From: Desulfofustis limnaeus
GTDB taxonomy: Bacteria; Desulfobacterota; Desulfobulbia; Desulfobulbales; Desulfocapsaceae
Reading direction: 5' to 3'
NCBI RefSeq assembly: GCF_023169885.1
Contig: NZ_AP025516.1
Location: 3,947,501 to 4,011,500, forward strand
DNA: 64,000 nucleotides
The translations under genes and the position numbers were made by a program. This document shows positions 1 to 64,000 of this stretch, in pieces. Within the stretch, counting starts at the first letter, position 1, and every line of letters begins with the position of its first letter. Under the pieces are notes generated by a model, which made no database searches, was not told where the DNA came from, and worked only from the letters and a program-made list of their open reading frames with translations.

Positions 1-103
1 TGTTTTTCCTGACTCTTCAGTATAAAAGGAAGATGGAAAAACAATACTCTCCGATCTAAATCTGCATAGACGATAGCGGAATACCTGTTAAATGCAGAAA
101 TAG

Positions 104-466
104 TTATGCAAAAGAATGCTGATCTCTTGAAAATGGCTTCAGTCGATTAATCTGTTTTGCTTCAGGACTGTTCATGGCATTCCAAAGATCCCAATCCTGT
201 TGCAAACCTAGCCAGAAATCCGCGGACATACCCAAAACACGAGACAGCCGCAATGCAGTATCTGGAGTTACCGAGCGCCTGCCTTTGATAATTTCGTTCA
301 GACGAGGGTAGGAGACGTCAAGAAGACGAGCAAGTTCTGTTTGTGTAAGGTCAAGTGGCTTAACAAATTCCTCTAAAAGCATTTCCCCCGGATGTGTCGG
401 GGGGCGATTACGAGGCAGTCGTCGTCCAACATCAGTGGTAATCTGTGATTTCGATCTCGTAGGCAT
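104..466 (-). CDS. higA: HigA-family antitoxin (XRE HTH)
   Basis: A 120-residue antitoxin of the HigA type, expected to bind and neutralise the HigB nuclease encoded just upstream and to repress the operon. The family motif THPGEML sits near residue 28. It is followed by an XRE helix-turn-helix (TQTELARLLDVSYPRLNEI) and the typical SADFWLGLQQDWDLW segment. The reading frame stays open further upstream, but the ATG at 466 is preceded by a strong Shine-Dalgarno, GGGAGGAAG, about 7 nt away. I therefore choose that start, which overlaps the 3' end of higB by 35 nt. Toxin-first order with overlap is usual for higBA. The position of the pair next to damaged transposons fits a mobile addiction module. 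Confidence 0.93.
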   Translation of the reverse strand: MPTRSKSQITTDVGRRLPRNRPPTHPGEMLLEEFVKPLDLTQTELARLLDVSYPRLNEIIKGRRSVTPDTALRLSRVLGMSADFWLGLQQDWDLWNAMNSPEAKQINRLKPFSRDQHSFA

Positions 467-725
467 GGCCTTCCTCCCATTTAAAACAAATTCTGTATTG
501 TTGGTTAATGCGGATACTGTATTGATTCTGCCGGTCGCCTTGCAAGCGCTCCAGTCGATTACCTGGAGGTACATTAAGTTCATTGATCTCTCGAACCCGG
601 TTAATTTGATCCAACTTTCGACGAGCAACCGGCCAAATAGATTGAGGACAGCATTTTCGAGCTTCTCGAGATGCCACACCATCAAAAATATCTTCAGTAC
701 CAGCAGACTTAAAGGTTATTATCAT
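432..725 (-). CDS. higB: HigB/RelE-family toxin (mRNA interferase)
   Basis: A 97-residue RelE/ParE-fold toxin, predicted to cleave mRNA on the ribosome when HigA is lost. Family landmarks are the LERLQGDRQNQYSIRIN core strand, QYRICFKW, and the C-terminal EIEITDYH. Length matches the family (about 92-100 residues). The ATG at 725 has no Shine-Dalgarno; it lies only 7 nt after a perfect -10 box, so the transcript may be leaderless. It overlaps higA by 35 nt. Both genes look intact, so the module could be active. Confidence 0.93.
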   Translation of the reverse strand: MIITFKSAGTEDIFDGVASREARKCCPQSIWPVARRKLDQINRVREINELNVPPGNRLERLQGDRQNQYSIRINQQYRICFKWEEGHAYEIEITDYH

Positions 726-732
726 GGATCAT

Positions 733-761
733 ATTATAACGTGGTCCATTATAATTGTCAA
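733..761 (-). promoter_or_regulatory. higBA promoter with embedded operator palindrome
   Basis: On the minus strand TTGACA (756-761) and TATAAT (733-738) are separated by exactly 17 nt, which is a full sigma-70 consensus. A perfect 7-bp inverted repeat, ATTATAA at 733-739 and TTATAAT at 749-755, covers the -10 box and most of the spacer. This is where a HigA dimer would block RNA polymerase. Only 7 nt separate the -10 box from the higB ATG. Confidence 0.85.
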
Positions 762-2420
762 GCTGTTCGACTAATCGCTGTGCAGTTGCCAATCGAAAGA
801 GAACGGCTTGTTACCCGACCATCCTCTCGCAGACCCCTTTGGAACGGATGTTCCGAACGAGGGCGGACCGATTTCCGTCCTCATCTCTATGTAATTATTT
901 CGCTTTTCTCCTTGTCGGCAACTTCTTCCTGCTGGCTACGTGACCATGAGAGCGCGGCAGCGCGCTGGGCGGCGTGATCGCCAACGCCGAGAACAGTACG
1001 GCCAGGCTCGGCCGTGGCTTCGGCACACTGAGCATGCCACCAGTCTGTTGACCGTCGATTTCATGCTCCATTGCGCATAAGCTGGTGAGCTTTTTCAGAC
1101 CCTCCTCAACTGTCAGGTCGAGGTCACGCCAAGCCGCTGCCAGTTTCCGGCGAACCAGATACGCCAGCATCACCACAAAGACATGCCCTCTGGTACGTGA
1201 CTCTTTCCGTACGTAGATGGGACGAACCTCCAGATGACCGGTCTTGCACGTGCGGAACGCCTGTTCCACCTGGATCAGGTCCTTGTAGCGGTCGTGTATC
1301 GTTTTCATCGGCGCGGCATCGGCCGGCAGGTCGGTCTTGATGGCGTAACAGCCATCCAGTTCCTCGACTTCAGCCAGATAGGCCTCGTTCACCTGCACGG
1401 TGATCGTACGGTTCGAGCAGGTGGCCTTGATAAAATCATCAACGCCGAGCTGTGCTTCTTTTTCCCACACCTTACGGAGGGCGATTGATTCGTCGGCCCG
1501 GGGATGGTCGGCCAGATAGCGATTCTGTTCCCGGGCGAGCGCCTGCACGGCCCTGATCCGCTGTTCACGGGAAGCGGCCAGCTCCGCGGCACGGATCGGA
1601 TTGCGACGCAGAATGTAGCGGACGCCATGCTGCTCAATCTCGCACAGATCCCGGTCGAACAATCCCAACTGCAGGACCCCGCTGTTCAGCAGAGCCCGGA
1701 TCTGCGGCTTGGTGATCGCCGTGATGTAGTGGAATCCGGCTGCCTGCAGCTCTTCGATCTGAGCGCTCTTGATCATGCCCCGGTCACCGACCATGGTCAC
1801 CCGCTGACAACCGAAGTGCCGGGCGGTGGTCTCGATCTGGGCGCCAAAGGTCTTCAGATCAGTGGTGTTGCCCTGAAAGACCCTGACTGATACCGGGGTG
1901 CCGTCATCACTGCAGAGCAGGCCGATGACAATCTGTTTCTTGCCCCGCTTCTTGTCCCGGTTGTACCCCCAGTCGCCGAGTTCATTGTGGTCGCCTTCCA
2001 GGTAGCTGGAGGTAACATCATAGAGAAACAACGAGGGGGCGTGGTCTGTGAAGGTTGTCTTGAACAGTTTCTGCTCCATGGCGTCCTGCTGCTCGCAGAG
2101 CCAGTCCAGGGCCTGGTAGAGATCGTCTTCGGTAAATGAATCAACGCCGAGCAGTTCGCCAACCGCATGTTCTTCAGCCAGGCGGACCGCGCTCAGCCGT
2201 GAGCCTTGCTCGATCAGTCGAGCCATGATCATCCACAGGCAGAGCAGGCCGTTTCGTGATGACCCAACGATTGTATCAAGACCCAGCTCGCGGCAAAGGT
2301 GCAGCAGCACCCACACGGCGCCAACCGAACGGCCTTGTTTTTGTTTGACACTGCTGCCCAGCAGATGTTCAAGTTCCTGCGGGTTGTCTTTGTGCTTCAG
2401 AGCCAGCACGATAGCCTGAA

Positions 2421-2685
2421 GGCTCCTCGTCGTTTTGTGTGGATTTGATTTTTCAAGAGATCAAACCCACACAAAACGACAAAAAGACAGAAAAACAACA
2501 TGTTGTTTCATGGGATACCCCCAATCAGGGTACAAAGGCATCTCCAACAATGGCTGCCACCTGAGTGTCCGGAGAGCAGGGCTACTGAAGGCAATCCGAG
2601 GTTTTCTGCTCTGGGCGGCATCATTATCTCGGCCCATGCCGAACCCCCTGTCATAGGCAAATTCCACTTGAAACGACGAAAAGCC
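2421..2685. mobile_element. 265-bp ISL3-like MITE with 8-bp target duplication
   Basis: The ends are inverted repeats: GGCTCCTCGTCGTTT from 2421 inward and GGCTTTTCGTCGTTT from 2685 inward (13 of 15 match). The direct repeat AGCCTGAA flanks it at 2413-2420 and 2686-2693. GGCT-starting ends with 8-bp duplications are characteristic of the ISL3 family. No transposase frame fits in 265 bp, so this is a non-autonomous derivative. Near the left end is a long hairpin, with arms 2429-2449 and 2460-2480 (20 of 21 paired). Confidence 0.85.
2429..2480. repeat. 21-bp-arm hairpin inside the MITE
   Basis: Left arm 2429-2449 and right arm 2460-2480 are complementary at 20 of 21 positions around a 10-nt loop. 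The left arm contains part of the MITE terminal repeat, so the right arm is effectively a second inverted copy of the element end. This could be a nested transposase-binding site or a structured RNA when transcribed. Confidence 0.75.
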
Positions 2686-2850
2686 AGCCTGAATGACAGC
2701 CTCCGGGTATTTGGTCAGGTTGAGCAGGGTTCGCTTCTTGACCTTGGAACCGTTTTCACCGCGTTCACGGTATGATTCGCGGAGCAGTATCTGGGTGTAG
2801 ACCTTGCCGCCTTGGCGGGATTTGACTCGTTCGACATACATAATGGCCAC

Positions 2851-3359
2851 TATTTATCATATATGCATATTTATATCAAGATATTAACCTTATATTAATG
2901 GCTACGACAAAGAACCACAAAACCGCATTTTTCGACGTATAATCAGCGACATAGTAAAATTGTAATCCGGAACATCCGTTGGAAGAACAAAAGAGAGATT
3001 ACATGAGGCAATGTTAACCATCTAAGAAAACAGGTAAATTAAGACTATTCCTGAGTATCTATTCCATACTGGGAATGCGAAGAGCCATTAAGAAGATTAA
3101 CGGGTATGGAAACGGGTAAGAAAAAAAATCGAATTTATATTTTAAATTAAAATCAATAAATTAGTCGATTATCTATAGTCGACCTACGCACCAAGATACT
3201 ATCCGATACCATCCAGTATCGTCCAAAAAGGCCACGGTTTCCCGGGGCCTTTTCTGTTTCAACCGGTCAACGTCGTCCTGTAAAAACCATTGGCATCTAC
3301 CCCTTTTTAATGGGTAGGAAAACGGGAAGAAAAGGGCCGTTATCATTGCGGCTGAGTTG
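2851..3359. other. AT-rich intergenic stretch without a recognisable gene
   Basis: Low-GC, 509-nt spacer between the damaged IS1634 gene and the 3' end of the mttB pseudogene. I see no reading frame with family similarity. It includes an imperfect hairpin at about 3205-3220 and the terminator-like structure annotated separately. Base composition differs sharply from the core genes, consistent with imported or decaying DNA. Confidence 0.5.
3226..3256. terminator. Terminator-like hairpin
   Basis: AAAAGGCC at 3226-3233 pairs with GGCCTTTT at 3246-3253, with further partial pairing inside. Runs of A and T on the two sides mean it could terminate in either direction. On the minus strand it lies downstream of the mttB pseudogene. 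Confidence 0.6.
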
Positions 3360-4063
3360 CTACCCGTTACCGCCGGTCGCGCTACCCACGGTATCTATCA
3401 CGGTATCGTTGAGCTGTGGGCAGTACGACTTCTTTTGAGCAGCATCGGTGATGCTTTTCTCCCACTGACGGAATGAATCAACGTTGATCAACGTATGCTC
3501 GGCAAGCTTGGGATTACCTTTTTCGGCGATCTCGCGAATGCCTTCAATTGCGCGGTCGTCGCCCGGAAAATATAGCGGTATGACGCCCATATTCTCGGGA
3601 CAGGTTGCAAAGATCTTCCTGGAATACCGTTCACGTTCGCAGTCTGCCTGGAATTTTTCCATGCTGAAAAAGGTGAGGTTGCCGAGCGCCCCCATGGCAT
3701 GCCGTACCATATGAACCCCATATTTGCGTAATGAGTTGCGGCTCAATTCGGACTCGAATACCGCTTCAGGGGTTACTTCAGGAAGACTGGTGCTGCCGCC
3801 GGTTTGGGCGGAAGGGAAGCCGGTAATCCAGGTGTTGACGCGGGCCATTGCGGCATTGATGATGGTTTGATGAGGTGAGCTGTAAGAAAGGTTGCCGCCC
3901 GTGTCGGTCACGCTTGGAATACCACAGTGGACGCACACGATCCCTGGGTTGACGGTTTGCGCGATTATCATCATGAACAGCACCTGCGCATGGGTCTGCG
4001 TCAAAAAAGCTTCGGGACTGGCTGCCCCGGAAACGCCGGCAATCGTCTGGTCGACGAGGAGTA

Positions 4064-5313
4064 GTATAAAGTTCTCTATATAACGTTACATTTGTTTGTC
4101 ATCGTGTTACATTCCTTCTTGGGCTATAATCAACCAAGGAGGAGTGCAATGCGCAACCAGAAGCCGGATTTGGTTCTTGCCGACAGCGACCGGCAAGAAC
4201 TCGACAAAATCAGCCGGAGCCGGACCGAGCCGGCAAGCCGTGTTCAGCGAGCCACGATACTTCTGATGTATGCCAGCGGAACCACCATTACGGCAATTAC
4301 CAAGACGTTGGGCACCACCCGCCCGCTGGTGTATCGAACCGTCGATAAAGCCTTGGCCTTTGGGCCGTTGGCCTCGCTTGACGATATGAAGCGTTCCGGC
4401 AGAAGTCGTGTCATCGATGACGCGGCGAAGAGCTGGGTTATTTCTTTGGCTTGCCAGCGACCGACCGAACGTGGCTATGCCGCCGAAACCTGGACCTACA
4501 GCAGTCTCGTCACGCATATCAGGACCCATGCCGACCGGAGCGGGCACCACTGCTTGAAGAAAGTGAGCAGGAGCAAGGTTCATGATATTCTGACCGAAGG
4601 AGACATTCGCCCACATAAAATCAGCTATTATCTGGAGCAGCGGGACCCTCAGTTTGAGGAGAAAATGATCGACGTCCTCTGTGTCTACAAGGACGTGGAA
4701 ATGATCAATCAGTCTCCTGACAGTACCCAGAATCGGGAATCAACCACCGTGTCATACGACGAGAAACCGGGCATTCAAGCCATCAAAAATATTGCTGCCC
4801 AACTCCGACCGGTACCGGGAAAGCACTCGACCATCGGCCGTGATTATGAATACAAACGCTTGGGCACCGTCTCCTTGCTCGGCGGTATTGATCTCCATAC
4901 CGGCAGGGTTCATGCACTGGTCAAAGACCGCCATCGGAGTCGCGAGTTTGTTGAGTTTCTTGATCTGATTGATGGCAGGTACCCGGAAGACTGGGTAATC
5001 AGGATTGTTTTGGATAACCATTCTGCTCATGTGTCAAAAGAAACGCAACGATATCTTCAGTCACGACCGAACCGGTTTCATTTTGTTTTCACACCGAAAC
5101 ATGGCTCCTGGCTCAACCTGATCGAATCGTTTTTCAGCAAGATTGCCCGATCCTTTCTCCGCCATATCCGCGTTGATTCAAAGCAAGAACTCGTGGAGCG
5201 TATTTACCAGGGGATCGAGGAAATCAACAAGGACCCCGTGGTCTTCCGGTGGCGGTATAAAATGGAAGAAATTGCCACCGCTTAAGCGTAACGTTATTTT
5301 GCGAACGAACTAG
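4064..5313 (+). mobile_element. IS630-family element inserted in the mttB-type gene
   Basis: About 1250 bp with 28-bp imperfect inverted ends that share GTTC and ATAACGTTAC at the same offsets from both tips. It is flanked by TA at 4062-4063 and 5314-5315, the target specificity of IS630/Tc1-mariner elements. It carries one intact transposase gene, and its orientation is opposite to the disrupted gene. Confidence 0.88.
4149..5285 (+). CDS. IS630-family transposase (DDE)
   Basis: A 378-residue transposase that cuts and rejoins the element ends. It has an N-terminal helix-turn-helix region, the first catalytic Asp in VSYDEKPG, the second in VLDNHSAH, and the acidic residue in GSWLNLIESFFSKI. 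The frame is open further upstream, but AAGGAGGAG 5 nt before the ATG at 4149 (MRNQKPD) marks that start. The gene has no frame break, so this copy may be active. Confidence 0.93.
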   Translation: MRNQKPDLVLADSDRQELDKISRSRTEPASRVQRATILLMYASGTTITAITKTLGTTRPLVYRTVDKALAFGPLASLDDMKRSGRSRVIDDAAKSWVISLACQRPTERGYAAETWTYSSLVTHIRTHADRSGHHCLKKVSRSKVHDILTEGDIRPHKISYYLEQRDPQFEEKMIDVLCVYKDVEMINQSPDSTQNRESTTVSYDEKPGIQAIKNIAAQLRPVPGKHSTIGRDYEYKRLGTVSLLGGIDLHTGRVHALVKDRHRSREFVEFLDLIDGRYPEDWVIRIVLDNHSAHVSKETQRYLQSRPNRFHFVFTPKHGSWLNLIESFFSKIARSFLRHIRVDSKQELVERIYQGIEEINKDPVVFRWRYKMEEIATA

Positions 5314-6120
5314 TAGGTTGTTGCCGGTACGCGCGCTTCGTAAAAAGGGCTCCACCATGTTGTTCATCGGAGCCAGGGAAGTAATGAGGCTGGTACCGTC
5401 GATCCAATGGTCCTTGCCCTGCAAAAAAGTCGCCTCGTCAGCGGTCATGGTGTTGGTGGTGATCATCTTGAGACCATCATAGGCGCTCTCCATCAACTGC
5501 GCCACTTCGAAGAGGGATATGCTCTTGTCGCAACCCACTGGCAGGCTGAAAATTTTCACAATATCCTGTTGTTCGGCCACCATCCGGACGATGTGTTCAT
5601 ACTCTTGGCGATCTGCCGGACGCAAGTCCTCCTCGCCGGCCCGTTTGAGAAAGGGTGGTGTCGCTCCGGTACCGAAGGTATTCATGCCCGGATCTCCAGG
5701 CATCTCCCCGGGTACCTGCTCCAAACAACGGTCGATGTAACCCCTCTTCAGGGGGATAAAAAGAGCTGTTTGATTGTCGAAATCGATGGCATCAGCTTCC
5801 AGGAGAATATCCATGAGGACCTGATTTTCAGCCATGTTTATGCCGATTTCGGTCAGTACCCGTTTAGCGTTTTCATGGATCCGCTGGTAGCGTGCTTTCT
5901 CTGCGATCAGGTCGTCCATATCCGCGAGCCGGAGGCGGACCTTTTCTCGGATCGTTTCTTCGGTGACATGTTGCAAGATATCTTCATACAAGCCTTTTGC
6001 CTGTCTGAAATGAGCTTCCTTTTCCAGGAGAAGAGCTTTGTCCAGGATTGTTTCAGCAGCTGGGTACATAAGCATTTTCTTTGTTTTCAAAGTATCGAAG
6101 CATCGGGCACGAGATGACGG

Positions 6121-6819
6121 TCAGCGAGAATAACGTTCTTCCTTCCACGGATCGGCGGTGTTACTGTAGCCGCTTCTTTCCCAAAATCCCGGCTCGTCGC
6201 GAGAGGTGACTTTAATAGCCTCTAACCATTTGGCGCTCTTATAGAAATAACGATCGGGAATCAAGGCACGGACAGGGGCTCCATGCGCCCGCTCGAGCCT
6301 CTCATCAAAGAAACTGTGCACCACGAGCACGTTGTCCTGGTCAGCATCACGTAGGGGTACGTTGCTCGTGTAACCTTTAGCGGCTTCAAAAATGACAAAA
6401 TTGGCATTTCTCACGGGCTTCACCCTATCCAGGATTGTTCCGAGCCGAACCCCGGTCCATCGCGAATCCAAAAGTGTCCAGCCGGTAACACAATGAACAT
6501 CACAGGTGATAGAAACCTGCTCCAAATCGAGCAACTCCTTATAGGAGAGGACAATCGGTCTTTTAACCTCGCCGTAGATGCGCATTCTCCAGCTTTCCAC
6601 CGTAGCGGTTCCGGGACTGCCCCCCATGTCCAGGATCTTTTCTACCGCATGTTGACCGGGAGGAAGGCGGGATCTGCCATCCGGTCTGATGCTGGCCGCC
6701 AGAGCCAGTTGCTGTGCGTTCGAGAGTTTCAGGTAAGTCCCTGGTAAACCGATGCTCACTATGGTGCCGCCTGCTGCGGTCAGGAAAGTGCGTCTGGAGA
6801 TCTTCAGGTCATTTTTCAC
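6121..6819 (-). CDS. Tat-exported sulfite-oxidase-type molybdopterin protein (MsrP/YedY-like)
   Basis: A 232-residue protein of the sulfite oxidase molybdopterin fold. The N-terminus has a twin-arginine signal (SRRTFLTAAGG) followed by a hydrophobic stretch, so it should be folded with cofactor and exported to the periplasm. CDVHCVTGW near residue 110 contains the cysteine that ligates molybdenum. HGAPVRALIPDRYFYKSAKW is the conserved cofactor-binding region. It is shorter than typical MsrP (about 300) and resembles the compact oxidoreductases of unknown substrate. No heme membrane partner (MsrQ) follows. The gene ends 30 nt before the mttB pseudogene begins, on the same strand. An insertion sequence now lies 63 bp upstream, probably separating it from its original promoter. 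Confidence 0.85.
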   Translation of the reverse strand: MKNDLKISRRTFLTAAGGTIVSIGLPGTYLKLSNAQQLALAASIRPDGRSRLPPGQHAVEKILDMGGSPGTATVESWRMRIYGEVKRPIVLSYKELLDLEQVSITCDVHCVTGWTLLDSRWTGVRLGTILDRVKPVRNANFVIFEAAKGYTSNVPLRDADQDNVLVVHSFFDERLERAHGAPVRALIPDRYFYKSAKWLEAIKVTSRDEPGFWERSGYSNTADPWKEERYSR

Positions 6820-6882
6820 AGCCCTTACTCCTCATGGTTTCTGGTTTGGCCCCAAGCTGCATAATCATGGTGAGCGTTATCT

Positions 6883-8582
6883 AGTGTCCGTCCGGAAAGG
6901 GCGATATTTTGTTAAACATCAAGGGACAAAACGGCGCTGCCTTGAAAGAGACGGCGATTTTCAACGCGCAGGCGGGCATGACACCCATTCCTAACACCAT
7001 CAAGACGCCGATTTTTCGATCTGCAGACGCACCTCGGCTGTTTCGTCCCGGTACCTTCTTTTTTCTCGCTGCTCTCTCAGGCCGTGGCCAGCTGAATACG
7101 GGCCAGCACCGTGAGGTTGTAGGCAACAATCGCACTCCAGATATATGCCTTGAAGCCTTCCCAACCCGACCAGTTGCAACGCTTCAGCCCATAGCTTCGT
7201 TTCAACGTCGAAATGTTCGCCTCGATCCCGGCTCGAAAATTGCGCAACCGCCGATAAACCCACGTGCTCTTGGCCATGTCCACGATCGACAGACCGCGCT
7301 TCTTGGCAAAGACCACATCCTTGACGTCTGCTGCCTTGGCTCCCGCCAGGTTCGCCTGCGAAGCAAAGCCGCCATCCGCCGTGCTCTGCCGGGGCGGGCG
7401 TCCATACCGCTCGATATGCCGCTTCAACAACGGCAGAAACCGCTCGGCATCGGCCGGGTTGCCTCGTTCCACCAGGCAGTCAAGAATCAGGTTCGACGCA
7501 CCGCCGGTCAGGAACACCTTGTGCCCAAACTCCGTCTCACGCCGTCCTTTGACCAGGATGTCGGTGTGCGTCTCAAACAGCGACACGATCTTCTCCGACG
7601 CCGGTACCTGTTCACCTTTGAACACCCGTCGCTCGGTCTGGTCCATCACCCGCCGCAGCAGGTCAATGGCACGGGACAGTTTCTCGGCCAGCGCCCGGGC
7701 GTGAGTGTAGTCTTCAATCGAGTCTCCGCCGAAGTCGGCAAGCTCGGGGATCGCCTGCTCCGCATAAGCGATCACGCGACCGGCATAGTGCAGCATATCC
7801 CGGTAGGCCGTCTGGCGTGTCTCCTGCTTGGTAGCGTTCTGGATGGACAGCAACCGCTTCTTCACCACCCGCCGATGATCGCTGCACCCATAGCCGGGAC
7901 AGGGGCTGAGTTCCTTGCCCTCAAACAGCCAGCGGGTGATGACCCGGATCCCGTCCCAGAGCAACGTCGCATCGGTCGGCCGGTGGATATCCGTTTGGAC
8001 GGCGGTGGAGTCGAGTCGGATCTTCCGGCCGTTCTCGATCTTAGCCTGCTGGGCGTAGGCGAGCAGAAACTGGTGAATCGCCAGCCAGGCCTCTTCGCTC
8101 AGGGCCTTGATATTTTCCTGCAGGGTCGATTTGGCCGGAAAGTGTCCCGGTTCAAGGCGGACGAAGCTGCGAAACGAATGGGAGTCGGCCAGATAATAGG
8201 CCAGATCATCGTAGCTGAGTTCGCGGAACTGTTTGAGGAGCGTGCAGCGGACTACCTGTTCGGCAGTCATGCCCTGGCGGCCGGTATCGGAGCGGCTTTT
8301 CTTGAGCAGATCGGCATAGGCCTGGTCAAGCAGATGGTGGTCGGTTGCCAGGATGGCGTCCATCTGTTCCAGCTCACGAGGTCCGGGATGTTTGCCAAGA
8401 ACCTCGAAGATCGTGGTTTGTGGATTGCGTTTTCTGCGCATGGACTCACCGATCAGATGGTAAATATCGAAACATATCGGTTGGTTGTCTCGCTCAGTGT
8501 AACAGATCGGCAGAAAAAATGCAGCCTGTTTTGTCAGGATTGTGAAACATTTTCAAACCGTTAGGGTTTCCGGACAGAAACT
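6883..8582 (-). mobile_element. ISNCY/IS1182-like insertion sequence
   Basis: About 1.7 kb with ends AGTGTCCGTCCGGAAA (from 6883) and AGTTTCTGTCCGGAAA (inward from 8582), 14 of 16 identical. ATCT occurs just outside both ends (6879-6882 and 8583-8586), giving a 4-bp target duplication. Because TATCTAG occurs at both borders, the exact boundary could shift by a few bases. One intact transposase gene fills most of it. Confidence 0.82.
7077..8441 (-). CDS. ISNCY/IS1182-like DDE transposase
   Basis: A 454-residue IS4/IS5-fold transposase. It opens with the MRRKRNPQTTIFEVL start typical of this group, followed by the DUF772-like region (CTLLKQFRELSYDDLAYYL). The catalytic Asp is in IRLDSTAVQTD, the second in STADGGFAS, and the Glu in GIEANISTLKRSYGL. 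The reading frame is intact, so the element could still move. A long open frame on the opposite strand is a by-product of high GC and is not a gene. Confidence 0.92.
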   Translation of the reverse strand: MRRKRNPQTTIFEVLGKHPGPRELEQMDAILATDHHLLDQAYADLLKKSRSDTGRQGMTAEQVVRCTLLKQFRELSYDDLAYYLADSHSFRSFVRLEPGHFPAKSTLQENIKALSEEAWLAIHQFLLAYAQQAKIENGRKIRLDSTAVQTDIHRPTDATLLWDGIRVITRWLFEGKELSPCPGYGCSDHRRVVKKRLLSIQNATKQETRQTAYRDMLHYAGRVIAYAEQAIPELADFGGDSIEDYTHARALAEKLSRAIDLLRRVMDQTERRVFKGEQVPASEKIVSLFETHTDILVKGRRETEFGHKVFLTGGASNLILDCLVERGNPADAERFLPLLKRHIERYGRPPRQSTADGGFASQANLAGAKAADVKDVVFAKKRGLSIVDMAKSTWVYRRLRNFRAGIEANISTLKRSYGLKRCNWSGWEGFKAYIWSAIVAYNLTVLARIQLATA

Positions 8583-8609
8583 ATCTAGTCGCGGGAGACA
8601 TCTGTTGCC

Positions 8610-8744
8610 CTAGTAGGGGGATGGCGACCAAAAAAAAAGGAGCAGGTTGTTGTGATCCGATAACATATAGTCGCAGTAAAACGCAACGTACCATATTCCA
8701 GCAACCACTATGATGGCGTTTCGGACAATGACGAATCGTCTCAT
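8610..8744 (-). CDS. Possible 44-residue membrane peptide
   Basis: A short frame beginning ATG at 8744 with AAAGGAAC about 5 nt upstream as a ribosome-binding site. The peptide begins with a basic N-terminus (MRRFVIVRN) and continues into a hydrophobic helix (AIIVVAGIWYVAFYC) and a second hydrophobic patch (LLLFFW). It contains a run of nine T (coding strand), prone to slippage. Before the insertion sequence landed, it would have stood about 90 nt upstream of the sulfite-oxidase-like gene in the same direction. I cannot assign a function, and conservation would be needed to prove it is real. Confidence 0.35.
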   Translation of the reverse strand: MRRFVIVRNAIIVVAGIWYVAFYCDYMLSDHNNLLLFFWSPSPY

Positions 8745-8948
8745 GTGCGTTCCTTTTAAGCCCCTTCGATATTGTTGCCAATAGGCCCCAAATCTTGTAC
8801 CACAATTGTCAAGAGAGCAAAAAAGCTGCCAGTGCCGGGTGGGTGATGCTCATATCCGCCAAAGGCTTTTGGCAAACACGTGATGTGGAGACGTTTTTGG
8901 AATCACCATGAGGGTGCTGGGTGAACGAAGCACGCGAATTCCTCGGAG

Positions 8949-11900
8949 ATGATGGGTACCATGAACGATAAAGAGCCGAGTTATGAGGAGTTGAAGCACC
9001 GACTTGCGGAGGCGGAGGAGAAGCTCCGCCGTCTTCTGGCAGATCGGGCTGAAGCTCGAGATACCCACAGATCTGGGGTGGATGAACAACCGGCTTGTTG
9101 GGAAAATGCAAGCCGCCTCAACCAGATCCTCTCTGCTGTCCGGAACGTGCATAAGCTCATCATTTCAGAGGGAAATAAGCAACAGCTCATTGACCAAGCC
9201 TGTTTGAGCCTTGTTGAGACACTTGATTACAGCAAGGTTTTTATCGGCCTGTTTGCGGCCACCACCGATCTTCGAATCGTTCAGATGGCAGCCGCTGGCT
9301 TTGACGATGACGTGGGAGTGCTGCGCGCTCATCTGGAAGCGGGGGCACGTCCCCATTGTCTCGAAAGAATTCTGACGGAACATCAGGTCCTTAAAAAAGA
9401 TGATGATCTGAGGTTTTGCCGAAGTTGCCCGCTCGCAGAACAACATGCCGATGACGTGGTCATGAGTACGACTCTCCGTCATGGGGAGCGTCTGTACGGT
9501 ATTTTGTCCATTTCCCAGCCGAAACGGGTTGCCTTGCAGGATAAGGAGCAGGAGTTGTTCTCCGAGTTGGCCAGAGACTTGGCTTTTGCGCTGTATAAGA
9601 TCGATACCATTGCCGCCCTCAAAGATAGCGAGCGAGATCTGAACAGGGCTCAGAAGCTCACCCATGTGGGCTCCTGGAAGATCCATCTACCCTCGAAAAT
9701 GGTTTTGGCATCGCGGGAAGCCCGTGTCATTTATGGCTATGGCCTGGATGACCCGGAAAAGGCCGTGACCCTCGGAGAGATCCAGATGATTCCGTTGCCG
9801 GAATATCGGCCTCTTCTCGATACAAAGCTCAGAGAGCTTATCCACCAAGGTTCACCGTACAACGTCGAGTTTCGAATCAAACGGGTTGCTGATGGTGCCA
9901 TTCGTCATATTCACTCGGTTGCCGAGTACGACGCTGATAAGAATGTGGTGCTGAGCACCATCCAGGACATCACCGAACGCAAAAAGATTGAAGAAAAAAT
10001 TGCGTGGGAGCATCAACGGCTGCGTTTTATTCTGGAAGGGTCGCGTCTTGCCACCTGGGAGTGGGATATCAGGAGCAACCAGACTTTTTTTGATCCCACG
10101 TGGGCGACTCTGCTTGGCTACACGCCAGAAGAACTCGCTCCGCATACCTATCATACCTGGAGAGATCTCGTTCATCCGGATGATCTCCCCCTAGCCGAGG
10201 GATTGCTGGTACGGTGTATCAACGGTGACCGCCCTGATTATCAATGCGAATATCGCATGAAGCACAAGAAGGGGCAGTGGGTCTGGATCAGTGATCGGGG
10301 GCGGGTGATGACCAGGGATGAGAAAGGTCTTGCCCTGAGGATGTTTGGCACTCATGCCGACATCACCGAACGAAAAAAAGAAGAGGAAGCCATTCGGGCC
10401 CGCGAGCGTTATCTGAGCACCATTATCCAGGCGACGGCGGACGGTTTTTGGGTGGTGGACAAACGCGGTTTGATTTGTGATGTCAACGAGGCTTATTGCC
10501 GCATGTCCGGCTATTCCCGTGCGGAGCTGCTCGGCCTGTCCATCGGTGATCTGGATGCTGAAGAGACTCCGGAGAAAACGTCCGTTCGTACGGAACGGAT
10601 CATTGCCAACGGCTGGGAGTTGTTTGAATCGATCCATCGACGAAAAGATGGTTCCCGATGGCCTATAGAGATCTCTGTCACCTGGCTCGACGATGGTGAT
10701 GGACAATTCATTTGTTTCGGCCGTGATCTGAGTGAACGCAAAAATGCAGAGGCGCAGCTGCAGTTGCAATCGCTCGTATTGGATCAAATTTCGGATTGCG
10801 TAACCGTTACCGACCTGGATGGTATCATTACCTATGTCAACCAGGCGGAGTCAGTGACATCAGGCTTTTCCCGGGAAGAGCTTATCGGCGCCTCGGTCGA
10901 AAAGTATGGCGAAAATCCAGACAAGGGGGCGACGCAACAACAGATCATCAAGAAGACCATCGAACAGGGTTCTTGGCGGGGAGAGGTGGTCAACTATGCG
11001 GCTGACGGGCAAGAGATTATGATGGATTGCCGAGCGCAGGTGGTCTATCGCGATGGCGAGCCGATCGCCCTCTGCGGTATTGCCACCGATATCACCGAGC
11101 ACAAGAAGGCCGACAGGTTACTCCAGGAAAGCGAGGAACGGTTTCGCGATGTGGTTTCCAGCGTGCCCGGAGCAGTATATCAGTTTGTCCAACATGCCGA
11201 TGGCTCATATGAAATACCTTTCTTGAGCCGAGGAGCGGAACAATTGTTCGAGTGTTCTCTAGAAAAAGCAAAGGATTCTCGAAGGCTGATTACGGAGGTT
11301 CATCCAGACGATCAGGAATACTTCTGGTCCGCCATCAAATTGTCTTCTCGCCTGCTGACCCAGTGGACGTGTACGTTTCGCCTGGTCTTTGAGGATGGAA
11401 GGATCAAATGGCTGCGAGGGATTGCCCAACCGAAAAAAATGGCGGATGGCGGGGTCTGTTGGAGCGGCATGGTGTTCGACATCTCTCAGCTCAAGCAAGC
11501 CGAAGATGAATTGAACAAACATGAAACGTTGCTGCAAAGGATATTCGAGATCTTGCCTATCGGCCTATGGGTAGCCGACAAAGATGGAACGCTCGTTCGC
11601 AGCAATCCAATGGGCGTCAAGATCTGGGGGGCTGAACCGAAGGTACCGATCAACGAATACGGGATCTTTAAGGCCTGGCGGCTGCCGGGACGCGAACCGA
11701 TAGGGGCGGATGACTGGGCGTTGGCCAAAACGATCCGAACCGGGGCTATCATCGTCGATGAATTGCTCGAAATCGAAGCGTTTGACGGGAAACGAAAGAC
11801 CATCTTGAACTACACCGCTCCCGTTCTTGATGAAAACGGAACCCTTGCCGGAGCGATCATTGTCAATCTGGATATCAGTGATCGGAAGCAATTGGAAGAG

Positions 11901-13052
11901 CGCCTGCAGCAAGCGGAGAAAATGGAATCGGTCGGGCGCCTCGCTGGAGGCATTGCTCACGATTTCAATAACATGCTTGGCGTTATCCTCGGATATGCCG
12001 AGTTGGCGCTGACTCGGGCTGGCGACCGTGACGATAGGATCACGTCAGCCTTGCGCGCCATCGTTGAAGCAGCCGGACGGTCGGCCGACTTGACCAAACA
12101 GCTGCTGGCGTTCGCCCGCAAGCAAACTATTGCCCCCAAGGTCATCGACCTCAATCAGAAAGTAAGCAACATGTTTGCCATGTTGCGCCGACTCATCGGT
12201 GAGGATATCGAATTTTCCTGGCAGCCAGGCGAACATTTGGCCCCGTTAAAGATCGATCCGACGCAGATCGATCAGATTTTGGCAAACCTTTGTGTCAACG
12301 CACGCGATGCCATAAGCGGCCCCGGCAAGATCATCATCGAAACTGGGAACGTATCCATCGACGAAGCGTACGTCCAGGGATACGACGAGATACCACCTGG
12401 CGATTACGTGCTGCTCTCGGTGAGTGATAATGGTTGCGGCATGGATACCACCACCATTTCTCATCTTTTCGAACCGTTTTTCAGCACCAAAGAGATCGGC
12501 AAGGGAACCGGTTTGGGGCTGGCCACCGTTTACGGCATTGTGAAACAAAACAACGGCTACATCACGGTGTACAGCGAACCAGGCACGGGCACGACCATTA
12601 AGATTTACCTGCCGCAACTGGAATCGTCTGCCCCGACGACGCAGGAGCGGGGAAAATCATCAGAACTGCTGAAAGGGACAGAAACAATCCTTTTGGTGGA
12701 GGATGAGTCAATAGTCATGGAAATGACGGAAATCTTGCTCCAGCAAATGGGTTACACGGTACTGTGTGCGACCTCCCCTCCGGAAGCGGTTGAGATAGCA
12801 AAACAGTATGACGGTTCCATCCATCTCTTGATCACCGATGTTATCATGCCGGAAATGAACGGGCGGGAGTTGGCTCACACGTTGCGATCCACCTATCCCG
12901 ATATGAAAAACCTTTTCATGTCAGGATATACGGCGAATGTTATTGCCCATCATGGGGTTCTGGACCAAGGAGTTCATTTTTTGCAGAAACCCTTTTCGAT
13001 GAAGGATCTAGCCGTGAAGGTTCGCTCGGTATTGGAAGGTACCTTGCAGTGA
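8949..13052 (+). CDS. Hybrid sensor histidine kinase: GAF, six PAS, HisKA, HATPase, receiver
   Basis: A 1367-residue cytoplasmic hybrid kinase with no membrane segments. Order: short coiled coil (1-40); GAF domain (about 55-215, with CRSCPLAEQ); six PAS units starting near 225, 350, 480, 605, 735 and 865, several closed by PAC-type ITERK repeats; HisKA with the phosphorylated His1004 in GGIAHDFNN; HATPase with DNGCGMD and GKGTGLGLATVYGIVKQ; and a C-terminal receiver with the phospho-acceptor Asp1297 in LITDVIMPEMNG. It should pass a signal from a soluble or redox cue to its own receiver and then to an unlinked partner. Three in-frame starts (8949, 8952, 8961) lie just after GGAG, and I cannot choose among them. 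A strong terminator follows, so it is monocistronic. Confidence 0.93.
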   Translation: MMGTMNDKEPSYEELKHRLAEAEEKLRRLLADRAEARDTHRSGVDEQPACWENASRLNQILSAVRNVHKLIISEGNKQQLIDQACLSLVETLDYSKVFIGLFAATTDLRIVQMAAAGFDDDVGVLRAHLEAGARPHCLERILTEHQVLKKDDDLRFCRSCPLAEQHADDVVMSTTLRHGERLYGILSISQPKRVALQDKEQELFSELARDLAFALYKIDTIAALKDSERDLNRAQKLTHVGSWKIHLPSKMVLASREARVIYGYGLDDPEKAVTLGEIQMIPLPEYRPLLDTKLRELIHQGSPYNVEFRIKRVADGAIRHIHSVAEYDADKNVVLSTIQDITERKKIEEKIAWEHQRLRFILEGSRLATWEWDIRSNQTFFDPTWATLLGYTPEELAPHTYHTWRDLVHPDDLPLAEGLLVRCINGDRPDYQCEYRMKHKKGQWVWISDRGRVMTRDEKGLALRMFGTHADITERKKEEEAIRARERYLSTIIQATADGFWVVDKRGLICDVNEAYCRMSGYSRAELLGLSIGDLDAEETPEKTSVRTERIIANGWELFESIHRRKDGSRWPIEISVTWLDDGDGQFICFGRDLSERKNAEAQLQLQSLVLDQISDCVTVTDLDGIITYVNQAESVTSGFSREELIGASVEKYGENPDKGATQQQIIKKTIEQGSWRGEVVNYAADGQEIMMDCRAQVVYRDGEPIALCGIATDITEHKKADRLLQESEERFRDVVSSVPGAVYQFVQHADGSYEIPFLSRGAEQLFECSLEKAKDSRRLITEVHPDDQEYFWSAIKLSSRLLTQWTCTFRLVFEDGRIKWLRGIAQPKKMADGGVCWSGMVFDISQLKQAEDELNKHETLLQRIFEILPIGLWVADKDGTLVRSNPMGVKIWGAEPKVPINEYGIFKAWRLPGREPIGADDWALAKTIRTGAIIVDELLEIEAFDGKRKTILNYTAPVLDENGTLAGAIIVNLDISDRKQLEERLQQAEKMESVGRLAGGIAHDFNNMLGVILGYAELALTRAGDRDDRITSALRAIVEAAGRSADLTKQLLAFARKQTIAPKVIDLNQKVSNMFAMLRRLIGEDIEFSWQPGEHLAPLKIDPTQIDQILANLCVNARDAISGPGKIIIETGNVSIDEAYVQGYDEIPPGDYVLLSVSDNGCGMDTTTISHLFEPFFSTKEIGKGTGLGLATVYGIVKQNNGYITVYSEPGTGTTIKIYLPQLESSAPTTQERGKSSELLKGTETILLVEDESIVMEMTEILLQQMGYTVLCATSPPEAVEIAKQYDGSIHLLITDVIMPEMNGRELAHTLRSTYPDMKNLFMSGYTANVIAHHGVLDQGVHFLQKPFSMKDLAVKVRSVLEGTLQ

Positions 13053-13053
13053 T

Positions 13054-13084
13054 GAGAAAAGGGGGATCTCGCCCCCCTTTTCTC
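13054..13084. terminator. Intrinsic terminator, probably bidirectional
   Basis: Two perfectly complementary 12-nt arms, GAGAAAAGGGGG (13054-13065) and CCCCCTTTTCTC (13073-13084), surround a 7-nt loop. It sits between the converging kinase gene and thiE. Confidence 0.85.
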
Positions 13085-13091
13085 TTTGTGA

Positions 13092-13769
13092 TCAGATTCT
13101 CGATCCCCTCCATTCGATGAACCTCGTATGCAGGGCGCTCATCTTTTCCCCCGGATTTTCTGCTTGTGCCACTTCGGAGATGATCGCAATATTCCGGCAC
13201 GCCTGAAGATCGAGGTGAGCGAGACGCTTCAGCGTCAGGCCGCCGATGGCGACGATGGGGTGGGCGCTGATCCGGCCGGCCTCGCTCAGTAGATCCGGGC
13301 CGATGACCGGGTCCGGCTTGGCCTTCGAGGTGGTCGGATAAATCGGCCCGAAACCGATGTAATCCACCGGTTCGGAGCGGGCGGCTGAGACCTGCTCGAG
13401 ACTGTGGGTGGAAAGGCCGAGTAGCATGTTGTCCCCGATCAGGCGACGCACCGCCTCGGCAGGCAGGTCCTCCTGGCCGATATGTACCCCATCCGCCTCG
13501 ACCATAAGGGCGATATCGGGACGGTCATTGACGATAAACAGGGTTGAACTGCCGCGGGTGATGGTTCGTAATTCGCGCGCCAAGGCCACGTGATGGCGCT
13601 GATCGTCGCCTTTGTAGCGCAGCTGTACGGCCGGTAGCCCTGCCCGGACAGCCAGCTCCGCCAGGATTTCATAACCGTCGCGTGGTTCGGTGAGAACCAG
13701 GTAGAGCCCCGGTCGCAGACGATCCCGGTTTCGGCCTGGTCCCGGAGAGCGTTCAGCGTGCATGGTCAA
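13092..13769 (-). CDS. thiE: Thiamine-phosphate synthase
   Basis: A 225-residue TIM-barrel enzyme joining the hydroxymethylpyrimidine diphosphate and thiazole phosphate halves of thiamine. Visible family motifs are AVQLRYK, the IVNDRPDIA segment followed by ADGVHIGQEDL, LGLSTHS, DYIGFGPIYPTTSK (phosphate and thiazole contacts) and PIVAIGGL. Its start overlaps the end of thi4 by 17 nt, and the pair is under the upstream TPP riboswitch. The GC-rich N-terminal extension (to about residue 18) is longer than usual, but no better start is visible. Confidence 0.95.
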   Translation of the reverse strand: MTMHAERSPGPGRNRDRLRPGLYLVLTEPRDGYEILAELAVRAGLPAVQLRYKGDDQRHHVALARELRTITRGSSTLFIVNDRPDIALMVEADGVHIGQEDLPAEAVRRLIGDNMLLGLSTHSLEQVSAARSEPVDYIGFGPIYPTTSKAKPDPVIGPDLLSEAGRISAHPIVAIGGLTLKRLAHLDLQACRNIAIISEVAQAENPGEKMSALHTRFIEWRGSRI

Positions 13770-14535
13770 GTCCGTGCAGCATCAGTTCGGCCGCCCGTTT
13801 ACCGGATAGCAACATGCCGCCGAAGACCGGCCCCATCCGGTAGCCGCCGCAGACGGCATTGGCCGCCATGCCGCTGACCAGCAGGCCGGGGTAGACTTCG
13901 CCGGTATTCTTCACCGTATCTTCCTCGCCCGTTTCGGCGTCCATTGATTTCTCCCCGACAATGGCGCCGGTTTCGGTGTTCAGGTTCACGCCCATCTTAC
14001 GTACCAGAATGGTGGTGATTTCGGCGTCATGACCGGTTGCGTCCAGCACGTAGCGGGAAAAGAGCGTCAGGGGGTCGATATGCCAGCCAAGCGTGGAGAC
14101 GGCACCCCAGTTGATGACCAGGCCCGAGACCCGGTTGTCTTTGATGACCACGTCGTCGACGCCGATCAGGTTGAAGATCTGCAGTCCGGCACGCATTGCC
14201 TTACAGATGAGCGTCGCCGTCACCAGGACCGAATCGAGGGTGTAATAGCCCGGTTCGTAACGCGTCCCCTGCAGATCCAGTTCCTGCAATATCCCGTTGC
14301 CGGCCTCCTGGACAACGATTTCGTTGAACATCATGCCGCCGCCCCAGATACCGCCGCCGATAGAGAGCTTGCGATCAAACAGCGCTACTTTCTTGCCCGC
14401 CTTGGCCAGGTAATAGCCGGCCACCAGGCCGGAGGGGCCGCCTCCGACAATGGCCACATCGAGATCGAGGGCCGCACTCAACTTGTCCATGTAACGGGTG
14501 ATGATGGCCCTGCTGATGGTTACTTCGTTTAACAT
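13753..14535 (-). CDS. thi4: Sulfide-dependent ADP-thiazole synthase (Thi4, His-type)
   Basis: A 260-residue enzyme that builds the thiazole half of thiamine from NAD, glycine and sulfur. The dinucleotide-binding GGGPSGLVAGYYLA and the GGGIWGGGMMFNEIVV loop are clear. In yeast Thi4 the protein itself donates sulfur from a Cys just before a DP pair. Here the matching position is His152 (GWHIDPL), as in the archaeal catalytic enzyme that uses free sulfide. That indicates a multi-turnover, sulfide- and iron-dependent enzyme, which suits an anaerobic sulfidic habitat. It is the first gene after the TPP riboswitch and is followed by overlapping thiE. Confidence 0.93.
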   Translation of the reverse strand: MLNEVTISRAIITRYMDKLSAALDLDVAIVGGGPSGLVAGYYLAKAGKKVALFDRKLSIGGGIWGGGMMFNEIVVQEAGNGILQELDLQGTRYEPGYYTLDSVLVTATLICKAMRAGLQIFNLIGVDDVVIKDNRVSGLVINWGAVSTLGWHIDPLTLFSRYVLDATGHDAEITTILVRKMGVNLNTETGAIVGEKSMDAETGEEDTVKNTGEVYPGLLVSGMAANAVCGGYRMGPVFGGMLLSGKRAAELMLHGLDHAR

Positions 14536-14632
14536 TGGACTCCTCCCTGTACGGGTTGACGTGGATTTCGGTGACTTGAACCTGGTTGTTCATGGTCACC
14601 AGAGGTGAAAACTGCGGCAGGGGGAAAATGAC

Positions 14633-14663
14633 GAAACCGTTCCCAGCAGCAGGGAACGGTTTC
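14633..14663 (-). terminator. Hairpin between TPP riboswitch and thi4 (probable regulated terminator)
   Basis: Arms GAAACCGTTCCC and GGGAACGGTTTC are perfectly complementary around a 7-nt loop. In the direction of thi4 transcription the hairpin is followed by GTCATTTT, a weak U-tract. Its location between aptamer and gene suggests transcriptional control by the riboswitch. Confidence 0.65.
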
Positions 14664-14715
14664 GGATGACGGGCCTGTTGGATGCACACCTGGCATTTGA
14701 ATAAGCGCTGGTGCG

Positions 14716-14790
14716 GTCTCCCTTCGCCGGCATTATCCGGATCAGGTTCTAAGGGTATGTTCTCAGGCTTGTAGGCCACCCCTGCTGGCA
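14716..14790 (-). promoter_or_regulatory. TPP riboswitch (THI element)
   Basis: On the minus strand the conserved THI-box order is present: GGGGTGGCC, CTGAGA, ACCC, AACCTGAT, GGATAATGCCGGCGAAGGGA. It lies about 180 nt upstream of thi4 and in the same direction. Binding of thiamine diphosphate should shut off thi4-thiE. Confidence 0.95.
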
Positions 14791-14941
14791 GATCACTTAC
14801 CGTATTCGCCGCCGACTGTCAAGAAGAGGGAGGCAACCATTACTGCCTGCGGCTCCATTTGACACGCACCTGGCGTGGGATTATCATCGTTTCATAGGTA
14901 GAGCAGATTAACGGTTGGGACTCTAGCGGGAGGAGGCGGGT

Positions 14942-15799
14942 ATGCGGTGGCGAGACGGACGGCGGAGCAGCAACGTCGAGGATCGGAGAAACGTGCGGTT
15001 GTCCGGCAAGATGAAGGGCGGCGGCATCGGTATTCTGATCCTAGCCTTGATCGGCATGTATTTCGGCATCGATCCGCGGATCATCCTCGAACAGGGAGCC
15101 CAGCTTTCCGGCGGACCGACGGTGGAACAGGCCGAGTATCAACCGACCGCCGCGGAAAACGAGCTGGCCGATTTCGTCTCGGTGGTACTGGCCGATACCG
15201 AGGACACCTGGTCGGCGATTTTCAGCCAGACTGCCGGTGGTTATCAGAAACCGACCCTGGTCTTGTTCTCCGGTGCGGTGCAATCGGCCTGCGGCTTTGC
15301 CCAGGCGGCAACCGGCCCTTTTTATTGTCCGGCGGACCGAAAAGTCTACATTGACCTCAGTTTTTATCAGGACCTGCGCAACAAGTTGGGGGCCCCTGGC
15401 GATTTTGCACAAGCCTATGTGATTGCCCATGAGGTCGGCCACCATGTGCAGAATCTGCTTGGGATCAGCGACCAGCTGCACGACCTGCGGGGGCGGGTGT
15501 CGCAGACCGAGTACAACCGATTGATGGTGAAGTTGGAGCTGCAGGCAGACTGTTTTGCCGGCCTGTGGGCCAACCATGCCGACCGGTCCCGGCAAATTCT
15601 TGAATCAGGGGATATCGAGGAGGCGCTCAACGCCGCCAGTATGATCGGGGACGATCGTCTGCAGCAGCAATCCCGCGGCTACGTGACGCCCGATTCCTTT
15701 ACCCACGGCACGTCGGACCAACGTACCCGGTGGTTCCGCCGGGGCTTCCAGTCCGGCAGGGTGGACAGCTGCGATACCTTCAGCGCCCAGGATCTCTAA
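14942..15799 (+). CDS. YpfJ-type membrane-anchored zinc metallopeptidase
   Basis: A 285-residue protein of the neutral zinc metallopeptidase family (YpfJ/KPN_02809). The N-terminus (MRWRDGRRSSNVEDRR) is basic. One membrane span follows at about residues 27-42 (IGILILALIGMYFGI). The catalytic HEVGHH sits near residue 164, with a downstream ELQADCFAGLWA that supplies the third ligand. The catalytic domain should face the periplasm. The ATG at 14942 follows GGGAGGAGG with suitable spacing. Function in the family is unknown. It converges with the HDAC-type gene, leaving only 7 nt between the stops. Confidence 0.9.
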   Translation: MRWRDGRRSSNVEDRRNVRLSGKMKGGGIGILILALIGMYFGIDPRIILEQGAQLSGGPTVEQAEYQPTAAENELADFVSVVLADTEDTWSAIFSQTAGGYQKPTLVLFSGAVQSACGFAQAATGPFYCPADRKVYIDLSFYQDLRNKLGAPGDFAQAYVIAHEVGHHVQNLLGISDQLHDLRGRVSQTEYNRLMVKLELQADCFAGLWANHADRSRQILESGDIEEALNAASMIGDDRLQQQSRGYVTPDSFTHGTSDQRTRWFRRGFQSGRVDSCDTFSAQDL

Positions 15800-15806
15800 G
15801 GTCTTC

Positions 15807-17549
15807 TTACTGCCGGCCGTGCAGGCCTTGCCACAGACCGATAAAGAAGTTGCGGGCGTTGGCGCCGAGGGATCTGGAGCGATACCCGCCTTCCTGGACC
15901 ACCACGGTCGGTAGACGGAGCCGGCCGATCAGCAGGCCGTTATGCTGCAGATCAGCCGGTGTCAGCGACCAGGTGCCGGTGGGGTCCTTGCGGGCAGTGT
16001 CCAGACCGAGGGCGACCACCAGGCACTTTGGCCGAAAGGCATCGATCCGGCGCAGGGCCCGTTCGAGAACCCGATGGTAGCCGGGGCCGTCGAGGATTTC
16101 CGGCAGCGGATAGTTGCGGTTGCAGTTGTGCCCGGCGCCTAGACCCCGTTCTTCGGCAAAGCCGGAAAAGTAAGGGTAGGCGAAGCTGGGATGGCCGTGG
16201 ATGGAGACCGTCAGCACGTCGCCACGCTCATAAAAGATATCCTGGGTGCCGTTGCCGTGATGGTAATCCACGTCCAGTACCGCTACCTTCCCGTGGCGAC
16301 TCAGGTAGTGGGCGGCGATGGCGGCTGAATTGAAATAGCAAAAGCCGCCGAAGACTCGCCGTTCGGCATGATGGCCGGGCGGGCGGACCAGCGCGTAGCT
16401 GATCCGGTAGCCGCGGAGGATGTGCTCGGCAGCGGTCAAGGCGCAGTCGACGGCGCCTTTGGCCGCCTTATAGGCGTTGCGGTTGAGTGGGGTGAAGGTG
16501 TCGATGCAGTAGTATCCGGCTCGTACCGGCAGTTCTTTGGGCGGTCTGGCCGCGTTTCTGATGGGAAAAACGTACGGGTAAACCGATTTGCCCGGCTCGA
16601 TGGTCAGACACATCCGTTTCAGGTACTCAACGAAGGCCGGTTCATGCACCTCCTTGATATGTTTCTCGGAGAAATGGTGGGCCGGGAGGGTGTCGAACAG
16701 CCCGGTGGGCAGGATGCCCTTGAGGATTGACGAGATCCGTACCGGCGCTTCCACATAGCCGCGTTCGTGCACATGGTGAATGTCGTGCCCTTGGTTGATC
16801 ACCAGGGCAATACGCTGGTCGATGTGGAGTGCTTCTGGTGCCGGTTTGGGCGACGATCTGTTCACATATCGGGGCGGCCGCAGTCGGACCGGATCGTCGG
16901 TAAATGAACTCACGACCTTTTCGATGTAGCCGGGTGGACAGCGATCGCCGTATTTACGTGTCAAGATCGCCTGCACTACCTGGCGGGCATAGTCCCGGGC
17001 CAGGCCGTCGGTGCTCCCCAGCCCGTCAAAGACCAGGTAGGGCGGGCAGTCGTCTCCCTCGCGCAACGGTGTCTCATAGGCGGTACCGCTGATGGGCAAG
17101 GCCCCGAAGCGCTCGTAAAAACGGAGCCGTGCCCGGTTCTGCCTCAGCATCGTTTTGTCGGCGCACAACTGCGGATCGTCGGGCAGGCACTCCATGAACA
17201 GGCCGGCCGCCTGCAGGTGCCGGGCCTCTTCCCGGGCCCGGGTGTAGAGGGCCCCGCCGATGCAGCCGGTGGTCGACGGGGTCACCGAGATAAAATCCAG
17301 GTAACAGAAGTGCAGGTCCGGAGCGTGGTTGAGCAGGGCAAATCCCTTGACGTGAAGTTTGCTGTCCTCAGCGACAAAGAGGATGGTCCGCAACCGATAG
17401 CGGAGCGGATCGGCTAGTTTTCTGGCCAGGCTGGCGATGTCGCTGTCCGCCAGGCCGGAAAACTGCCGCTTCAGGATAGCCTGCACCTGAACGATGGCAT
17501 CGCGGTCGATGGCCAAGGTGGTGTCGTAGATGCGCCGGATGCGAAACAT
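15807..17549 (-). CDS. GNAT-like domain fused to HDAC/acetylpolyamine-amidohydrolase domain
   Basis: A 580-residue two-domain protein. Residues 1 to about 220 resemble an N-acetyltransferase (GNAT) fold (FISVTPSTTGCIGGALY, RFYERFGALPISG). Residues 235-575 form a class II-like histone-deacetylase/acetylpolyamine amidohydrolase with LVRPPGHHA, the metal site DVDYHHGNGTQ, SIHGHP and LVVALGLDTA. Bacterial members remove acetyl groups from small amines. Pairing acetyl addition and removal in one chain is unusual and suggests temporary N-protection of a metabolite. It is the last gene of a five-gene operon, 1 nt after the GNAT gene. Confidence 0.88.
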   Translation of the reverse strand: MFRIRRIYDTTLAIDRDAIVQVQAILKRQFSGLADSDIASLARKLADPLRYRLRTILFVAEDSKLHVKGFALLNHAPDLHFCYLDFISVTPSTTGCIGGALYTRAREEARHLQAAGLFMECLPDDPQLCADKTMLRQNRARLRFYERFGALPISGTAYETPLREGDDCPPYLVFDGLGSTDGLARDYARQVVQAILTRKYGDRCPPGYIEKVVSSFTDDPVRLRPPRYVNRSSPKPAPEALHIDQRIALVINQGHDIHHVHERGYVEAPVRISSILKGILPTGLFDTLPAHHFSEKHIKEVHEPAFVEYLKRMCLTIEPGKSVYPYVFPIRNAARPPKELPVRAGYYCIDTFTPLNRNAYKAAKGAVDCALTAAEHILRGYRISYALVRPPGHHAERRVFGGFCYFNSAAIAAHYLSRHGKVAVLDVDYHHGNGTQDIFYERGDVLTVSIHGHPSFAYPYFSGFAEERGLGAGHNCNRNYPLPEILDGPGYHRVLERALRRIDAFRPKCLVVALGLDTARKDPTGTWSLTPADLQHNGLLIGRLRLPTVVVQEGGYRSRSLGANARNFFIGLWQGLHGRQ

Positions 17550-17550
17550 C

Positions 17551-18021
17551 TCAGATGACCTTGCGGTAGACGATCTTGTCGTCGCCGTCGCGGTAGAAAT
17601 CCTTCAGGTGGGCCGCCACCTCGTAGCCGTTTTTCTCATAAAAGTGCCGAGCCGGCTGATACCCCGCGGTGGACGAGGTGTCGATATAGACATGCACGGG
17701 TTTGCTGCTGCTGAGCCGCCTCTCCATTTCGGCCAGCAGCATGGTGCCGATGCCGTGGCGCCCCTGCCGCGGATCGACAGCGATCCAATAGAGGTCGAAA
17801 CGATTCTCCGTCATCGGAATCGGGCCGTAACTGACAAAGCCGAGCATCCGCTGCTCTTCGGCAGCCGCGAGTACCCGGTAATCCTCCTTGGGATGAAAGG
17901 TGGCATCGATCACTTCGATGGCCACATCGATCTCGCACTTGAGGAAATTCTTTTGCATCTTGATGATCTGCACCAGCTGTTCGCGGTCTTTCGGCCTGAT
18001 CGGAGATATCGTTATATTCAT
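17551..18021 (-). CDS. GNAT-family N-acetyltransferase
   Basis: A 156-residue stand-alone acetyltransferase. The acetyl-CoA pyrophosphate loop is RQGRHGIGTMLL (about residues 88-99), and the C-terminal ARHFYEKNGYEVAAHLKDFY is typical of the family. Its start overlaps the upstream ATP-grasp stop as ATGA, implying translational coupling. Size and sequence do not match AblB, the larger beta-lysine acetyltransferase, so the acceptor is unknown. By context it is an amine made by this operon. Confidence 0.88.
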   Translation of the reverse strand: MNITISPIRPKDREQLVQIIKMQKNFLKCEIDVAIEVIDATFHPKEDYRVLAAAEEQRMLGFVSYGPIPMTENRFDLYWIAVDPRQGRHGIGTMLLAEMERRLSSSKPVHVYIDTSSTAGYQPARHFYEKNGYEVAAHLKDFYRDGDDKIVYRKVI

Positions 18022-19010
18022 ACCATTCTGTCACCCAGAAACGTAGTCATCTTAGCCACCATGGCGGTATAGTCGAGCCCGGCCCGGCCCACCGCGGCAG
18101 GAAAGCCGGCGTCGGGGCTGAGGCAGGGGTTGGCGTTGATCTCCAGGACATACAGGCTGCCGTCGCTGCCCATACGCAGGTCGACGCGGCCGTAATCGCG
18201 CAGACCAAAGAGCTGAAAGCAGCGGCGAGAAAGGTCCTGCAGCCGGGCGGTCAGGGTGTGCTCCAACGGCGGGAAGACCCGCTTGGTCTGCCGGTATTCG
18301 ACGGAGTCCGGTTCCCATTTGGCCCGGTATCCGACGATATGGTGCAGGTGTTGAGGCATCGAGGAGAAATCGATCTCAGCCACCGGCATGACTTCCGGGG
18401 CGGGGTAGCCGAGCAGGGAAACGTTGAATTCCCGGCCGTCGATGTACTCTTCCACCAACAACGGGCCGTAGGTTTGGAAGAAGGAGGTCAAGGCGTCGGG
18501 CAGGGCGGCGGCGGTGTCGATGATCGAGTCCTGATCGATGCCGATGCTGGCGTCTTGATCCCGCGGTTTGATGATCACCGGAAAGCGCAGCTGCGATGGG
18601 TCGGCGACGGGGGTGCCGTCATAGAGAAACGACGCCGGGGTCGGCAAACCGGCACCGCGGAGGAACAGCTTGGTGATCTGCTTGTTGGTGGTCGTCTGCA
18701 GAGCCGCCGATGGCGCGCCGGTGAAAGGTATACCCAGCAACTCCAGAACGGCAGCAGGATGAGCGATGAAAAACGGATCGTCGTCCAGCGATTCGCAGAG
18801 ATTGAAGGCCGCCTGGATGTCGGCGGCCTCGATGTCCTGCAGAAAGCGTTTCAGGTTGCGGCTGACCGGAATACGGGTCACCGGCCGGCCCAGGTCGATG
18901 AGCGACTGCTCGATGGCGTCCACCTGGGCCATGACATCGGCTGACGATTCCCAGTTGGCCAGCCCCGGTTCGATGGGCTGGTTGTAGATCAGGCCGATCA
19001 TGGCCGTCAT
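18018..19010 (-). CDS. D-Ala-D-Ala-ligase-like ATP-grasp enzyme (second)
   Basis: A 330-residue ATP-grasp ligase that would form an amide through an acyl phosphate. Landmarks: N-terminal FNLCESLDDDPFF, LELLGIPFTG, the KPRDQDASIGI lid, LVEEYIDGREFNVSLLG and the metal-binding RVDLRM...EINANPCLSPDAGF. The real start is ATG 19010 (MTAMIGLIYNQ), which overlaps the previous stop as ATGA; the frame is open further upstream but only inside the neighbouring gene. It is similar to, but clearly different from, the preceding ligase, so two successive couplings are likely. Confidence 0.88.
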   Translation of the reverse strand: MTAMIGLIYNQPIEPGLANWESSADVMAQVDAIEQSLIDLGRPVTRIPVSRNLKRFLQDIEAADIQAAFNLCESLDDDPFFIAHPAAVLELLGIPFTGAPSAALQTTTNKQITKLFLRGAGLPTPASFLYDGTPVADPSQLRFPVIIKPRDQDASIGIDQDSIIDTAAALPDALTSFFQTYGPLLVEEYIDGREFNVSLLGYPAPEVMPVAEIDFSSMPQHLHHIVGYRAKWEPDSVEYRQTKRVFPPLEHTLTARLQDLSRRCFQLFGLRDYGRVDLRMGSDGSLYVLEINANPCLSPDAGFPAAVGRAGLDYTAMVAKMTTFLGDRMV

Positions 19011-19996
19011 CCTTGGCCGTGCAGGCCGTGGCGAACGATGGCAGCGGTGATGATCCGCGCCATCAATTCCTGATAGCCGATGCCGTATTTGGTGGCGATG
19101 ATGCACAGGTCGGAGTGTTCCGGATGCAGGCCGGCCAGCGGGTTAATCTCGATGAAATGGGGACGGCCATGGGCGTCCGAGCGCAGGTCGACCCGGCCGG
19201 CATCACAGCAGCCGAGGACCCGGTAGCATTGCAGGGCCAGTTCCTCGGTCGCCCGAGCCTCGGGATCGTCCACGGCGCGGTATTCCACCAGCTCTTCACA
19301 GAACTCCTTGTTGTGATAGGAATAGACCTCCGGTTCCGATTGCTCGAGCAAGATTACCTCCATGATCCCAATGGAGCGTGCATCGTCTCCGTTGCCGACG
19401 ATGCCGACCGTGAACTCCCGGCCGGGCAGAAAGGTTTCCACCAGCACCGGTTGTTTGAAGGTGGCCAGCAACTGGGTGCAGGTATTTTGCAATTGCCCGG
19501 GGTCGGAGATCTTGGACGCCGGGGTGACGCCTTTGCCGGTGCCTTCCGCCACCGGTTTGGCAAACAGCGGGTAAGGCAGGTTGATTGCAGTGATATCGGC
19601 AGCTGTATTGACCACGGAGAAAGCCGGCGTCGCCAGTCCACTGTCTCTGATGATATGTTTGGCGATACCCTTGTGCAACGTAATGGCCTGCACCAGCGGA
19701 CCGGAAAAAACATAGGGGATGCGGTAGCCGTCGAGCAGGGCGGGAACCTGTGCCTCGCGGCCGAATCCATAGAGCCCCTCGGCAATATTGAAAACCAGAT
19801 CCCAGCGCTGGCCGGCGGCCAACTGGGATACCAGGCTCATGAGATTGCCGATGCGGACCGGTTCATGGCCCATGCTCCGGATCGCCCCTTCGATGGCCTC
19901 GATGGTGGAGAGACGGTCGAACTCGGCCGTCTCCTCTTCACCGAAGCCAGCGGCCAGGTAATCGTCGCGCAGGTCGTAGGTCATGCCTATTCGCAT
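19007..19996 (-). CDS. D-Ala-D-Ala-ligase-like ATP-grasp enzyme (first)
   Basis: A 329-residue ATP-grasp ligase. It shows DLVFNIAEGLYGFGREAQ, LLDGYRIPYVFSGP, the ATP lid FAKPVAEGTGKGV, LVETFLPGREFTVGIVG and the metal site RVDLRSD...FIEINPLAGLHPEHSDL. Its ending resembles peptidoglycan-type ligases, but the operon contains no other cell-wall gene. The start overlaps the kamA stop by 10 nt. Together with KamA this suggests activation of an amino acid and coupling to the amino group of beta-lysine or a product of it. Confidence 0.9.
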   Translation of the reverse strand: MRIGMTYDLRDDYLAAGFGEEETAEFDRLSTIEAIEGAIRSMGHEPVRIGNLMSLVSQLAAGQRWDLVFNIAEGLYGFGREAQVPALLDGYRIPYVFSGPLVQAITLHKGIAKHIIRDSGLATPAFSVVNTAADITAINLPYPLFAKPVAEGTGKGVTPASKISDPGQLQNTCTQLLATFKQPVLVETFLPGREFTVGIVGNGDDARSIGIMEVILLEQSEPEVYSYHNKEFCEELVEYRAVDDPEARATEELALQCYRVLGCCDAGRVDLRSDAHGRPHFIEINPLAGLHPEHSDLCIIATKYGIGYQELMARIITAAIVRHGLHGQG

Positions 19997-21219
19997 GGCA
20001 CCGCCTCACTGCAGGTAGAGCCGAACAGATCGGGATAACGAAAGACCCGGTCCTCATAGTTTTTCAACAGCAGGTCGTTGTTCTCCCGGCCGATCACGGT
20101 CTCGGGGAGCAGCGGGATCTTGCCGCCGCCTCCGGGGGCATCGATGACATAGGTGGGCACCGCGTAGCCGCTGGTATGGCCGCGCAGTCCCCGGTAGATC
20201 TCCAGTCCCTTGGCCACGGAGGTGCGGAAGTGGGATGAGCCGATGATCGGGTCGCACTGGTAGAGATAATAGGGCTTCACTCTGATGGTCAGCAGGTGCT
20301 GCATCAACCGTTTCATGGTCTCGACGGAATCGTTGATGCCGGAGAGCAGTACGGTCTGGCTGCCCAGCGGGATCCCGGCGTCGGCCAGCATGGTGCAAGC
20401 CCGACGGGACTCCGGGGTAAGTTCTTCGGGGTGCATGCAGTGGATGCTGATCCACAACGGGTGATACCGTTTCAACACCCTGACCAGGGCGGGGGTGATC
20501 CGTTGCGGCAGGACCATCGGCACTTTGGTGCCGATCCTGATCAATTCCACGTGCTTGATGGCACGGAGCCGACTGAGCAGCCAATCGAGCTGTTGATTGC
20601 TCAAGGTCAGCGGATCGCCGCCGGAGATCAGCACGTCACGGACTTCCGGGTGGCCGGCAATATAGTCGATGGCCGTTTGCCTCTGCTGCTTACCACCTTT
20701 GCTCCGCTTGCCGACCATCCGGGAGCGGGTGCAATAACGGCAGTAACTGGAGCAAAAATCGGTGACCAGAAAGAGGACTCGATCAGGATAACGGTGAATC
20801 AACCCTTTTACCGGGCTATGGCTGTCTTCACCAAGCGGATCCGGCGCCTCTCCGGGTGACACGAGCAATTCCGAAGCTACCGGGATCATGGCGCGCCGGA
20901 TCGGATGACTCGGATTGTCAGGGTCGATCAGGCTGGCGTAATAGGGGGTGATAGCCAGGGGCAACGTGGCGTTCTGGAACTGGAAAGCGTTGCGCTCGCT
21001 GTCGGTCAGAGAAAACATGCGCTCAAGCTGTTCGCATCGATCAATACGATGGCGAATCTGCCATTTCCAATTGTTCCAGTCAGTTAGGGTTGCTTCAGGG
21101 AAGAAACGGTGGCGAAAATCAGTGGTTTGGTCGGGGCAGGGAAAAGAGGGGGCAGCGGAAGCGGCTCCGCTGTCTGGGGGTTCGTCCTGCTCCTCGGCAA
21201 AGATCGTCTTCGCTATCAT
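19987..21219 (-). CDS. kamA: Lysine 2,3-aminomutase (KamA family, radical SAM/PLP)
   Basis: A 410-residue radical SAM enzyme, predicted to convert L-lysine to beta-lysine. The cluster-binding cysteines are C156, C160 and C163 (CSSYCRYC), followed by LISGGDPLTLS. The PLP-binding lysine is K367 in DAPGGGGKIP. Both aspartates that hold the substrate's side-chain amine in the clostridial enzyme are kept (D323 in YQCD, D360 in IDAPGGGGK), which favours lysine over glutamate as substrate. The start has GAAGGTGAG upstream. It is the first gene of the five-gene operon. The second half of the classic AblAB osmolyte pathway is missing, so free N-acetyl-beta-lysine is not the obvious product. Confidence 0.92.
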   Translation of the reverse strand: MIAKTIFAEEQDEPPDSGAASAAPSFPCPDQTTDFRHRFFPEATLTDWNNWKWQIRHRIDRCEQLERMFSLTDSERNAFQFQNATLPLAITPYYASLIDPDNPSHPIRRAMIPVASELLVSPGEAPDPLGEDSHSPVKGLIHRYPDRVLFLVTDFCSSYCRYCTRSRMVGKRSKGGKQQRQTAIDYIAGHPEVRDVLISGGDPLTLSNQQLDWLLSRLRAIKHVELIRIGTKVPMVLPQRITPALVRVLKRYHPLWISIHCMHPEELTPESRRACTMLADAGIPLGSQTVLLSGINDSVETMKRLMQHLLTIRVKPYYLYQCDPIIGSSHFRTSVAKGLEIYRGLRGHTSGYAVPTYVIDAPGGGGKIPLLPETVIGRENNDLLLKNYEDRVFRYPDLFGSTCSEAVPCE

Positions 21220-21429
21220 GGCTCACCTTCTTTGTAAAATGAATAGGTTACGATACGTACTCGGTTCCTGTTTGCACGTCAATTTCATGCTATTTCTGGC
21301 CCCTATATGTATTCGTTTTCAGCCGCTGTCAATAGAATTTACGCGGGCCCTGAAAAAAGGGTGGGGTGTCGTTTCAACTTATTGGAATAAAATGAATTAT
21401 AAATGAGCTAAAGAGCTGCCTCGGGAGCT

Positions 21430-21469
21430 AAAAAAAGGGGGAGTTCGACCGGTATGGCCGTTCTCCCCC
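21430..21469 (-). terminator. Terminator of the hsp20 pair
   Basis: On the minus strand GGGGGAG (21463-21469) and CTCCCCC (21437-21443) form the base of a stem with further GC pairing inside, followed by seven T. It separates the two hsp20 genes from the kamA operon, so kamA needs its own promoter in 21220-21429. I do not see a consensus one there. Confidence 0.8.
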
Positions 21470-21516
21470 GTTATGGGTTCCTGATTGTCTCCTGATAACG
21501 GTCTGTCCTGCTCGAA

Positions 21517-21900
21517 TCAGCCGGTGGTGATTTCGATGACACGCGGCTTGGCCGACTCGGCCTTGGGCAGGTGTAAACAGAGGATGCCGTCTTTCAATTC
21601 CGCTTTTACCTTCGTAACTTCGATGTTTTGCGGCACGGCAAAAGTCCTCTCATACTCCACATCGCTGAACTCCTGCCAGGTGGCGGCGCCGACTTGATCC
21701 AGTTTGCGCACTCCGGACAGGCTCAGGTTGCCGTTGTCGATGTTAATTTTCACCGATTCCTTTGTGACGCCGGGCATTTCCGCGTGCAGAAGGATCTCGT
21801 CGTCGTTCTCATAGATATCCACCGGCGGCATGACCGTCCGGATTCTTCTGGCGGCCTCAACGGTTCCTTGTTCCTTTCTCTGCAGGTTTTTATCTTCCAT
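21517..21900 (-). CDS. Small heat-shock protein (Hsp20, alpha-crystallin domain)
   Basis: A 127-residue ATP-independent holdase that keeps unfolding proteins soluble. The alpha-crystallin domain (about residues 25-120) begins at PVDIYENDDEILLHAEMPGV and ends with KAELKDGILCLHLPKAE. The N-terminal arm is very short, as in Hsp20 forms that pair with a longer partner. It follows the other hsp20 by 58 nt, probably on one transcript, and ends before a strong terminator. Confidence 0.92.
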   Translation of the reverse strand: MEDKNLQRKEQGTVEAARRIRTVMPPVDIYENDDEILLHAEMPGVTKESVKINIDNGNLSLSGVRKLDQVGAATWQEFSDVEYERTFAVPQNIEVTKVKAELKDGILCLHLPKAESAKPRVIEITTG

Positions 21901-21958
21901 GGTATCCCCCTCCCTTGTCTTGACTCCTGTCTCCTGGTGGATATTGATTTGTGGGCTG

Positions 21959-22399
21959 TTAGTTGATCGTGATCTGTCGGGGTTTTGCCGCTTCCGCTTT
22001 CGGCAGTTTCAATACCAGGATGCCGTTGGCCAGATTGGCCGTCACCTTGCTGGCGTCAATTTCAGACGGCAGGCTGAAACTCCTGGTGAACGACGTGGTC
22101 CCCCGTTCACGGCGGTGAACCGTATAGCCCTCGGGCACAGCAATATTTCTAATGCCGGAAATCTCAAGGTAGTTACCTTGCAACTTGATATTCAGATCGT
22201 TTTTGGCAATACCGGGTATTTCAGCGGTGAGTTCGAGAAAATCACCCCTGTCGACCATATTGGTCCGCGGGTAGTTGCCGCTTAGTGTCCACCCCGTACC
22301 GAATGAACGGTCAAAATCGTCATACATACTGTCCAGCCGCCCCCTGAGCAAACCCATGGCCTCGAACATCCGGTCGATATCGCTCCATCTGGTAAACAT
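21959..22399 (-). CDS. Small heat-shock protein (Hsp20, alpha-crystallin domain)
   Basis: A 146-residue holdase chaperone. An N-terminal region with MFTRWSDIDRMFEAM is followed by the alpha-crystallin domain (NMVDRGDFLELTAEIPGI to ANLANGILVLKLPKAE). It belongs to the same class as the next gene but is diverged from it, suggesting a two-component oligomer as found in other bacteria with paired hsp20 genes. The ATG follows GGAGGG, and a near-consensus promoter lies about 75-100 nt upstream. Confidence 0.93.
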   Translation of the reverse strand: MFTRWSDIDRMFEAMGLLRGRLDSMYDDFDRSFGTGWTLSGNYPRTNMVDRGDFLELTAEIPGIAKNDLNIKLQGNYLEISGIRNIAVPEGYTVHRRERGTTSFTRSFSLPSEIDASKVTANLANGILVLKLPKAEAAKPRQITIN

Positions 22400-22473
22400 G
22401 GCGTCCCTCCATTTTCTTTTTTCGTTGTTTCGTGGAAGCCTCGCGCTTCCGGGCTTGAATGATTCCTGTGGTG

Positions 22474-22501
22474 ATAATAATTACGAAAATATTCATGTCA
22501 A
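22474..22501 (-). promoter_or_regulatory. Predicted sigma-70 promoter of the hsp20 operon
   Basis: TTGACA (22496-22501) and TATTAT (22474-22479) are 16 nt apart on the minus strand. The leader between them and the ATG contains a 6-bp hairpin at 22434-22450. I see no clear heat-shock sigma-32 box or CIRCE operator. Confidence 0.6.
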
Positions 22502-22625
22502 TAATAGAAAATGATTTAATACGCATTACAGCGTAAATTACCATTATGGCAATATTGACAAAGTAATATACGTTCCCTACATATAGTACATGGCATCAAG
22601 CGAGTTGCGTTGAGGTGCAGACATC

Positions 22626-23180
22626 ATGACCTCCAATCCGTTCCATATCAGCGCCAGGGAGCTCAGAGGCAAGCAGTCGGTACGGGCCACTTTCAGACTT
22701 CCCGACGAGGTCATCGAGCTCTTGAAGACCGCTGCCGAACATCTCGGGGTGAAGCAAAAATCGCTGCTCGACCAATTGGTCGACGATCGGGATGTGTTGA
22801 GCAAGGTGGCGGCGGAGTGTCGCCGACTCGACCGGAACGGGGTGACCCGCCGACAGAAAACTTTCGTACTGAGTCGGAAGGCCCTGGCAATGCTTGATGA
22901 AATATCAGCCAGTCACAACATCGCCCGGGATATGCTGCTGGAACTCTCAGTTGGGAGATTGGCCCCGTTTGTCCTGGCCGAACAGGAGAAACAGCGCAAT
23001 CGCGAGGCGTTGACCCTGGATGTGGATCGCTTTGCGGCGAGTGGACGGAAATTGCTGCACAAGGCGGAAACCTTGCTGGAACGTGACGACCTGCTGCGAG
23101 TCAAGATTGAAAAAATGATCGGGCACGTAGAAAAGAGCATTGGCGACATGGCATCACTTTTTCCCGCCAAAAAAAGATAA
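22626..23180 (+). CDS. Protein with two ribbon-helix-helix-like segments, unknown function
   Basis: A 184-residue protein I do not recognise as a named family. Two segments resemble ribbon-helix-helix DNA-binding folds: SVRATFRLPDEVIELLKTAA (residues about 18-37) and QKTFVLSRKALAMLDEISAS (about 79-98). Each is followed by a short turn and a second helix. The C-terminal half is charged and probably helical (RNREALTLDVDRF, LLERDDLLRVKIEK). It could be a single-chain RHH repressor, possibly of the operons on either side. GAGG upstream of ATG 22626 is a fair ribosome-binding site. Confidence 0.6.
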   Translation: MTSNPFHISARELRGKQSVRATFRLPDEVIELLKTAAEHLGVKQKSLLDQLVDDRDVLSKVAAECRRLDRNGVTRRQKTFVLSRKALAMLDEISASHNIARDMLLELSVGRLAPFVLAEQEKQRNREALTLDVDRFAASGRKLLHKAETLLERDDLLRVKIEKMIGHVEKSIGDMASLFPAKKR

Positions 23181-23292
23181 CGATTTCTCCCGCCACTGGT
23201 GTAGTATTTCCTTGCACCCTGCATCTTCTGGTGAAATGGTGCCGCTCGTGCTGACGTAACGGTGCACGGTTAACCGCTGTTCGGGATGAGCT

Positions 23293-23997
23293 ATGGATAT
23301 CAGGCTCGATGTCACCATGTTGCCACAGCCGGATGATTCCTCCTGCGGTCCGACGTGCCTGCATGCCGTATATGACTACTACGGGCTGCGGCGGCCGCTG
23401 CCGGAAATCATTTCGGAGATCGAGTTTCTCGACAAAGGGGGAACTCTGGGGGTTGTCCTAGCCAACCATGCCTTGGGGAGCGGTTTCAACGTCACCCTCT
23501 GCACCTACAACCTGATGATTTTCGATCCGACCTGGTTCAACCGGGGCGTCAATCTGGCCGAGCGGTTACGGAAACGGTTCGCTTTTACCGGGAGTCGGAA
23601 GCAACGGTTTGCCATCAAGCAATACCTGCAGTTTCTGGCAGGCGGCGGCACCATCAAGTTCGAAGACATGACCCGGCGGTTGCTCACCGGGTTTCTGGAG
23701 AAAAATATTCCGATCATCACCGGATTGAACAGCACATTTCTTTACCGCTCCTCCCGAGTCTTCGCCGAGACCATGAGAGACGATGATATCCGCGGCCGGG
23801 TCGAGGGCCACTTCGTGGTCCTCAGCGGCTATGAACGCAGCAGTCGGGTTGTCGCCATCGCCGACCCGTACAGCAGGAACCCGTTTACCGGCAATACATC
23901 CTACCGAATCGGTATCGATCGGGTAATCAATGCCATCCTGCTCGGTGTCATGACCTATGATGCTAATTTCATCATCATTGAGCCTCAGCCGACATAG
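23293..23997 (+). CDS. C39-like (papain-fold) cysteine peptidase or transglutaminase-like protein
   Basis: A 234-residue papain-fold protein without signal peptide or membrane segment. The predicted triad is Cys18 in DDSSCGPTCLHAVYDYYG, His173 in VEGHFVVLSGY, and Asp191 in AIADPYS. C39 domains usually cut Gly-Gly leader peptides, but here no ABC exporter is attached. It is the first of three tightly packed genes with two amide-forming ligases (8 nt to the next). A likely job is to hydrolyse, transfer or trim the amide or peptide made by the partners. Confidence 0.82.
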   Translation: MDIRLDVTMLPQPDDSSCGPTCLHAVYDYYGLRRPLPEIISEIEFLDKGGTLGVVLANHALGSGFNVTLCTYNLMIFDPTWFNRGVNLAERLRKRFAFTGSRKQRFAIKQYLQFLAGGGTIKFEDMTRRLLTGFLEKNIPIITGLNSTFLYRSSRVFAETMRDDDIRGRVEGHFVVLSGYERSSRVVAIADPYSRNPFTGNTSYRIGIDRVINAILLGVMTYDANFIIIEPQPT

Positions 23998-24005
23998 GGC
24001 CCCTC

Positions 24006-25469
24006 ATGAAACTGCTTTTGATCGTACCCAACCCGAAAAAACTTCCTTTCAAAATCGCCGGCGTCGAGGCCGTCGCCGCCCGGACCTACCTGACCGAACC
24101 AGTCTTCGCCAAGATGAACGGGGTTCGGGTCTTCAATCTGTGCAGCAGTTACCGTTACAAGTCAATCGGTTATTACGTCTCACTGATAGCGGAGGCCAGA
24201 GGGCATCGACCGGTGCCGAACATCACGGTGATACGGGATCTGCAGACACCGGCGATGGTTCGCATGGCCAACGCGGAACTGCATGATCTGATTCAAAAAA
24301 GTCTGAGAAAGATCAAACAGAACCACTATACGTTGAGCATCTATTTCGGCCGTAATGTGGCCAAGCAATACGATGCCTTATGCCGGGAGCTGTTCAATCG
24401 GTTTCACGCACCCCTCATGCGGGCCGAACTACTGCTGGGAAAAGACGGGTCCTGGGGTATTCACCAACTGCGCAATATCGGTATTGGCGACATCCCGGAG
24501 GCCCACCTGCCGTTTCTTGCCAACCGGGGGGAGACCTATTTTGCCCAGCACGGCTATCGCCACCGTCGAAGAGCGCTGTACCGGTATTCGTTGGCGCTCT
24601 TGCACAACCCGGCAGAGGACCATGCTCCTTCCAATGCCGGCGCACTCAAACGTTTTATTCGTGCCGGAGAGAAAAACAACCTGGAGGTGAAGCTGATCAC
24701 CCGTGAGGATTTTTCACGGCTGCCCGAGTTCGACGCGCTGTTCATTCGTGAAACAACCAACGTGAATGACCACACTTTTCGTTTTGCCCGCTATGCCGAA
24801 GCTAACCAACTGGTGGTGATCGACGACCCGCAGTCGATCATTCGCTGTGCCAACAAGGTCTTTCTGGCGGAGATGTTGGCTCACTACCGGATCAAGACGC
24901 CGCAGACAATGATCGTCCATCGCGACAATGTCGAGGTGATTCCGTTTGAACTGGGGTTGCCGTGCGTCATCAAGCAGCCGGACAGCGCCTTTTCGGTGGG
25001 GGTGATCAAGGTGACCAGCGAGGATGAGTTGCGTCAGGCCTGCGAGAAAATGCTCGACCGATCGGAACTGATCATCGCTCAGACCTTTCTGCCCACTGAT
25101 TTCGACTGGCGAATCGGCATCCTCGATCGTAAACCGCTTTTTGTCTGCCGATATTATATGGTGGAAAACCACTGGCAGATCATCAAGCACGAGCGCGACG
25201 GGAGACAGGAGGAGGGCTTATTTGAGACACTGGCTGAGGAAGACGCTCCGGCCGAGGCGCTAAAGCTGGCGCTCCGGGCCACCCAGCATATCGGAGACGG
25301 CTTGTACGGGGTTGATATCAAACAGGTGGGGAATCGGTTTTACGTCATCGAGGTCAACGATAACCCAAATATCGATGAAGGGATCGAGGATGCCGTTTTG
25401 AAGGACGCGCTCTATCAGAGCATCATCCAGTCCTTCTTGCGAAGAATCATTAAAAAGAAGGGGCTATGA
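24006..25469 (+). CDS. RimK-type ATP-grasp ligase with N-terminal RLAN domain
   Basis: A 487-residue ligase. Residues 1-175 form the RLAN domain typical of this subclass (TYLTEPVFAKMNGVRVFNLC, YFGRNVAKQYDAL). The ATP-grasp part (about 225-480) has LFIRETTNVNDHTFRFA, the lid CVIKQPDSAFSVGV, FDWRIGILDRKPLFVCRYYM and the metal ligands in VIEVNDNPNID. Relatives add glutamate or similar amino acids to amines or protein ends. The gene overlaps the following GCS2-type ligase as ATGA and follows the papain-like gene by 8 nt, so the three products probably act together on one substrate. Confidence 0.88.
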   Translation: MKLLLIVPNPKKLPFKIAGVEAVAARTYLTEPVFAKMNGVRVFNLCSSYRYKSIGYYVSLIAEARGHRPVPNITVIRDLQTPAMVRMANAELHDLIQKSLRKIKQNHYTLSIYFGRNVAKQYDALCRELFNRFHAPLMRAELLLGKDGSWGIHQLRNIGIGDIPEAHLPFLANRGETYFAQHGYRHRRRALYRYSLALLHNPAEDHAPSNAGALKRFIRAGEKNNLEVKLITREDFSRLPEFDALFIRETTNVNDHTFRFARYAEANQLVVIDDPQSIIRCANKVFLAEMLAHYRIKTPQTMIVHRDNVEVIPFELGLPCVIKQPDSAFSVGVIKVTSEDELRQACEKMLDRSELIIAQTFLPTDFDWRIGILDRKPLFVCRYYMVENHWQIIKHERDGRQEEGLFETLAEEDAPAEALKLALRATQHIGDGLYGVDIKQVGNRFYVIEVNDNPNIDEGIEDAVLKDALYQSIIQSFLRRIIKKKGL

Positions 25470-26695
25470 AGAGACAACTCCACCTGTTTGACGGGTACGG
25501 CATCGAGATCGAATACATGATTGTCGACCGCCGGGATTGGCGGATCAGACCACTCGCCGCCGTCCTGTTGCGTGACGAGCACGGGGCGATTGTCAACGAA
25601 CGGTGTCATGGTGATGTGTGCTGGTCCAACGAATTGGTCCAGCATGTGGTCGAGCTGAAGACCGCGGCGCCGGTCTCTTCGCCTTCCGGTCTGGCCGAGA
25701 CGTTCCAAGATGATATCCGCACGATCAATCGCTTGCTGGCACCATATGACGCGACTCTTCTGCCCGGCGCCACGCACCCGTTGATGGACCCGCTCGCGGA
25801 GACGCTGCTCTGGGAAGAAGACGATCGGGACATCTACCAGGCCTTCAATGCGATTTTTGATTGTCGCGGGCATGGCTGGTCCAACCTGCAATCGATGCAT
25901 GTCAATCTGCCTTTCCAGGGAGATGACGAATTTTTTCGGTTGCATGGAGCGATTCGGGCGATACTGCCGTTTATTCCGGCACTGGCTGCTTCTTCGCCAT
26001 TTCAGGATGGGCGCGACACCGGTCTGTTGGATGCCCGAATGGATCATTACGGCAAAAACTGTGCGAGAATCCCCCAGGTGACCGGGCTGATCGTACCCGA
26101 ACCGATCAAAGACCGTGCCGATTACCACCAGTCTATTCTTCAGCCGCTCTACCAGCAATTGAAGCCGCACGACCCGCGAGGGATCCTGCAGCATGAGTGG
26201 GCCAACGCCCGTGGGGCGATCGCCCGTTTTGAGCGCAATACCATCGAGATCAGAGTGATCGATTCCCAGGAATGCCCGGCTGCCGACATCGGCGTGGCTG
26301 CCTTGATCTGCGGGGTAGTGCGCTCCTTCGCAGAAGCCGGGGTGGATCGCATCATGGCCTTGAACCGACTGCCCACGCAGCTGCTCCATCAGCAGCTACG
26401 GGCCTGTATCGAACGGGCCGAGCAGGCACCGATCATCGACCCCGATCTGGGCAAGGCCTTCGGCCTCCCTCCGGCACTGCACACCGGCGGTGATTTTTGG
26501 CGACACTGGGCGGGGTGCGTGCCCGGTGTCGATCCGCATCTGCAGACACTTGCCGTTATTTTCCAGGAAGGCACGCTGGCCACGCGCATGAAGGCCGGCT
26601 GCGGGGAGGTCACCAGGCACGACCTGCAGCGGCTTTGCGAAAAGTTGAGCCGCTGTCTTGCTGAAGGCATGATGTTTCAGCCGGCCCAGAGATAA
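25466..26695 (+). CDS. GCS2-type carboxylate-amine ligase
   Basis: A 409-residue member of the glutamate-cysteine ligase type 2 (YbdK-like) superfamily, which forms gamma-glutamyl or similar amide bonds using ATP. Visible elements: FDGYGIEIEYMIVDRRDWRI at the N-terminus (metal-binding acidic residues), NELVQHVVELKTAAPV, LLPGATHPLMDP, WSNLQSMHVNLPF and RFERNTIEIRVIDSQECPAADI. No glutathione synthetase accompanies it, so glutathione is unlikely. The partner RimK/RLAN ligase suggests a small glutamyl-type metabolite. It ends 2 nt before the converging HD-GYP gene. Confidence 0.86.
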   Translation: MKRQLHLFDGYGIEIEYMIVDRRDWRIRPLAAVLLRDEHGAIVNERCHGDVCWSNELVQHVVELKTAAPVSSPSGLAETFQDDIRTINRLLAPYDATLLPGATHPLMDPLAETLLWEEDDRDIYQAFNAIFDCRGHGWSNLQSMHVNLPFQGDDEFFRLHGAIRAILPFIPALAASSPFQDGRDTGLLDARMDHYGKNCARIPQVTGLIVPEPIKDRADYHQSILQPLYQQLKPHDPRGILQHEWANARGAIARFERNTIEIRVIDSQECPAADIGVAALICGVVRSFAEAGVDRIMALNRLPTQLLHQQLRACIERAEQAPIIDPDLGKAFGLPPALHTGGDFWRHWAGCVPGVDPHLQTLAVIFQEGTLATRMKAGCGEVTRHDLQRLCEKLSRCLAEGMMFQPAQR

Positions 26696-26697
26696 AC

Positions 26698-28077
26698 TCA
26701 GAAAAGCGCTTCGTTGAGAAGCAGTTCCTCCACTTGAAGGGATCGGTGTTCCCCGGCGGCCAGATTGATCTGGTAGTAATCGGCCCCGGAGAGTTCGGTG
26801 CCGTCGGGGGCTTTTGTTATTTTGATTCGGGGACGGTCGATCCTCGGGCCGCTGAGCATGACCAAACCCCGGCTGCCGTCGGAGAGACGGACCATGGTAC
26901 CCGGCGGGTAGAGGCCGATGACCGAAATGAACGAAGCCAGCATGGTAGGGTGGAAACCACCTTTGTCGCGCAGCATGATCCCGTAGGCGACATGTGGAGA
27001 AAGCGCCGGCTTATAGGGCCGCGCAGCGGTAAGGGCCTCGAAGGCGTCACAGATCTGTAAAAGCGAGGTTATCGGATGCCTGACCGCCCAATCGGGTTGA
27101 CGCGGATAACCGGTACCGTCATGACGGATATGGTGACCCCAGGCGGCGGCGATGTCGAGCGGTGACGAGTCCTTGTGGGCGAGCAGGATCTCGGCGCCGA
27201 TTCGGGAGTGGGCCATGATCTCGGCAAATTCGTCTTTGGTGAGTTTGCCCGGCTTATAGAGGATCTGTTCGGAGACCTTACTCTTGCCGATATCGTGCAG
27301 CAGGCCGGCGGTCCCCAGGGCCAGCAGCATCTCCTCGCTCCAGTTGAAGGCATTGCCGAGAAAAACCGCCAGGGCGGCAACACGGACCGAATGGCCGACG
27401 GTATAGCTGTCGTAATCCGGGTAGTGAACATGCTGCATCATGTCGGAGAAATGGGCTTTGGTGAAATGCAGCATGTATTCGCTGACGGACCGGGTATTGT
27501 CGATGTCGATGTCCTGACCCAGCACCACATCCCCGTGCGTCTGGGCTACGGAGTCGAACAGGGCCTGGTAGATCAGTGTCGGCGAGTAGAGAAAATCGCC
27601 GGTGTCCTGTCCCTGCCAGACGGTGCGCTGCTCCCTGGTCATGGCTCCGGACGAGCCCACATAGTGATGGGCGATCTCGATGGTGAATATGTTGTTGGCA
27701 ACCAGTAACTCGCGGGCCTGTTTGATGCTTTCCACCGGCAGTTTGAGGTCGACGCTCAAGTCCAGCAGGGCGGAGAATTCGGCCTGTGAGGTTTGGGCCG
27801 AGAACGAGAACCCGCCACAGCGCAGTTTCTCCGCAAACTGGATGAGCTGGCGGCCGACAATGCTGGGACCGACCAGGTTTCGTCCTTCGAAGACCAGGGT
27901 GTTGTCGACAATACCGATGAACAGCTTGTCAAGATTGGCGTCGCGGCAAAAGGTTTGAAGTTTCTCAATGAACCCGGCGGCCAGCGCAAGGACTTTCGGA
28001 TGGTCGGAAAAGTAGAGTTTCCTTGTTGAGATGGCCCGGCACAACAGGATGAGGACAGTGTTCAATTGATCGAACAT
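26698..28077 (-). CDS. HD-GYP domain protein
   Basis: A 459-residue protein predicted to degrade cyclic di-GMP or bind it. The N-terminal 200 residues are helical and unassigned. The HD-GYP domain (about 220-390) has GHSVRVAALA, LLHDIGKSKV, HSRIGAEILL, the signature HHIRHDGTGYP and DAFEALTAARPYK. In the signature the usual Glu after HH is Ile, so activity may be changed. A C-terminal beta-rich tail follows (PGTMVRLSDGSRGLVM). It follows the HEAT-like gene by 15 nt in the same operon. Confidence 0.88.
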   Translation of the reverse strand: MFDQLNTVLILLCRAISTRKLYFSDHPKVLALAAGFIEKLQTFCRDANLDKLFIGIVDNTLVFEGRNLVGPSIVGRQLIQFAEKLRCGGFSFSAQTSQAEFSALLDLSVDLKLPVESIKQARELLVANNIFTIEIAHHYVGSSGAMTREQRTVWQGQDTGDFLYSPTLIYQALFDSVAQTHGDVVLGQDIDIDNTRSVSEYMLHFTKAHFSDMMQHVHYPDYDSYTVGHSVRVAALAVFLGNAFNWSEEMLLALGTAGLLHDIGKSKVSEQILYKPGKLTKDEFAEIMAHSRIGAEILLAHKDSSPLDIAAAWGHHIRHDGTGYPRQPDWAVRHPITSLLQICDAFEALTAARPYKPALSPHVAYGIMLRDKGGFHPTMLASFISVIGLYPPGTMVRLSDGSRGLVMLSGPRIDRPRIKITKAPDGTELSGADYYQINLAAGEHRSLQVEELLLNEALF

Positions 28078-28092
28078 GGTAGTTCCTCCGGT

Positions 28093-30009
28093 TCAGCGCG
28101 GACGTTTTCCGCCGGCCAGCGCCTGCTGTGCCGCCTTTCGACAGTCGGACGGCCATTCATGAATAAAAAGCAATCTCCGTTCGCTGGCTATGAGCTCCAG
28201 AAGTGCTCTGGTCTGTTCCGACGGCAGGCGAGCCAGGGCGGCAATGGTATCGGGAACCCAGGATTCATTCCGGCGTTCGTCGGCAAGACCGGAGAGGCCG
28301 GCCGCAATGAGCTTGGCCGCAGCGGTCTGCAGGGCCGGAGGCATCGATCGATTCGGCACTTGGCGCAGATAGGCATAAAGAAAGAGTTTATGCTCCTGGT
28401 TGCTCGAGTCCAGCAGGTGGACAGCCGCTTTGATCAGCCACTCGGGCGGATTGCGCCGCAATCCGCCGATAACCCGTTCGGTAACGAACGATTCCAAGCC
28501 GGTTTTCATCAGAAACGCAAACAACGGATAACATTCCGTGGGTAGGGCCGGGAAGATATCCGGGGCGATGGTGGTGTTCTGGAATGCCTCGAGTTCCTGC
28601 AGTTGCTCCAGACAGGCAGCCATGTCGGCCGGCGCCGGTCGTGAGGCGATGCGACAAAGGGCGACGAAAGAGGATTCATCGGAACTGCTGCCGCATACCA
28701 GCAGTTCGTTGACAATGTGCGGCCAGATACGAAGCGTTTCCTGGTTTCTGCATAACCGTGCGGTCAGCAGTAACAGGTAGAGGGAATTGGCATGGGGAGA
28801 GCGGCGCAGCGGTTCGGCTACGGCTCTGAAAATCGGTGTGAAAAGGTGTTGCTGGCGAGTTTCCAGGAGGTGGTGCAAGCCACCGCTGAGAATGGCCCAG
28901 GTTTTTTCTTGGATCGGTTCGGAGAGTATTTCGCGGGCCAACTGCTGAAGCTTCGCCTGACTGGTGAGTGGTAGTTCGCTCTGTGCCAGCTGCAGGAGTA
29001 TTGAGAGGGTTTCCTGGGCCGGTGGCGATTCGGGGATGTTCTTGAGGATCTTCGGGTGCAGTTTGTTTTTGGCGATGTACTCTTGAATCTGATCGACCGA
29101 GAACGTGGGTGTTTCCGAATAGATCCGCTGAACCCCATTCTCCTCGGGACCTTCTGCCTCGGTGCCGGACAGTGGTTTTCTAATGATCGAGATGAGCAGG
29201 TTGATTGCCTTGCGGGAAGCACTGTCGGCAGCCTCCCGTTCCAGTTTTTTCAGGATAGCCGCCAGCGCGTTGATGTTGGTGTGGACCGTTTGCAGATCGC
29301 TTCCTGATGGTGCGCCATCCCGGCCCCCTCTGACGGTCCTGGCCAGCAGTCGGGCCACATCGTCCCAGGATGCGTAGGGCGACTCAGCCAGGTCCATACT
29401 GCTCGTGGCGAGTCGTTCCGGAAGCCTTTCCAGCAGTTCTCGGCAGGTGTCGATTTCTGATGGGGTGAGCCCATGCTTTTTCAGAGATTCGACGAAATCC
29501 TCGATGGTTTCGCTCCGTTCTCCGGCTTGATCTTCCGAGATGGAGGCGTTTTTCCGGGCGAGAAACTCTTTATGACGGACCGTGATGGAAAGGGGCAATT
29601 GTTCCAGTTCAATCTGCCGAAAAGTGCGGGTCTTCAGAACCTGGGAACGGAAAAAGATCATCTTGCGGAGAAATTCGAGTAGCTCCGCTGGCGTGATCTC
29701 TCTACTGATGCCGATGGAGATGATACCCAGACTGTCCAGAAGCACTTTGAATTCCCGGACGAAGGGCACCTCGGGGGTCAACGTCAACTCGGAGATTTCA
29801 AGGTTTTCGCCCTGTACCGTGATGGTGACTTCCGGCGCGTTGCCAGCCACCACCTTCAGCAATTTCATGAACCGTTCGGTGGCCCGGTCCAAGGTTGCGT
29901 GCCCGGAAGGGTAATAAATGCCGATCTTGAACAACCGCTGCAGCGCATTCATGAATTCGTTGATGGTGCTGGGGGCAACCATCGTTTCCTGCTGCCGTGG
30001 CGGAGTCAT
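28093..30009 (-). CDS. Large helical-repeat protein, unknown function
   Basis: A 638-residue protein of no family I can name. It is almost all alpha-helical. Pairs of helices recur through residues 230-630 (for example LSILLQLAQSELPLTSQAKL, LYLLLLTARLCRNQETLRIW), suggesting HEAT-like repeats. The N-terminal region (NEFMNALQRLFKIGIYYPSG) matches the style of the unassigned N-terminus of the HD-GYP protein next door. It probably serves as a scaffold that regulates the HD-GYP partner 15 nt downstream. No signal peptide is visible. Confidence 0.7.
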   Translation of the reverse strand: MTPPRQQETMVAPSTINEFMNALQRLFKIGIYYPSGHATLDRATERFMKLLKVVAGNAPEVTITVQGENLEISELTLTPEVPFVREFKVLLDSLGIISIGISREITPAELLEFLRKMIFFRSQVLKTRTFRQIELEQLPLSITVRHKEFLARKNASISEDQAGERSETIEDFVESLKKHGLTPSEIDTCRELLERLPERLATSSMDLAESPYASWDDVARLLARTVRGGRDGAPSGSDLQTVHTNINALAAILKKLEREAADSASRKAINLLISIIRKPLSGTEAEGPEENGVQRIYSETPTFSVDQIQEYIAKNKLHPKILKNIPESPPAQETLSILLQLAQSELPLTSQAKLQQLAREILSEPIQEKTWAILSGGLHHLLETRQQHLFTPIFRAVAEPLRRSPHANSLYLLLLTARLCRNQETLRIWPHIVNELLVCGSSSDESSFVALCRIASRPAPADMAACLEQLQELEAFQNTTIAPDIFPALPTECYPLFAFLMKTGLESFVTERVIGGLRRNPPEWLIKAAVHLLDSSNQEHKLFLYAYLRQVPNRSMPPALQTAAAKLIAAGLSGLADERRNESWVPDTIAALARLPSEQTRALLELIASERRLLFIHEWPSDCRKAAQQALAGGKRPR

Positions 30010-30290
30010 CTTTTGTCTTATAATGGGAAGCTCGGTACCAGTACCGATTTTTTGATTGAAGGTGCAAGAATGGACAACACCAGTTGTCTTTGATAATAAG
30101 TATCATCTTGAATAATGAAAAGAAAGCGATAAGGCGATTGGCACGTTTTTCTTAAGAAAAGGTTTATCAGTTTGGTCGATCCGTGGTATTTCTCTGACAG
30201 GCGAATCTGGAGGGAGCTCAGATGGCCGTGAGTTGCGCGGATGGGGTTCGATGAGCTGCTCAAAAAGCCGGAAACGGGGTGCGGGGGCAC

Positions 30291-32582
30291 ATGGAAATAG
30301 ATAGAGAACGACAGGCACAGGCGTTGGCAAAGGCCAAAGAAATAATCGCCGACGCAGAAAAGAAACGGGAAGCGGCGCGGGTGGAAAAAGGAGTGGCCAT
30401 CTTTCTCCAGGGAAAATTCGAAATCCTCCACAATGATGAATTGGTGGAGAATCTGGCCTCTTACACGCTGAATAAATATATCACCGATAATCGCGACGAC
30501 GCGGTAAAAATCCTGCATAAACTGGGTAAGAGCCTGTGCTGGGATGATAAGGCAATTCGTGAGCGTTCGTTGATGGTAGTTTCGGTTTTTACCGAAATTA
30601 CCCTGGAGGAGGACTTTGCCGAATTCAGGGAAATAGTGGCACGGATTCTTGTCGACTGGTTGAAATTCGAGTCTGAGTACATTGCCGGTTTTGAAATTGT
30701 GTGTCTGCAGCTCCAGAAGATCGTGCTGCGCATGCTGTACGCCGGTCAATGGCATGAGCTGGAAAATCTGATCATCGTGTTACAGCAGATCAGTTCCGGG
30801 GCCATCGTCAAAAACAACCTGATACGCGGCATGACCGCAAAGGTTCATGAAAATCTGGCAGAACCGGACTTGCTGGATAAACTGGTCAATGTCTATCTCG
30901 ATGAAAACGATGATCGCCGATCGCTGGCCGAAAGTTTGTTGGTACATCTGGGACGACTGGCAGCCGCTTTCCTCGTGCAAAAGCTCATCTACTGCAACAC
31001 CAAAGAGGATCGTTTTGCCCTGATTGATTTGATCCCACGGGTCGGTGAAGTCAGTGTCCCGATTCTAGTCAATTGCCTGAAGGAAGAGCCGCCTTGGTTC
31101 GTTATTCGCAATATCATCCTGATCATCTCCCGCCTTGGGGATCCCAGCCTGTATGAGATCGTTGAACCATATCTGACCCATAAGGACATCAGAGTTCAGC
31201 AACAGGTGATCAATTGCATCGAGACCCTTGGCGGCAAATTTATGCGCAAACGGCTGATCCAGGCTCTGATGAACATCAATGACGAACTGAAAGGGCACCT
31301 TATCGTTCATCTGGGCCAGTACGAGGGCAAAGATATCGGCGAGGCGTTCATCGATCTATTGGAACAGCGTGACACCATTGCCAGCCATGTCCGCCACGAT
31401 CTTATTTTGAAACTCTGTATCAAGCTGAAATTCTATCCGTTCCAGCGAGCAATGGACTGTCTGCGCGAGTTGATCAATGAACGCCGGCGCAGCTACGGTG
31501 AAGCGGACAAGATAACCATGGCTGCCGCAACATCGCTTCAAGCCATTGAAATAAAGATGAAATCTCCCGATGATGCAGTTTTTGCCGGAAAAGGGGGGCT
31601 CTTGGTTGAGGCAGCCGAAGAACAGGAGGTAGCCTTTGGCGAAGGTGTCTTCGGACAGGGTGAGGAACGAGACAACCTGGGTGCCCTGTTCTCAGCCAGT
31701 GAGATCACCCACCTGGCAGCGGGAGAAGAGTTGAGCGCTTCCCTCGAGGATGTCGCTCCATCCCACGCTCAGACGGCCGGTCAGGAGATGCCGTTTTATG
31801 CTAGCCAGGAGCATCATCTGACGGTTTGGAGCAAACTGTACGAGCAGATGAGCACCGAAGAGGTGAACGATTTCTTTGCCATCCTCAAACCGAAGGTCTA
31901 TCAAGCCAATGAGGAGATTGTCCACCAGGGAGAAACGGTGACGGATCTGTTCTTTATCGATAGCGGTTTTGCCGGGATCACTCATTTCGATGATGAAAAA
32001 GAAGTGGTATTGACCAGTCTGCAGACCGGTGACTTGATTGGGGCCGAGGGTTTTGTTCAGGGGCTGGCCTGGTCGGTGTCGTTGTCGGCCCAGACCGAGC
32101 TACAGGTCCGAGTGTTGGAGCGACAGGCCTTCCTGGATATTGCTGCCAGGCATCCCGGCCTGGAGGAGAAAATCCGATACTATTGTAATCACTATGATGT
32201 GGTTCCCTACTTGATCAACATCAGCGACAACGACAGCCAGGCAGCCATCGGGAAAGCTATCGAGGTCCGTTCGGCATCAGAGTTTCTTGATGCCGCCGGC
32301 AACCCCGTCGACCCAATAGTCAGCGGCACCTTGCAATACATAGCCCGTGGTGGGTACTGCTTCTCGCTTCCCTTTATTCACGAAGAAAATCCCGGTGTGG
32401 TGCTGGGTCGTCAGGTCTCATCGGATATCGAATTGCCCGATGGATCACAACGCAAATGCTTTGGAGTCATTGCCGGGGCCGGCCACCATGACTGGAATGA
32501 GCAACTGCTTTATCTCTACGTGAAATTTTACCATCCTCTGGGGAAGGCCGATTATCTCTGCCACAGCCTGGAACTGATGTGA
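30291..32582 (+). CDS. HEAT-repeat protein with cNMP-binding and PilZ-like domains
   Basis: A 763-residue cytoplasmic regulator. Residues 1-40 are a charged coiled coil. About 60-420 are HEAT-like repeats (VPILVNCLKEEPPWFVIRN, RLGDPSLYEIVEPYLTHKD). A cyclic-nucleotide-binding fold follows at about 510-640 (EIVHQGETVTDLFFIDSG, TGDLIGAEGFVQG). The C-terminal 110 residues resemble a PilZ domain (SGTLQYIARGGYCFSLPF) but lack a clear RxxxR motif. It is divergent from the HEAT/HD-GYP operon, and together they look like a c-di-GMP/cNMP signalling module. An in-frame GTG lies at 30279; I prefer ATG 30291, after a G-rich site. Confidence 0.75.
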   Translation: MEIDRERQAQALAKAKEIIADAEKKREAARVEKGVAIFLQGKFEILHNDELVENLASYTLNKYITDNRDDAVKILHKLGKSLCWDDKAIRERSLMVVSVFTEITLEEDFAEFREIVARILVDWLKFESEYIAGFEIVCLQLQKIVLRMLYAGQWHELENLIIVLQQISSGAIVKNNLIRGMTAKVHENLAEPDLLDKLVNVYLDENDDRRSLAESLLVHLGRLAAAFLVQKLIYCNTKEDRFALIDLIPRVGEVSVPILVNCLKEEPPWFVIRNIILIISRLGDPSLYEIVEPYLTHKDIRVQQQVINCIETLGGKFMRKRLIQALMNINDELKGHLIVHLGQYEGKDIGEAFIDLLEQRDTIASHVRHDLILKLCIKLKFYPFQRAMDCLRELINERRRSYGEADKITMAAATSLQAIEIKMKSPDDAVFAGKGGLLVEAAEEQEVAFGEGVFGQGEERDNLGALFSASEITHLAAGEELSASLEDVAPSHAQTAGQEMPFYASQEHHLTVWSKLYEQMSTEEVNDFFAILKPKVYQANEEIVHQGETVTDLFFIDSGFAGITHFDDEKEVVLTSLQTGDLIGAEGFVQGLAWSVSLSAQTELQVRVLERQAFLDIAARHPGLEEKIRYYCNHYDVVPYLINISDNDSQAAIGKAIEVRSASEFLDAAGNPVDPIVSGTLQYIARGGYCFSLPFIHEENPGVVLGRQVSSDIELPDGSQRKCFGVIAGAGHHDWNEQLLYLYVKFYHPLGKADYLCHSLELM

Positions 32583-32652
32583 CGGCTGCCTGAATTGAGA
32601 AGGGTTGGGTATTCGCATGGGTTGGAACAATCAGAAACGCAGGAAATAGATC

Positions 32653-32865
32653 ATGGAAAAAAATGACCAGTCAATCGGACAGCGGTTGGTGCAAGCGCTG
32701 AAAGACCCGAAACACTCGGCCAGCCAGGAGAGCTTTGCCAAAGCCCTGGAGCTGACCAAGGCCTATGCCGGCTCCGGCGCGGTTACCCATTATGGCGCCG
32801 TCGCTCGTCTGTTTTATGATCTGTTCGAGATGTTCGAAACCGGAAGGGACCCGCGGGAGAAATGA
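32653..32865 (+). CDS. Small hypothetical protein
   Basis: A 70-residue soluble, helical protein (QRLVQALKDPKHSASQESF; FYDLFEMFETGRDPREK). ATG 32653 follows AGGAAAT at good spacing. It lies 70 nt after the HEAT/cNMP gene in the same direction and may be co-transcribed. I recognise no family. Confidence 0.6.
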   Translation: MEKNDQSIGQRLVQALKDPKHSASQESFAKALELTKAYAGSGAVTHYGAVARLFYDLFEMFETGRDPREK

Positions 32866-32889
32866 ATAGCCTCGGGTCGTCCGCATGGT

Positions 32890-33801
32890 TCAACTGCGAA
32901 ACGGTGGCTTCCGCCGGAGGTGGGCGGCCAGGCCGTCAAGGTCGCGACACTGGTCGATGATGCTGCTCAGGTAACCAATATTGTTGTTGATGTTTTCTTC
33001 GTACAGATCCTTGTCAATGTTCCAGCGGGCGCGGAAATGACCGCGCATGGCCCGTGACACGTTGCCGAGTTCGCTGCGCAGCCGTTCGCTGATTGTCTTA
33101 TGGAACTGGGTGGTGTCGTTCATCAGTTCAAAGGCGCTCTGGTAGTGATTCAGACCTCCGGCACGGTGTTCCTGGAAGAGAAAAGGCAGTTGCTCCAGAT
33201 AGTAGCGATCGGCCATTTGGGCCAAAATGTCAGCTGTTCCCAGTATCTGGCCGGCACATTTGACAGCTGTGGAGCTGAATTCTATGGAAGCGATATCCAG
33301 AGCGAGGTTGGTGCAGCGAATCATGGATGCGCAGTCGATTCGGGTCGAATCATCGAAATGGTGCGAATCGAGATACTTGAAGAGTGAACTGATGGATCGG
33401 GCTTCGTGATACTGTGTAAATTCGGCGCCGGTATCGGCGGTATCAAATGAGCGAAGCAGTAAGCCGGTATCGTGGAAATAGGCGCTGAGCAGTCCTTTGA
33501 TGACGATATCGCTGGTGAACGAGAGTCCTTCCAGAGTTAATCCATGGAAGAGGCGGGTGGTGGCCAGCGCCACTCCGTAAGTGTGGCGCAGGTTGTGATA
33601 ACGGTTACCGTTTTCCCGGAACCCCGGATAGTAGCCGGAAAAGATATCCTGTATGTCGCGATGGAAGGTGAGCAGGATATCCTGATCAATTGATGCATTG
33701 ATCATCTCCGCCACGGTCAGAATCTCATCGATCGGGTCCGGTGTTGCGCCGCTTTCAAAAATTCGGTTGACGCGAAAATTTGTATCCGCTTCTCGCCGCA
33801 T
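32890..33801 (-). CDS. HD-domain phosphohydrolase (PDEase-like)
   Basis: A 303-residue protein with the metal-binding pattern of 3',5'-cyclic nucleotide phosphodiesterases and related HD proteins: YHNLRHTYGVALAT (about residue 68), SAYFHDTGLL, and a later ILGTADILAQMADRYYLEQL supplying the final Asp. The arrangement HNxxH...HD...D is complete, so it is probably active on a cyclic nucleotide or similar phosphoester. It sits between two signalling genes. No transmembrane segment is evident. Confidence 0.8.
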   Translation of the reverse strand: MRREADTNFRVNRIFESGATPDPIDEILTVAEMINASIDQDILLTFHRDIQDIFSGYYPGFRENGNRYHNLRHTYGVALATTRLFHGLTLEGLSFTSDIVIKGLLSAYFHDTGLLLRSFDTADTGAEFTQYHEARSISSLFKYLDSHHFDDSTRIDCASMIRCTNLALDIASIEFSSTAVKCAGQILGTADILAQMADRYYLEQLPFLFQEHRAGGLNHYQSAFELMNDTTQFHKTISERLRSELGNVSRAMRGHFRARWNIDKDLYEENINNNIGYLSSIIDQCRDLDGLAAHLRRKPPFRS

Positions 33802-34089
33802 ACTTAGTCGTTTTTCTTGGGAGGTATCAACAAAGGTTTTTTCAAACCCTCTTTTGTTATGTCATTATAGGCCATCCGTTTCATTCCAGACAACCAATTC
33901 CCCTTTCTATCAGCGTCTTTATACGTATCGCGCATAAAAGACAAGCTATTCTTCCGTAAGTGTTCTGCAAAGAATACACATGATTACCAAAATGTAGTTG
34001 GACATTGTCAGGAAAGGCGGCTACAATACCTGTCAGGGGAAAAGGGAAGGGGAGTCTAACTGATTGTCATCTGCTGGTATTGGTAGAGC

Positions 34090-34989
34090 ATGGAAGAACA
34101 CGGTGACGGCGCAGCGACCATACTGGTGGTGGACGATGACGATTTGGTGTTGAAAACGCTGAATGTATTGGTTTCAACCCTCGGATATCGCTGCCTGAGT
34201 GCTGCCAACGGACTGGAAGCCGTAGATATACTGAGAAAAACGAAATGTGATATCGTTCTTTCCGATCTCATGATGCCGCAGATGGACGGCATCGAGTTGC
34301 TCAAGTATATCATCCGCAATCATTCCGACACCGATGTCATTATCGCCACCGGGTATAGCGAACAGACCAGCTATGCCGATGTGATCAAAGCCGGGGCGAT
34401 CGATTTCATCAAAAAGCCGATCGATCAGGCGGAACTCGAAGCGAAACTGGCCAGGGCACTTCGCGAGCGTTATATGATCCGCAAACTGGAAGCGCTTTCC
34501 ATGTGCGACGGGTTGACCTCCCTGCTCAATCGCCGAGCGTTTGATCTCCGGTTTCCCCGTGAAGTGGAACGGGCCTATCGGCAGAATTATCGGCTCTTCC
34601 TGGCAATGATCGACATCGATAATTTCAAGGAGTACAACGATACGCACGGTCATGATGAGGGGGACAAGGTGCTTATCGCTCTTGGCGATATCATGAAGAT
34701 ATCGACTCGAAACAGTGTCGATCTCTGCTTTCGTCTCGGTGGCGATGAATTTGCCGTATTGTTGCCGCAGACCACAGCGACGCAGGCTACTGAGATCGTG
34801 CAGCGAATCCTGCTCAGATACGTGGAGAGCGACTTTGGCGGGACAACGTTGTCGATCGGCATTATCTCCTGTTCCCGGGACAGATCTCTCCCCCTCAGCT
34901 CGGATATTGCCACCATGCAGAAACGTGCCGATCAGGCCATGTACGACGCCAAGCATTCGGGGAAGAACTGCGTCGTCTGCCGGGTTTGA
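34090..34989 (+). CDS. Response regulator with GGDEF output (diguanylate cyclase)
   Basis: A 299-residue protein. The receiver domain (10-125) has the acidic VVDDDDL, the phospho-Asp in IVLSDLMMPQMDG and the switch lysine in FIKKPID. The GGDEF domain (about 135-299) has LTSLLNRRAFD, IDIDNFKEYNDTHGHDEGD and an intact RLGGDEFAVLLP. The product-inhibition RxxD site five residues before GGDEF reads NSVD, so the Arg is missing and feedback inhibition by c-di-GMP may be lost. It would raise c-di-GMP when phosphorylated, opposing the HD-GYP protein nearby. Confidence 0.93.
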   Translation: MEEHGDGAATILVVDDDDLVLKTLNVLVSTLGYRCLSAANGLEAVDILRKTKCDIVLSDLMMPQMDGIELLKYIIRNHSDTDVIIATGYSEQTSYADVIKAGAIDFIKKPIDQAELEAKLARALRERYMIRKLEALSMCDGLTSLLNRRAFDLRFPREVERAYRQNYRLFLAMIDIDNFKEYNDTHGHDEGDKVLIALGDIMKISTRNSVDLCFRLGGDEFAVLLPQTTATQATEIVQRILLRYVESDFGGTTLSIGIISCSRDRSLPLSSDIATMQKRADQAMYDAKHSGKNCVVCRV

Positions 34990-35018
34990 TCGCGGGTGCG
35001 AGCCTGCTTCAGGGTCCC

Positions 35019-36461
35019 TCAACAGCCACAGCCGCCGAGCGCATCCTTGTGAAATGACCGGTCGGGCGGTACCGGGTAGTCGGCATTGAAACAGGCGAGG
35101 CAGAAGTCCTCCATGGTCATGCCGGTGGCCTCCACCATACCTTCCAGGCTCAAGTAATAGAGCGAATCAAGGCCAAGATGACCGGCGATTGCTGGAACCT
35201 CATACTGGGCAGCAATCAACTCCTTGGTAGAGGGAAAGTCGATACCGTAGAAGCAGGGATGGCGGGTCGGAGGGCAGCTGACCAGCATATGCACTTCTTT
35301 GGCGCCGGCATTGCGCAGGGAGCGAACCCGGCTTTTTCCCGTAGTACCGCGAATGATCGAGTCCTCGATGATGATGACCCGTTTCCCCTCAAGAAAGGAG
35401 CGGACCGGATTGAGCTTGACCCGGACGTTGAAGTCCCGCATCGACTGGGTCGGTTGGATGAAGGTTCGGCCCACGTAATGGTTCCTGATGACGCCAAATT
35501 CAAGTGGGATACCTGATTCCTGCGAATAGCCGATGGCCGCATAGTTGCCGGAATCGGGAAAGGGCATGACAAAATCACCGTCGATCCGACATTCACGGGC
35601 GAGAATCTGGCCCATTCGTTTTCGGGTCTGATAGACGTTGATGCCGAAAATATCTGAATCCGGCCGGGCAAAATAGACGTTTTCAAAGATGCAGAAGCTA
35701 CTGCGGCAGGGAGGCCAGGGATAGATCGAGGTGAGTTGCTGGTCCCGGCAGATGAGGACCTCGCCGGGCGCGATATCCCGGATGTATGTCGCTTCCACCA
35801 GATCAAGAGCGCAGGTCTCGGAAGCGACGATGTACCCCCCGTTGGGCAGCTTGCCGAGACAGAGCGGTCGGAAGCCGTTCGGATCGCGGATGGCGATCAG
35901 CGTGTCATTGGTCATCATCACCATGGAGAAGGCGCCTTTCAACAGAGTCAGGGTCTCTTGCAAGGCATCTTCGAACGGCCGGTCCGAGGCATGGGCCATC
36001 AGGTGCAGAATTACCTCGCTGTCCATTGTGGTCTGGAAGATGGAGCCTTTCTGTTCCAGATCTCGGCGCAGCTCGATGGAGTTGACCAGGTTGCCGTTAT
36101 GGGCGACGGCCAGGCTTTTTCCCTTGTGGCTGATGAGCAATGGTTGGGTGTTGATAATGTTCGACGCACCGGTGGTCGAATATCGGACATGGCCGATGGC
36201 GATGTTGCCGGGAAGTTTGTTGAGCGTTTCTTCGGAAAAAACATCGGCTACCAGACCCATATCCTTCTGATTGTAGACCTGTTTTCCGTTGGAAGTGACG
36301 ATGCCGGCGCTTTCCTGCCCGCGGTGCTGCAGGGCATAGAGGCTGAAATAGGCAAACCGGGCGGCATCCTGATGATCGTAAATACCGCACACGCCGCATT
36401 CATGAGTGGGGCGGAGTGAGGTTTGAGGCGTGCAGGCAGGGGACGGGGTCAAAAGTTTCAT
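35019..36461 (-). CDS. purF: Amidophosphoribosyltransferase
   Basis: The first committed enzyme of purine synthesis; it makes phosphoribosylamine from PRPP and glutamine. A short propeptide precedes the catalytic N-terminal Cys of CGVCGIYDH. The glutaminase domain has LQHRGQESAGI, GHVRYSTTG and AHNGNLVN. The phosphoribosyltransferase domain has VIIIEDSIIRGTTGKSR (PRPP loop). Cysteines near the end (CFYGIDFPS, ACFNADYP) fit the iron-sulfur type. I choose ATG 36461 (MKLLTPSPAC), which gives a 20-residue propeptide; there is no good ribosome-binding site. The frame is open about 100 nt further upstream. Confidence 0.95.
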   Translation of the reverse strand: MKLLTPSPACTPQTSLRPTHECGVCGIYDHQDAARFAYFSLYALQHRGQESAGIVTSNGKQVYNQKDMGLVADVFSEETLNKLPGNIAIGHVRYSTTGASNIINTQPLLISHKGKSLAVAHNGNLVNSIELRRDLEQKGSIFQTTMDSEVILHLMAHASDRPFEDALQETLTLLKGAFSMVMMTNDTLIAIRDPNGFRPLCLGKLPNGGYIVASETCALDLVEATYIRDIAPGEVLICRDQQLTSIYPWPPCRSSFCIFENVYFARPDSDIFGINVYQTRKRMGQILARECRIDGDFVMPFPDSGNYAAIGYSQESGIPLEFGVIRNHYVGRTFIQPTQSMRDFNVRVKLNPVRSFLEGKRVIIIEDSIIRGTTGKSRVRSLRNAGAKEVHMLVSCPPTRHPCFYGIDFPSTKELIAAQYEVPAIAGHLGLDSLYYLSLEGMVEATGMTMEDFCLACFNADYPVPPDRSFHKDALGGCGC

Positions 36462-36651
36462 GCCGGGTCGGTGGTGGTTTGTGCGGCCTATGCGGTGGTG
36501 CATGTGCGACAGGCTGCGGGTTGCGAACCGGGAAAACATCGGCGAATAAAAGGTACGGTGCATTTGCTCTTTTGTACCTTGTTCGCCGATGTACCGGCTC
36601 TGTTTAGCCTAACCTCAAGGGAAGTTCAATCACAAAGAAGAAGGTGCCAGA

Positions 36652-37794
36652 TCATTCGGTGGCGATGGCGTGGAGCAATTCGGTCAAGCGCACCATATCC
36701 TTGAGATCGAGCTTTTCGTCGGTGGTATGAACGTCGGTCATGCCGGTGGCCAGGATGGCGGTCTGTAGCCCATGGCTGTTGAAGATATTGGCGTCGCTGC
36801 CGCCGCCGCCAATGACGAAAGTCAGAGGACGGCCGGCCCTCTGGGCGGCCCGGCGCACGGTCTCAAGGGCGATGTCGTTCTCCTGCAGGCACATGGACGG
36901 ATAATCGGTTTCCACGACGAATTCCATCGATGGCCGACGGGCAGCGGAATCGGCAGGGAGGACCCAGGCCGCGGTAGCGTCTTCGAACCGTTGTTTCATC
37001 TCATTGGTAAAGGCGTCGAGTTTGATCATCGAGTGGCTGCGTACCTCTCCTTTCAGAGTAATGTGTTCAGGGATGATGTTGGTGGCGACCCCGCCTTCGA
37101 TGACCCCGATGTTGGCGGTAGACTCGTCGTCGATGCGGCCGAGCTGCAATCGTGAGATCGCTTGGGCGGCAATGACCAGCGCATTGACCCCGGCCTCGGG
37201 ATTGAGCCCGGCGTGCGCGGCAGTGCCGCGCACCTCGATTCTCACTTTGTTGGCTGCCGGGGCGGCGACAATCGCTTTATCGATACCACTGGAGTCAAGG
37301 GCGTAGCCGAACCGGGACTGGAGTGGCCGGCAATCCAGAGCCTTGGCTCCCTGCAGGCCGATCTCTTCGCAGGTGGTGAAAATCAATTCAATGGTCCGAT
37401 GCGGGGTATCGTGCTCCTTGAGCAGGCTCATCATTTCGATGAGCGGGGCGATGCCTGACTTGTCGTCACCGCCGAGCACGGTATCCCCTTTGCTGGTGAA
37501 GATATCGCCGTCCCGTTGGACGTGCACGCCGTGCCCGGGCTTCACCGTATCCATATGGCAGGCGAAAAAGACCGGGGGGGCGGCAGTGGATCCGGTGAAA
37601 CGGATAATCAGGTTGCCGCAGTTGGCCCCGGTTTTTTCTGCCGAATCGTCCTCATGGATAAAATCGGCCCCGAGGTCGGCAAAGACCCGGCGCAAGTATT
37701 CGGCAACCGGTCGCTCCTCGCGAGAGGGGCTGCTGGTTTCACAAAGGGTGACAAAGTGGTCGGCCAGCCGTTCGTTATTGATATGAATCGTCAT
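36652..37794 (-). CDS. M20-family metallopeptidase (peptidase-T-like)
   Basis: A 380-residue di-zinc exopeptidase. The first metal ligand is in FFACHMDTVKPGHG. The bridging Asp is in TVLGGDDKSGIA, the general base pair in FTTCEEIGLQGAKAL, and another ligand in YALDSSG. The dimerisation domain holds RGTAAHAGLNPEAGVNA. This is the peptidase T/PepT2-like branch and probably hydrolyses small peptides in the cytoplasm. Its ATG overlaps the ispDF stop (TGATG), indicating translational coupling, although the pathways are unrelated. Confidence 0.92.
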   Translation of the reverse strand: MTIHINNERLADHFVTLCETSSPSREERPVAEYLRRVFADLGADFIHEDDSAEKTGANCGNLIIRFTGSTAAPPVFFACHMDTVKPGHGVHVQRDGDIFTSKGDTVLGGDDKSGIAPLIEMMSLLKEHDTPHRTIELIFTTCEEIGLQGAKALDCRPLQSRFGYALDSSGIDKAIVAAPAANKVRIEVRGTAAHAGLNPEAGVNALVIAAQAISRLQLGRIDDESTANIGVIEGGVATNIIPEHITLKGEVRSHSMIKLDAFTNEMKQRFEDATAAWVLPADSAARRPSMEFVVETDYPSMCLQENDIALETVRRAAQRAGRPLTFVIGGGGSDANIFNSHGLQTAILATGMTDVHTTDEKLDLKDMVRLTELLHAIATE

Positions 37795-38978
37795 CAGTTG
37801 GTTTCCTGTTGGAGTGGATTATGTAACAAGACTACGGCATGACAGGCGATACCCTCTTCCCTGCCGGTAAAGCCCATTCGTTCCGTGGTTGTTGCCTTGA
37901 TGTTGATGGCTCCGGGGACGACGTGGCAGCAGCGGGCAAGGTTGGCCTGCATCGTCTCCAGGTGCGGAGCGAGCCGCGGAGCCTGACAGATAATGGTGAT
38001 GTCGGCATTGGCCACGGTCAGGCGGAGGGAGGCGGCCCGCGCCATGACCCGATCGAGCAACAGCAGTGAGCGGATGTTGGCATAGGCGGGATCGTGGTCT
38101 GGAAAATGACGGCCGATATCCCCTTCGCCCATGGCGCCCAGAAGGGCGTCGCAGAGGGCGTGGGTGACCACGTCGGCATCGGAATGGCCGGCAAGGCCAC
38201 GGTGGTGGTCGATGTGCACCCCACCGAGTACCAGGGGGCGGCCGGTGCTGAACCGGTGGGCGTCGAAGCCGTGTCCAATTTTTATCTGCGGTGTTTGTTT
38301 GGCTACCATGGCTTCGGCGAAGACAAGGTCTTCGGGGGTGGTTATCTTGATGTTCGTTTCTTCGCCGGGCACCAGTTGAACCGGAATCCCGGCCGCCTCG
38401 AGCAGAGACGACTCGTCCGTGACGTCGCGATTACCGAGGCGGGCAAAGGCCTCGACCAGGTGCGCTTTTCGAGCACCTTGCGGGGTTTGGGCCAGCCACA
38501 GATGAGTGCGGTCAACGGTTGCCGCCACCCGTCGATCGATCCCTGCCTGTTTCACCGTGTCTTTGACCGGGACGGCAGCAATGGCGGCACCGGTCGCCAC
38601 GATCTCGTTGAAACACCGCTCGATCAAGGTGGCCGAAACGAAGGGGCGAGCGCCGTCATGAACGAGGACGATCTGGTCGTCGTCGTGTATCCGATCGAGA
38701 CCGTTTTTCACCGAGTCCTGACGTCGGCGGCCACCGGCGACGATGCTGACGGGGGGCCAGTCGGCTAGATATGCGGCCAATATCTCCCGAGTTTCTTCAA
38801 TCCGCTCGGCAGGAACCACGACGATAATACGTTCCACGAAGGGGCAGCGGGCAAAGGGGGCGATGCTGTGAGTGAGCAGAGGCCTGCCAGCCAGAGGCAG
38901 GTATTGTTTGGGAACGGCCGCCTGCATGCGGGAGCCGCTTCCCGCAGCAACGATGATGACCGCGGCACGCTGATTCAT
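37794..38978 (-). CDS. ispDF: Bifunctional IspD-IspF (MEP pathway)
   Basis: A 394-residue fusion catalysing two steps of isoprenoid precursor synthesis. The IspD part (1-230) is the cytidylyltransferase: AAVIIVAAGSGSRM, VLVHDGARPFV, TPQGARKAHLVEAF, DESSLLEAAG. The IspF part (about 235-394) is the cyclodiphosphate synthase: KIGHGFDAHRF, GGVHIDHHRGLAGHSDADV, DALLGAMGEGDIGRHFPD and KATTTERMGFTGREEGI. ATG 38978 (MNQRAAVII) is the family start. It is preceded by rnpB and followed without gap by the M20 peptidase. Confidence 0.96.
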   Translation of the reverse strand: MNQRAAVIIVAAGSGSRMQAAVPKQYLPLAGRPLLTHSIAPFARCPFVERIIVVVPAERIEETREILAAYLADWPPVSIVAGGRRRQDSVKNGLDRIHDDDQIVLVHDGARPFVSATLIERCFNEIVATGAAIAAVPVKDTVKQAGIDRRVAATVDRTHLWLAQTPQGARKAHLVEAFARLGNRDVTDESSLLEAAGIPVQLVPGEETNIKITTPEDLVFAEAMVAKQTPQIKIGHGFDAHRFSTGRPLVLGGVHIDHHRGLAGHSDADVVTHALCDALLGAMGEGDIGRHFPDHDPAYANIRSLLLLDRVMARAASLRLTVANADITIICQAPRLAPHLETMQANLARCCHVVPGAINIKATTTERMGFTGREEGIACHAVVLLHNPLQQETN

Positions 38979-39013
38979 GAAGTGCTGGAGAAAAGGTGAT
39001 GGCTGTTCAAAAC

Positions 39014-39362
39014 GGAGCGGGCTATAAGCCGAATTCTGTACCCGCAAGGGTCATGATCATTTGACTGGGGATACCGGTCGCCCGGCACCTCTTGCAACCT
39101 ACCCGGAGATATCGGACGGGCCGCCCTCAAACATCTCCCTATTTGGTCTTGCTCCGGATGGGGTTTACCGTGCCTCCCCTGTCACCAGGAGAGCGGTGAG
39201 CTCTTACCTCGCCGTTTCACCCTTACCCGAAAAATCGGGCGGTTTGTTTTCTGTGGCACTTTCCCCCGGTTGCCCGGTGTTCGCGTTACGAACCATCCTG
39301 CCCGGTGGAGTTCGGACTTTCCTCCCCGACTCGAAGGTCGGAGCGATCATGCACCCGCTCCA
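39014..39362 (-). ncRNA. rnpB: RNase P RNA (class A)
   Basis: The catalytic RNA that trims tRNA and tmRNA 5' ends. On the minus strand the universal GAGGAAAGTCCGGACTCCAC lies near the 5' end, and the 3' end carries ACAGAATTCGGCTTATAGCCC. The first and last bases (GAGCGGG and CCCGCTC) pair as stem P1. The length of about 349 nt is normal for a class A RNA. It sits between ispDF and the zinc-ribbon gene. Confidence 0.96.
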
Positions 39363-39410
39363 CAGGACACTCTAGTCCTTCTCGGCGGAAGAAGAAAGAA
39401 AAAACCGGTG

Positions 39411-40127
39411 TTATTCCTCGTCCTGCCGCTGGTGGTAGAGAAGTCGCTGACAGGACGGGCATTCCAGGATCTGGTCGCCGCGTAGCAGTCGGTTGAATTG
39501 CTGCGGCGGCAGATTCATGAAACAGCCCTGGCAGACACCCTGAAGCACATTGACGATGGCTAAACCGCTGCGTCGGGAGCGAAGTAACTCGTATTTACGG
39601 ATCATCGAGCCGTTGATCGCCTCGGCCTGCTTTTCCCGTCGGTTCAGTTTGGTCTTCTTGCCCTTGTTCAAATCGTCGATGGCCCCGCTGACTTTTTCCC
39701 TGGCTTCGGTCAACAGTTCTTTTTCCGCTTTCAGCAGGTTTTTCTCTTCGGTCATGGAAGCGTTCAATCGCTCGACCTCTTCCATGATGGCGACGATCTT
39801 ATCCTCGTTTTCTTTGGCGTTTTTCTTGGCGTCTTCAATTTCCTTGAGCAGGGCGGTCTGCTCCCGGCTGGTCTGCACCTGCATCATTTTCGATTGCCGC
39901 TCTTTGACATGGGCAATCTTGTCAGTCATCTCGTCCTCCAGGGTGCGGCGCTCTTTTTCCAACTCGGTTATGCGCGCTTCCTGCTCACCGATACGGTTCT
40001 GACGTTGTTCGAGTTCGGCGATCCGCTGATCAAGTTCTTCCTGTTCAGCCTTGATGTCGTTGTCGATCTGGTCGATCTTCAGGTCGATTTCCTGCAGCTC
40101 TACCAATTGTTCAATGATTTCGTTCAA
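39411..40127 (-). CDS. Coiled-coil protein with C4 zinc ribbon
   Basis: A 238-residue protein: a long charged coiled coil (about residues 5-180) ending in a zinc ribbon (GVCQGCFMNLPPQ and ECPSCQRLLY, two CxxC pairs). It matches the widespread zf-RING_7/C4-type family, commonly found beside nif3-like genes and rnpB. Cellular function is unknown; nucleic acid or ribosome-linked roles have been suggested for relatives. Its ATG overlaps the nif3-like stop as ATGA. Confidence 0.9.
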   Translation of the reverse strand: MNEIIEQLVELQEIDLKIDQIDNDIKAEQEELDQRIAELEQRQNRIGEQEARITELEKERRTLEDEMTDKIAHVKERQSKMMQVQTSREQTALLKEIEDAKKNAKENEDKIVAIMEEVERLNASMTEEKNLLKAEKELLTEAREKVSGAIDDLNKGKKTKLNRREKQAEAINGSMIRKYELLRSRRSGLAIVNVLQGVCQGCFMNLPPQQFNRLLRGDQILECPSCQRLLYHQRQDEE

Positions 40128-40996
40128 GATCCTTCTCCTGTGGGTTGGTGGTTATTGGCGCTGGGGTTCATAAAACGGGTAAATGGATGGCGTTCCGTGG
40201 TGGTAGTGGTAACAGTGAGTTTCCACTGTTGTTCCCGGGCAATGGCGGTAAGGCTCCGGGCGAGGAGTTGCACCGTCGGCCTTTCGGTGGCGTAGTGGGT
40301 TCCGTCAATAACGCAGAAAGAGCACTCCTCGGCCCAACGGGCCACGTGGTGTTTCACCTCTGCCGTCACGTAGAGATCCGCACCGCGTGCCTTGGCCTGT
40401 TCGGCGAAATCGCCGCCGCTGCCACCGCACAGAGCGACCGTCTGCACGGTAGCCGGCATCCTCCCGGCGATGTCGCAGCAGGGGAGCTGTAAGGCCTCGA
40501 GAAGACGGGCCAGAAAGGCATCTCCGGAAAGGGCGACAGGGTACCTGCCGATTCTGCCCAGACCGGTGCCGTCAGGCTGTCCTGTTGCTGCCGGCAGGAG
40601 TGGCTCTCGTTCTCTCACGCCGAGAAGATCGGCCAGCGCATCGCTTACTCCGTTGCGGGCACTGTCCAGGTTGGTATGGCTGGCGATAACGGTTACTTGG
40701 TGACGCAGCGCCGTTTCCAGGAACCGGCCATTCGGGTCGTCGGTGTCGATGGCTGAAAGCGGTCGGAAAATAATCGGGTGATGGGTGATGATGGTGTCGG
40801 CGCCGATGGCGATCGCCTCGTCGAGCAGTCGATTGGTTGGATCCAGGGCGATCAGAATGGAACGGACCGGTCGATTCCTGGTGCCGACGAGAAGGCCGAC
40901 ATTATCCCAGGATTCAGCACTGGCGAAGGGGGCCAGGGCGTCAAGGCGAGCGAGGATGTCGGAAACGGTGACTGGCATAGGCAGTTGGCTCAACAA
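40124..40996 (-). CDS. Nif3-like dinuclear metal protein (GTP cyclohydrolase I type 2 family)
   Basis: A 290-residue member of the Nif3/YbgI family. Metal-binding His residues are in IITHHPIIF and SHTNLD near the N-terminus, and in DGTHYATERP near the C-terminus. WDNVGLLVG is the conserved opening. The biochemical role is not settled. A start at 40978 (MPVTVSD) is also possible. It is co-transcribed with the zinc-ribbon gene. Confidence 0.92.
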   Translation of the reverse strand: MLSQLPMPVTVSDILARLDALAPFASAESWDNVGLLVGTRNRPVRSILIALDPTNRLLDEAIAIGADTIITHHPIIFRPLSAIDTDDPNGRFLETALRHQVTVIASHTNLDSARNGVSDALADLLGVREREPLLPAATGQPDGTGLGRIGRYPVALSGDAFLARLLEALQLPCCDIAGRMPATVQTVALCGGSGGDFAEQAKARGADLYVTAEVKHHVARWAEECSFCVIDGTHYATERPTVQLLARSLTAIAREQQWKLTVTTTTTERHPFTRFMNPSANNHQPTGEGS

Positions 40997-41012
40997 CTGG
41001 AAAAGTCATAAA

Positions 41013-41047
41013 AAAAAGGTACAACCCGAGTCGGGGTGTACCTTTTT
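41013..41047 (-). terminator. Intrinsic terminator after tRNA-CAT
   Basis: Arms AAAAAGGTACAACCC (41013-41027) and GGGGTGTACCTTTTT (41033-41047) pair at 14 of 15 positions around a 5-nt loop. It lies downstream of the tRNA gene and before the nif3-like operon and would stop tRNA transcription. The symmetry allows activity in both directions. Confidence 0.85.
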
Positions 41048-41186
41048 GTCGGCTCCGCCCAGGAGCGTTGTGGTTCTCCTGTACGGCTATTCCGTATGTG
41101 TAGGGGTGTGCTGTGTACCCCCTTTGTTGTGATGTGGTTTGCGTGCTTCGTTTTCAAGATCATGTCGCGGGACTGATCGTTTCCAG

Positions 41187-41263
41187 TGGTGGGCGCAGTA
41201 GGATTCGAACCTACGACCGACCGGTTATGAGCCGGTGGCTCTAGCCAGCTGAGCTATGCGCCC
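41187..41263 (-). tRNA. tRNA with CAT anticodon (elongator Met, or Ile2)
   Basis: A 77-nt gene with CCA encoded. Acceptor GGGCGCA pairs with TGCGCCC. The anticodon arm is ACCGG-CTCATAA-CCGGT, giving anticodon CAT, and the T-arm reads GTAGGTTCGAATCCTAC. The CTCATAA loop is shared by elongator tRNA-Met and the lysidine-modified tRNA-Ile2, and I cannot separate these by eye. It is not the initiator type, as the three GC pairs beside the anticodon loop are absent. Confidence 0.95.
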
Positions 41264-41481
41264 TGCCGGGCAGTCAAACTTTTTATTTAAGACCATGATC
41301 AGGTAAAAGTCAATACAAAAGCGTCATGGATGAAAATCCAGTCCGTCCAGTGACTGTCCGGAAGCAGTACCCCACCCGACTGTCTGTCCCGGCTTATCCT
41401 CTGTGCTTGCCGCTGTCGGCAAGGATGGCTATTATGCGTCAATGTGAGTGAAATCTCGACATCTCAACCCGGAACCGTCAC

Positions 41482-43323
41482 GTGATCTACGCCAACCTGC
41501 TGGTCTTTCTGGCCGCCATTTTCCTTTTTTCTATCGCTGCTGTTCCTCAGGAGCCGGTTGTTTCCTGGCTCGAGTCGCTGGCTATCTGCCTGGCCGTATA
41601 CGGTTTCTATGGGGTGATCGTCAGGCGCACCTTCAAGAGCGCAGCGACCCGCAGCTCCGCCGGTTACTTTCAGGCGGAAAAACGGATGTCCATCCTGGCG
41701 CTGGTCTTTTTTGCCATTCTCATCTATCTGGGAGATATCAAGTATTACCTTTCTTTTCTGTCCGTGGGCGACCGTTTCCCGGCAGTGCTCAATGTCTCCG
41801 GTCTGGGACTCTTCCTGTTGTTTCTTCTCTTGCTGTGGTTGGCCGGGCGGCGTAGTTACGGACAGGTGTTCGGTAAGAGCTACTCACGGGCCTCATTCGT
41901 CACCACCAATATCCGGACCAATCTGCCTATCGTCCTGCCCTGGGTGGTTTTGTCGCTGATCTATGATCTGGTGGCGCTGGTTCCATCACCGTCGTTGCGG
42001 CAGTTCGTGGAGTCTCCGTGGGGGGATGTGATCTTTTTCGGTCTGTTCCTGTTGCTGGTGGTAATTTTTTTTCCGCCACTGGTCCGACGGCTCTGGGATT
42101 GTCAAAAAATGCCGGAGAGCCCCCTGCTGCATCATCTTCAGACCTTTTGCCGGCGGCAGAATTTTTCCGCTGACATCTATCTCTGGCCCCTGTTCGAGGG
42201 GCGTGTTCTGACCGCTGCCGTCATGGGTGTGGTCCCGGGACTCCGTTATATCCTGGTGACCCCGGCGTTGCTTGAAACCATGAGTGTGGCCGAATTGGAA
42301 GCGGTCATGGCGCACGAGATCGGCCATGTGAAAAAGAAGCATCTGCTCCTCTATGTGCTGCTGATCGGCGGGTTCAGTGTCCTGGCCGGATTCATGGCCG
42401 AGCCGATCCTTTTTTACCTGTTGTCGCTTGATGGCGTCTATTGGCTGATGAATCTTGACCTGGTTAGGCCGGAAACGGTGATCGGTATCGTTGGCGGTCT
42501 GCCGTTACTGCTCTTTCTGCTGTTCTATTTCCGCTACGTCTTCGGGTATTTCATCAGAAATTTCGAGCGCCAGGCCGATCTGTACGTTTTTCGGATACTG
42601 GGCGACAGTCGGGCCCTAGTGGCGGCCTTTGAGAAAATCGTCTGGGCCGGCGGACAACGGCGGGAGAAAAAGAACTGGCATCATTTCGGGATTGGTGAAC
42701 GAATCGATCACCTGGCCCTGTGTGAGCGTGAGCCCGACTGGATCGATCGGCAGGATCGCAAGGTCAATCGGAGCCTGATTGCGTATATTCTGGTGGTGGC
42801 TCTGGTGGCGGTGCTGGCCGGCAGGGTGCCTACCGAGCAGATGGCCCGCGACTACGAGGCAAAATATATCGAGATGGTGCTGATGCGCGGCATGGAGGGT
42901 ATTGAAAATCAGGCACTCTGGTATCGGTTACTTGGGGATCTGATGTTCAATCGACAACTCGAACAGAAGGCTTTAATTGCCTACAACAAGGCCTTGGAGT
43001 TGGAACCTGGTGACCCGGAGCTGCTCAACAACCTGGCCTGGCTCCTGTTGACCACGAAGGATCCTGTTCTGCGCGATCCGGTTCGGGCTCTGGGATTGGC
43101 CCGGGAGGCCGCCCGCCTGGCGCCGAAGCCGTATGTTCTCGATACGCTGGCCACCGCTTATTGGGCCAATGGCCTGATCGAGGAAGCGGTTGCCATTGAA
43201 CGGCAGGTCTTGCAGAGCGACCCCGAGCAGGCCGATTTTTATCGCCGTCAGCTGCAGCGGTTTGAAACCGAACGGTACAATGGGAAAACCATGTTCAACC
43301 GTGAGATGCAAGGGGAGGAGTGA
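41482..43323 (+). CDS. M48-family membrane metalloprotease with C-terminal TPR
   Basis: A 613-residue integral membrane protease. About seven hydrophobic helices occupy residues 1-420. The zinc motif HEIGH (278-282) is in VMAHEIGHVKKKH, with the third ligand in FERQADLYVF. After a last membrane span (IAYILVVALVAVLAG) comes a TPR-like segment (about 470-600; ALIAYNKALELEPGDPELLNNLAWLL). It probably clears damaged or misplaced membrane proteins. The start is GTG 41482, with GGAA 7 nt upstream. The stop overlaps the start of the endonuclease gene. Confidence 0.88.
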   Translation: MIYANLLVFLAAIFLFSIAAVPQEPVVSWLESLAICLAVYGFYGVIVRRTFKSAATRSSAGYFQAEKRMSILALVFFAILIYLGDIKYYLSFLSVGDRFPAVLNVSGLGLFLLFLLLLWLAGRRSYGQVFGKSYSRASFVTTNIRTNLPIVLPWVVLSLIYDLVALVPSPSLRQFVESPWGDVIFFGLFLLLVVIFFPPLVRRLWDCQKMPESPLLHHLQTFCRRQNFSADIYLWPLFEGRVLTAAVMGVVPGLRYILVTPALLETMSVAELEAVMAHEIGHVKKKHLLLYVLLIGGFSVLAGFMAEPILFYLLSLDGVYWLMNLDLVRPETVIGIVGGLPLLLFLLFYFRYVFGYFIRNFERQADLYVFRILGDSRALVAAFEKIVWAGGQRREKKNWHHFGIGERIDHLALCEREPDWIDRQDRKVNRSLIAYILVVALVAVLAGRVPTEQMARDYEAKYIEMVLMRGMEGIENQALWYRLLGDLMFNRQLEQKALIAYNKALELEPGDPELLNNLAWLLLTTKDPVLRDPVRALGLAREAARLAPKPYVLDTLATAYWANGLIEEAVAIERQVLQSDPEQADFYRRQLQRFETERYNGKTMFNREMQGEE

Positions 43324-44174
43324 TGCCGTTTTTGGGTGCGCATGAGTCGGTGAGCGGTGGGTTGCACATGGCCTTTGCTCGGATTGACAAGGTCGGTGGT
43401 CAGGCACTGCAGATCTTTACCCGTAACCAGCGGCAATGGCGTCATCCGCCACTGGCAACTTCAGAGGTCGACCAGTTTTTACAGGAACAATCCCGCCATG
43501 AGGGGATGATTGTCGCCTCCCACGCTTCCTACCTGGTAAACCTTGCGGCCGGTGAGGAGGGTCTGAGACGCCGGTCGATCGACGCCTTTGTCGAAGAACT
43601 GAGGCGTTGCGAGCAACTGCAGGTGCCTTATGTGGTATTGCATCCTGGTGCCCACGGCGGCGATGGGTTGGAGGCTGGCTTGGCGCGGCTGGTGACGTCG
43701 CTTGACGAAGTGCTGGCCACGGTGCCGGGCTCCTCCATGGTACTGCTTGAGACCACGGCCGGTCAGGGTACCGGCCTTGGGGGCACCTTCGAGGAATTGG
43801 CTCTCATCCGGCAACGCGTGCAGGCCTCCGAGCGGATCGGCGTCTGCCTCGATACCTGCCATGTGTTTGCCGCCGGCTACGATATTCGTTCCAAAAGCGG
43901 TTATCAGTCAGTCATCCGCCATTTTGACGAGAGCGTCGGCCTTCAGCACCTACGTCTCTTCCACCTCAACGATTCCAAGAAGGAGCTTGGCAGCAGGGTG
44001 GACCGGCATGAACATATCGGGGCCGGCTGTATCGGAGTCGATGGCTTTCGCTGGCTGGTGAACGACGACCGTTTCACCAGGCACGCCATGATCCTGGAAA
44101 CCCCGAAAGGCGACGATCTTCAGGAAGATATCGAAAATCTCCAGACGCTGCGCCGTCTGCTGGAACAGGGATGA
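43323..44174 (+). CDS. nfo: Endonuclease IV (AP endonuclease)
   Basis: A 283-residue TIM-barrel enzyme that cuts DNA at abasic sites in base-excision repair. Metal-binding motifs are visible: GAHESVSGGLHMAF, SHASYLVNLA, LHPGAHGG, LLETTAGQGTGLGG, ICLDTCHVFAAGYD in the form GVCLDTCHVFAAGYDI, FHLNDSKKELGSRVDRHEHIG and ILETPKG. ATG 43323 shares its A with the protease stop and has GGGGAGGAG just upstream; an in-frame GTG lies 3 nt earlier. Confidence 0.95.
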   Translation: MPFLGAHESVSGGLHMAFARIDKVGGQALQIFTRNQRQWRHPPLATSEVDQFLQEQSRHEGMIVASHASYLVNLAAGEEGLRRRSIDAFVEELRRCEQLQVPYVVLHPGAHGGDGLEAGLARLVTSLDEVLATVPGSSMVLLETTAGQGTGLGGTFEELALIRQRVQASERIGVCLDTCHVFAAGYDIRSKSGYQSVIRHFDESVGLQHLRLFHLNDSKKELGSRVDRHEHIGAGCIGVDGFRWLVNDDRFTRHAMILETPKGDDLQEDIENLQTLRRLLEQG

Positions 44175-44271
44175 CCGGCGCACGATGAAAGAACCTTGCG
44201 AAAAACAAGTGAAAAGTGGACAATAGGCCCTTGGCTGCACCGCTTTATGGTTTTGCCTGCAAGGAGATATG

Positions 44272-46068
44272 ATGAAATTTCTGCACAGCGACGCTCTGCT
44301 TGACCTGTTGGTCAAAAAAAAAGTCATAACCGGCGAACAGCGCACCTTCATTAGTCTGGAGAAGGGGAAGCAGCGGCAAAAGCTGCTCAAACAGCAGGGC
44401 GGCAACGATCCTCTCGATCGTAACTATCCGGATCTGATCGACATCATTGTCTCGTTCAACCTGCAAAAGGCCGGAAGCGGGGAGATTGTGGTCGATGAAG
44501 AGACGATCATGCGGACGGTTGCCAGGGAGTTCAAGCTTCCTTTCAAAAAGCTCGATCCCCTCGAGTTGGACATGAACGTCGTCACCAAGACGATCCCGAA
44601 GAACTTTGCCATCAGCCATCTCTTGCTGCCGTTCAACGTTGTCGATGGCATGCTCGAGATGGCCGTCTACCACCCTGATTCGCAGACGGTGCTCAGCGAC
44701 ATCGAGCAGGCTAACCAGGTCAAGACCCGGCCCTATCTCGCCACCAAGTCGGAAATAAAGCGAATTCTTGCCGAGTTTTTTGGTTTCCAGACGTCGATCA
44801 GTGCCGCCGAGGACCAGTTTGGTTCGAGTCAGGGCGGGTCTTCGGTGGACATCGGTAATCTCGAACGTTACGTGAAGATCAGTTCCAAGGGCATTACTTC
44901 TTCAGACCAGCACATCAAGAACGCGGTCAACCATATCTTCAATTACGCCCTGGATCAGCGGGCCAGTGACATCCACATCGAGCCGAAGCGGGAGACCTGT
45001 GTGGTCCGCTTCCGTATCGACGGGGCCCTGCACACTATTTACAAATTGCCCAAAGTAGTCCATTCAGCCATCGTCAGCCGCATCAAGTTCCTTTCCCGAT
45101 TGGATATCGCCGAAAAAAGGCGACCCCAGGACGGCCGGATCAAGGTCGGAATCTCCGGCGGCAAGGACATCGAGATCAGGGTGTCGACCGTGCCGGTGTC
45201 GTTTGGCGAGAAAGCGGTGCTGCGGATCCTCGATCCCGACGTCATTTTCCAGTCAATCGATCATCTCGGTTTTTCGAAGCGCGATTACGCCGTCTTCAAG
45301 TCTTTCATGTACGCCCCGCACGGCATCATGCTGGTAACCGGCCCCACCGGCAGTGGTAAGTCGACCACCCTCTATTCGGCCCTCAAGACCATCGCCACCC
45401 CGGAGATAAACCTGGTGACGGTCGAGGACCCGGTGGAGATGGTCTACGAAGAGTTCAACCAAATTGCCGTGCAGCCGTTGATCGACGTGACCTTCTCCAC
45501 AATCTTGCGCAACATCCTGCGTCAGGACCCCGACGTTATCATGATCGGTGAGATCCGCGATTACGACACCGCCGCCCATGCGGTGCAGGCGGCGATGACC
45601 GGTCATCTGGTCTTTTCCACACTGCACACCAACGATGCCGTCTCGTCCATTGTCCGCTTGCGTGATCTGGGCCTGGAGCCGTTTTTGATCAGCTCGACCT
45701 TGCTCGGGGCCATGGCCCAGCGGCTGGTGAAAAAGATCTGCACCACGTGTGCCGAAGACTTCGAGATTGAAGAGGAGACCCTGTACAAGATGGGGTTCCC
45801 GGTGACGGGCAAGGGGACCATGACGCTCAAGCGCGGCACCGGCTGCCGGGAATGCCGCGGTACCGGCTACAAGGGGCGATGCGGTATTTTCGAGATTTTC
45901 CCATTGTCTATCCAGATGAAAGCGATGATTGCCGACGGTAAAAGCACCGAGGAGATGCGTCAGGTTGCCATTCGCGAAGGAATGACTACCTTACGCGAGG
46001 ACGCCTGGAAGAAGGTCCGGGCCGGCATTACCACCTATGAAGAGGCCATCAGGGTTACCGCCGAATAG
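44272..46068 (+). CDS. GspE/PilB-type secretion or pilus assembly ATPase
   Basis: A 598-residue hexameric ATPase that powers a type II secretion or type IV pilus system. The N-terminal MshEN-like domain (about 1-180) is followed by the N2 region ([20 protein letters not shown]), Walker [11 protein letters not shown] (about 358-366), the Asp box [20 protein letters not shown], Walker [13 protein letters not shown] and the His box [14 protein letters not shown] four-cysteine zinc module (CTTC and CREC) precedes the end. ATG 44272 is 5 nt after AAGGAG. No other pilus or secretion gene is nearby. Confidence 0.93.
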
Positions 46069-46106
46069 CTAGAGCTATTCGACGGAACGCCCGCCGATAT
46101 AATCGC

Positions 46107-46565
46107 ATGAGTATCAAAATCGTTGCCCGTAACAAGAAGGCCTACCACGACTTCCATATCGACTCGACGCTCGAGGCGGGCATGGTGCTCAGTGGCCCCG
46201 AGGTCAAGTCGCTGCGTGCCGGCAAGGCCAACCTGAAGGACGGCTACGCCAAGATCAACGAGCGTGGCGAGGCGGTCCTGTATAATGTTCATATCTCGGT
46301 ATACAGCCATGCCACGCACAACCCGAACGATCCGCTGCGCATCCGCAAGCTGCTGTTGCACAAACGGGAGATTCGCAAACTGATCGGCAAGCTGCGGGAG
46401 AAGGGCCTTGCGCTGATCCCGCTGAAGATATATTTTAATGGAAAGGGTAAGGCTAAAGTTGAACTCGGCCTGGCCCGCGGCAAACGCCAGTATGACAAAC
46501 GAGCGGCGCTGAAAGAACAGCAATCCAATCGTGAAATCGAACGGGCCATGCGCCGCAACGAATAA
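46107..46565 (+). CDS. smpB: SsrA-binding protein
   Basis: A 152-residue partner of tmRNA in ribosome rescue. It opens [14 protein letters not shown] and has [55 protein letters not shown] and the basic C-terminal tail [19 protein letters not shown] that enters the empty decoding site. It is complete. Normally smpB stands next to ssrA; here an IS630-type element has landed between them. Confidence 0.97.
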
Positions 46566-46594
46566 CCGGCACAACCAATCAACAAATCAACCTG

Positions 46595-47756
46595 TAATTC
46601 CAATTTGCATTCAAAATGATCTTAATATACAATATGTCTGGAACGTTTTCCCAGAACACCTCAACAGGGGAGGCGCAGGCATATTATGGCAAGGCCAGCA
46701 CAACTTACCACGGCAATGGAAAGGGTCGCCCAGCAACAGATTCAGGAGGCCAAAACTGCCAGGGAGCTTCGTACGGGACTCAGCGTGCTGATCCCCAAGA
46801 AATGCGGCTGCTCGAACGCCTTGGTTGGAGAACTCCTCGGCGTGGGCATTGCAACAGTCGTGCGGATGCAGCGAGAAATTCGCGAACAAGTTGCCGGTAT
46901 CACCAAGCAGAAAGAATCCTGGGGTGGACGACGACGACAGCTGATGACGTTTGTGGAAGAGCAAGCTTTTCTTGAACCGTGGATAGCTGCATCGGAGAGC
47001 GGTGGCGTCTTGATTGTCCCGCCGCTTCATAAGGCGCTGGAGCAGCGCCTGGGACGAACGGTCCATCCTTCGACGGTGTATCGGCTGCTCGCTCGCCACG
47101 GATGGCGCAAGGTAGAACCTGACACCTGCCATCCGAAGCGTGACGTCGAGGCGCAGGATACTTTTAAAAAAACTTCGCACAAACAGTGGCAGAAGCGCTA
47201 ACCAGGAACAGCAAAGGCTTGCCCGCACGTCTGATGTTCCAGGATGAAGCGCGCTTCGGCCGGTTGAGCGATCCTCGTCGTTGCTGGGCGCCCTGGCCGA
47301 TCCGTCCGCTGGTGCGGAAAACGCTAATCCGTGAGTATGTATATGCGTATGCCGCGGTGACTCCGGCCGACGGTCACCTCGAATGGATGCTGGCTGACGA
47401 TATGGCCGCCAAAACCATGGGGCTGTTCTTGCGACAAGTCGCACAGAACCACCCCAACGAGTTTGTGATAATGGTGCTGGATGGTGCTCCATCGCACCGT
47501 TCCCGTGAGTTGGAGATACCGGAGCAGATGGCTTTGATACGGTTACCTCCCTACTCTCCGGAATTGAACCCAGCCGAACGTTTATGGGATGAACTCCGAG
47601 AAAAGGAATTTGCCAATAAGGTCTTTGACTCTCTCGAAGCTGCCGTAATTCAGCTGGCCCTCGGCCTGTGGCGCTTGGAAAGCGCCCCGGCAGCGACTCA
47701 GTCCTTGACTGGTTGGCAGTGGATATTAGAATCATCTTGGTTGCGAAATAGAATAA
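46595..47756 (+). mobile_element. IS630-type element between smpB and ssrA
   Basis: About 1.16 kb. Its ends (46595-46631 and the complement of 47720-47756) match at 27 of 37 positions, including GATGAT-like and TAATAT blocks at equal offsets. The exact target TA could not be fixed. It carries a transposase in two overlapping frames. The right end stops about 11 nt before the mature tmRNA 5' end. Confidence 0.8.
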
Positions 47757-47764
47757 GCTCATAG
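46686..47764 (+). CDS. IS630-type transposase in two frames joined by -1 frameshift
   Basis: The first frame (46686-47201) encodes the helix-turn-helix part (VGELLGVGIATVVRMQREIR). The second (about 47170-47764) encodes the catalytic part: RLMFQDEARFGR (first Asp/Glu), FVIMVLDGAPSHRS (second Asp) and YSPELNPAERLWDELREKEF (Glu). At 47166-47172 is AAAAAAA after TTTT. Slipping one base back there joins DTFKK to NFAQTVAEAL with no gap. This is a classic programmed -1 site, though a simple frameshift mutation is possible. The stop codon (47762-47764) lies beyond the inverted repeat, 3 nt before the tmRNA. Confidence 0.85.
47705..47732 (+). promoter_or_regulatory. Possible outward promoter at the IS630 right end driving ssrA
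   Basis: TTGACT (47705-47710) and TAGAAT (47727-47732) are separated by 16 nt inside the element's right end. Transcription would start near 47739, about 29 nt upstream of the mature tmRNA, a suitable substrate for RNase P. The insertion moved any native promoter more than 1.1 kb away. Confidence 0.4.
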
Positions 47765-47767
47765 GAG

Positions 47768-48132
47768 GGGGGCGAAACGGATTCGACGGGGATGTGTAAG
47801 CTCACTGTTGCATGCCGAGCTTCTACTGGCTCGTAAAACTGGTAGAACTTAAATATAATCGCAGACGATTATAACTACGCAGTAGCAGCTTAACCGCTGT
47901 CATACTGCCGTCCCACCGGTTGCCGCCCGCGCGGCCGGATTCGGGGCGTCGACTCAGCGGGCTGGCTCCCGGGCGGTTGCCTGTCTGCCAGGGAGCGAGA
48001 CCTTACCGGCTGGCCTCAGGAAATCTAGGTTCCGACTGAGTTCCCGAGGCGAGATTAAAGTACGGAACTAAGCATGTAGATACGGGAGGGGAGCATTTCC
48101 GGACGCGGGTTCGACTCCCGCCGCCTCCACCA
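47768..48132 (+). ncRNA. ssrA: tmRNA
   Basis: A one-piece tmRNA of 365 nt. The 5' GGGGGCG pairs with CGCCTCC before ACCA at the 3' end. GATTCGACGGGGATG follows the 5' stem, and the T-arm is CGGGTTCGACTCCCG. The tag frame begins at GCA 47861 and ends TAA 47893, encoding ADDYNYAVAA. With the charged alanine the degradation tag is A-ADDYNYAVAA, ending in the protease signal AVAA. All pseudoknot regions appear present. The gene is bounded by a transposon upstream and by an integrase fragment downstream. Confidence 0.96.
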
Positions 48133-48230
48133 AGTAGTTGATATAATTGAGGAAATAGTCGATCCTCAAGCCGAAAGCCCATCTTTATCCACTCTCATTA
48201 TCCACAAGGTAATGACCGAGGGGGTTAAGC

Positions 48231-48476
48231 ATGGGCTTTTCTGTTTCACAGCCGTCGTACCTGTACCAGAGTTCTTCCGGGTATATCTTCCGCTTACGTG
48301 TTCCCACTGATCTGAGACCGGTTGTCGGCAAGACCAAGTTCCGGTATTCTCTGCGCACTGGTGCTTTGAGAACGGCAAAGAGCCGTGCTCGGGCGATGGC
48401 GGGGTACGTTCAGCAATTATTCATGACGGTGAGGAGTGGGATGTCTGAGTTGACGCAGGAGCAGTCTCAAAATTAA
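48231..48476 (+). pseudogene. Truncated tyrosine-recombinase (integrase) N-terminus
   Basis: 81 codons matching the start of phage/island integrases with a DUF6538-like arm-binding domain: PSYLYQSSSGYIFRLRVPTDL and YSLRTGALRTAKSRARAM. The core-binding and catalytic parts are missing; the frame stops soon after. It lies 98 nt past the tmRNA 3' end, in the usual place and direction for an integrase whose element used ssrA as attachment site. GAGGGGG precedes the ATG. Confidence 0.75.
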
Positions 48477-48632
48477 TATTGAATTCAATTCTTTAGAAGC
48501 GAATTCGGACTTGTTTTTTTTCTTCTTGGTCGGGAAAAATGGAAGGAAAAGAGGGAATCGTGCCAAGATACTTCGCCGGTCACAAACTCTTGTGCCTGCC
48601 ATGCCAGTATCACCGCCGGCAACCTGGCACCG

Positions 48633-49754
48633 TCAAGCCATCGTCGCCAGCGTCTTGCGAAACCGCCCCAGGGAAAGAGCGAACAATGATACCCCAATCA
48701 GAACCAGGCTGAGAAACTGCGGCCAGACCACCTCAAAGCCGGCGCCACGGAACAAAATGGCTTGGCCCAGCATGACGAAGTGGGTGTTCGGCGCCGCCAG
48801 CATGACTGCTTGCACGAAGTCGGGCATGCTCTCCCGGGGAGTGGTGCCGCCGGAGAGGACTTGGAGCGGCAGCAGGATCAGCATCATCAACAGGCCGAAT
48901 TGAGGCATCGAGCGGGCCAGGGTGCCGAGGAATATCCCCAGGGAGGTGGTGGCGAACAGGTGCAGCGTCGTGCCGGCAAGAAACAGCGGGATGGAACCTT
49001 GGATCGGGATGGAGAGCGCCCCCTGAATGACAAAGACCAGTGAACAGACTGAGCCAACCAGCGACACCAGTGCCATGGCCCACACCTTGGCGGCCATGAT
49101 TTCGAAGGGAGTGACCGGCATGACCAGCAGATGCTCCACCGTGCCATGCTCCCGTTCGCGGATTAGCGCGGCACCAGTGAGGATGAGGGAGAGCATGGTG
49201 ATTTTGTTGATGAGTTCATTGATCGCCCCGAACCAGGTCTTGTTCAACTCGGGGTTGAAGCGAACCCTCAGGGCCAGATCCACCGGCGATGCCGTGTCAA
49301 AGCGGTGTCTCTGCAGAAAGGCGGCCACCTCGCCCCCGATAATGGCTTGGACGTAGCTGTTGCCGGTAAAGGCCTGGCTCATCCTGGTGGCATCGATATT
49401 GAGCTGGATGACCGGACTGCGGCCGGCCAGGACATCGCGCTGGAAATGGGGAGGGATGTTGAGGGCGAAGGTGTCGAGTCCGGCATCCATCCGCGCATCC
49501 ATTTCGGCCTGGGTGATCAGGGCCGGCGGGGTGAAATACGGTGGAAAGAAGGCGTCGACAATCCGCCTCGAGAGTTGGGAGCTGTCCTCGTCGACAATGG
49601 AGATCGGCGCCTTGTGCAGGGTCTCCGGCATGGCCGTAGCGGCGCTGTGGATGGAGACGGTGAAGGCATAGACGATCAACACCAGCATCACCGGGTCGCG
49701 CAGCAGGCTGCGCAACTCCTTGATGCCGAGATGGAAGATATTGGCCGGCCGCAT
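48633..49754 (-). CDS. ABC-2 type exporter permease (YhhJ-like)
   Basis: A 373-residue inner-membrane permease: one N-terminal helix, a large external domain (about 45-175; ISIVDEDSSQLSRRIVDAFF), then five helices (ALVSLVGSVCSLVFV, FGLLMMLILLPLQVLSGG). LIREREHGTVEHLLVMPVTP is the ABC-2 coupling element. It follows RbbA by 1 nt. With RbbA and the HlyD-type adaptor it should form a drug or bile-salt-like efflux system of the YhiI-RbbA-YhhJ kind. Confidence 0.92.
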   Translation of the reverse strand: MRPANIFHLGIKELRSLLRDPVMLVLIVYAFTVSIHSAATAMPETLHKAPISIVDEDSSQLSRRIVDAFFPPYFTPPALITQAEMDARMDAGLDTFALNIPPHFQRDVLAGRSPVIQLNIDATRMSQAFTGNSYVQAIIGGEVAAFLQRHRFDTASPVDLALRVRFNPELNKTWFGAINELINKITMLSLILTGAALIREREHGTVEHLLVMPVTPFEIMAAKVWAMALVSLVGSVCSLVFVIQGALSIPIQGSIPLFLAGTTLHLFATTSLGIFLGTLARSMPQFGLLMMLILLPLQVLSGGTTPRESMPDFVQAVMLAAPNTHFVMLGQAILFRGAGFEVVWPQFLSLVLIGVSLFALSLGRFRKTLATMA

Positions 49755-49755
49755 G

Positions 49756-52524
49756 TCAGCGCTCCTGCTTCCTGAGCAGCGCAGCGCCCAGAACCGTCAA
49801 CACCGGCACGGCCACCAGCAGAGGGAGAAACGCCGCCTGGAGATCATCGAACCCGAGCCCCTTGGAAAAGGTGCCGCGGGCTATGGTCAGAAAGTGGGTG
49901 GTCGGATAGATCCGACCGAAAGCGGCGCCGATTCCCGACAGCGAAGAAACCGGGTCGATCATCCCCGAAAACTGCACCGCCGGCAGAATGGTCAGGACGG
50001 CGGTGCCGAACAGGGCTGCGACCTGGCTGCGCATGAAGGTGGAGATCACCAGCCCCAGGGAGGTGGCGACGATGACATAGAGCAAGGCGGCACAGGCAAG
50101 GCTCAGGAAACTCCCCTTGACCGGTACCTCGAACAGGACGACGGCCATGGCGGTGAGCATCAGAAAGTTGACCATGGCCATCAGAATGTAGGGTATCTGT
50201 TTGCCGAGCAGGAATTCCAGCCGAGTCACCGGCGTGACGTAGAGGTTGACGATCGAACCCAATTCCTTTTCCCGGACCACCGACAGTGCGCTCAAGATCG
50301 CCGGGATCAACATCAACAGAATCGGAATCACCGCCGGGACCATGGCCGGCAGGCTCTTCACGTCCGGGTTGTAGCGGAAGCGGGTCTCGATGGTGGCCGC
50401 TCCCGCGGTTGCCGTGACGCCGGAGGTCTGTCGCGCCCGGGCAGCCAACCAGTGGGAATGCATCCCCTCGACGTAGCCGCGTACGGTTTCCGCTCGGGTC
50501 GGCATGGCCCCGTCAATCCAGGCGCCGATGGCAACCGGGGTACCGCGCTGGATGTCCCGGGCGAAACCGGGCGGCAGCTCGATCGCCAGACTGATCTCAC
50601 CGGCCCGCATGCGTCGATCCAACTCGGCGTAATCACGGAGAGGAGGATGTTCGATGAAGTAGCGCGACCCGGCAAGATTGAGGACGTAATCGCGGCTGAT
50701 GGCAGTCTGATCCCGGTCGAGTACCGCAAAGGCGAGATCCTCAACGTCCATAGTTATACCGTAGCCCAGCACGAGCATCAGGATGACGCTGCCAAGCAGG
50801 GCCAGGGTCAGGCGGATCGGATCACGCTGCAGCTCAAGGGATTCGCGCCGGGTATAGCTGAGAAGGCGACGGAAACTAAACCTGCCTTCTCTTCCGCCCA
50901 CGGCCCGGGGCTGCTCCCCGGTCCGGGAAGGAACAACGGCGATTTCCCCGCCATCCACCGCGAGTCTCTTTCCCTCTGCAGCCGCCGCCTCTTCGAGATA
51001 CCTGATGAAGGCCTCCTCCAGCGTCCCGACCCCGCGCTTTTCGATCAACGCCGCCGGCGAGTCGCTGACCAGCACCCGACCGGCATGCATCAGCGAGATC
51101 CGGTCGCAACGTTCGGCCTCGTTCATGAAATGGGTGGAGATGAAGATCGTCACCCTGTCCTGCCGCGCCAGGTCGATCATCATCTGCCAGAAGGCGTCCC
51201 GGGCCATCGGATCCACCCCGGAAGTCGGTTCGTCGAGAATCAGCATTTCCGGCCCGTGGATCATCGCCACCGCCAGGGAGAGCCGCTGCCTCAGGCCAAG
51301 CGGCAGGGCGTTGGGAAGTTTCTCCATGACCTCACGCAGGCCGAAGCGTTGCCCCATCTCCTGCACCCGGGCGGCAATGCGCTCCTCCGGAATCTTGAAC
51401 AGGCGGGCATGGAGAATTAGGTTCTGCCGCACCGTCAACTCGCCGTAGAGGGAGAAGGACTGGGTCATATACCCGACCCGCCGCCTGGTGTCGATATCAT
51501 GCGGGTCGACCGGATGGCCGAACAGCCAGGCTTTCCCTCCGCTGGCAGGCAACAGGCCGGTCAACATTTTCATCGTGGTGGTCTTGCCGCAGCCGTTGGA
51601 ACCCAGGAAACCGAAAATCTCCCCCCGGTCGATGCGGAAGCTCACCTGATCGACGGCAGTGAAATTGCCGAAGCGCATGGTCAGGTTGTGGGCCTCGATG
51701 GCGGCCTCGACTTCTGCGTCGATCCGGCGGGGCGGGATGGTGACCGGGTGGTAACCGTCGCGCTGCGACTGAGGCAGCAATGCGATGAACGTTTCCTCCA
51801 GTGTCGCGGTGCCGGTCTGGGCCAGCAGGGACTCCGGGGCGCCGGTGGCGAGCACCCGCCCGCCATTCATCGCCACCAGCCAGTCGAACCGCGCTGCCTC
51901 CTCCATGTAGGCGGTGGCGACCAGGACACTCATGCCTGGGTTTTTGTCTCGGATACGTTCGACCAGACTCCAGAACTGGCGGCGCGACAACGGATCGACG
52001 CCGGTGGTGGGCTCGTCGAGGAGCAGGAGTTGCGGGTCGTGGATCAGGGCACAGCAGAGACCCAGTTTCTGTTTCATACCGCCGGAGAGCTTACCGGCAG
52101 GACGACCGGCAAAAGGCCCCAGGCCAGTCGTCTGCAACAGCTCACCTATGCGCCGCTCGCGCTCCTGACGGTCATGGCCGAACAGGCGGGCGAAGAAATC
52201 AACATTCTCGAACACCGACAGCGTCGGATAGAGATTCCGGCCCAATCCCTGAGGCATGTAAGCGACCTGCGGACAGACCAGCTGACGATGGCCCCGGTCG
52301 GCCATGCTGCCACCCAATACATGAACCTGACCGGTCTGGATCCGCCTTGAACCGGCAATCAGGGAAAACAGCGTCGACTTGCCGACACCATCGGGGCCGA
52401 TGATCCCGACCATGCAGCCGGCCGGCACGTCAAGGTTGACAGCATCCAGCGCCAGGGTCCTGCCGTAGCGCTGGCTGACCCCCAGCAGGCGCGCGACCGG
52501 TGAATTGGCCTGGCAACTGTTCAT
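49756..52524 (-). CDS. Fused double-ATPase/permease exporter (RbbA/YhiH-like)
   Basis: A 922-residue protein with two ABC ATPase domains and an ABC-2 membrane domain. Domain 1 (about 10-240): Walker [12 protein letters not shown], signature [11 protein letters not shown], Walker [14 protein letters not shown]. Domain 2 (about 280-510): [13 protein letters not shown], a weak signature [11 protein letters not shown], and [12 protein letters not shown]. Residues 570-922 hold the permease with an external loop. The E. coli relative was described as ribosome-associated, but the gene context here points to export. Its start overlaps the hlyD-type stop as ATGA. Confidence 0.92.
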
Positions 52525-53609
52525 GGTCGCGCCGTCGATGCCCCAGGCAGTTTGACCTGCAGGTGGGCGGGCCAGGCGCGGTTCTGGTCCAGACGGACAT
52601 ACGCCATGCCGGGCAGTCCCGTTTTCACCCGGGTTATATTGCTTTTCAGCAGATCGGGATCGATGCGAGCCTTGACCCGGAACATCAGTTTCTCCCGCTC
52701 ACTGGCCGTTTCCACGGTCTTGGGGGTAAACTGGGCGACATCGGCAACAAAGGAGATCCGTGCCGGAATGACAAACTGCGGGGCGGCGTCGAGCACCAGA
52801 CGCACTTCCGAGCCAAGTTTGATTTTACCGGCAGCAGCGGTGGGGAGGAAAAACGTCATGTACACATCCCCGAGATTGACCAGATTGAGAATCCTGCCGC
52901 CTCCGGCCAGAATTTCACCCGGCTGGGCCACCCGATATTGAACCCGGCCATCGCAGGGCGCCTTGAGGAGGCACTCTTCGATATCGATCTGCAATCGTTC
53001 GATACTGGCTTGAGCCGCCGTGATTGCCGACTGACTGCCGAGCAGTTGCGATCTGGCCGTTATGACCGCCGCCTCGGTTGCGGCAATCTGGGCCTCGGCA
53101 GCACCGACGGCTGCCTGGCCACTGAGGAAACGGGCACGAACGTCATCGAGCTCTTGAACTGCCACCGCCTCTGTTTTCACCAGGACCTCAAAGCGATGCA
53201 GGCGTCTTCGCAACGCCTCCAATTCGGCCTGGCGCTGGACAAGCTGAGCCGTCGCCGCCTCCTTTTCGCTCAGTTTCTGGTTGACCTGACTCCGAGCCGT
53301 TTCGACGGCAAACTGCGCCTGCTGCAACTGGGCCTCGGCCCCGCGCCGTTGCGCCTCCAACTGCTGGGTGTTCATGCGGGCCAGAATCTGACCGGCAGTC
53401 ACAAAATCACCCTCATCCACCAGGATTTCTTCGATGCGGCCGGCACTCTTGGCGGCGATATCGACCTCGACCGCCTCGATCCGGCCGTTGCCACTGGCCA
53501 GACCGTCCTCCGCTGTTTCCGGTTGCAGGTATTGCCAACAGACAAAGGCACCGGCACCGACGGCGAGAGCGACGATCAGCCAGAGCAGTTTTCCTTGCTG
53601 ATAATCCAT
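52521..53609 (-). CDS. HlyD-family periplasmic adaptor (membrane fusion protein)
   Basis: A 362-residue adaptor. It has an N-terminal anchor ([18 protein letters not shown]), a first lipoyl half ([20 protein letters not shown]), a long coiled-coil hairpin (about 85-210), a second lipoyl half ([17 protein letters not shown]) and a beta-barrel domain. ATG 53609 (MDYQQGK) has GGAGG upstream; the frame is open further but overlaps the regulator gene. It would link the RbbA/YhhJ pump to an outer-membrane channel encoded elsewhere. Confidence 0.92.
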
Positions 53610-53752
53610 CAAAGGCCTCCATATTGATGAACAGCATGTTCCATGGTCACGCATCGAATCATACAATCGTACAAATCGCCGTACTGCCGGGGCGTCGTCT
53701 TCGGTTCTATCGAAGGCAGATTTCGGCAGCGCTCGACGTACTCGTCCAGCAC

Positions 53753-54391
53753 CTACTCGCCGGCAGGGTGGTGCTGGCATGCACCCAGGCGCAGCAGATT
53801 GATGACATGCCTGGCCAGCACATCAGGCTGGTCGTGTTCCGGCCTGTATCCCGGCATGAACTTACGGATCTGTCGCCCTTCAAAAGGAATGAGCACCAGA
53901 CTGACGATCGACATGGACAGCAGGTAGGGATCGCAGCGACAATCCAATCCGGTTACCAATCGGTGGACGACGAGAAAGAGATCCTTCAGGACATGGGCCG
54001 CTAGCTTTTGCTGCCGCTTCTCTTCGCTGTCGAGTCGCACCCATTGAATAAGACGGAGAAAAACCTCATCCTTCGCCGCCAGATGGGCCAGGTTGGTGAC
54101 GAATTTCTCCAGCCGCACCCACGGCGCATCAGAGTCGTTGAGATCGATCAGCAGGGCCGCCGACTTTTCCCTGAACTCATGGGCTACGACCTCGAGATAG
54201 AGGTGATCCTTGTCGGAAAAATGGTAGTAAATCGCTGCCGGGGTGAGTCCGCAGGCCGCGGCGACATCCCGCATGGAAACATCATAGTAGCCAAACTCGG
54301 CGAAGAGGGGCACCGACAACTCCAGAATCTCTTCCCGTGTTCTTCTCTTGCCTGTACCCTGCCCCATCGAATCATCCTGGTTAAGAGCCAT
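53753..54391 (-). CDS. TetR-family regulator
   Basis: A 212-residue repressor. The DNA-binding domain (18-65) reads TREEILELSVPLFAEFGYYD and AAACGLTPAAIYYHFSDKD. The ligand-binding part is the CecR/YbiH-like type often found ahead of HlyD-ABC operons. It is the first gene of the export operon, 143 nt before hlyD, and an 18-bp palindrome lies just upstream of its start, so self-repression of the whole unit is likely. Confidence 0.92.
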   Translation of the reverse strand: MALNQDDSMGQGTGKRRTREEILELSVPLFAEFGYYDVSMRDVAAACGLTPAAIYYHFSDKDHLYLEVVAHEFREKSAALLIDLNDSDAPWVRLEKFVTNLAHLAAKDEVFLRLIQWVRLDSEEKRQQKLAAHVLKDLFLVVHRLVTGLDCRCDPYLLSMSIVSLVLIPFEGRQIRKFMPGYRPEHDQPDVLARHVINLLRLGACQHHPAGE

Positions 54392-54396
54392 TCCAA

Positions 54397-54414
54397 ATTA
54401 AACGAACGTTTAAT
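54397..54414 (-). promoter_or_regulatory. Palindromic TetR operator
   Basis: ATTAAACG-AA-CGTTTAAT is a perfect 8+2+8 inverted repeat ending 6 nt before the tetR start codon. Its size and place match CecR-type operators. Confidence 0.75.
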
Positions 54415-54949
54415 AAAGAATAGGTGCAAGGTCAAACTCTTGTCAAGAGGTGCCCAGTTGATTCATTGAAATAAAAGCGGAAAAGCTATGGACGACAATA
54501 CTGAAAAGCAGACTCGAATACCCGCAATCGATTGATCGCCGGTTGCGGAAGATCGAGGATCGGCTATCTGGCCAGGATGATCTGGCTGAATTCAAAGCCA
54601 GGTCAGCGTTTGTTAAAACTCATCTCTATTTTTTTTTGCACTGCCACAAACAAAAAAACGGGGTCACTCATTAAAAGGCGTCTTGTCAAGGAATAGACTA
54701 CTCCGATCAAGGGAAAAGCGTTTTCCCTTGCGAGAGTATTACTTCCATCTACCGCGTGCATTGTTTGTCCGTTCTTTTTTGCACCCGTGATTTCGGCGAT
54801 AATGTGTCGGTGGTTCGATCCACTGCGCCCCACCATTTAAAAAGGACAGACCCGTCCACTAACTACGTCCGGTTGTTGGGCGGATTTTCTTTTTGTCCCT
54901 ATTGTCAGCGATTTAAATTGCTTTTATGGTGTCAGGGCTGCCGCCCCGA
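54415..54949. other. Degraded intergenic stretch
   Basis: No complete gene. A plus-strand frame without start codon runs from 54462 to 54674 and contains a protein-like stretch (RLEYPQSIDRRLRKIEDRL), so it may be the tail of a lost gene. A tRNA-3'-end-like relic lies at 54808-54835. The rest shows T-rich runs and no recognised feature. Confidence 0.45.
54808..54835 (+). other. tRNA 3'-end-like fragment (possible old attachment site)
   Basis: GGTGGTTCGATCCACTGCG followed by CCCCACCA resembles the T-arm, acceptor strand and CCA of a tRNA, but the T-loop is one base short and no tRNA body precedes it. Such stubs are typical of attachment sites left by integrated elements. Confidence 0.4.
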
Positions 54950-55138
54950 TCACTCCCTTTTCAGGATACTTGTCATACCCCGCTTCTCCTTCGCCTCAAA
55001 ATTCTCCGCATTCTTACCCCCATTCTCCGGACCTCGTCCGGACTCCTGCATTTTTTCCTGCAACCGCTGTTCGGCGATCTCGTCGGCAAACTGGTTGATA
55101 CTCTACATGATTCCCTCAAACAGGTCTTTGATGTCCAT
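54950..55138 (-). pseudogene. Small helical protein gene broken by an amber codon
   Basis: A 62-residue frame from ATG 55138 (MDIKDLFEGIM) with a good ribosome-binding site (GAGGAG) and a highly charged helical sequence (QFADEIAEQRLQEKMQESG). It is interrupted by TAG at 55103-55105, codon 12. No start codon allows translation of the rest as a good product. I recognise no family. Amber read-through is possible but unsupported. Confidence 0.45.
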
Positions 55139-55335
55139 GGTCGGTCGCTCCTCGTTGTGGGTTCTGCCCTTACTTACCGGAGTGGTTTCAAATCTGTCGG
55201 AACTCCTTCGAATTTTGAGTTGCACGCCACATAGCAGATGTTATATTGTCGGGTAGTTGTGAATGGCCCTTGTGCGCCCGGTGGTTTCGGGTGTGCAAAA
55301 GCCAAGAAGATCAATTTGCCTTGGGAGGCTGAGCG

Positions 55336-55626
55336 ATGAACAGACAACGTGCCCTTGACCTGCTGAGCCGCAGCAAGCCGGAGCTGCAGGCCCGTTTTGG
55401 CGTGACCCGACTGGCCCTGTTCGGCTCCATCGCCCGCGACACGGCAAACAGCGGCAGTGATGTCGATGTGCTGGTGGCATTTGACGGCCCGGCCACCTCC
55501 AAGCGCTATTTCGGCGTGCAGTTCTACCTGGAGGACTTGCTCGGCTGTCCGGTCGATCTGGTCACCGAAAAGGCCCTGCGGCCGGAGCTGCGCCCCTATA
55601 TCGAACGGGAGCGGGTCAATGTCTGA
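55336..55626 (+). CDS. mntA: MntA-type minimal nucleotidyltransferase (antitoxin)
   Basis: A 96-residue nucleotidyltransferase of the MNT-HEPN toxin-antitoxin type. The catalytic motif is LFGSIARDTANSGSDVDVLV. Relatives neutralise HepT by attaching AMP units to a tyrosine. The end overlaps hepT by 8 nt. It is the first of four overlapping genes. Confidence 0.93.
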   Translation: MNRQRALDLLSRSKPELQARFGVTRLALFGSIARDTANSGSDVDVLVAFDGPATSKRYFGVQFYLEDLLGCPVDLVTEKALRPELRPYIERERVNV

Positions 55627-55975
55627 TGCCAGCCAGCGCGAATGGCGCTTCTACCTCGACGACATGATCGACTTCGCCGGGAAGGTGCTTGCCTACACCG
55701 ACGGGCTTGACCAGGCCGCTTTCGTGGCCAGCGGCCTGACCTACGACGCCACCCTGCGCAACCTGGAGCTGATCGGCGAAGCCGCCACCCATATCCCGGA
55801 CGAAATCCGCGCCGCCCATCCGGAAATTCCCTGGCGGATGATCATCGCCACCCGCAACCGCCTCATTCACGGCTACCTCGGCATCGACGACGACACCCTG
55901 TGGAGCATCATCCAGGATGATGTGCCCGAACTGCTGCCGCTGCTCAAGGCGCTGAAAGACGAGGCGCAGTCATGA
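55619..55975 (+). CDS. hepT: HepT-type HEPN ribonuclease toxin
   Basis: A 118-residue HEPN protein. The active site RNRLIHGY matches Rx4HxY, including the tyrosine that MntA modifies. It is expected to cleave RNA when free. ATG 55619 (MSDASQREW) overlaps mntA, and its stop overlaps the next gene as ATGA. Intact. Confidence 0.93.
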   Translation: MSDASQREWRFYLDDMIDFAGKVLAYTDGLDQAAFVASGLTYDATLRNLELIGEAATHIPDEIRAAHPEIPWRMIIATRNRLIHGYLGIDDDTLWSIIQDDVPELLPLLKALKDEAQS

Positions 55976-56301
55976 AACCCGGCAGCGTCAAGATTGTCGA
56001 CCGCGTCTCAGCCGTCGAGGCGATCAAGCGGTTGAATGAAGAGGATCTGCTCTTTCTCAACCAGCTGATCGTCGAGCGGCTCAAGCTCATCTCCCAGGCC
56101 CGCGCCACCACGCTGATGACCAGTTTCACCAAGGACGACCGGGTCGGCTTCCAGGCTCCGGACGGCCGGATGCTGGAAGGCATGGTGCTGCGCCTCAACA
56201 AAAAGACCATCAGCGTCGCCACCGACGACGGCCACCAGTGGAACGTCTCGCCCGGCCTGTTGCGCCTCGTTCAATCAGCGGGAGATGTCCAATGGCCATG
56301 A
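55972..56301 (+). CDS. Small protein with SH3-like C-terminal barrel
   Basis: A 109-residue protein. The N-terminal half is helical (EAIKRLNEEDLLFLNQLIVE). The C-terminal half (DDRVGFQAPDGRMLEGMVLR, KKTISVATDDGHQWNVSPGL) looks like a small SH3/KOW-type barrel that could bind nucleic acid or protein. It overlaps hepT by 4 nt and the HTH gene by 10 nt, so it belongs functionally to this operon. Function unknown. Confidence 0.75.
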   Translation: MKPGSVKIVDRVSAVEAIKRLNEEDLLFLNQLIVERLKLISQARATTLMTSFTKDDRVGFQAPDGRMLEGMVLRLNKKTISVATDDGHQWNVSPGLLRLVQSAGDVQWP

Positions 56302-56507
56302 TCCGCCAACCCAAAAACTTTCCGGAAACGGTCAAGGAGGTGCGGCGGCAGCTGGCGCTCTCCCAGGAGGAGTTGGCCCACGCCCTCGGGGTGAGCTTCG
56401 CCACCGTTAATCGCTGGGAGAACGGCAAGACGATGCCGTCGAAGCTGGCGCAGCGGCAGTTCGAGCAGTTTTGTGCGCTAAAACGGGAACAGGGTGAACT
56501 GGTCTGA
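56292..56507 (+). CDS. XRE-family helix-turn-helix protein
   Basis: A 71-residue DNA-binding protein: VRRQLALSQEELAHALGVSF forms the first helices and TVNRWENGKTMPS the recognition part. ATG 56292 follows GGGAG. It probably represses the four-gene operon. Confidence 0.85.
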   Translation: MAMIRQPKNFPETVKEVRRQLALSQEELAHALGVSFATVNRWENGKTMPSKLAQRQFEQFCALKREQGELV

Positions 56508-56531
56508 TGGTTTTCAGTGAGAAGGCCGCCC

Positions 56532-56927
56532 ATGTCAAAGTTCTCTTTTGGCAGGAGTTTGAATATGGAAAAACAACGATAATTAAAGGATTTAGCCGAT
56601 ATTGTCCGGGTATTCTGCGAAGCTCGCGACTGGGATCAGTTCCACGGCCCTAAGGATCTGGCCATCGGTGTTATTACCGAGGCGTCAGAGTTGTTAGAGC
56701 ATTTTCGCTTTCAAACGGACGAGCAGGCGATGGCGTTGCTGGAAAACCAGCAGGTCAAAGGGGATATTGAGGATGAACTGGCCGATGTCCTCTTTTTCTT
56801 GCTGCGGTTTTCCCAAAGGTTTGAGGTTGATCTGACCAAGGCCCTACTTCGGAAGATCGAGAAGAGTGAAAAGAAATATCCTGTAGAAAAGGCGAAAGGG
56901 AAAAACACCAAGTACACGAAGCTGTAG
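56532..56927 (+). pseudogene. MazG-like nucleotide pyrophosphohydrolase with early stop
   Basis: The frame encodes FCEARDWDQFHGPKDLAIGV, TEASELLEHF and a helix with EDELADVLFFLLRF, all hallmarks of the small MazG/dUTPase-like NTP pyrophosphohydrolases (about 110 residues). Both possible ATG codons (56532 and 56565) are followed in frame by TAA at 56580-56582, before the domain begins. No alternative start gives the complete domain; the next ATG (56691) would remove the first catalytic helix. It lies 29 nt upstream of the equally damaged nuclease/helicase gene. Confidence 0.75.
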
Positions 56928-56956
56928 ATCAATATCTGCATTCCGAGGGGCCAGCA

Positions 56957-59359
56957 TTGATCGTTTATTCCGCCACAAAAGCCAGGTTCAAAGAAGATGT
57001 CATGACCAATGACATCGGTGGCATTATCTTTGAAGCATTCCAGAATGCAACAGGGAGAAGCACCGGTAGAGCAGAAATCGAGTCGTGGATGCACTCGCTG
57101 CAGTATATGGATCGAGTGCTCAATGACTACGAGATCCCCCATGATGCAGGCGTCGCCATCGAGTACCACCTCCCGCAGACCTCAAAACGTATCGACTTTA
57201 TCCTGACCGGGAGGGACAGAGATCAGCGTGAATCGGCCGTCCTCGTAGAACTGAAACAGTGACAGAAGGCGGAATTAACTCAAAGTGACGCGGTCGTCAT
57301 CACCCGGTTCAAGCATGGCTCTGCCGAAGTCCTCCATCCCTCCTACCAAGCCTGGGCTTACAAGCGTCTCCTTGAAGATTTTAACCAGACCGTTCAGGAA
57401 GAACAAATAGGGCTCTTCCCATGTGCCTATCTGCACAACTACGATGACGATGGCGTGATCACCCATCCCTTCTACAGCGATCACATCAAACGTGCCCCGA
57501 TCTTCCTCAAGCACGATGCCCTGAAACTCCAGCAGTTCATTAAGTCCCACGTCAAATACGGCGATTTGACCCGGATCATGTACCGGATCGAACACGGGAA
57601 GATTAAACCTTCCAAGAACCTGGCCGACGAACTAACGTCGATGCTCAAAGGAAACCGGGAATTCGTTTTGATCGACGACCAGAAAGTGGTGTTCGAGAAG
57701 GCGAAACGACTGGCAGAGCAGGCTTCGGAGCATACCAAAAATGTCTTGATCGTCGAGGGTGGGCCAGGCACCGGCAAGTCGGTTTTGGCGATCAACCTCC
57801 TTGTGGCGCTCACGGAACGAGAATTCGTCGTCCAGTATGTTACCCGTAACTCGGCTCCGCGACTCGTTTACGAGGCCAAACTCATCGGGCATTTTCGCAA
57901 GACGCATATATCCAATATGTTCTCCAGCTCCGGCTCTTACCATGCAGTTCCACCCAATACGTTCGGTTGCCTCATTATTGACGAGGCGCACCGTTTGAAC
58001 GAGAAGTCCGGCATGTTCAATCACTTGGGTGAAAACCAGATTAAAGAAATCATCAATGCCAGCAAACTGAGTGTCTTCTTCATCGATGAAGACCAGAAAG
58101 TGACTCTGAAGGATATCGGTGACAAGGAGTCGATCTGTGCTTGGGCAAAAAAGCTAGGTGCCGATGTCGTCGAGGTTGGTCTGGAATCCCAGTTCCGCTG
58201 CAACGGTTCCAATGGCTATCTGGCTTGGCTTGACAACACCCTGCAGATACGGGAGACGGCCAACGATACGCTCGATACCCGCGAGTACGATTTTCGTATC
58301 GTCGATTCGCCGACAGAGTTGCATGAGCTGATTAAGGCCAAGAACAAGAAGAACAACAAAGCGCGAGTGGTTGCCGGTTACTGCTGGGACTGGGTCAGCA
58401 AGAAGAATTCGCTGCTGAAAGACATTGTGATTGGCGACTACAAGGCGACGTGGAACCTGGAAACGGACGGACAGGCGTGGATCATCAAGCCCGACTCTGT
58501 CAGTGAGGTGGGGTGCATCCACACCTGCCAGGGATTAGAGGTGGACTACATAGGCGTCATCGTTGGCCCGGACTTTGTTGTTCGTGAAGGTAAAGTAGAG
58601 ACCCGGCCAGCCGAGCGGTCAAAAATGGATAAATCGATCCAGGGGTGGAAGAAGCTAGTCAAGGAAGATCCTGATGGAGGAGTATTAAGGATCGATGCCA
58701 TCATAAAAAATACTTACCGTACCCTCATGACCCGTGGTCAGAAAGGGTGTTACGTCTATTTTGTCGATGACGAAACGCGCAGGTACTTCACTGAGCGGTT
58801 GCAATTTCGGCCGGCAGCAGAGTCGATAATCGAGAAACCGATTCTGCCTTCACACGAAGAAGCTGTAGACCTGCCGTTTCGCCGGCTTGGTTTGGATGAA
58901 GCAAGGCCTTATGTGAATTGTGTGCCAATCTACGACCTCAAGGTCGCCGCCGGAGGTTTCAGCGACGAGCAGCAGACAGACGGGTGCGACTGGGTTGAGC
59001 TGCCGGAAGAATTCCGGCCGCGGAAGGGACTGTTTGTGGCTCAAGTGGTTGGGGAGTCGATGAACCGGCGCATCCCGAACGGTGCATGGTGCCTGTTCCG
59101 TGAAGAAAAAGGGGGCTCACGGAACGGCAAGATTGTACTGGCTTCGCACCGGGAGATTGCCGACACCGATACCAGCCGCCATTACACCGTCAAGATTTAT
59201 GAAAGCACCAAAGAGAGTCGGGATGATGGCTCGTGGCGGCACACGTCGATCATTCTTCGGCCGGACAGCTATCTTCCGGGCTATGAGCCGATTGCTTTGA
59301 GTGAGGAGCAGGCGGACGATTTGTGGGTGATTGGGGAGTTGGTGGCTGTGCTTGGGTGA
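56957..59359 (+). pseudogene. Nuclease + DUF2075 helicase-like + S24 peptidase-like protein, one nonsense codon
   Basis: An 801-codon frame starting at TTG 56957 (MIVYSATKARF, the usual family opening) and broken only by TGA at 57260-57262, codon 102. The N-terminal part has a PD-(D/E)xK-like core (RIDFILTG, VLVELKQ). The middle is a DUF2075 P-loop domain: Walker A EGGPGTGKSVLA, Walker B CLIIDEAHRL, and an ending with TRGQKGCYVYFVDDE. The C-terminal 150 residues look like a LexA/S24 protease (VVGESMNRRIPNGAW; a Lys in YTVKIYES). The stop replaces what is normally Trp in ELKQW, so TGG to TGA is the likely change. The intact part after the stop has no good restart that keeps the nuclease. Confidence 0.82.
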
Positions 59360-59529
59360 ACCATTAGCGTCACGCCTGCCGGGACAAGTTTCAAGTGATT
59401 CGTTACGATACAGAGTGCGCAAATTCAAGCATGCAAGGAAACTGAATAAATATCAGCCGTTCCAAGCCATTACCCCCGAGTTGTTGATCCGAGTTGCCGT
59501 GATCAGCGAGGGATTTCAGCAACGGAGAG

Positions 59530-59664
59530 ATGGAAGGAAAGAAGATAGTGCCAGCTTGCTGGATCATCGCCGTTCCCAACGGCGCAGGTAAAACCACCTT
59601 CGCCCTGGAATACTTCCCCCTGCCGAGTGTTGAGATGTCGAAACTGCGCGTCGCCGAACGGGCC
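59530..59664 (+). pseudogene. Zeta-toxin-like N-terminal fragment
   Basis: The frame from ATG 59530 begins IVPACWIIAVPNGAGKTTFA, the P-loop start of zeta-type UDP-sugar kinases (usually IIAGPNGAGKTT). It runs only about 35 codons before changing into unrelated sequence. The preceding frame (AITPELLIRVAVISEGFQQR, ending at 59591) resembles the short antitoxin that normally precedes such kinases. Only the stubs remain. Confidence 0.6.
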
Positions 59665-60304
59665 GCCCATGGCGGGCAAACAGGTGATCCACATGGCTCC
59701 GTCCGCCGACCGGGTGCCGCAACTGATGACCGATCTGTTCGGCTGGCTGGTCGCCACCGATGCCCATCCGCTTATCGCCAGTTCAGTCTTTCACTACGAA
59801 TTCGAATTCATTCACCCCTTCGCCGATGGCAACGGTCGCATGGGGCAGCTGTGGCAAAGCCTGATTCTGGCCCGCTGGAATCCCCTGTTCGCCGACATCC
59901 CGGTGGAAAGCCTGATCCTCGAGCACCAAGACGAATACTACGCAGCGTTGCAGGAAAGCACCCGTCAGACCGACTCCGCGCCCTTTATCGCCTTCATGCT
60001 GCGGATGATCCTGGATACGGTGACCAGCTCGACCCCGGAAGTTACCCCGGAAGTCAGATTGCTTTCAGTCTTGACCTCCGAGATGACCCGGCTACAGATC
60101 AAAGAAGCGCTCGGACTGAAAGACGATGAGCATTTCCGCAAGGCCTATCTGCTCCCCGCTTTGGAGGCCGGATTGGTTGAAATGACCATCCCCGACAAGC
60201 CGCGCAGCAGCAAACAGAAATACCGGCTGACAGACAAAGGCCGTCAAGTGATGGCCCGGCACGGCGGTGGAAAAATTGCGACAAACTCGCGACACGGCTT
60301 GTGA
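59627..60304 (+). pseudogene. Fic-family AMPylase, N-terminally truncated
   Basis: The C-terminal two thirds of a Fic protein. Recognisable sequence begins at GKQVIHMAPSADRVPQLM (from about 59672). The catalytic motif HPFADGNGRMGQLW is present, with Gln where many Fic enzymes have Arg. A winged-helix domain follows (about 60060-60270). The N-terminal lobe, including the region that carries the inhibitory helix, has been replaced by the zeta-like fragment through a deletion. It might be expressed from ATG 59669, but activity is doubtful. Confidence 0.7.
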
Positions 60305-60361
60305 CAATCGGGCCATGGCATTCCCCGGGACGATAAAAGAGAGTTTCTTGAAAGGCATCCT

Positions 60362-60694
60362 ATGGGGCAGATGAAACCGTTTTCCGGAAAATGGCGCATC
60401 GTCGAGATGGAGGTCTGGGATCAGGATTATGTCGACATGGAGGTGCCGGGATACATCCGCATCGGCTCGGACGGCACCGGACAGTTTCAGTACGGGCTGG
60501 TCTCCGGGGACATCGATGGCCGGGTGGAGCAATGCAGTAATGCGCCACGTTTCGATTTTTCCTGGTCTGGACAGGATGAAAACGATCCCGCCTGCGGTCG
60601 GGGCTGGGCAGTCATTGAAAATGACGAGCTTACCGGCCGCATTTATCTGCATCTGGCTGACGACTCCACCTTTCGGGCAATCAAAAGCAAATAG
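60362..60694 (+). CDS. Conserved small protein of unknown function
   Basis: A 110-residue acidic, beta-rich protein (FSGKWRIVEMEVWDQDYVDM, GYIRIGSDGTGQFQYGLVSG, RFDFSWSGQDENDPACGRGW). The opening FSGxWRIVEM is familiar from a widespread family of stand-alone hypothetical proteins, often in mobile regions. The start could be 60362 or the ATG 9 nt later. It precedes the frameshifted gene and the TOTE-type helicase, all in one direction. Confidence 0.75.
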   Translation: MGQMKPFSGKWRIVEMEVWDQDYVDMEVPGYIRIGSDGTGQFQYGLVSGDIDGRVEQCSNAPRFDFSWSGQDENDPACGRGWAVIENDELTGRIYLHLADDSTFRAIKSK

Positions 60695-60702
60695 TGGGCC
60701 CC

Positions 60703-61253
60703 ATGAAAAAATCGAGCAAGAAAAGCCGACCTGGACCGATCTGAAGCGCCAGCTTGCCGACCTCGACCGTCCGGCGCTGCTGGGCCTAATTCAGGACCTG
60801 TACGCCGCCAGCAAGAGCAATCAGGCTTTTCTCCATGCCCGCTTCGCCTTGGGTGAGGATGTGCTCGAACCGTACAAGACAACCATCGACCGCTGGGTTT
60901 GTCCGGGTGTGATGCGCAATCAGGATAGCTCAGTTGCCAAGGCCAAGAAGGCGATTTCCGATTACAAGAAAGCCATAGGTCGGCCGGAAGGGCTGGCGGA
61001 GCTGACGGTGTTCTATTGCGAATCCTGCATGAACCTGCTCGGCTACTGCGGCATGGATGACGAGGGCTATTTCAACGCCTTGGTGCGAATGTTCGAGCAG
61101 GCGCTGAAGGCGATTACGGCGCTTGAGCCAGATCAGCAGGAAGACTTTGTCGAACGGCTTGAACGTGTCCGGCACGAAGGCCACAACTGGGGCTGGGGTG
61201 TTGGTGATGACATGGACGATCTGATGGCGGAGTATGGATTTGCCGAACAGTGA
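60703..61253 (+). pseudogene. Helical protein of unknown function with N-terminal frameshift
   Basis: The body (WTDLKRQLADLDRPALLGLI, KAKKAISDYKKAIGRPEGLA, LTVFYCESCMNLLGYCGMDD) is a helical protein of about 180 residues often met near helicases of this type. Its own frame has no start codon. ATG 60703 (MKKSSKKS) is one base out; adding one A in AAGAAAAG near 60719-60724 would join them. It is either a real frameshift or a sequencing error in an A-run. The end overlaps the start of the helicase gene by 20 nt. Confidence 0.65.
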
Positions 61254-63651
61254 CAAGAGACAGAGTGAACAGGACGAATTGCATCAACTGCGCGAGGAGA
61301 ATGCCCGCCTCAAGGAACTGCTGACCCAGCACGGCATCGCCTGGGAAGAGCCGACCACCACTGCACCCATTCCTGCTACAGCCGAATCTGCACCAACCCC
61401 AACCCATTTCACCACTGAAGACAAGATCACCCTGTTCCGCCGTCTGTTTCGGGGGCGGGAGGATGTCCACCCACAGCGCTGGGAGTCGGCCAAGGGCACA
61501 TCCGGCTATTCACCGGCCTGCGGCAATGAGTGGAAGCCCGGTATCTGCCACAAGCCTCGGGTGAAATGCGGTGACTGCAGCCAGCGCCAGTTGCTGCCGG
61601 TGACCGATCAGGTGATCTACGACCATTTGGCCGGGAAACAGACTATCGGCGTCTATCCGCTCCTGGGCGACGATAGCTGCTATTTTCTCGCGGCCGATTT
61701 CGATGAGGCCGACTGGCGGGAGGATGCCCAGGCTTTCATGCAATCCTGCCGTGAGCTTAGCATTCCGGCGGCGCTGGAGATTTCCCGCTCCGGCAATGGC
61801 GCTCACGCCTGGATCTTTTTTGCCGTGCCGGTTCCGGCCCGCGAGGCCCGGCAGCTCGGAGCCGCACTGATCAGCCACACCTGCGACCTCACCCGGCAAT
61901 TGTCCCTGACCAGCTACGACCGCCTGTTTCCCAACCAGGACACCATGCCCAAAGGCGGCTTCGGCAACCTGATCGCGCTGCCTCTGCAGAAACAACCTAG
62001 GGAATCAGGGCGCAGCGTGTTCGTTGATGAAGACCTGCAACCCCATTCAGACCAGTGGGCTTTTCTGGCATCCATCCGTCCCATGTCCCGGCGGGACTTG
62101 GATGACGCCATTTTGCGGGCCAGCGGCGGTCGCCATCCCCTGGATGTCGCCTTTGCCGCCGAGGAAGAAGACAGCAAGCCATGGCAACGACCATCACCTG
62201 TACCCGCCCGGATTGCTGGCCCATTGCCGGAATCGCTGACCCTGGTGCTGGCCAACCAGATTTTCATCGCCAAGGCCGACCTGTCGCAGCCGCTGGCCAA
62301 CCGCCTGATCCGTCTCGCCGCCTTCCAGAATCCTGAATTCTACAAGGCCCAGGCCATGCGCCTGCCGGTGTGGAACAAACCGCGCATCATCGGCTGCGCC
62401 GAGAATTTTCCGCAGCATATCGGCCTGCCGCGTGGCTGCCTCGATGAGGTGTTCGACCTGTTACAGGAGAACGACATCCGCCCGGAGCTGCAGGACGAAC
62501 GCTTGGCCGGACGGAAAGTGACGGCCAAGTTCACCGGCACCTTGCGCAAGGACCAGAAAGCGGCGGTGCGGGAGATGCTCAAGCATGAGGTCGGCGTGCT
62601 CTGCGCCCCGACGGCTTTCGGAAAGACGGTTACCGCAGCCGCCCTGATCGCCCGGCGCAAGGCCAGCACGCTGGTCCTGGTCCATCGCACTGAGTTGCTG
62701 CGTCAGTGGCAGGAACGATTGACCGGGTTCTTGGAGTTTCCCAAAGGAAGCTTAGGCGTCATCGGCGGTGGCAAGAAGAAGCCGTCCGGCAAGATCGACA
62801 TCGCGGTCATGCAGTCTCTTTCCCGTCGGGAGGATCTTGGCGAACTTCTCGACCAGTACGGACAGATCATCATCGACGAATGCCATCACCTGTCGGCATT
62901 TTCCTTCGAAGCGATCCTCAAACAGGCCAAGGCGAAATTCGTGGTGGGGCTGACCGCTACACCGATCCGCCGCGACGGTCATCAGCCGATCATCTTCATG
63001 CAGTGCGGGCCAATCCGCCACAGCGCCGCCAGACCGGAAACCGCACCGGCGCAACTGGAAGTCTGGCCAAAGGTGCTGCCCGTGCCGAAAATCCCGCCTG
63101 ATTCGCCGATTCAGGACGTGTTCCGTATCCTCGCAGGCGATGCGACCCGCAACCAACGTATTGTAGGGGATGTGCTGGCCGCCTACCGCGAAGGGCGAAA
63201 GGTGCTTGTGCTTACCGAGCGAACGGATCATTTGCCGTTGTTGCAGGAGGCGTTGGGGGATGAGGTCGAGCACTGCTTTGTCCTTCATGGCCGTTTGTCG
63301 AAGAATCAGCGAACGGCGGTGTTTGCGGAACTGGATGTGTTGGACGAGTCGGCACCAAGAGTCTTGCTCGCCACCGGCCGCCTGATCGGCGAGGGCTTCG
63401 ACCATCCGCCCCTCGACACGCTGGTGCTGGCCATGCCGATCTCCTGGAAGGGAACCTTGCAGCAATACGCAGGACGCCTGCACCGGGAACACGCCGACAA
63501 GCATGATGTGCGCATCTACGATTACACAGAGACCGATCAGCTGCAGCTGGCCCGCATGTGGGACAAACGCCAGCGCGGCTACCGGGCCATGGGGTACGAG
63601 ATCAAACCGATGGAGACCGTAGTCTTAGGAAAAGGCACGAACCTAAAGTAA
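61234..63651 (+). CDS. TOTE-type primase-helicase (AEP primase domain + SF2 helicase)
   Basis: An 805-residue protein of the TOTE conflict-system type. Residues 1-35 are a coiled coil. At about 55-335 is an archaeo-eukaryotic-primase-like domain (HKPRVKCGDC; catalytic acids in AADFDEADW; LEISRSGNGAHAWIFF). At about 430-790 is an SF2 helicase: motif I APTAFGKTVTAA, II IIIDECHHLS, III GLTATPIRRDG, VI QYAGRLHREH. Such proteins are predicted to sense invading nucleic acids. It appears complete and is the only intact large gene of this island end. ATG 61234 has GCGGAG upstream. Confidence 0.88.
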   Translation: MDLPNSDKRQSEQDELHQLREENARLKELLTQHGIAWEEPTTTAPIPATAESAPTPTHFTTEDKITLFRRLFRGREDVHPQRWESAKGTSGYSPACGNEWKPGICHKPRVKCGDCSQRQLLPVTDQVIYDHLAGKQTIGVYPLLGDDSCYFLAADFDEADWREDAQAFMQSCRELSIPAALEISRSGNGAHAWIFFAVPVPAREARQLGAALISHTCDLTRQLSLTSYDRLFPNQDTMPKGGFGNLIALPLQKQPRESGRSVFVDEDLQPHSDQWAFLASIRPMSRRDLDDAILRASGGRHPLDVAFAAEEEDSKPWQRPSPVPARIAGPLPESLTLVLANQIFIAKADLSQPLANRLIRLAAFQNPEFYKAQAMRLPVWNKPRIIGCAENFPQHIGLPRGCLDEVFDLLQENDIRPELQDERLAGRKVTAKFTGTLRKDQKAAVREMLKHEVGVLCAPTAFGKTVTAAALIARRKASTLVLVHRTELLRQWQERLTGFLEFPKGSLGVIGGGKKKPSGKIDIAVMQSLSRREDLGELLDQYGQIIIDECHHLSAFSFEAILKQAKAKFVVGLTATPIRRDGHQPIIFMQCGPIRHSAARPETAPAQLEVWPKVLPVPKIPPDSPIQDVFRILAGDATRNQRIVGDVLAAYREGRKVLVLTERTDHLPLLQEALGDEVEHCFVLHGRLSKNQRTAVFAELDVLDESAPRVLLATGRLIGEGFDHPPLDTLVLAMPISWKGTLQQYAGRLHREHADKHDVRIYDYTETDQLQLARMWDKRQRGYRAMGYEIKPMETVVLGKGTNLK

Positions 63652-64000
63652 GGCGAGCCGCTATTTTAGGTTCGTGAGTCCATCTCCAACAGAACCGCCA
63701 GACCGGCACCACCTGGATGGTGCCGAAGCCCACGGGGATGGTTTCATCGGTGCGCCAGAAAGGTGAAAAGAACGAACAAAAGATTGAATTTCATGCCCTA
63801 CTCACGATCCTGCACAGGATTCGTATCCTTTTGAATTCAATTGATTTTAAGCGGTACTTATGTTTCCGCACCCCGAGGAAAGACCCGATTTCACCCCTCC
63901 GGCTAACTCGACCGGAAAGAGGCCGACAATCCATGCCACGGATCGGGTGAAAATACAACGAAACGATGTCGGTGGGAGGCAATAAGACGGGGAAGTTGGA
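63652..64000. other. No recognisable gene (window edge)
   Basis: 349 nt after the helicase stop. Only short frames without family resemblance are present. A small hairpin (ATCCTGCACAGGAT near 63809) and the palindrome TTGAATTCAA near 63832 are the only structures noticed. Confidence 0.4.

Follow-up and report, generated by a model that had tools for sequence, protein, structure and literature searches.

What product do a papain-fold protein and two different ATP-dependent ligases handle when their genes are packed into a single operon of Desulfofustis limnaeus? The window analyzed here, a stretch of 64,000 nucleotides, comes from a single-contig genome of 4.23 Mb and carries on its plus strand genes for a 234-residue C39-like papain-fold protein (23293-23997), a 487-residue ligase that combines an RLAN domain with a RimK/LysX-type ATP-grasp domain (24006-25469), and a 409-residue carboxylate-amine ligase of glutamate-cysteine ligase family 2 (GCS2; 25466-26695). 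All three open reading frames are intact and co-directional. A gap of 8 nt (23998-24005, plus strand) separates the C39 and RLAN genes, and the RLAN stop codon overlaps the GCS2 start codon in a 4-nt ATGA (25466-25469, plus strand). Re-deriving the coordinates returned the same arrangement of three adjacent genes that an initial, sequence-only reading had described.

Upstream of the trio lie a plus-strand gene for a 184-residue protein with no Pfam match (22626-23180), for which a weak BrnA-antitoxin-like match was seen (20.6 bits vs a cut-off of 60), and genes for two Hsp20 proteins; a gene for an HD-domain protein follows on the minus strand (26698-28077). Promoter and terminator scans gave nothing beyond what shuffled sequences gave. 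Neither the open reading frame list nor Pfam placed an exporter or precursor peptide at the locus or in its gaps, in agreement with the sequence-only reading, and a leader peptidase/RiPP system was dropped for lack of both. Phage defense was also dropped, as PADLOC matched none of the three proteins. The statement that no glutathione synthetase accompanies the genes holds at the locus but not across the genome, where a GshB-like ATP-grasp gene lies ~0.76 Mb from the trio; a YbdK-type GCS2 gene lies ~1.9 Mb from it.

To place the trio in context, RLAN loci were sampled by scanning contigs with the RLAN protein and by surveying relatives, with profiles then built from those loci; the sample was then enlarged by 40 regions, of which 39 belong to the planctomycete group. 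The 114 RLAN loci, drawn from the window's own order, Planctomycetota, Sumerlaeota, Verrucomicrobiota, and others, comprise 75 of class A, 34 of class B, and 5 others. Class A has the order C39-RLAN-GCS2, often with a fourth gene, while class B joins GNAT and RLAN, fused or adjacent, and in some loci includes a DUF3335 (C39-like) domain. The window locus, whose C39, RLAN, and GCS2 genes directly follow one another in this order on a single strand, belongs to class A. Among the 65 class-A loci with enough flanking sequence, RLAN is immediately preceded by C39 in 58 and immediately followed by GCS2 in 64. The linkage is thus conserved, the opposite of the outcome that would have undercut the sequence-only reading, and recurrence of this order in dozens of genomes from several phyla excludes chance. 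GNAT occurs in none of the class-A loci, and GCS2, C39, and the fourth-gene family (FGase) occur near none of the class-B loci, a separation that follows in part from the class definitions.

When 70 RLAN proteins were placed in a maximum-likelihood tree, all 43 class-A rows came to lie in one starred group, together with two rows of unassigned context, and class B on two other branches. The identity matrices of C39, RLAN, and GCS2 correlate at 0.57-0.68, values that genome kinship alone could explain. RLAN proteins of both classes were present in 77 of 292 sampled planctomycete-group genomes. The closest relatives of the window RLAN and C39 proteins belong to a member of the Sedimentisphaerales (Planctomycetota; L029), at 61.6% and 54.2%, respectively, rather than to copies from their own family, and RLAN is absent from the one same-genus genome; horizontal transfer is therefore likely.

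We searched the same draw of 395 genomes from the window's phylum three times, for RLAN, GCS2, and C39. RLAN was found in 18 genomes, three of class B by context (L110-L112) and 15 of class A. Strong-scoring GCS2 proteins of the trio's subfamily occur in exactly these 15 class-A genomes, and three further GCS2 matches reach only 42-58 bits. The 15 genomes span eight families; because they are related, we attach no probability to this pattern. C39 was likewise found in 15 genomes, namely 14 of the 15 with RLAN and GCS2 and one other (G185), which has neither RLAN nor trio-type GCS2. The remaining RLAN-GCS2 genome (G272) has no C39. Given these two genomes, C39 is not strictly required. The lone C39 of the module's subfamily (L139; G185:C85, 3170-3913) shares its contig with an incomplete ATP-grasp frame and one that resembles a PLP enzyme.

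The survey also extended the module in ways that the sequence-only reading, although right about the trio, had missed. The gene after GCS2 encodes a protein of the N-formylglutamate-amidohydrolase family (FGase; PF05013, 76-83 bits), which lies downstream of GCS2 in 37 of the 65 class-A loci and is absent from 28. None stands beside the window's GCS2 gene. The sole PF05013 protein of the source genome (C1:872025) does not match the operon-type FGase profile and was dropped as a fourth member acting in trans. In five planctomycete-group genomes (L140-L144), the RLAN-ATP-grasp ligase and GCS2 form one open frame of 990-1028 codons, which backs joint action of the two ligases; in one of these (L143), C39 precedes the fusion and FGase follows it. 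Three planctomycete loci (L041, L043, and L045) have RLAN and GCS2 without C39, and their genomes carry a C39-FGase pair at another site, where the two matches are 20-56 bp apart. The module is therefore divisible into two halves, one of ligases and the other of hydrolase folds. Linkage, co-occurrence, and fusions together support the earlier proposal of a linked amide-making system in which ATP-dependent ligases of two kinds are joined by a papain-fold protein.

The C39-like protein matches Peptidase_C39_2 at 36.7 bits (cut-off 24). The Cys18-His173-Asp191 triad that had been read from the sequence is complete, and an alignment of 20 orthologues shows no variation at these three residues or at Gln12, which occupies the oxyanion position. 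The AF2 model (pLDDT 86.7) has C39 peptidases (Z 16.3) and a phytochelatin synthase acyl-enzyme (Z 15.9) at the top of its 50 best fold matches, and superposes on the glutathione acyl-enzyme of phytochelatin synthase Alr0975 at 2.6 Å over 162 residues. Both the fold and the Gln-Cys-His-Asp set place the protein in the papain-fold C39 superfamily. It lacks the gene context of a bacteriocin-type C39 leader peptidase, being a stand-alone protein with no ABC transporter or double-glycine precursor fused to it or at its locus. The phytochelatin synthase family PF05023 gave no Pfam match at E ≤ 0.001, and the likeness to that family is in fold only.

The RLAN ligase matches RLAN (PF14401) at 151.3 bits (cut-off 25) over residues 25-173 and RimK (PF08443) at 38.9 bits (cut-off 21) over residues 283-458. 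Its ATP-grasp part spans residues ~194-482, C-terminal to the RLAN domain. The ATP- and metal (Mg)-binding residues K284, K323, D437, E449, and N451 are invariant in 29 sequences. Fold matches of the model, which cover residues ~190-487 only and leave the RLAN domain outside, are closest to ArgX/LysX (Z 26.6), followed by RimK (Z 25.4) and glutathione synthetase (Z 21.1). RimK itself adds amino acids to ribosomal protein S6. Where RimK has the loop FRSNLHRGG, the RLAN ligase orthologues have a near-invariant HWQI segment, which argues against RimK's own substrate, and the protein scores 29.2 bits against a cut-off of 331 for the S6--L-glutamate ligase equivalog (NF007764). On these two grounds, classical RimK was dropped.

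GCS2 matches its Pfam family at 95.5 bits (cut-off 21). Residues E14, E16, E63, H104, H145, E261, R263, and D266 are invariant in orthologues and align with YbdK, the nearest solved sequence (1r8g, 34 bits); plant glutamate-cysteine ligase was also matched, at a low score. Every NCBIfam score for this protein is far below its cut-off, including those of the glutamate-cysteine ligase (GshA/EgtA) equivalogs (NF010043, 54.5 vs 409; TIGR02048, 26.5 vs 249).

We consider it somewhat more probable than its converse that these three genes form the core of a conserved module that makes and breaks one small, non-ribosomal glutamyl amide or short peptide. In the best reading, the RLAN ligase and GCS2 act one after the other as synthetases of a single product, as their fusion and strict co-occurrence suggest, and C39, with FGase where present, cleaves or transfers it, as the C39-FGase pairing suggests. 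Linkage, active-site conservation, and the folds also speak for this scheme; we count against it the absence of FGase from the window operon, the fact that the genome's PF05013 protein is not of the operon type, the dispensability of C39 seen in the two genomes above, and the equally good fold match of C39 to ordinary leader peptidases. GCS2 and ATP-grasp families form amides by acyl-phosphate chemistry. GCS2 would convert the γ-carboxylate of glutamate to an acyl phosphate and couple it with an amino acid or amine, and the ATP-grasp domain would add another amide bond to that molecule through the mechanism of RimK, LysX, and glutathione synthetase, with either ligase possibly acting first. 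Cys18 of C39 would attack an amide of the product, whose acyl part would be released or transferred, as with phytochelatin synthase acting on glutathione. The FGase-type hydrolase would cut an N-acyl-glutamate-like amide.

Known GCS2 enzymes use free amino acids, which argues against a protein-modification cycle in which amino acids would be attached to a protein by the RLAN ligase, together with GCS2, and stripped off again by C39 and FGase. Such a cycle would accord with the nearness of the ATP-grasp domain to RimK and to the protein-carrier ligases LysX and ArgX, and RimK has a partner protease, RimB, that strips glutamates from RpsF (PMC12239564). However, no recurrent gene for a carrier or substrate protein was found in the RLAN loci, whose flanks vary, and the RimK substrate loop is replaced; we regard protein modification as improbable. 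Another arrangement is a three-step synthesis in which C39 completes the product as an acyl or peptidyl transferase, like BtrH, CtaG, or phytochelatin synthase, and FGase removes a protecting N-acyl group. Papain-fold transferases do exist: BtrH has been assigned an aminoglycoside acyltransferase role (PMC10318531), and CtaG, found beside the ATP-grasp protein CtaD, that of a peptidyl transferase (PMC6772006). Of known folds, that of phytochelatin synthase is one of the nearest to C39, and CtaG gave a weaker Foldseek match; its place outside the best 50 of a second fold comparison does not count against that likeness. The equally good match of ordinary C39 leader peptidases, however, means that the fold does not favor transferase chemistry. 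Some class-A loci lack C39, and C39 can pair with FGase away from the ligases, as would better suit a hydrolytic or recycling role, so that we judge this synthesis line unlikely, if a little less so than protein modification.

A variant thiol pathway, yielding a glutathione analogue or a metal-binding, phytochelatin-like peptide from γ-Glu-Cys, is very improbable. The three families do parallel GshA (GCS2), GshB (ATP-grasp), and phytochelatin synthase (papain fold), but GCS2 is far from the glutamate-cysteine ligases by both its best PDB match and its NCBIfam scores, GshB-like and YbdK-like genes are already present elsewhere in the genome, and no recurring thiol or metal gene was seen beside the module. 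Like the glutathione and phytochelatin enzymes (GshA-GshB or GshF, and phytochelatin synthase), the module combines a papain fold with a glutamyl carboxylate-amine ligase and with an ATP-grasp ligase that in some lineages is fused to the latter enzyme's partner ligase, and the fused RLAN-GCS2 proteins recall the bifunctional GshF of glutathione synthesis. Unlike the glutathione set, the trio has an ATP-grasp domain nearer LysX/RimK than GshB and a GCS2 remote from glutamate-cysteine ligase, and the module adds an RLAN domain and FGase within one operon.

Returning to the favored scheme of paired synthesis and breakdown, we propose more tentatively, as a possibility that we hold short of even, that the GCS2-ATP-grasp pair makes an undescribed metabolite or signal, which a C39-FGase pair dedicated to it turns over. 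Such a cycle would resemble that of glutathione but have a chemistry of its own, and would be shared by Planctomycetota, Desulfobacterota-type bacteria, and a few further phyla. If this is true, the module would supply a complete gene set, two synthetases and two breakdown or transfer enzymes, for a widespread bacterial metabolite. For an in vitro product search, the C39-FGase pair and the RLAN-GCS2 fusions would be simple reagents, and a papain-fold subfamily otherwise annotated just as 'C39 peptidase' would gain a functional context.

Operons of RLAN/RimK-type ATP-grasp proteins were reportedly predicted by Iyer et al. in 2009 to be uncharacterized amidoligase systems for small amides, and that survey is said to have named the RLAN domain and predicted RLAN/GCS2 operons for amides. 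With those operons the window trio would share RLAN, a RimK-like ATP-grasp domain, and predicted small-amide products. On that account, the window operon belongs to an already predicted, uncharacterized kind, now with a sharper anatomy, to which the FGase gene, the RLAN-GCS2 fusion, and the split pairs would be additions. The literature that we searched, which did not include the 2009 survey, contained no mention of the RLAN domain that we could find, and the search found no paper covering at least three of RimK, N-formylglutamate amidohydrolase, glutamate-cysteine ligase, and C39.

Other known systems share parts of this design. The RimK-RimB and RloABC systems also encode a RimK-type ATP-grasp protein with a peptidase (PMC12239564), but that peptidase is a retropepsin, GCS2 and C39 are lacking, and RimK's substrate loop is not kept in the trio's ligase. 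Class-B operons of GNAT-DUF3335 (C39-like) and RLAN likewise give the RLAN ATP-grasp protein a papain-fold partner, but with GNAT instead of GCS2 and FGase. The N-acetylglutaminylglutamine amide (NAGGN) system resembles the module in encoding an ATP-grasp ligase with other amide enzymes, and class-B loci resemble it in joining GNAT to ATP-grasp; unlike the trio, it lacks a GCS2 partner. In the source genome, the NAGGN ligase is encoded by a separate gene away from the trio (G000:C1:4063236-4063934, minus strand; L002). The match of this gene to N-acetylglutaminylglutamine synthetase (TIGR03103, 833 bits vs a cut-off of 569) indicates that the organism probably makes the NAGGN osmolyte.

Two further gene groups may touch on amide chemistry. 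In five of six genomes of window-family relatives (L084-L089), a class-B locus reads citrate synthase, RLAN, GNAT, and a SET protein; a citrate synthase beside a RimK-like ligase recalls, speculatively, β-citrylglutamate-type products. Within the window, the minus-strand region 18018-21219 encodes a KamA-family aminomutase (TIGR03820, 494 bits, under the cut-off of 525) accompanied by two overlapping D-Ala-D-Ala-ligase-like ATP-grasp genes, and this cluster is possibly another amide system.
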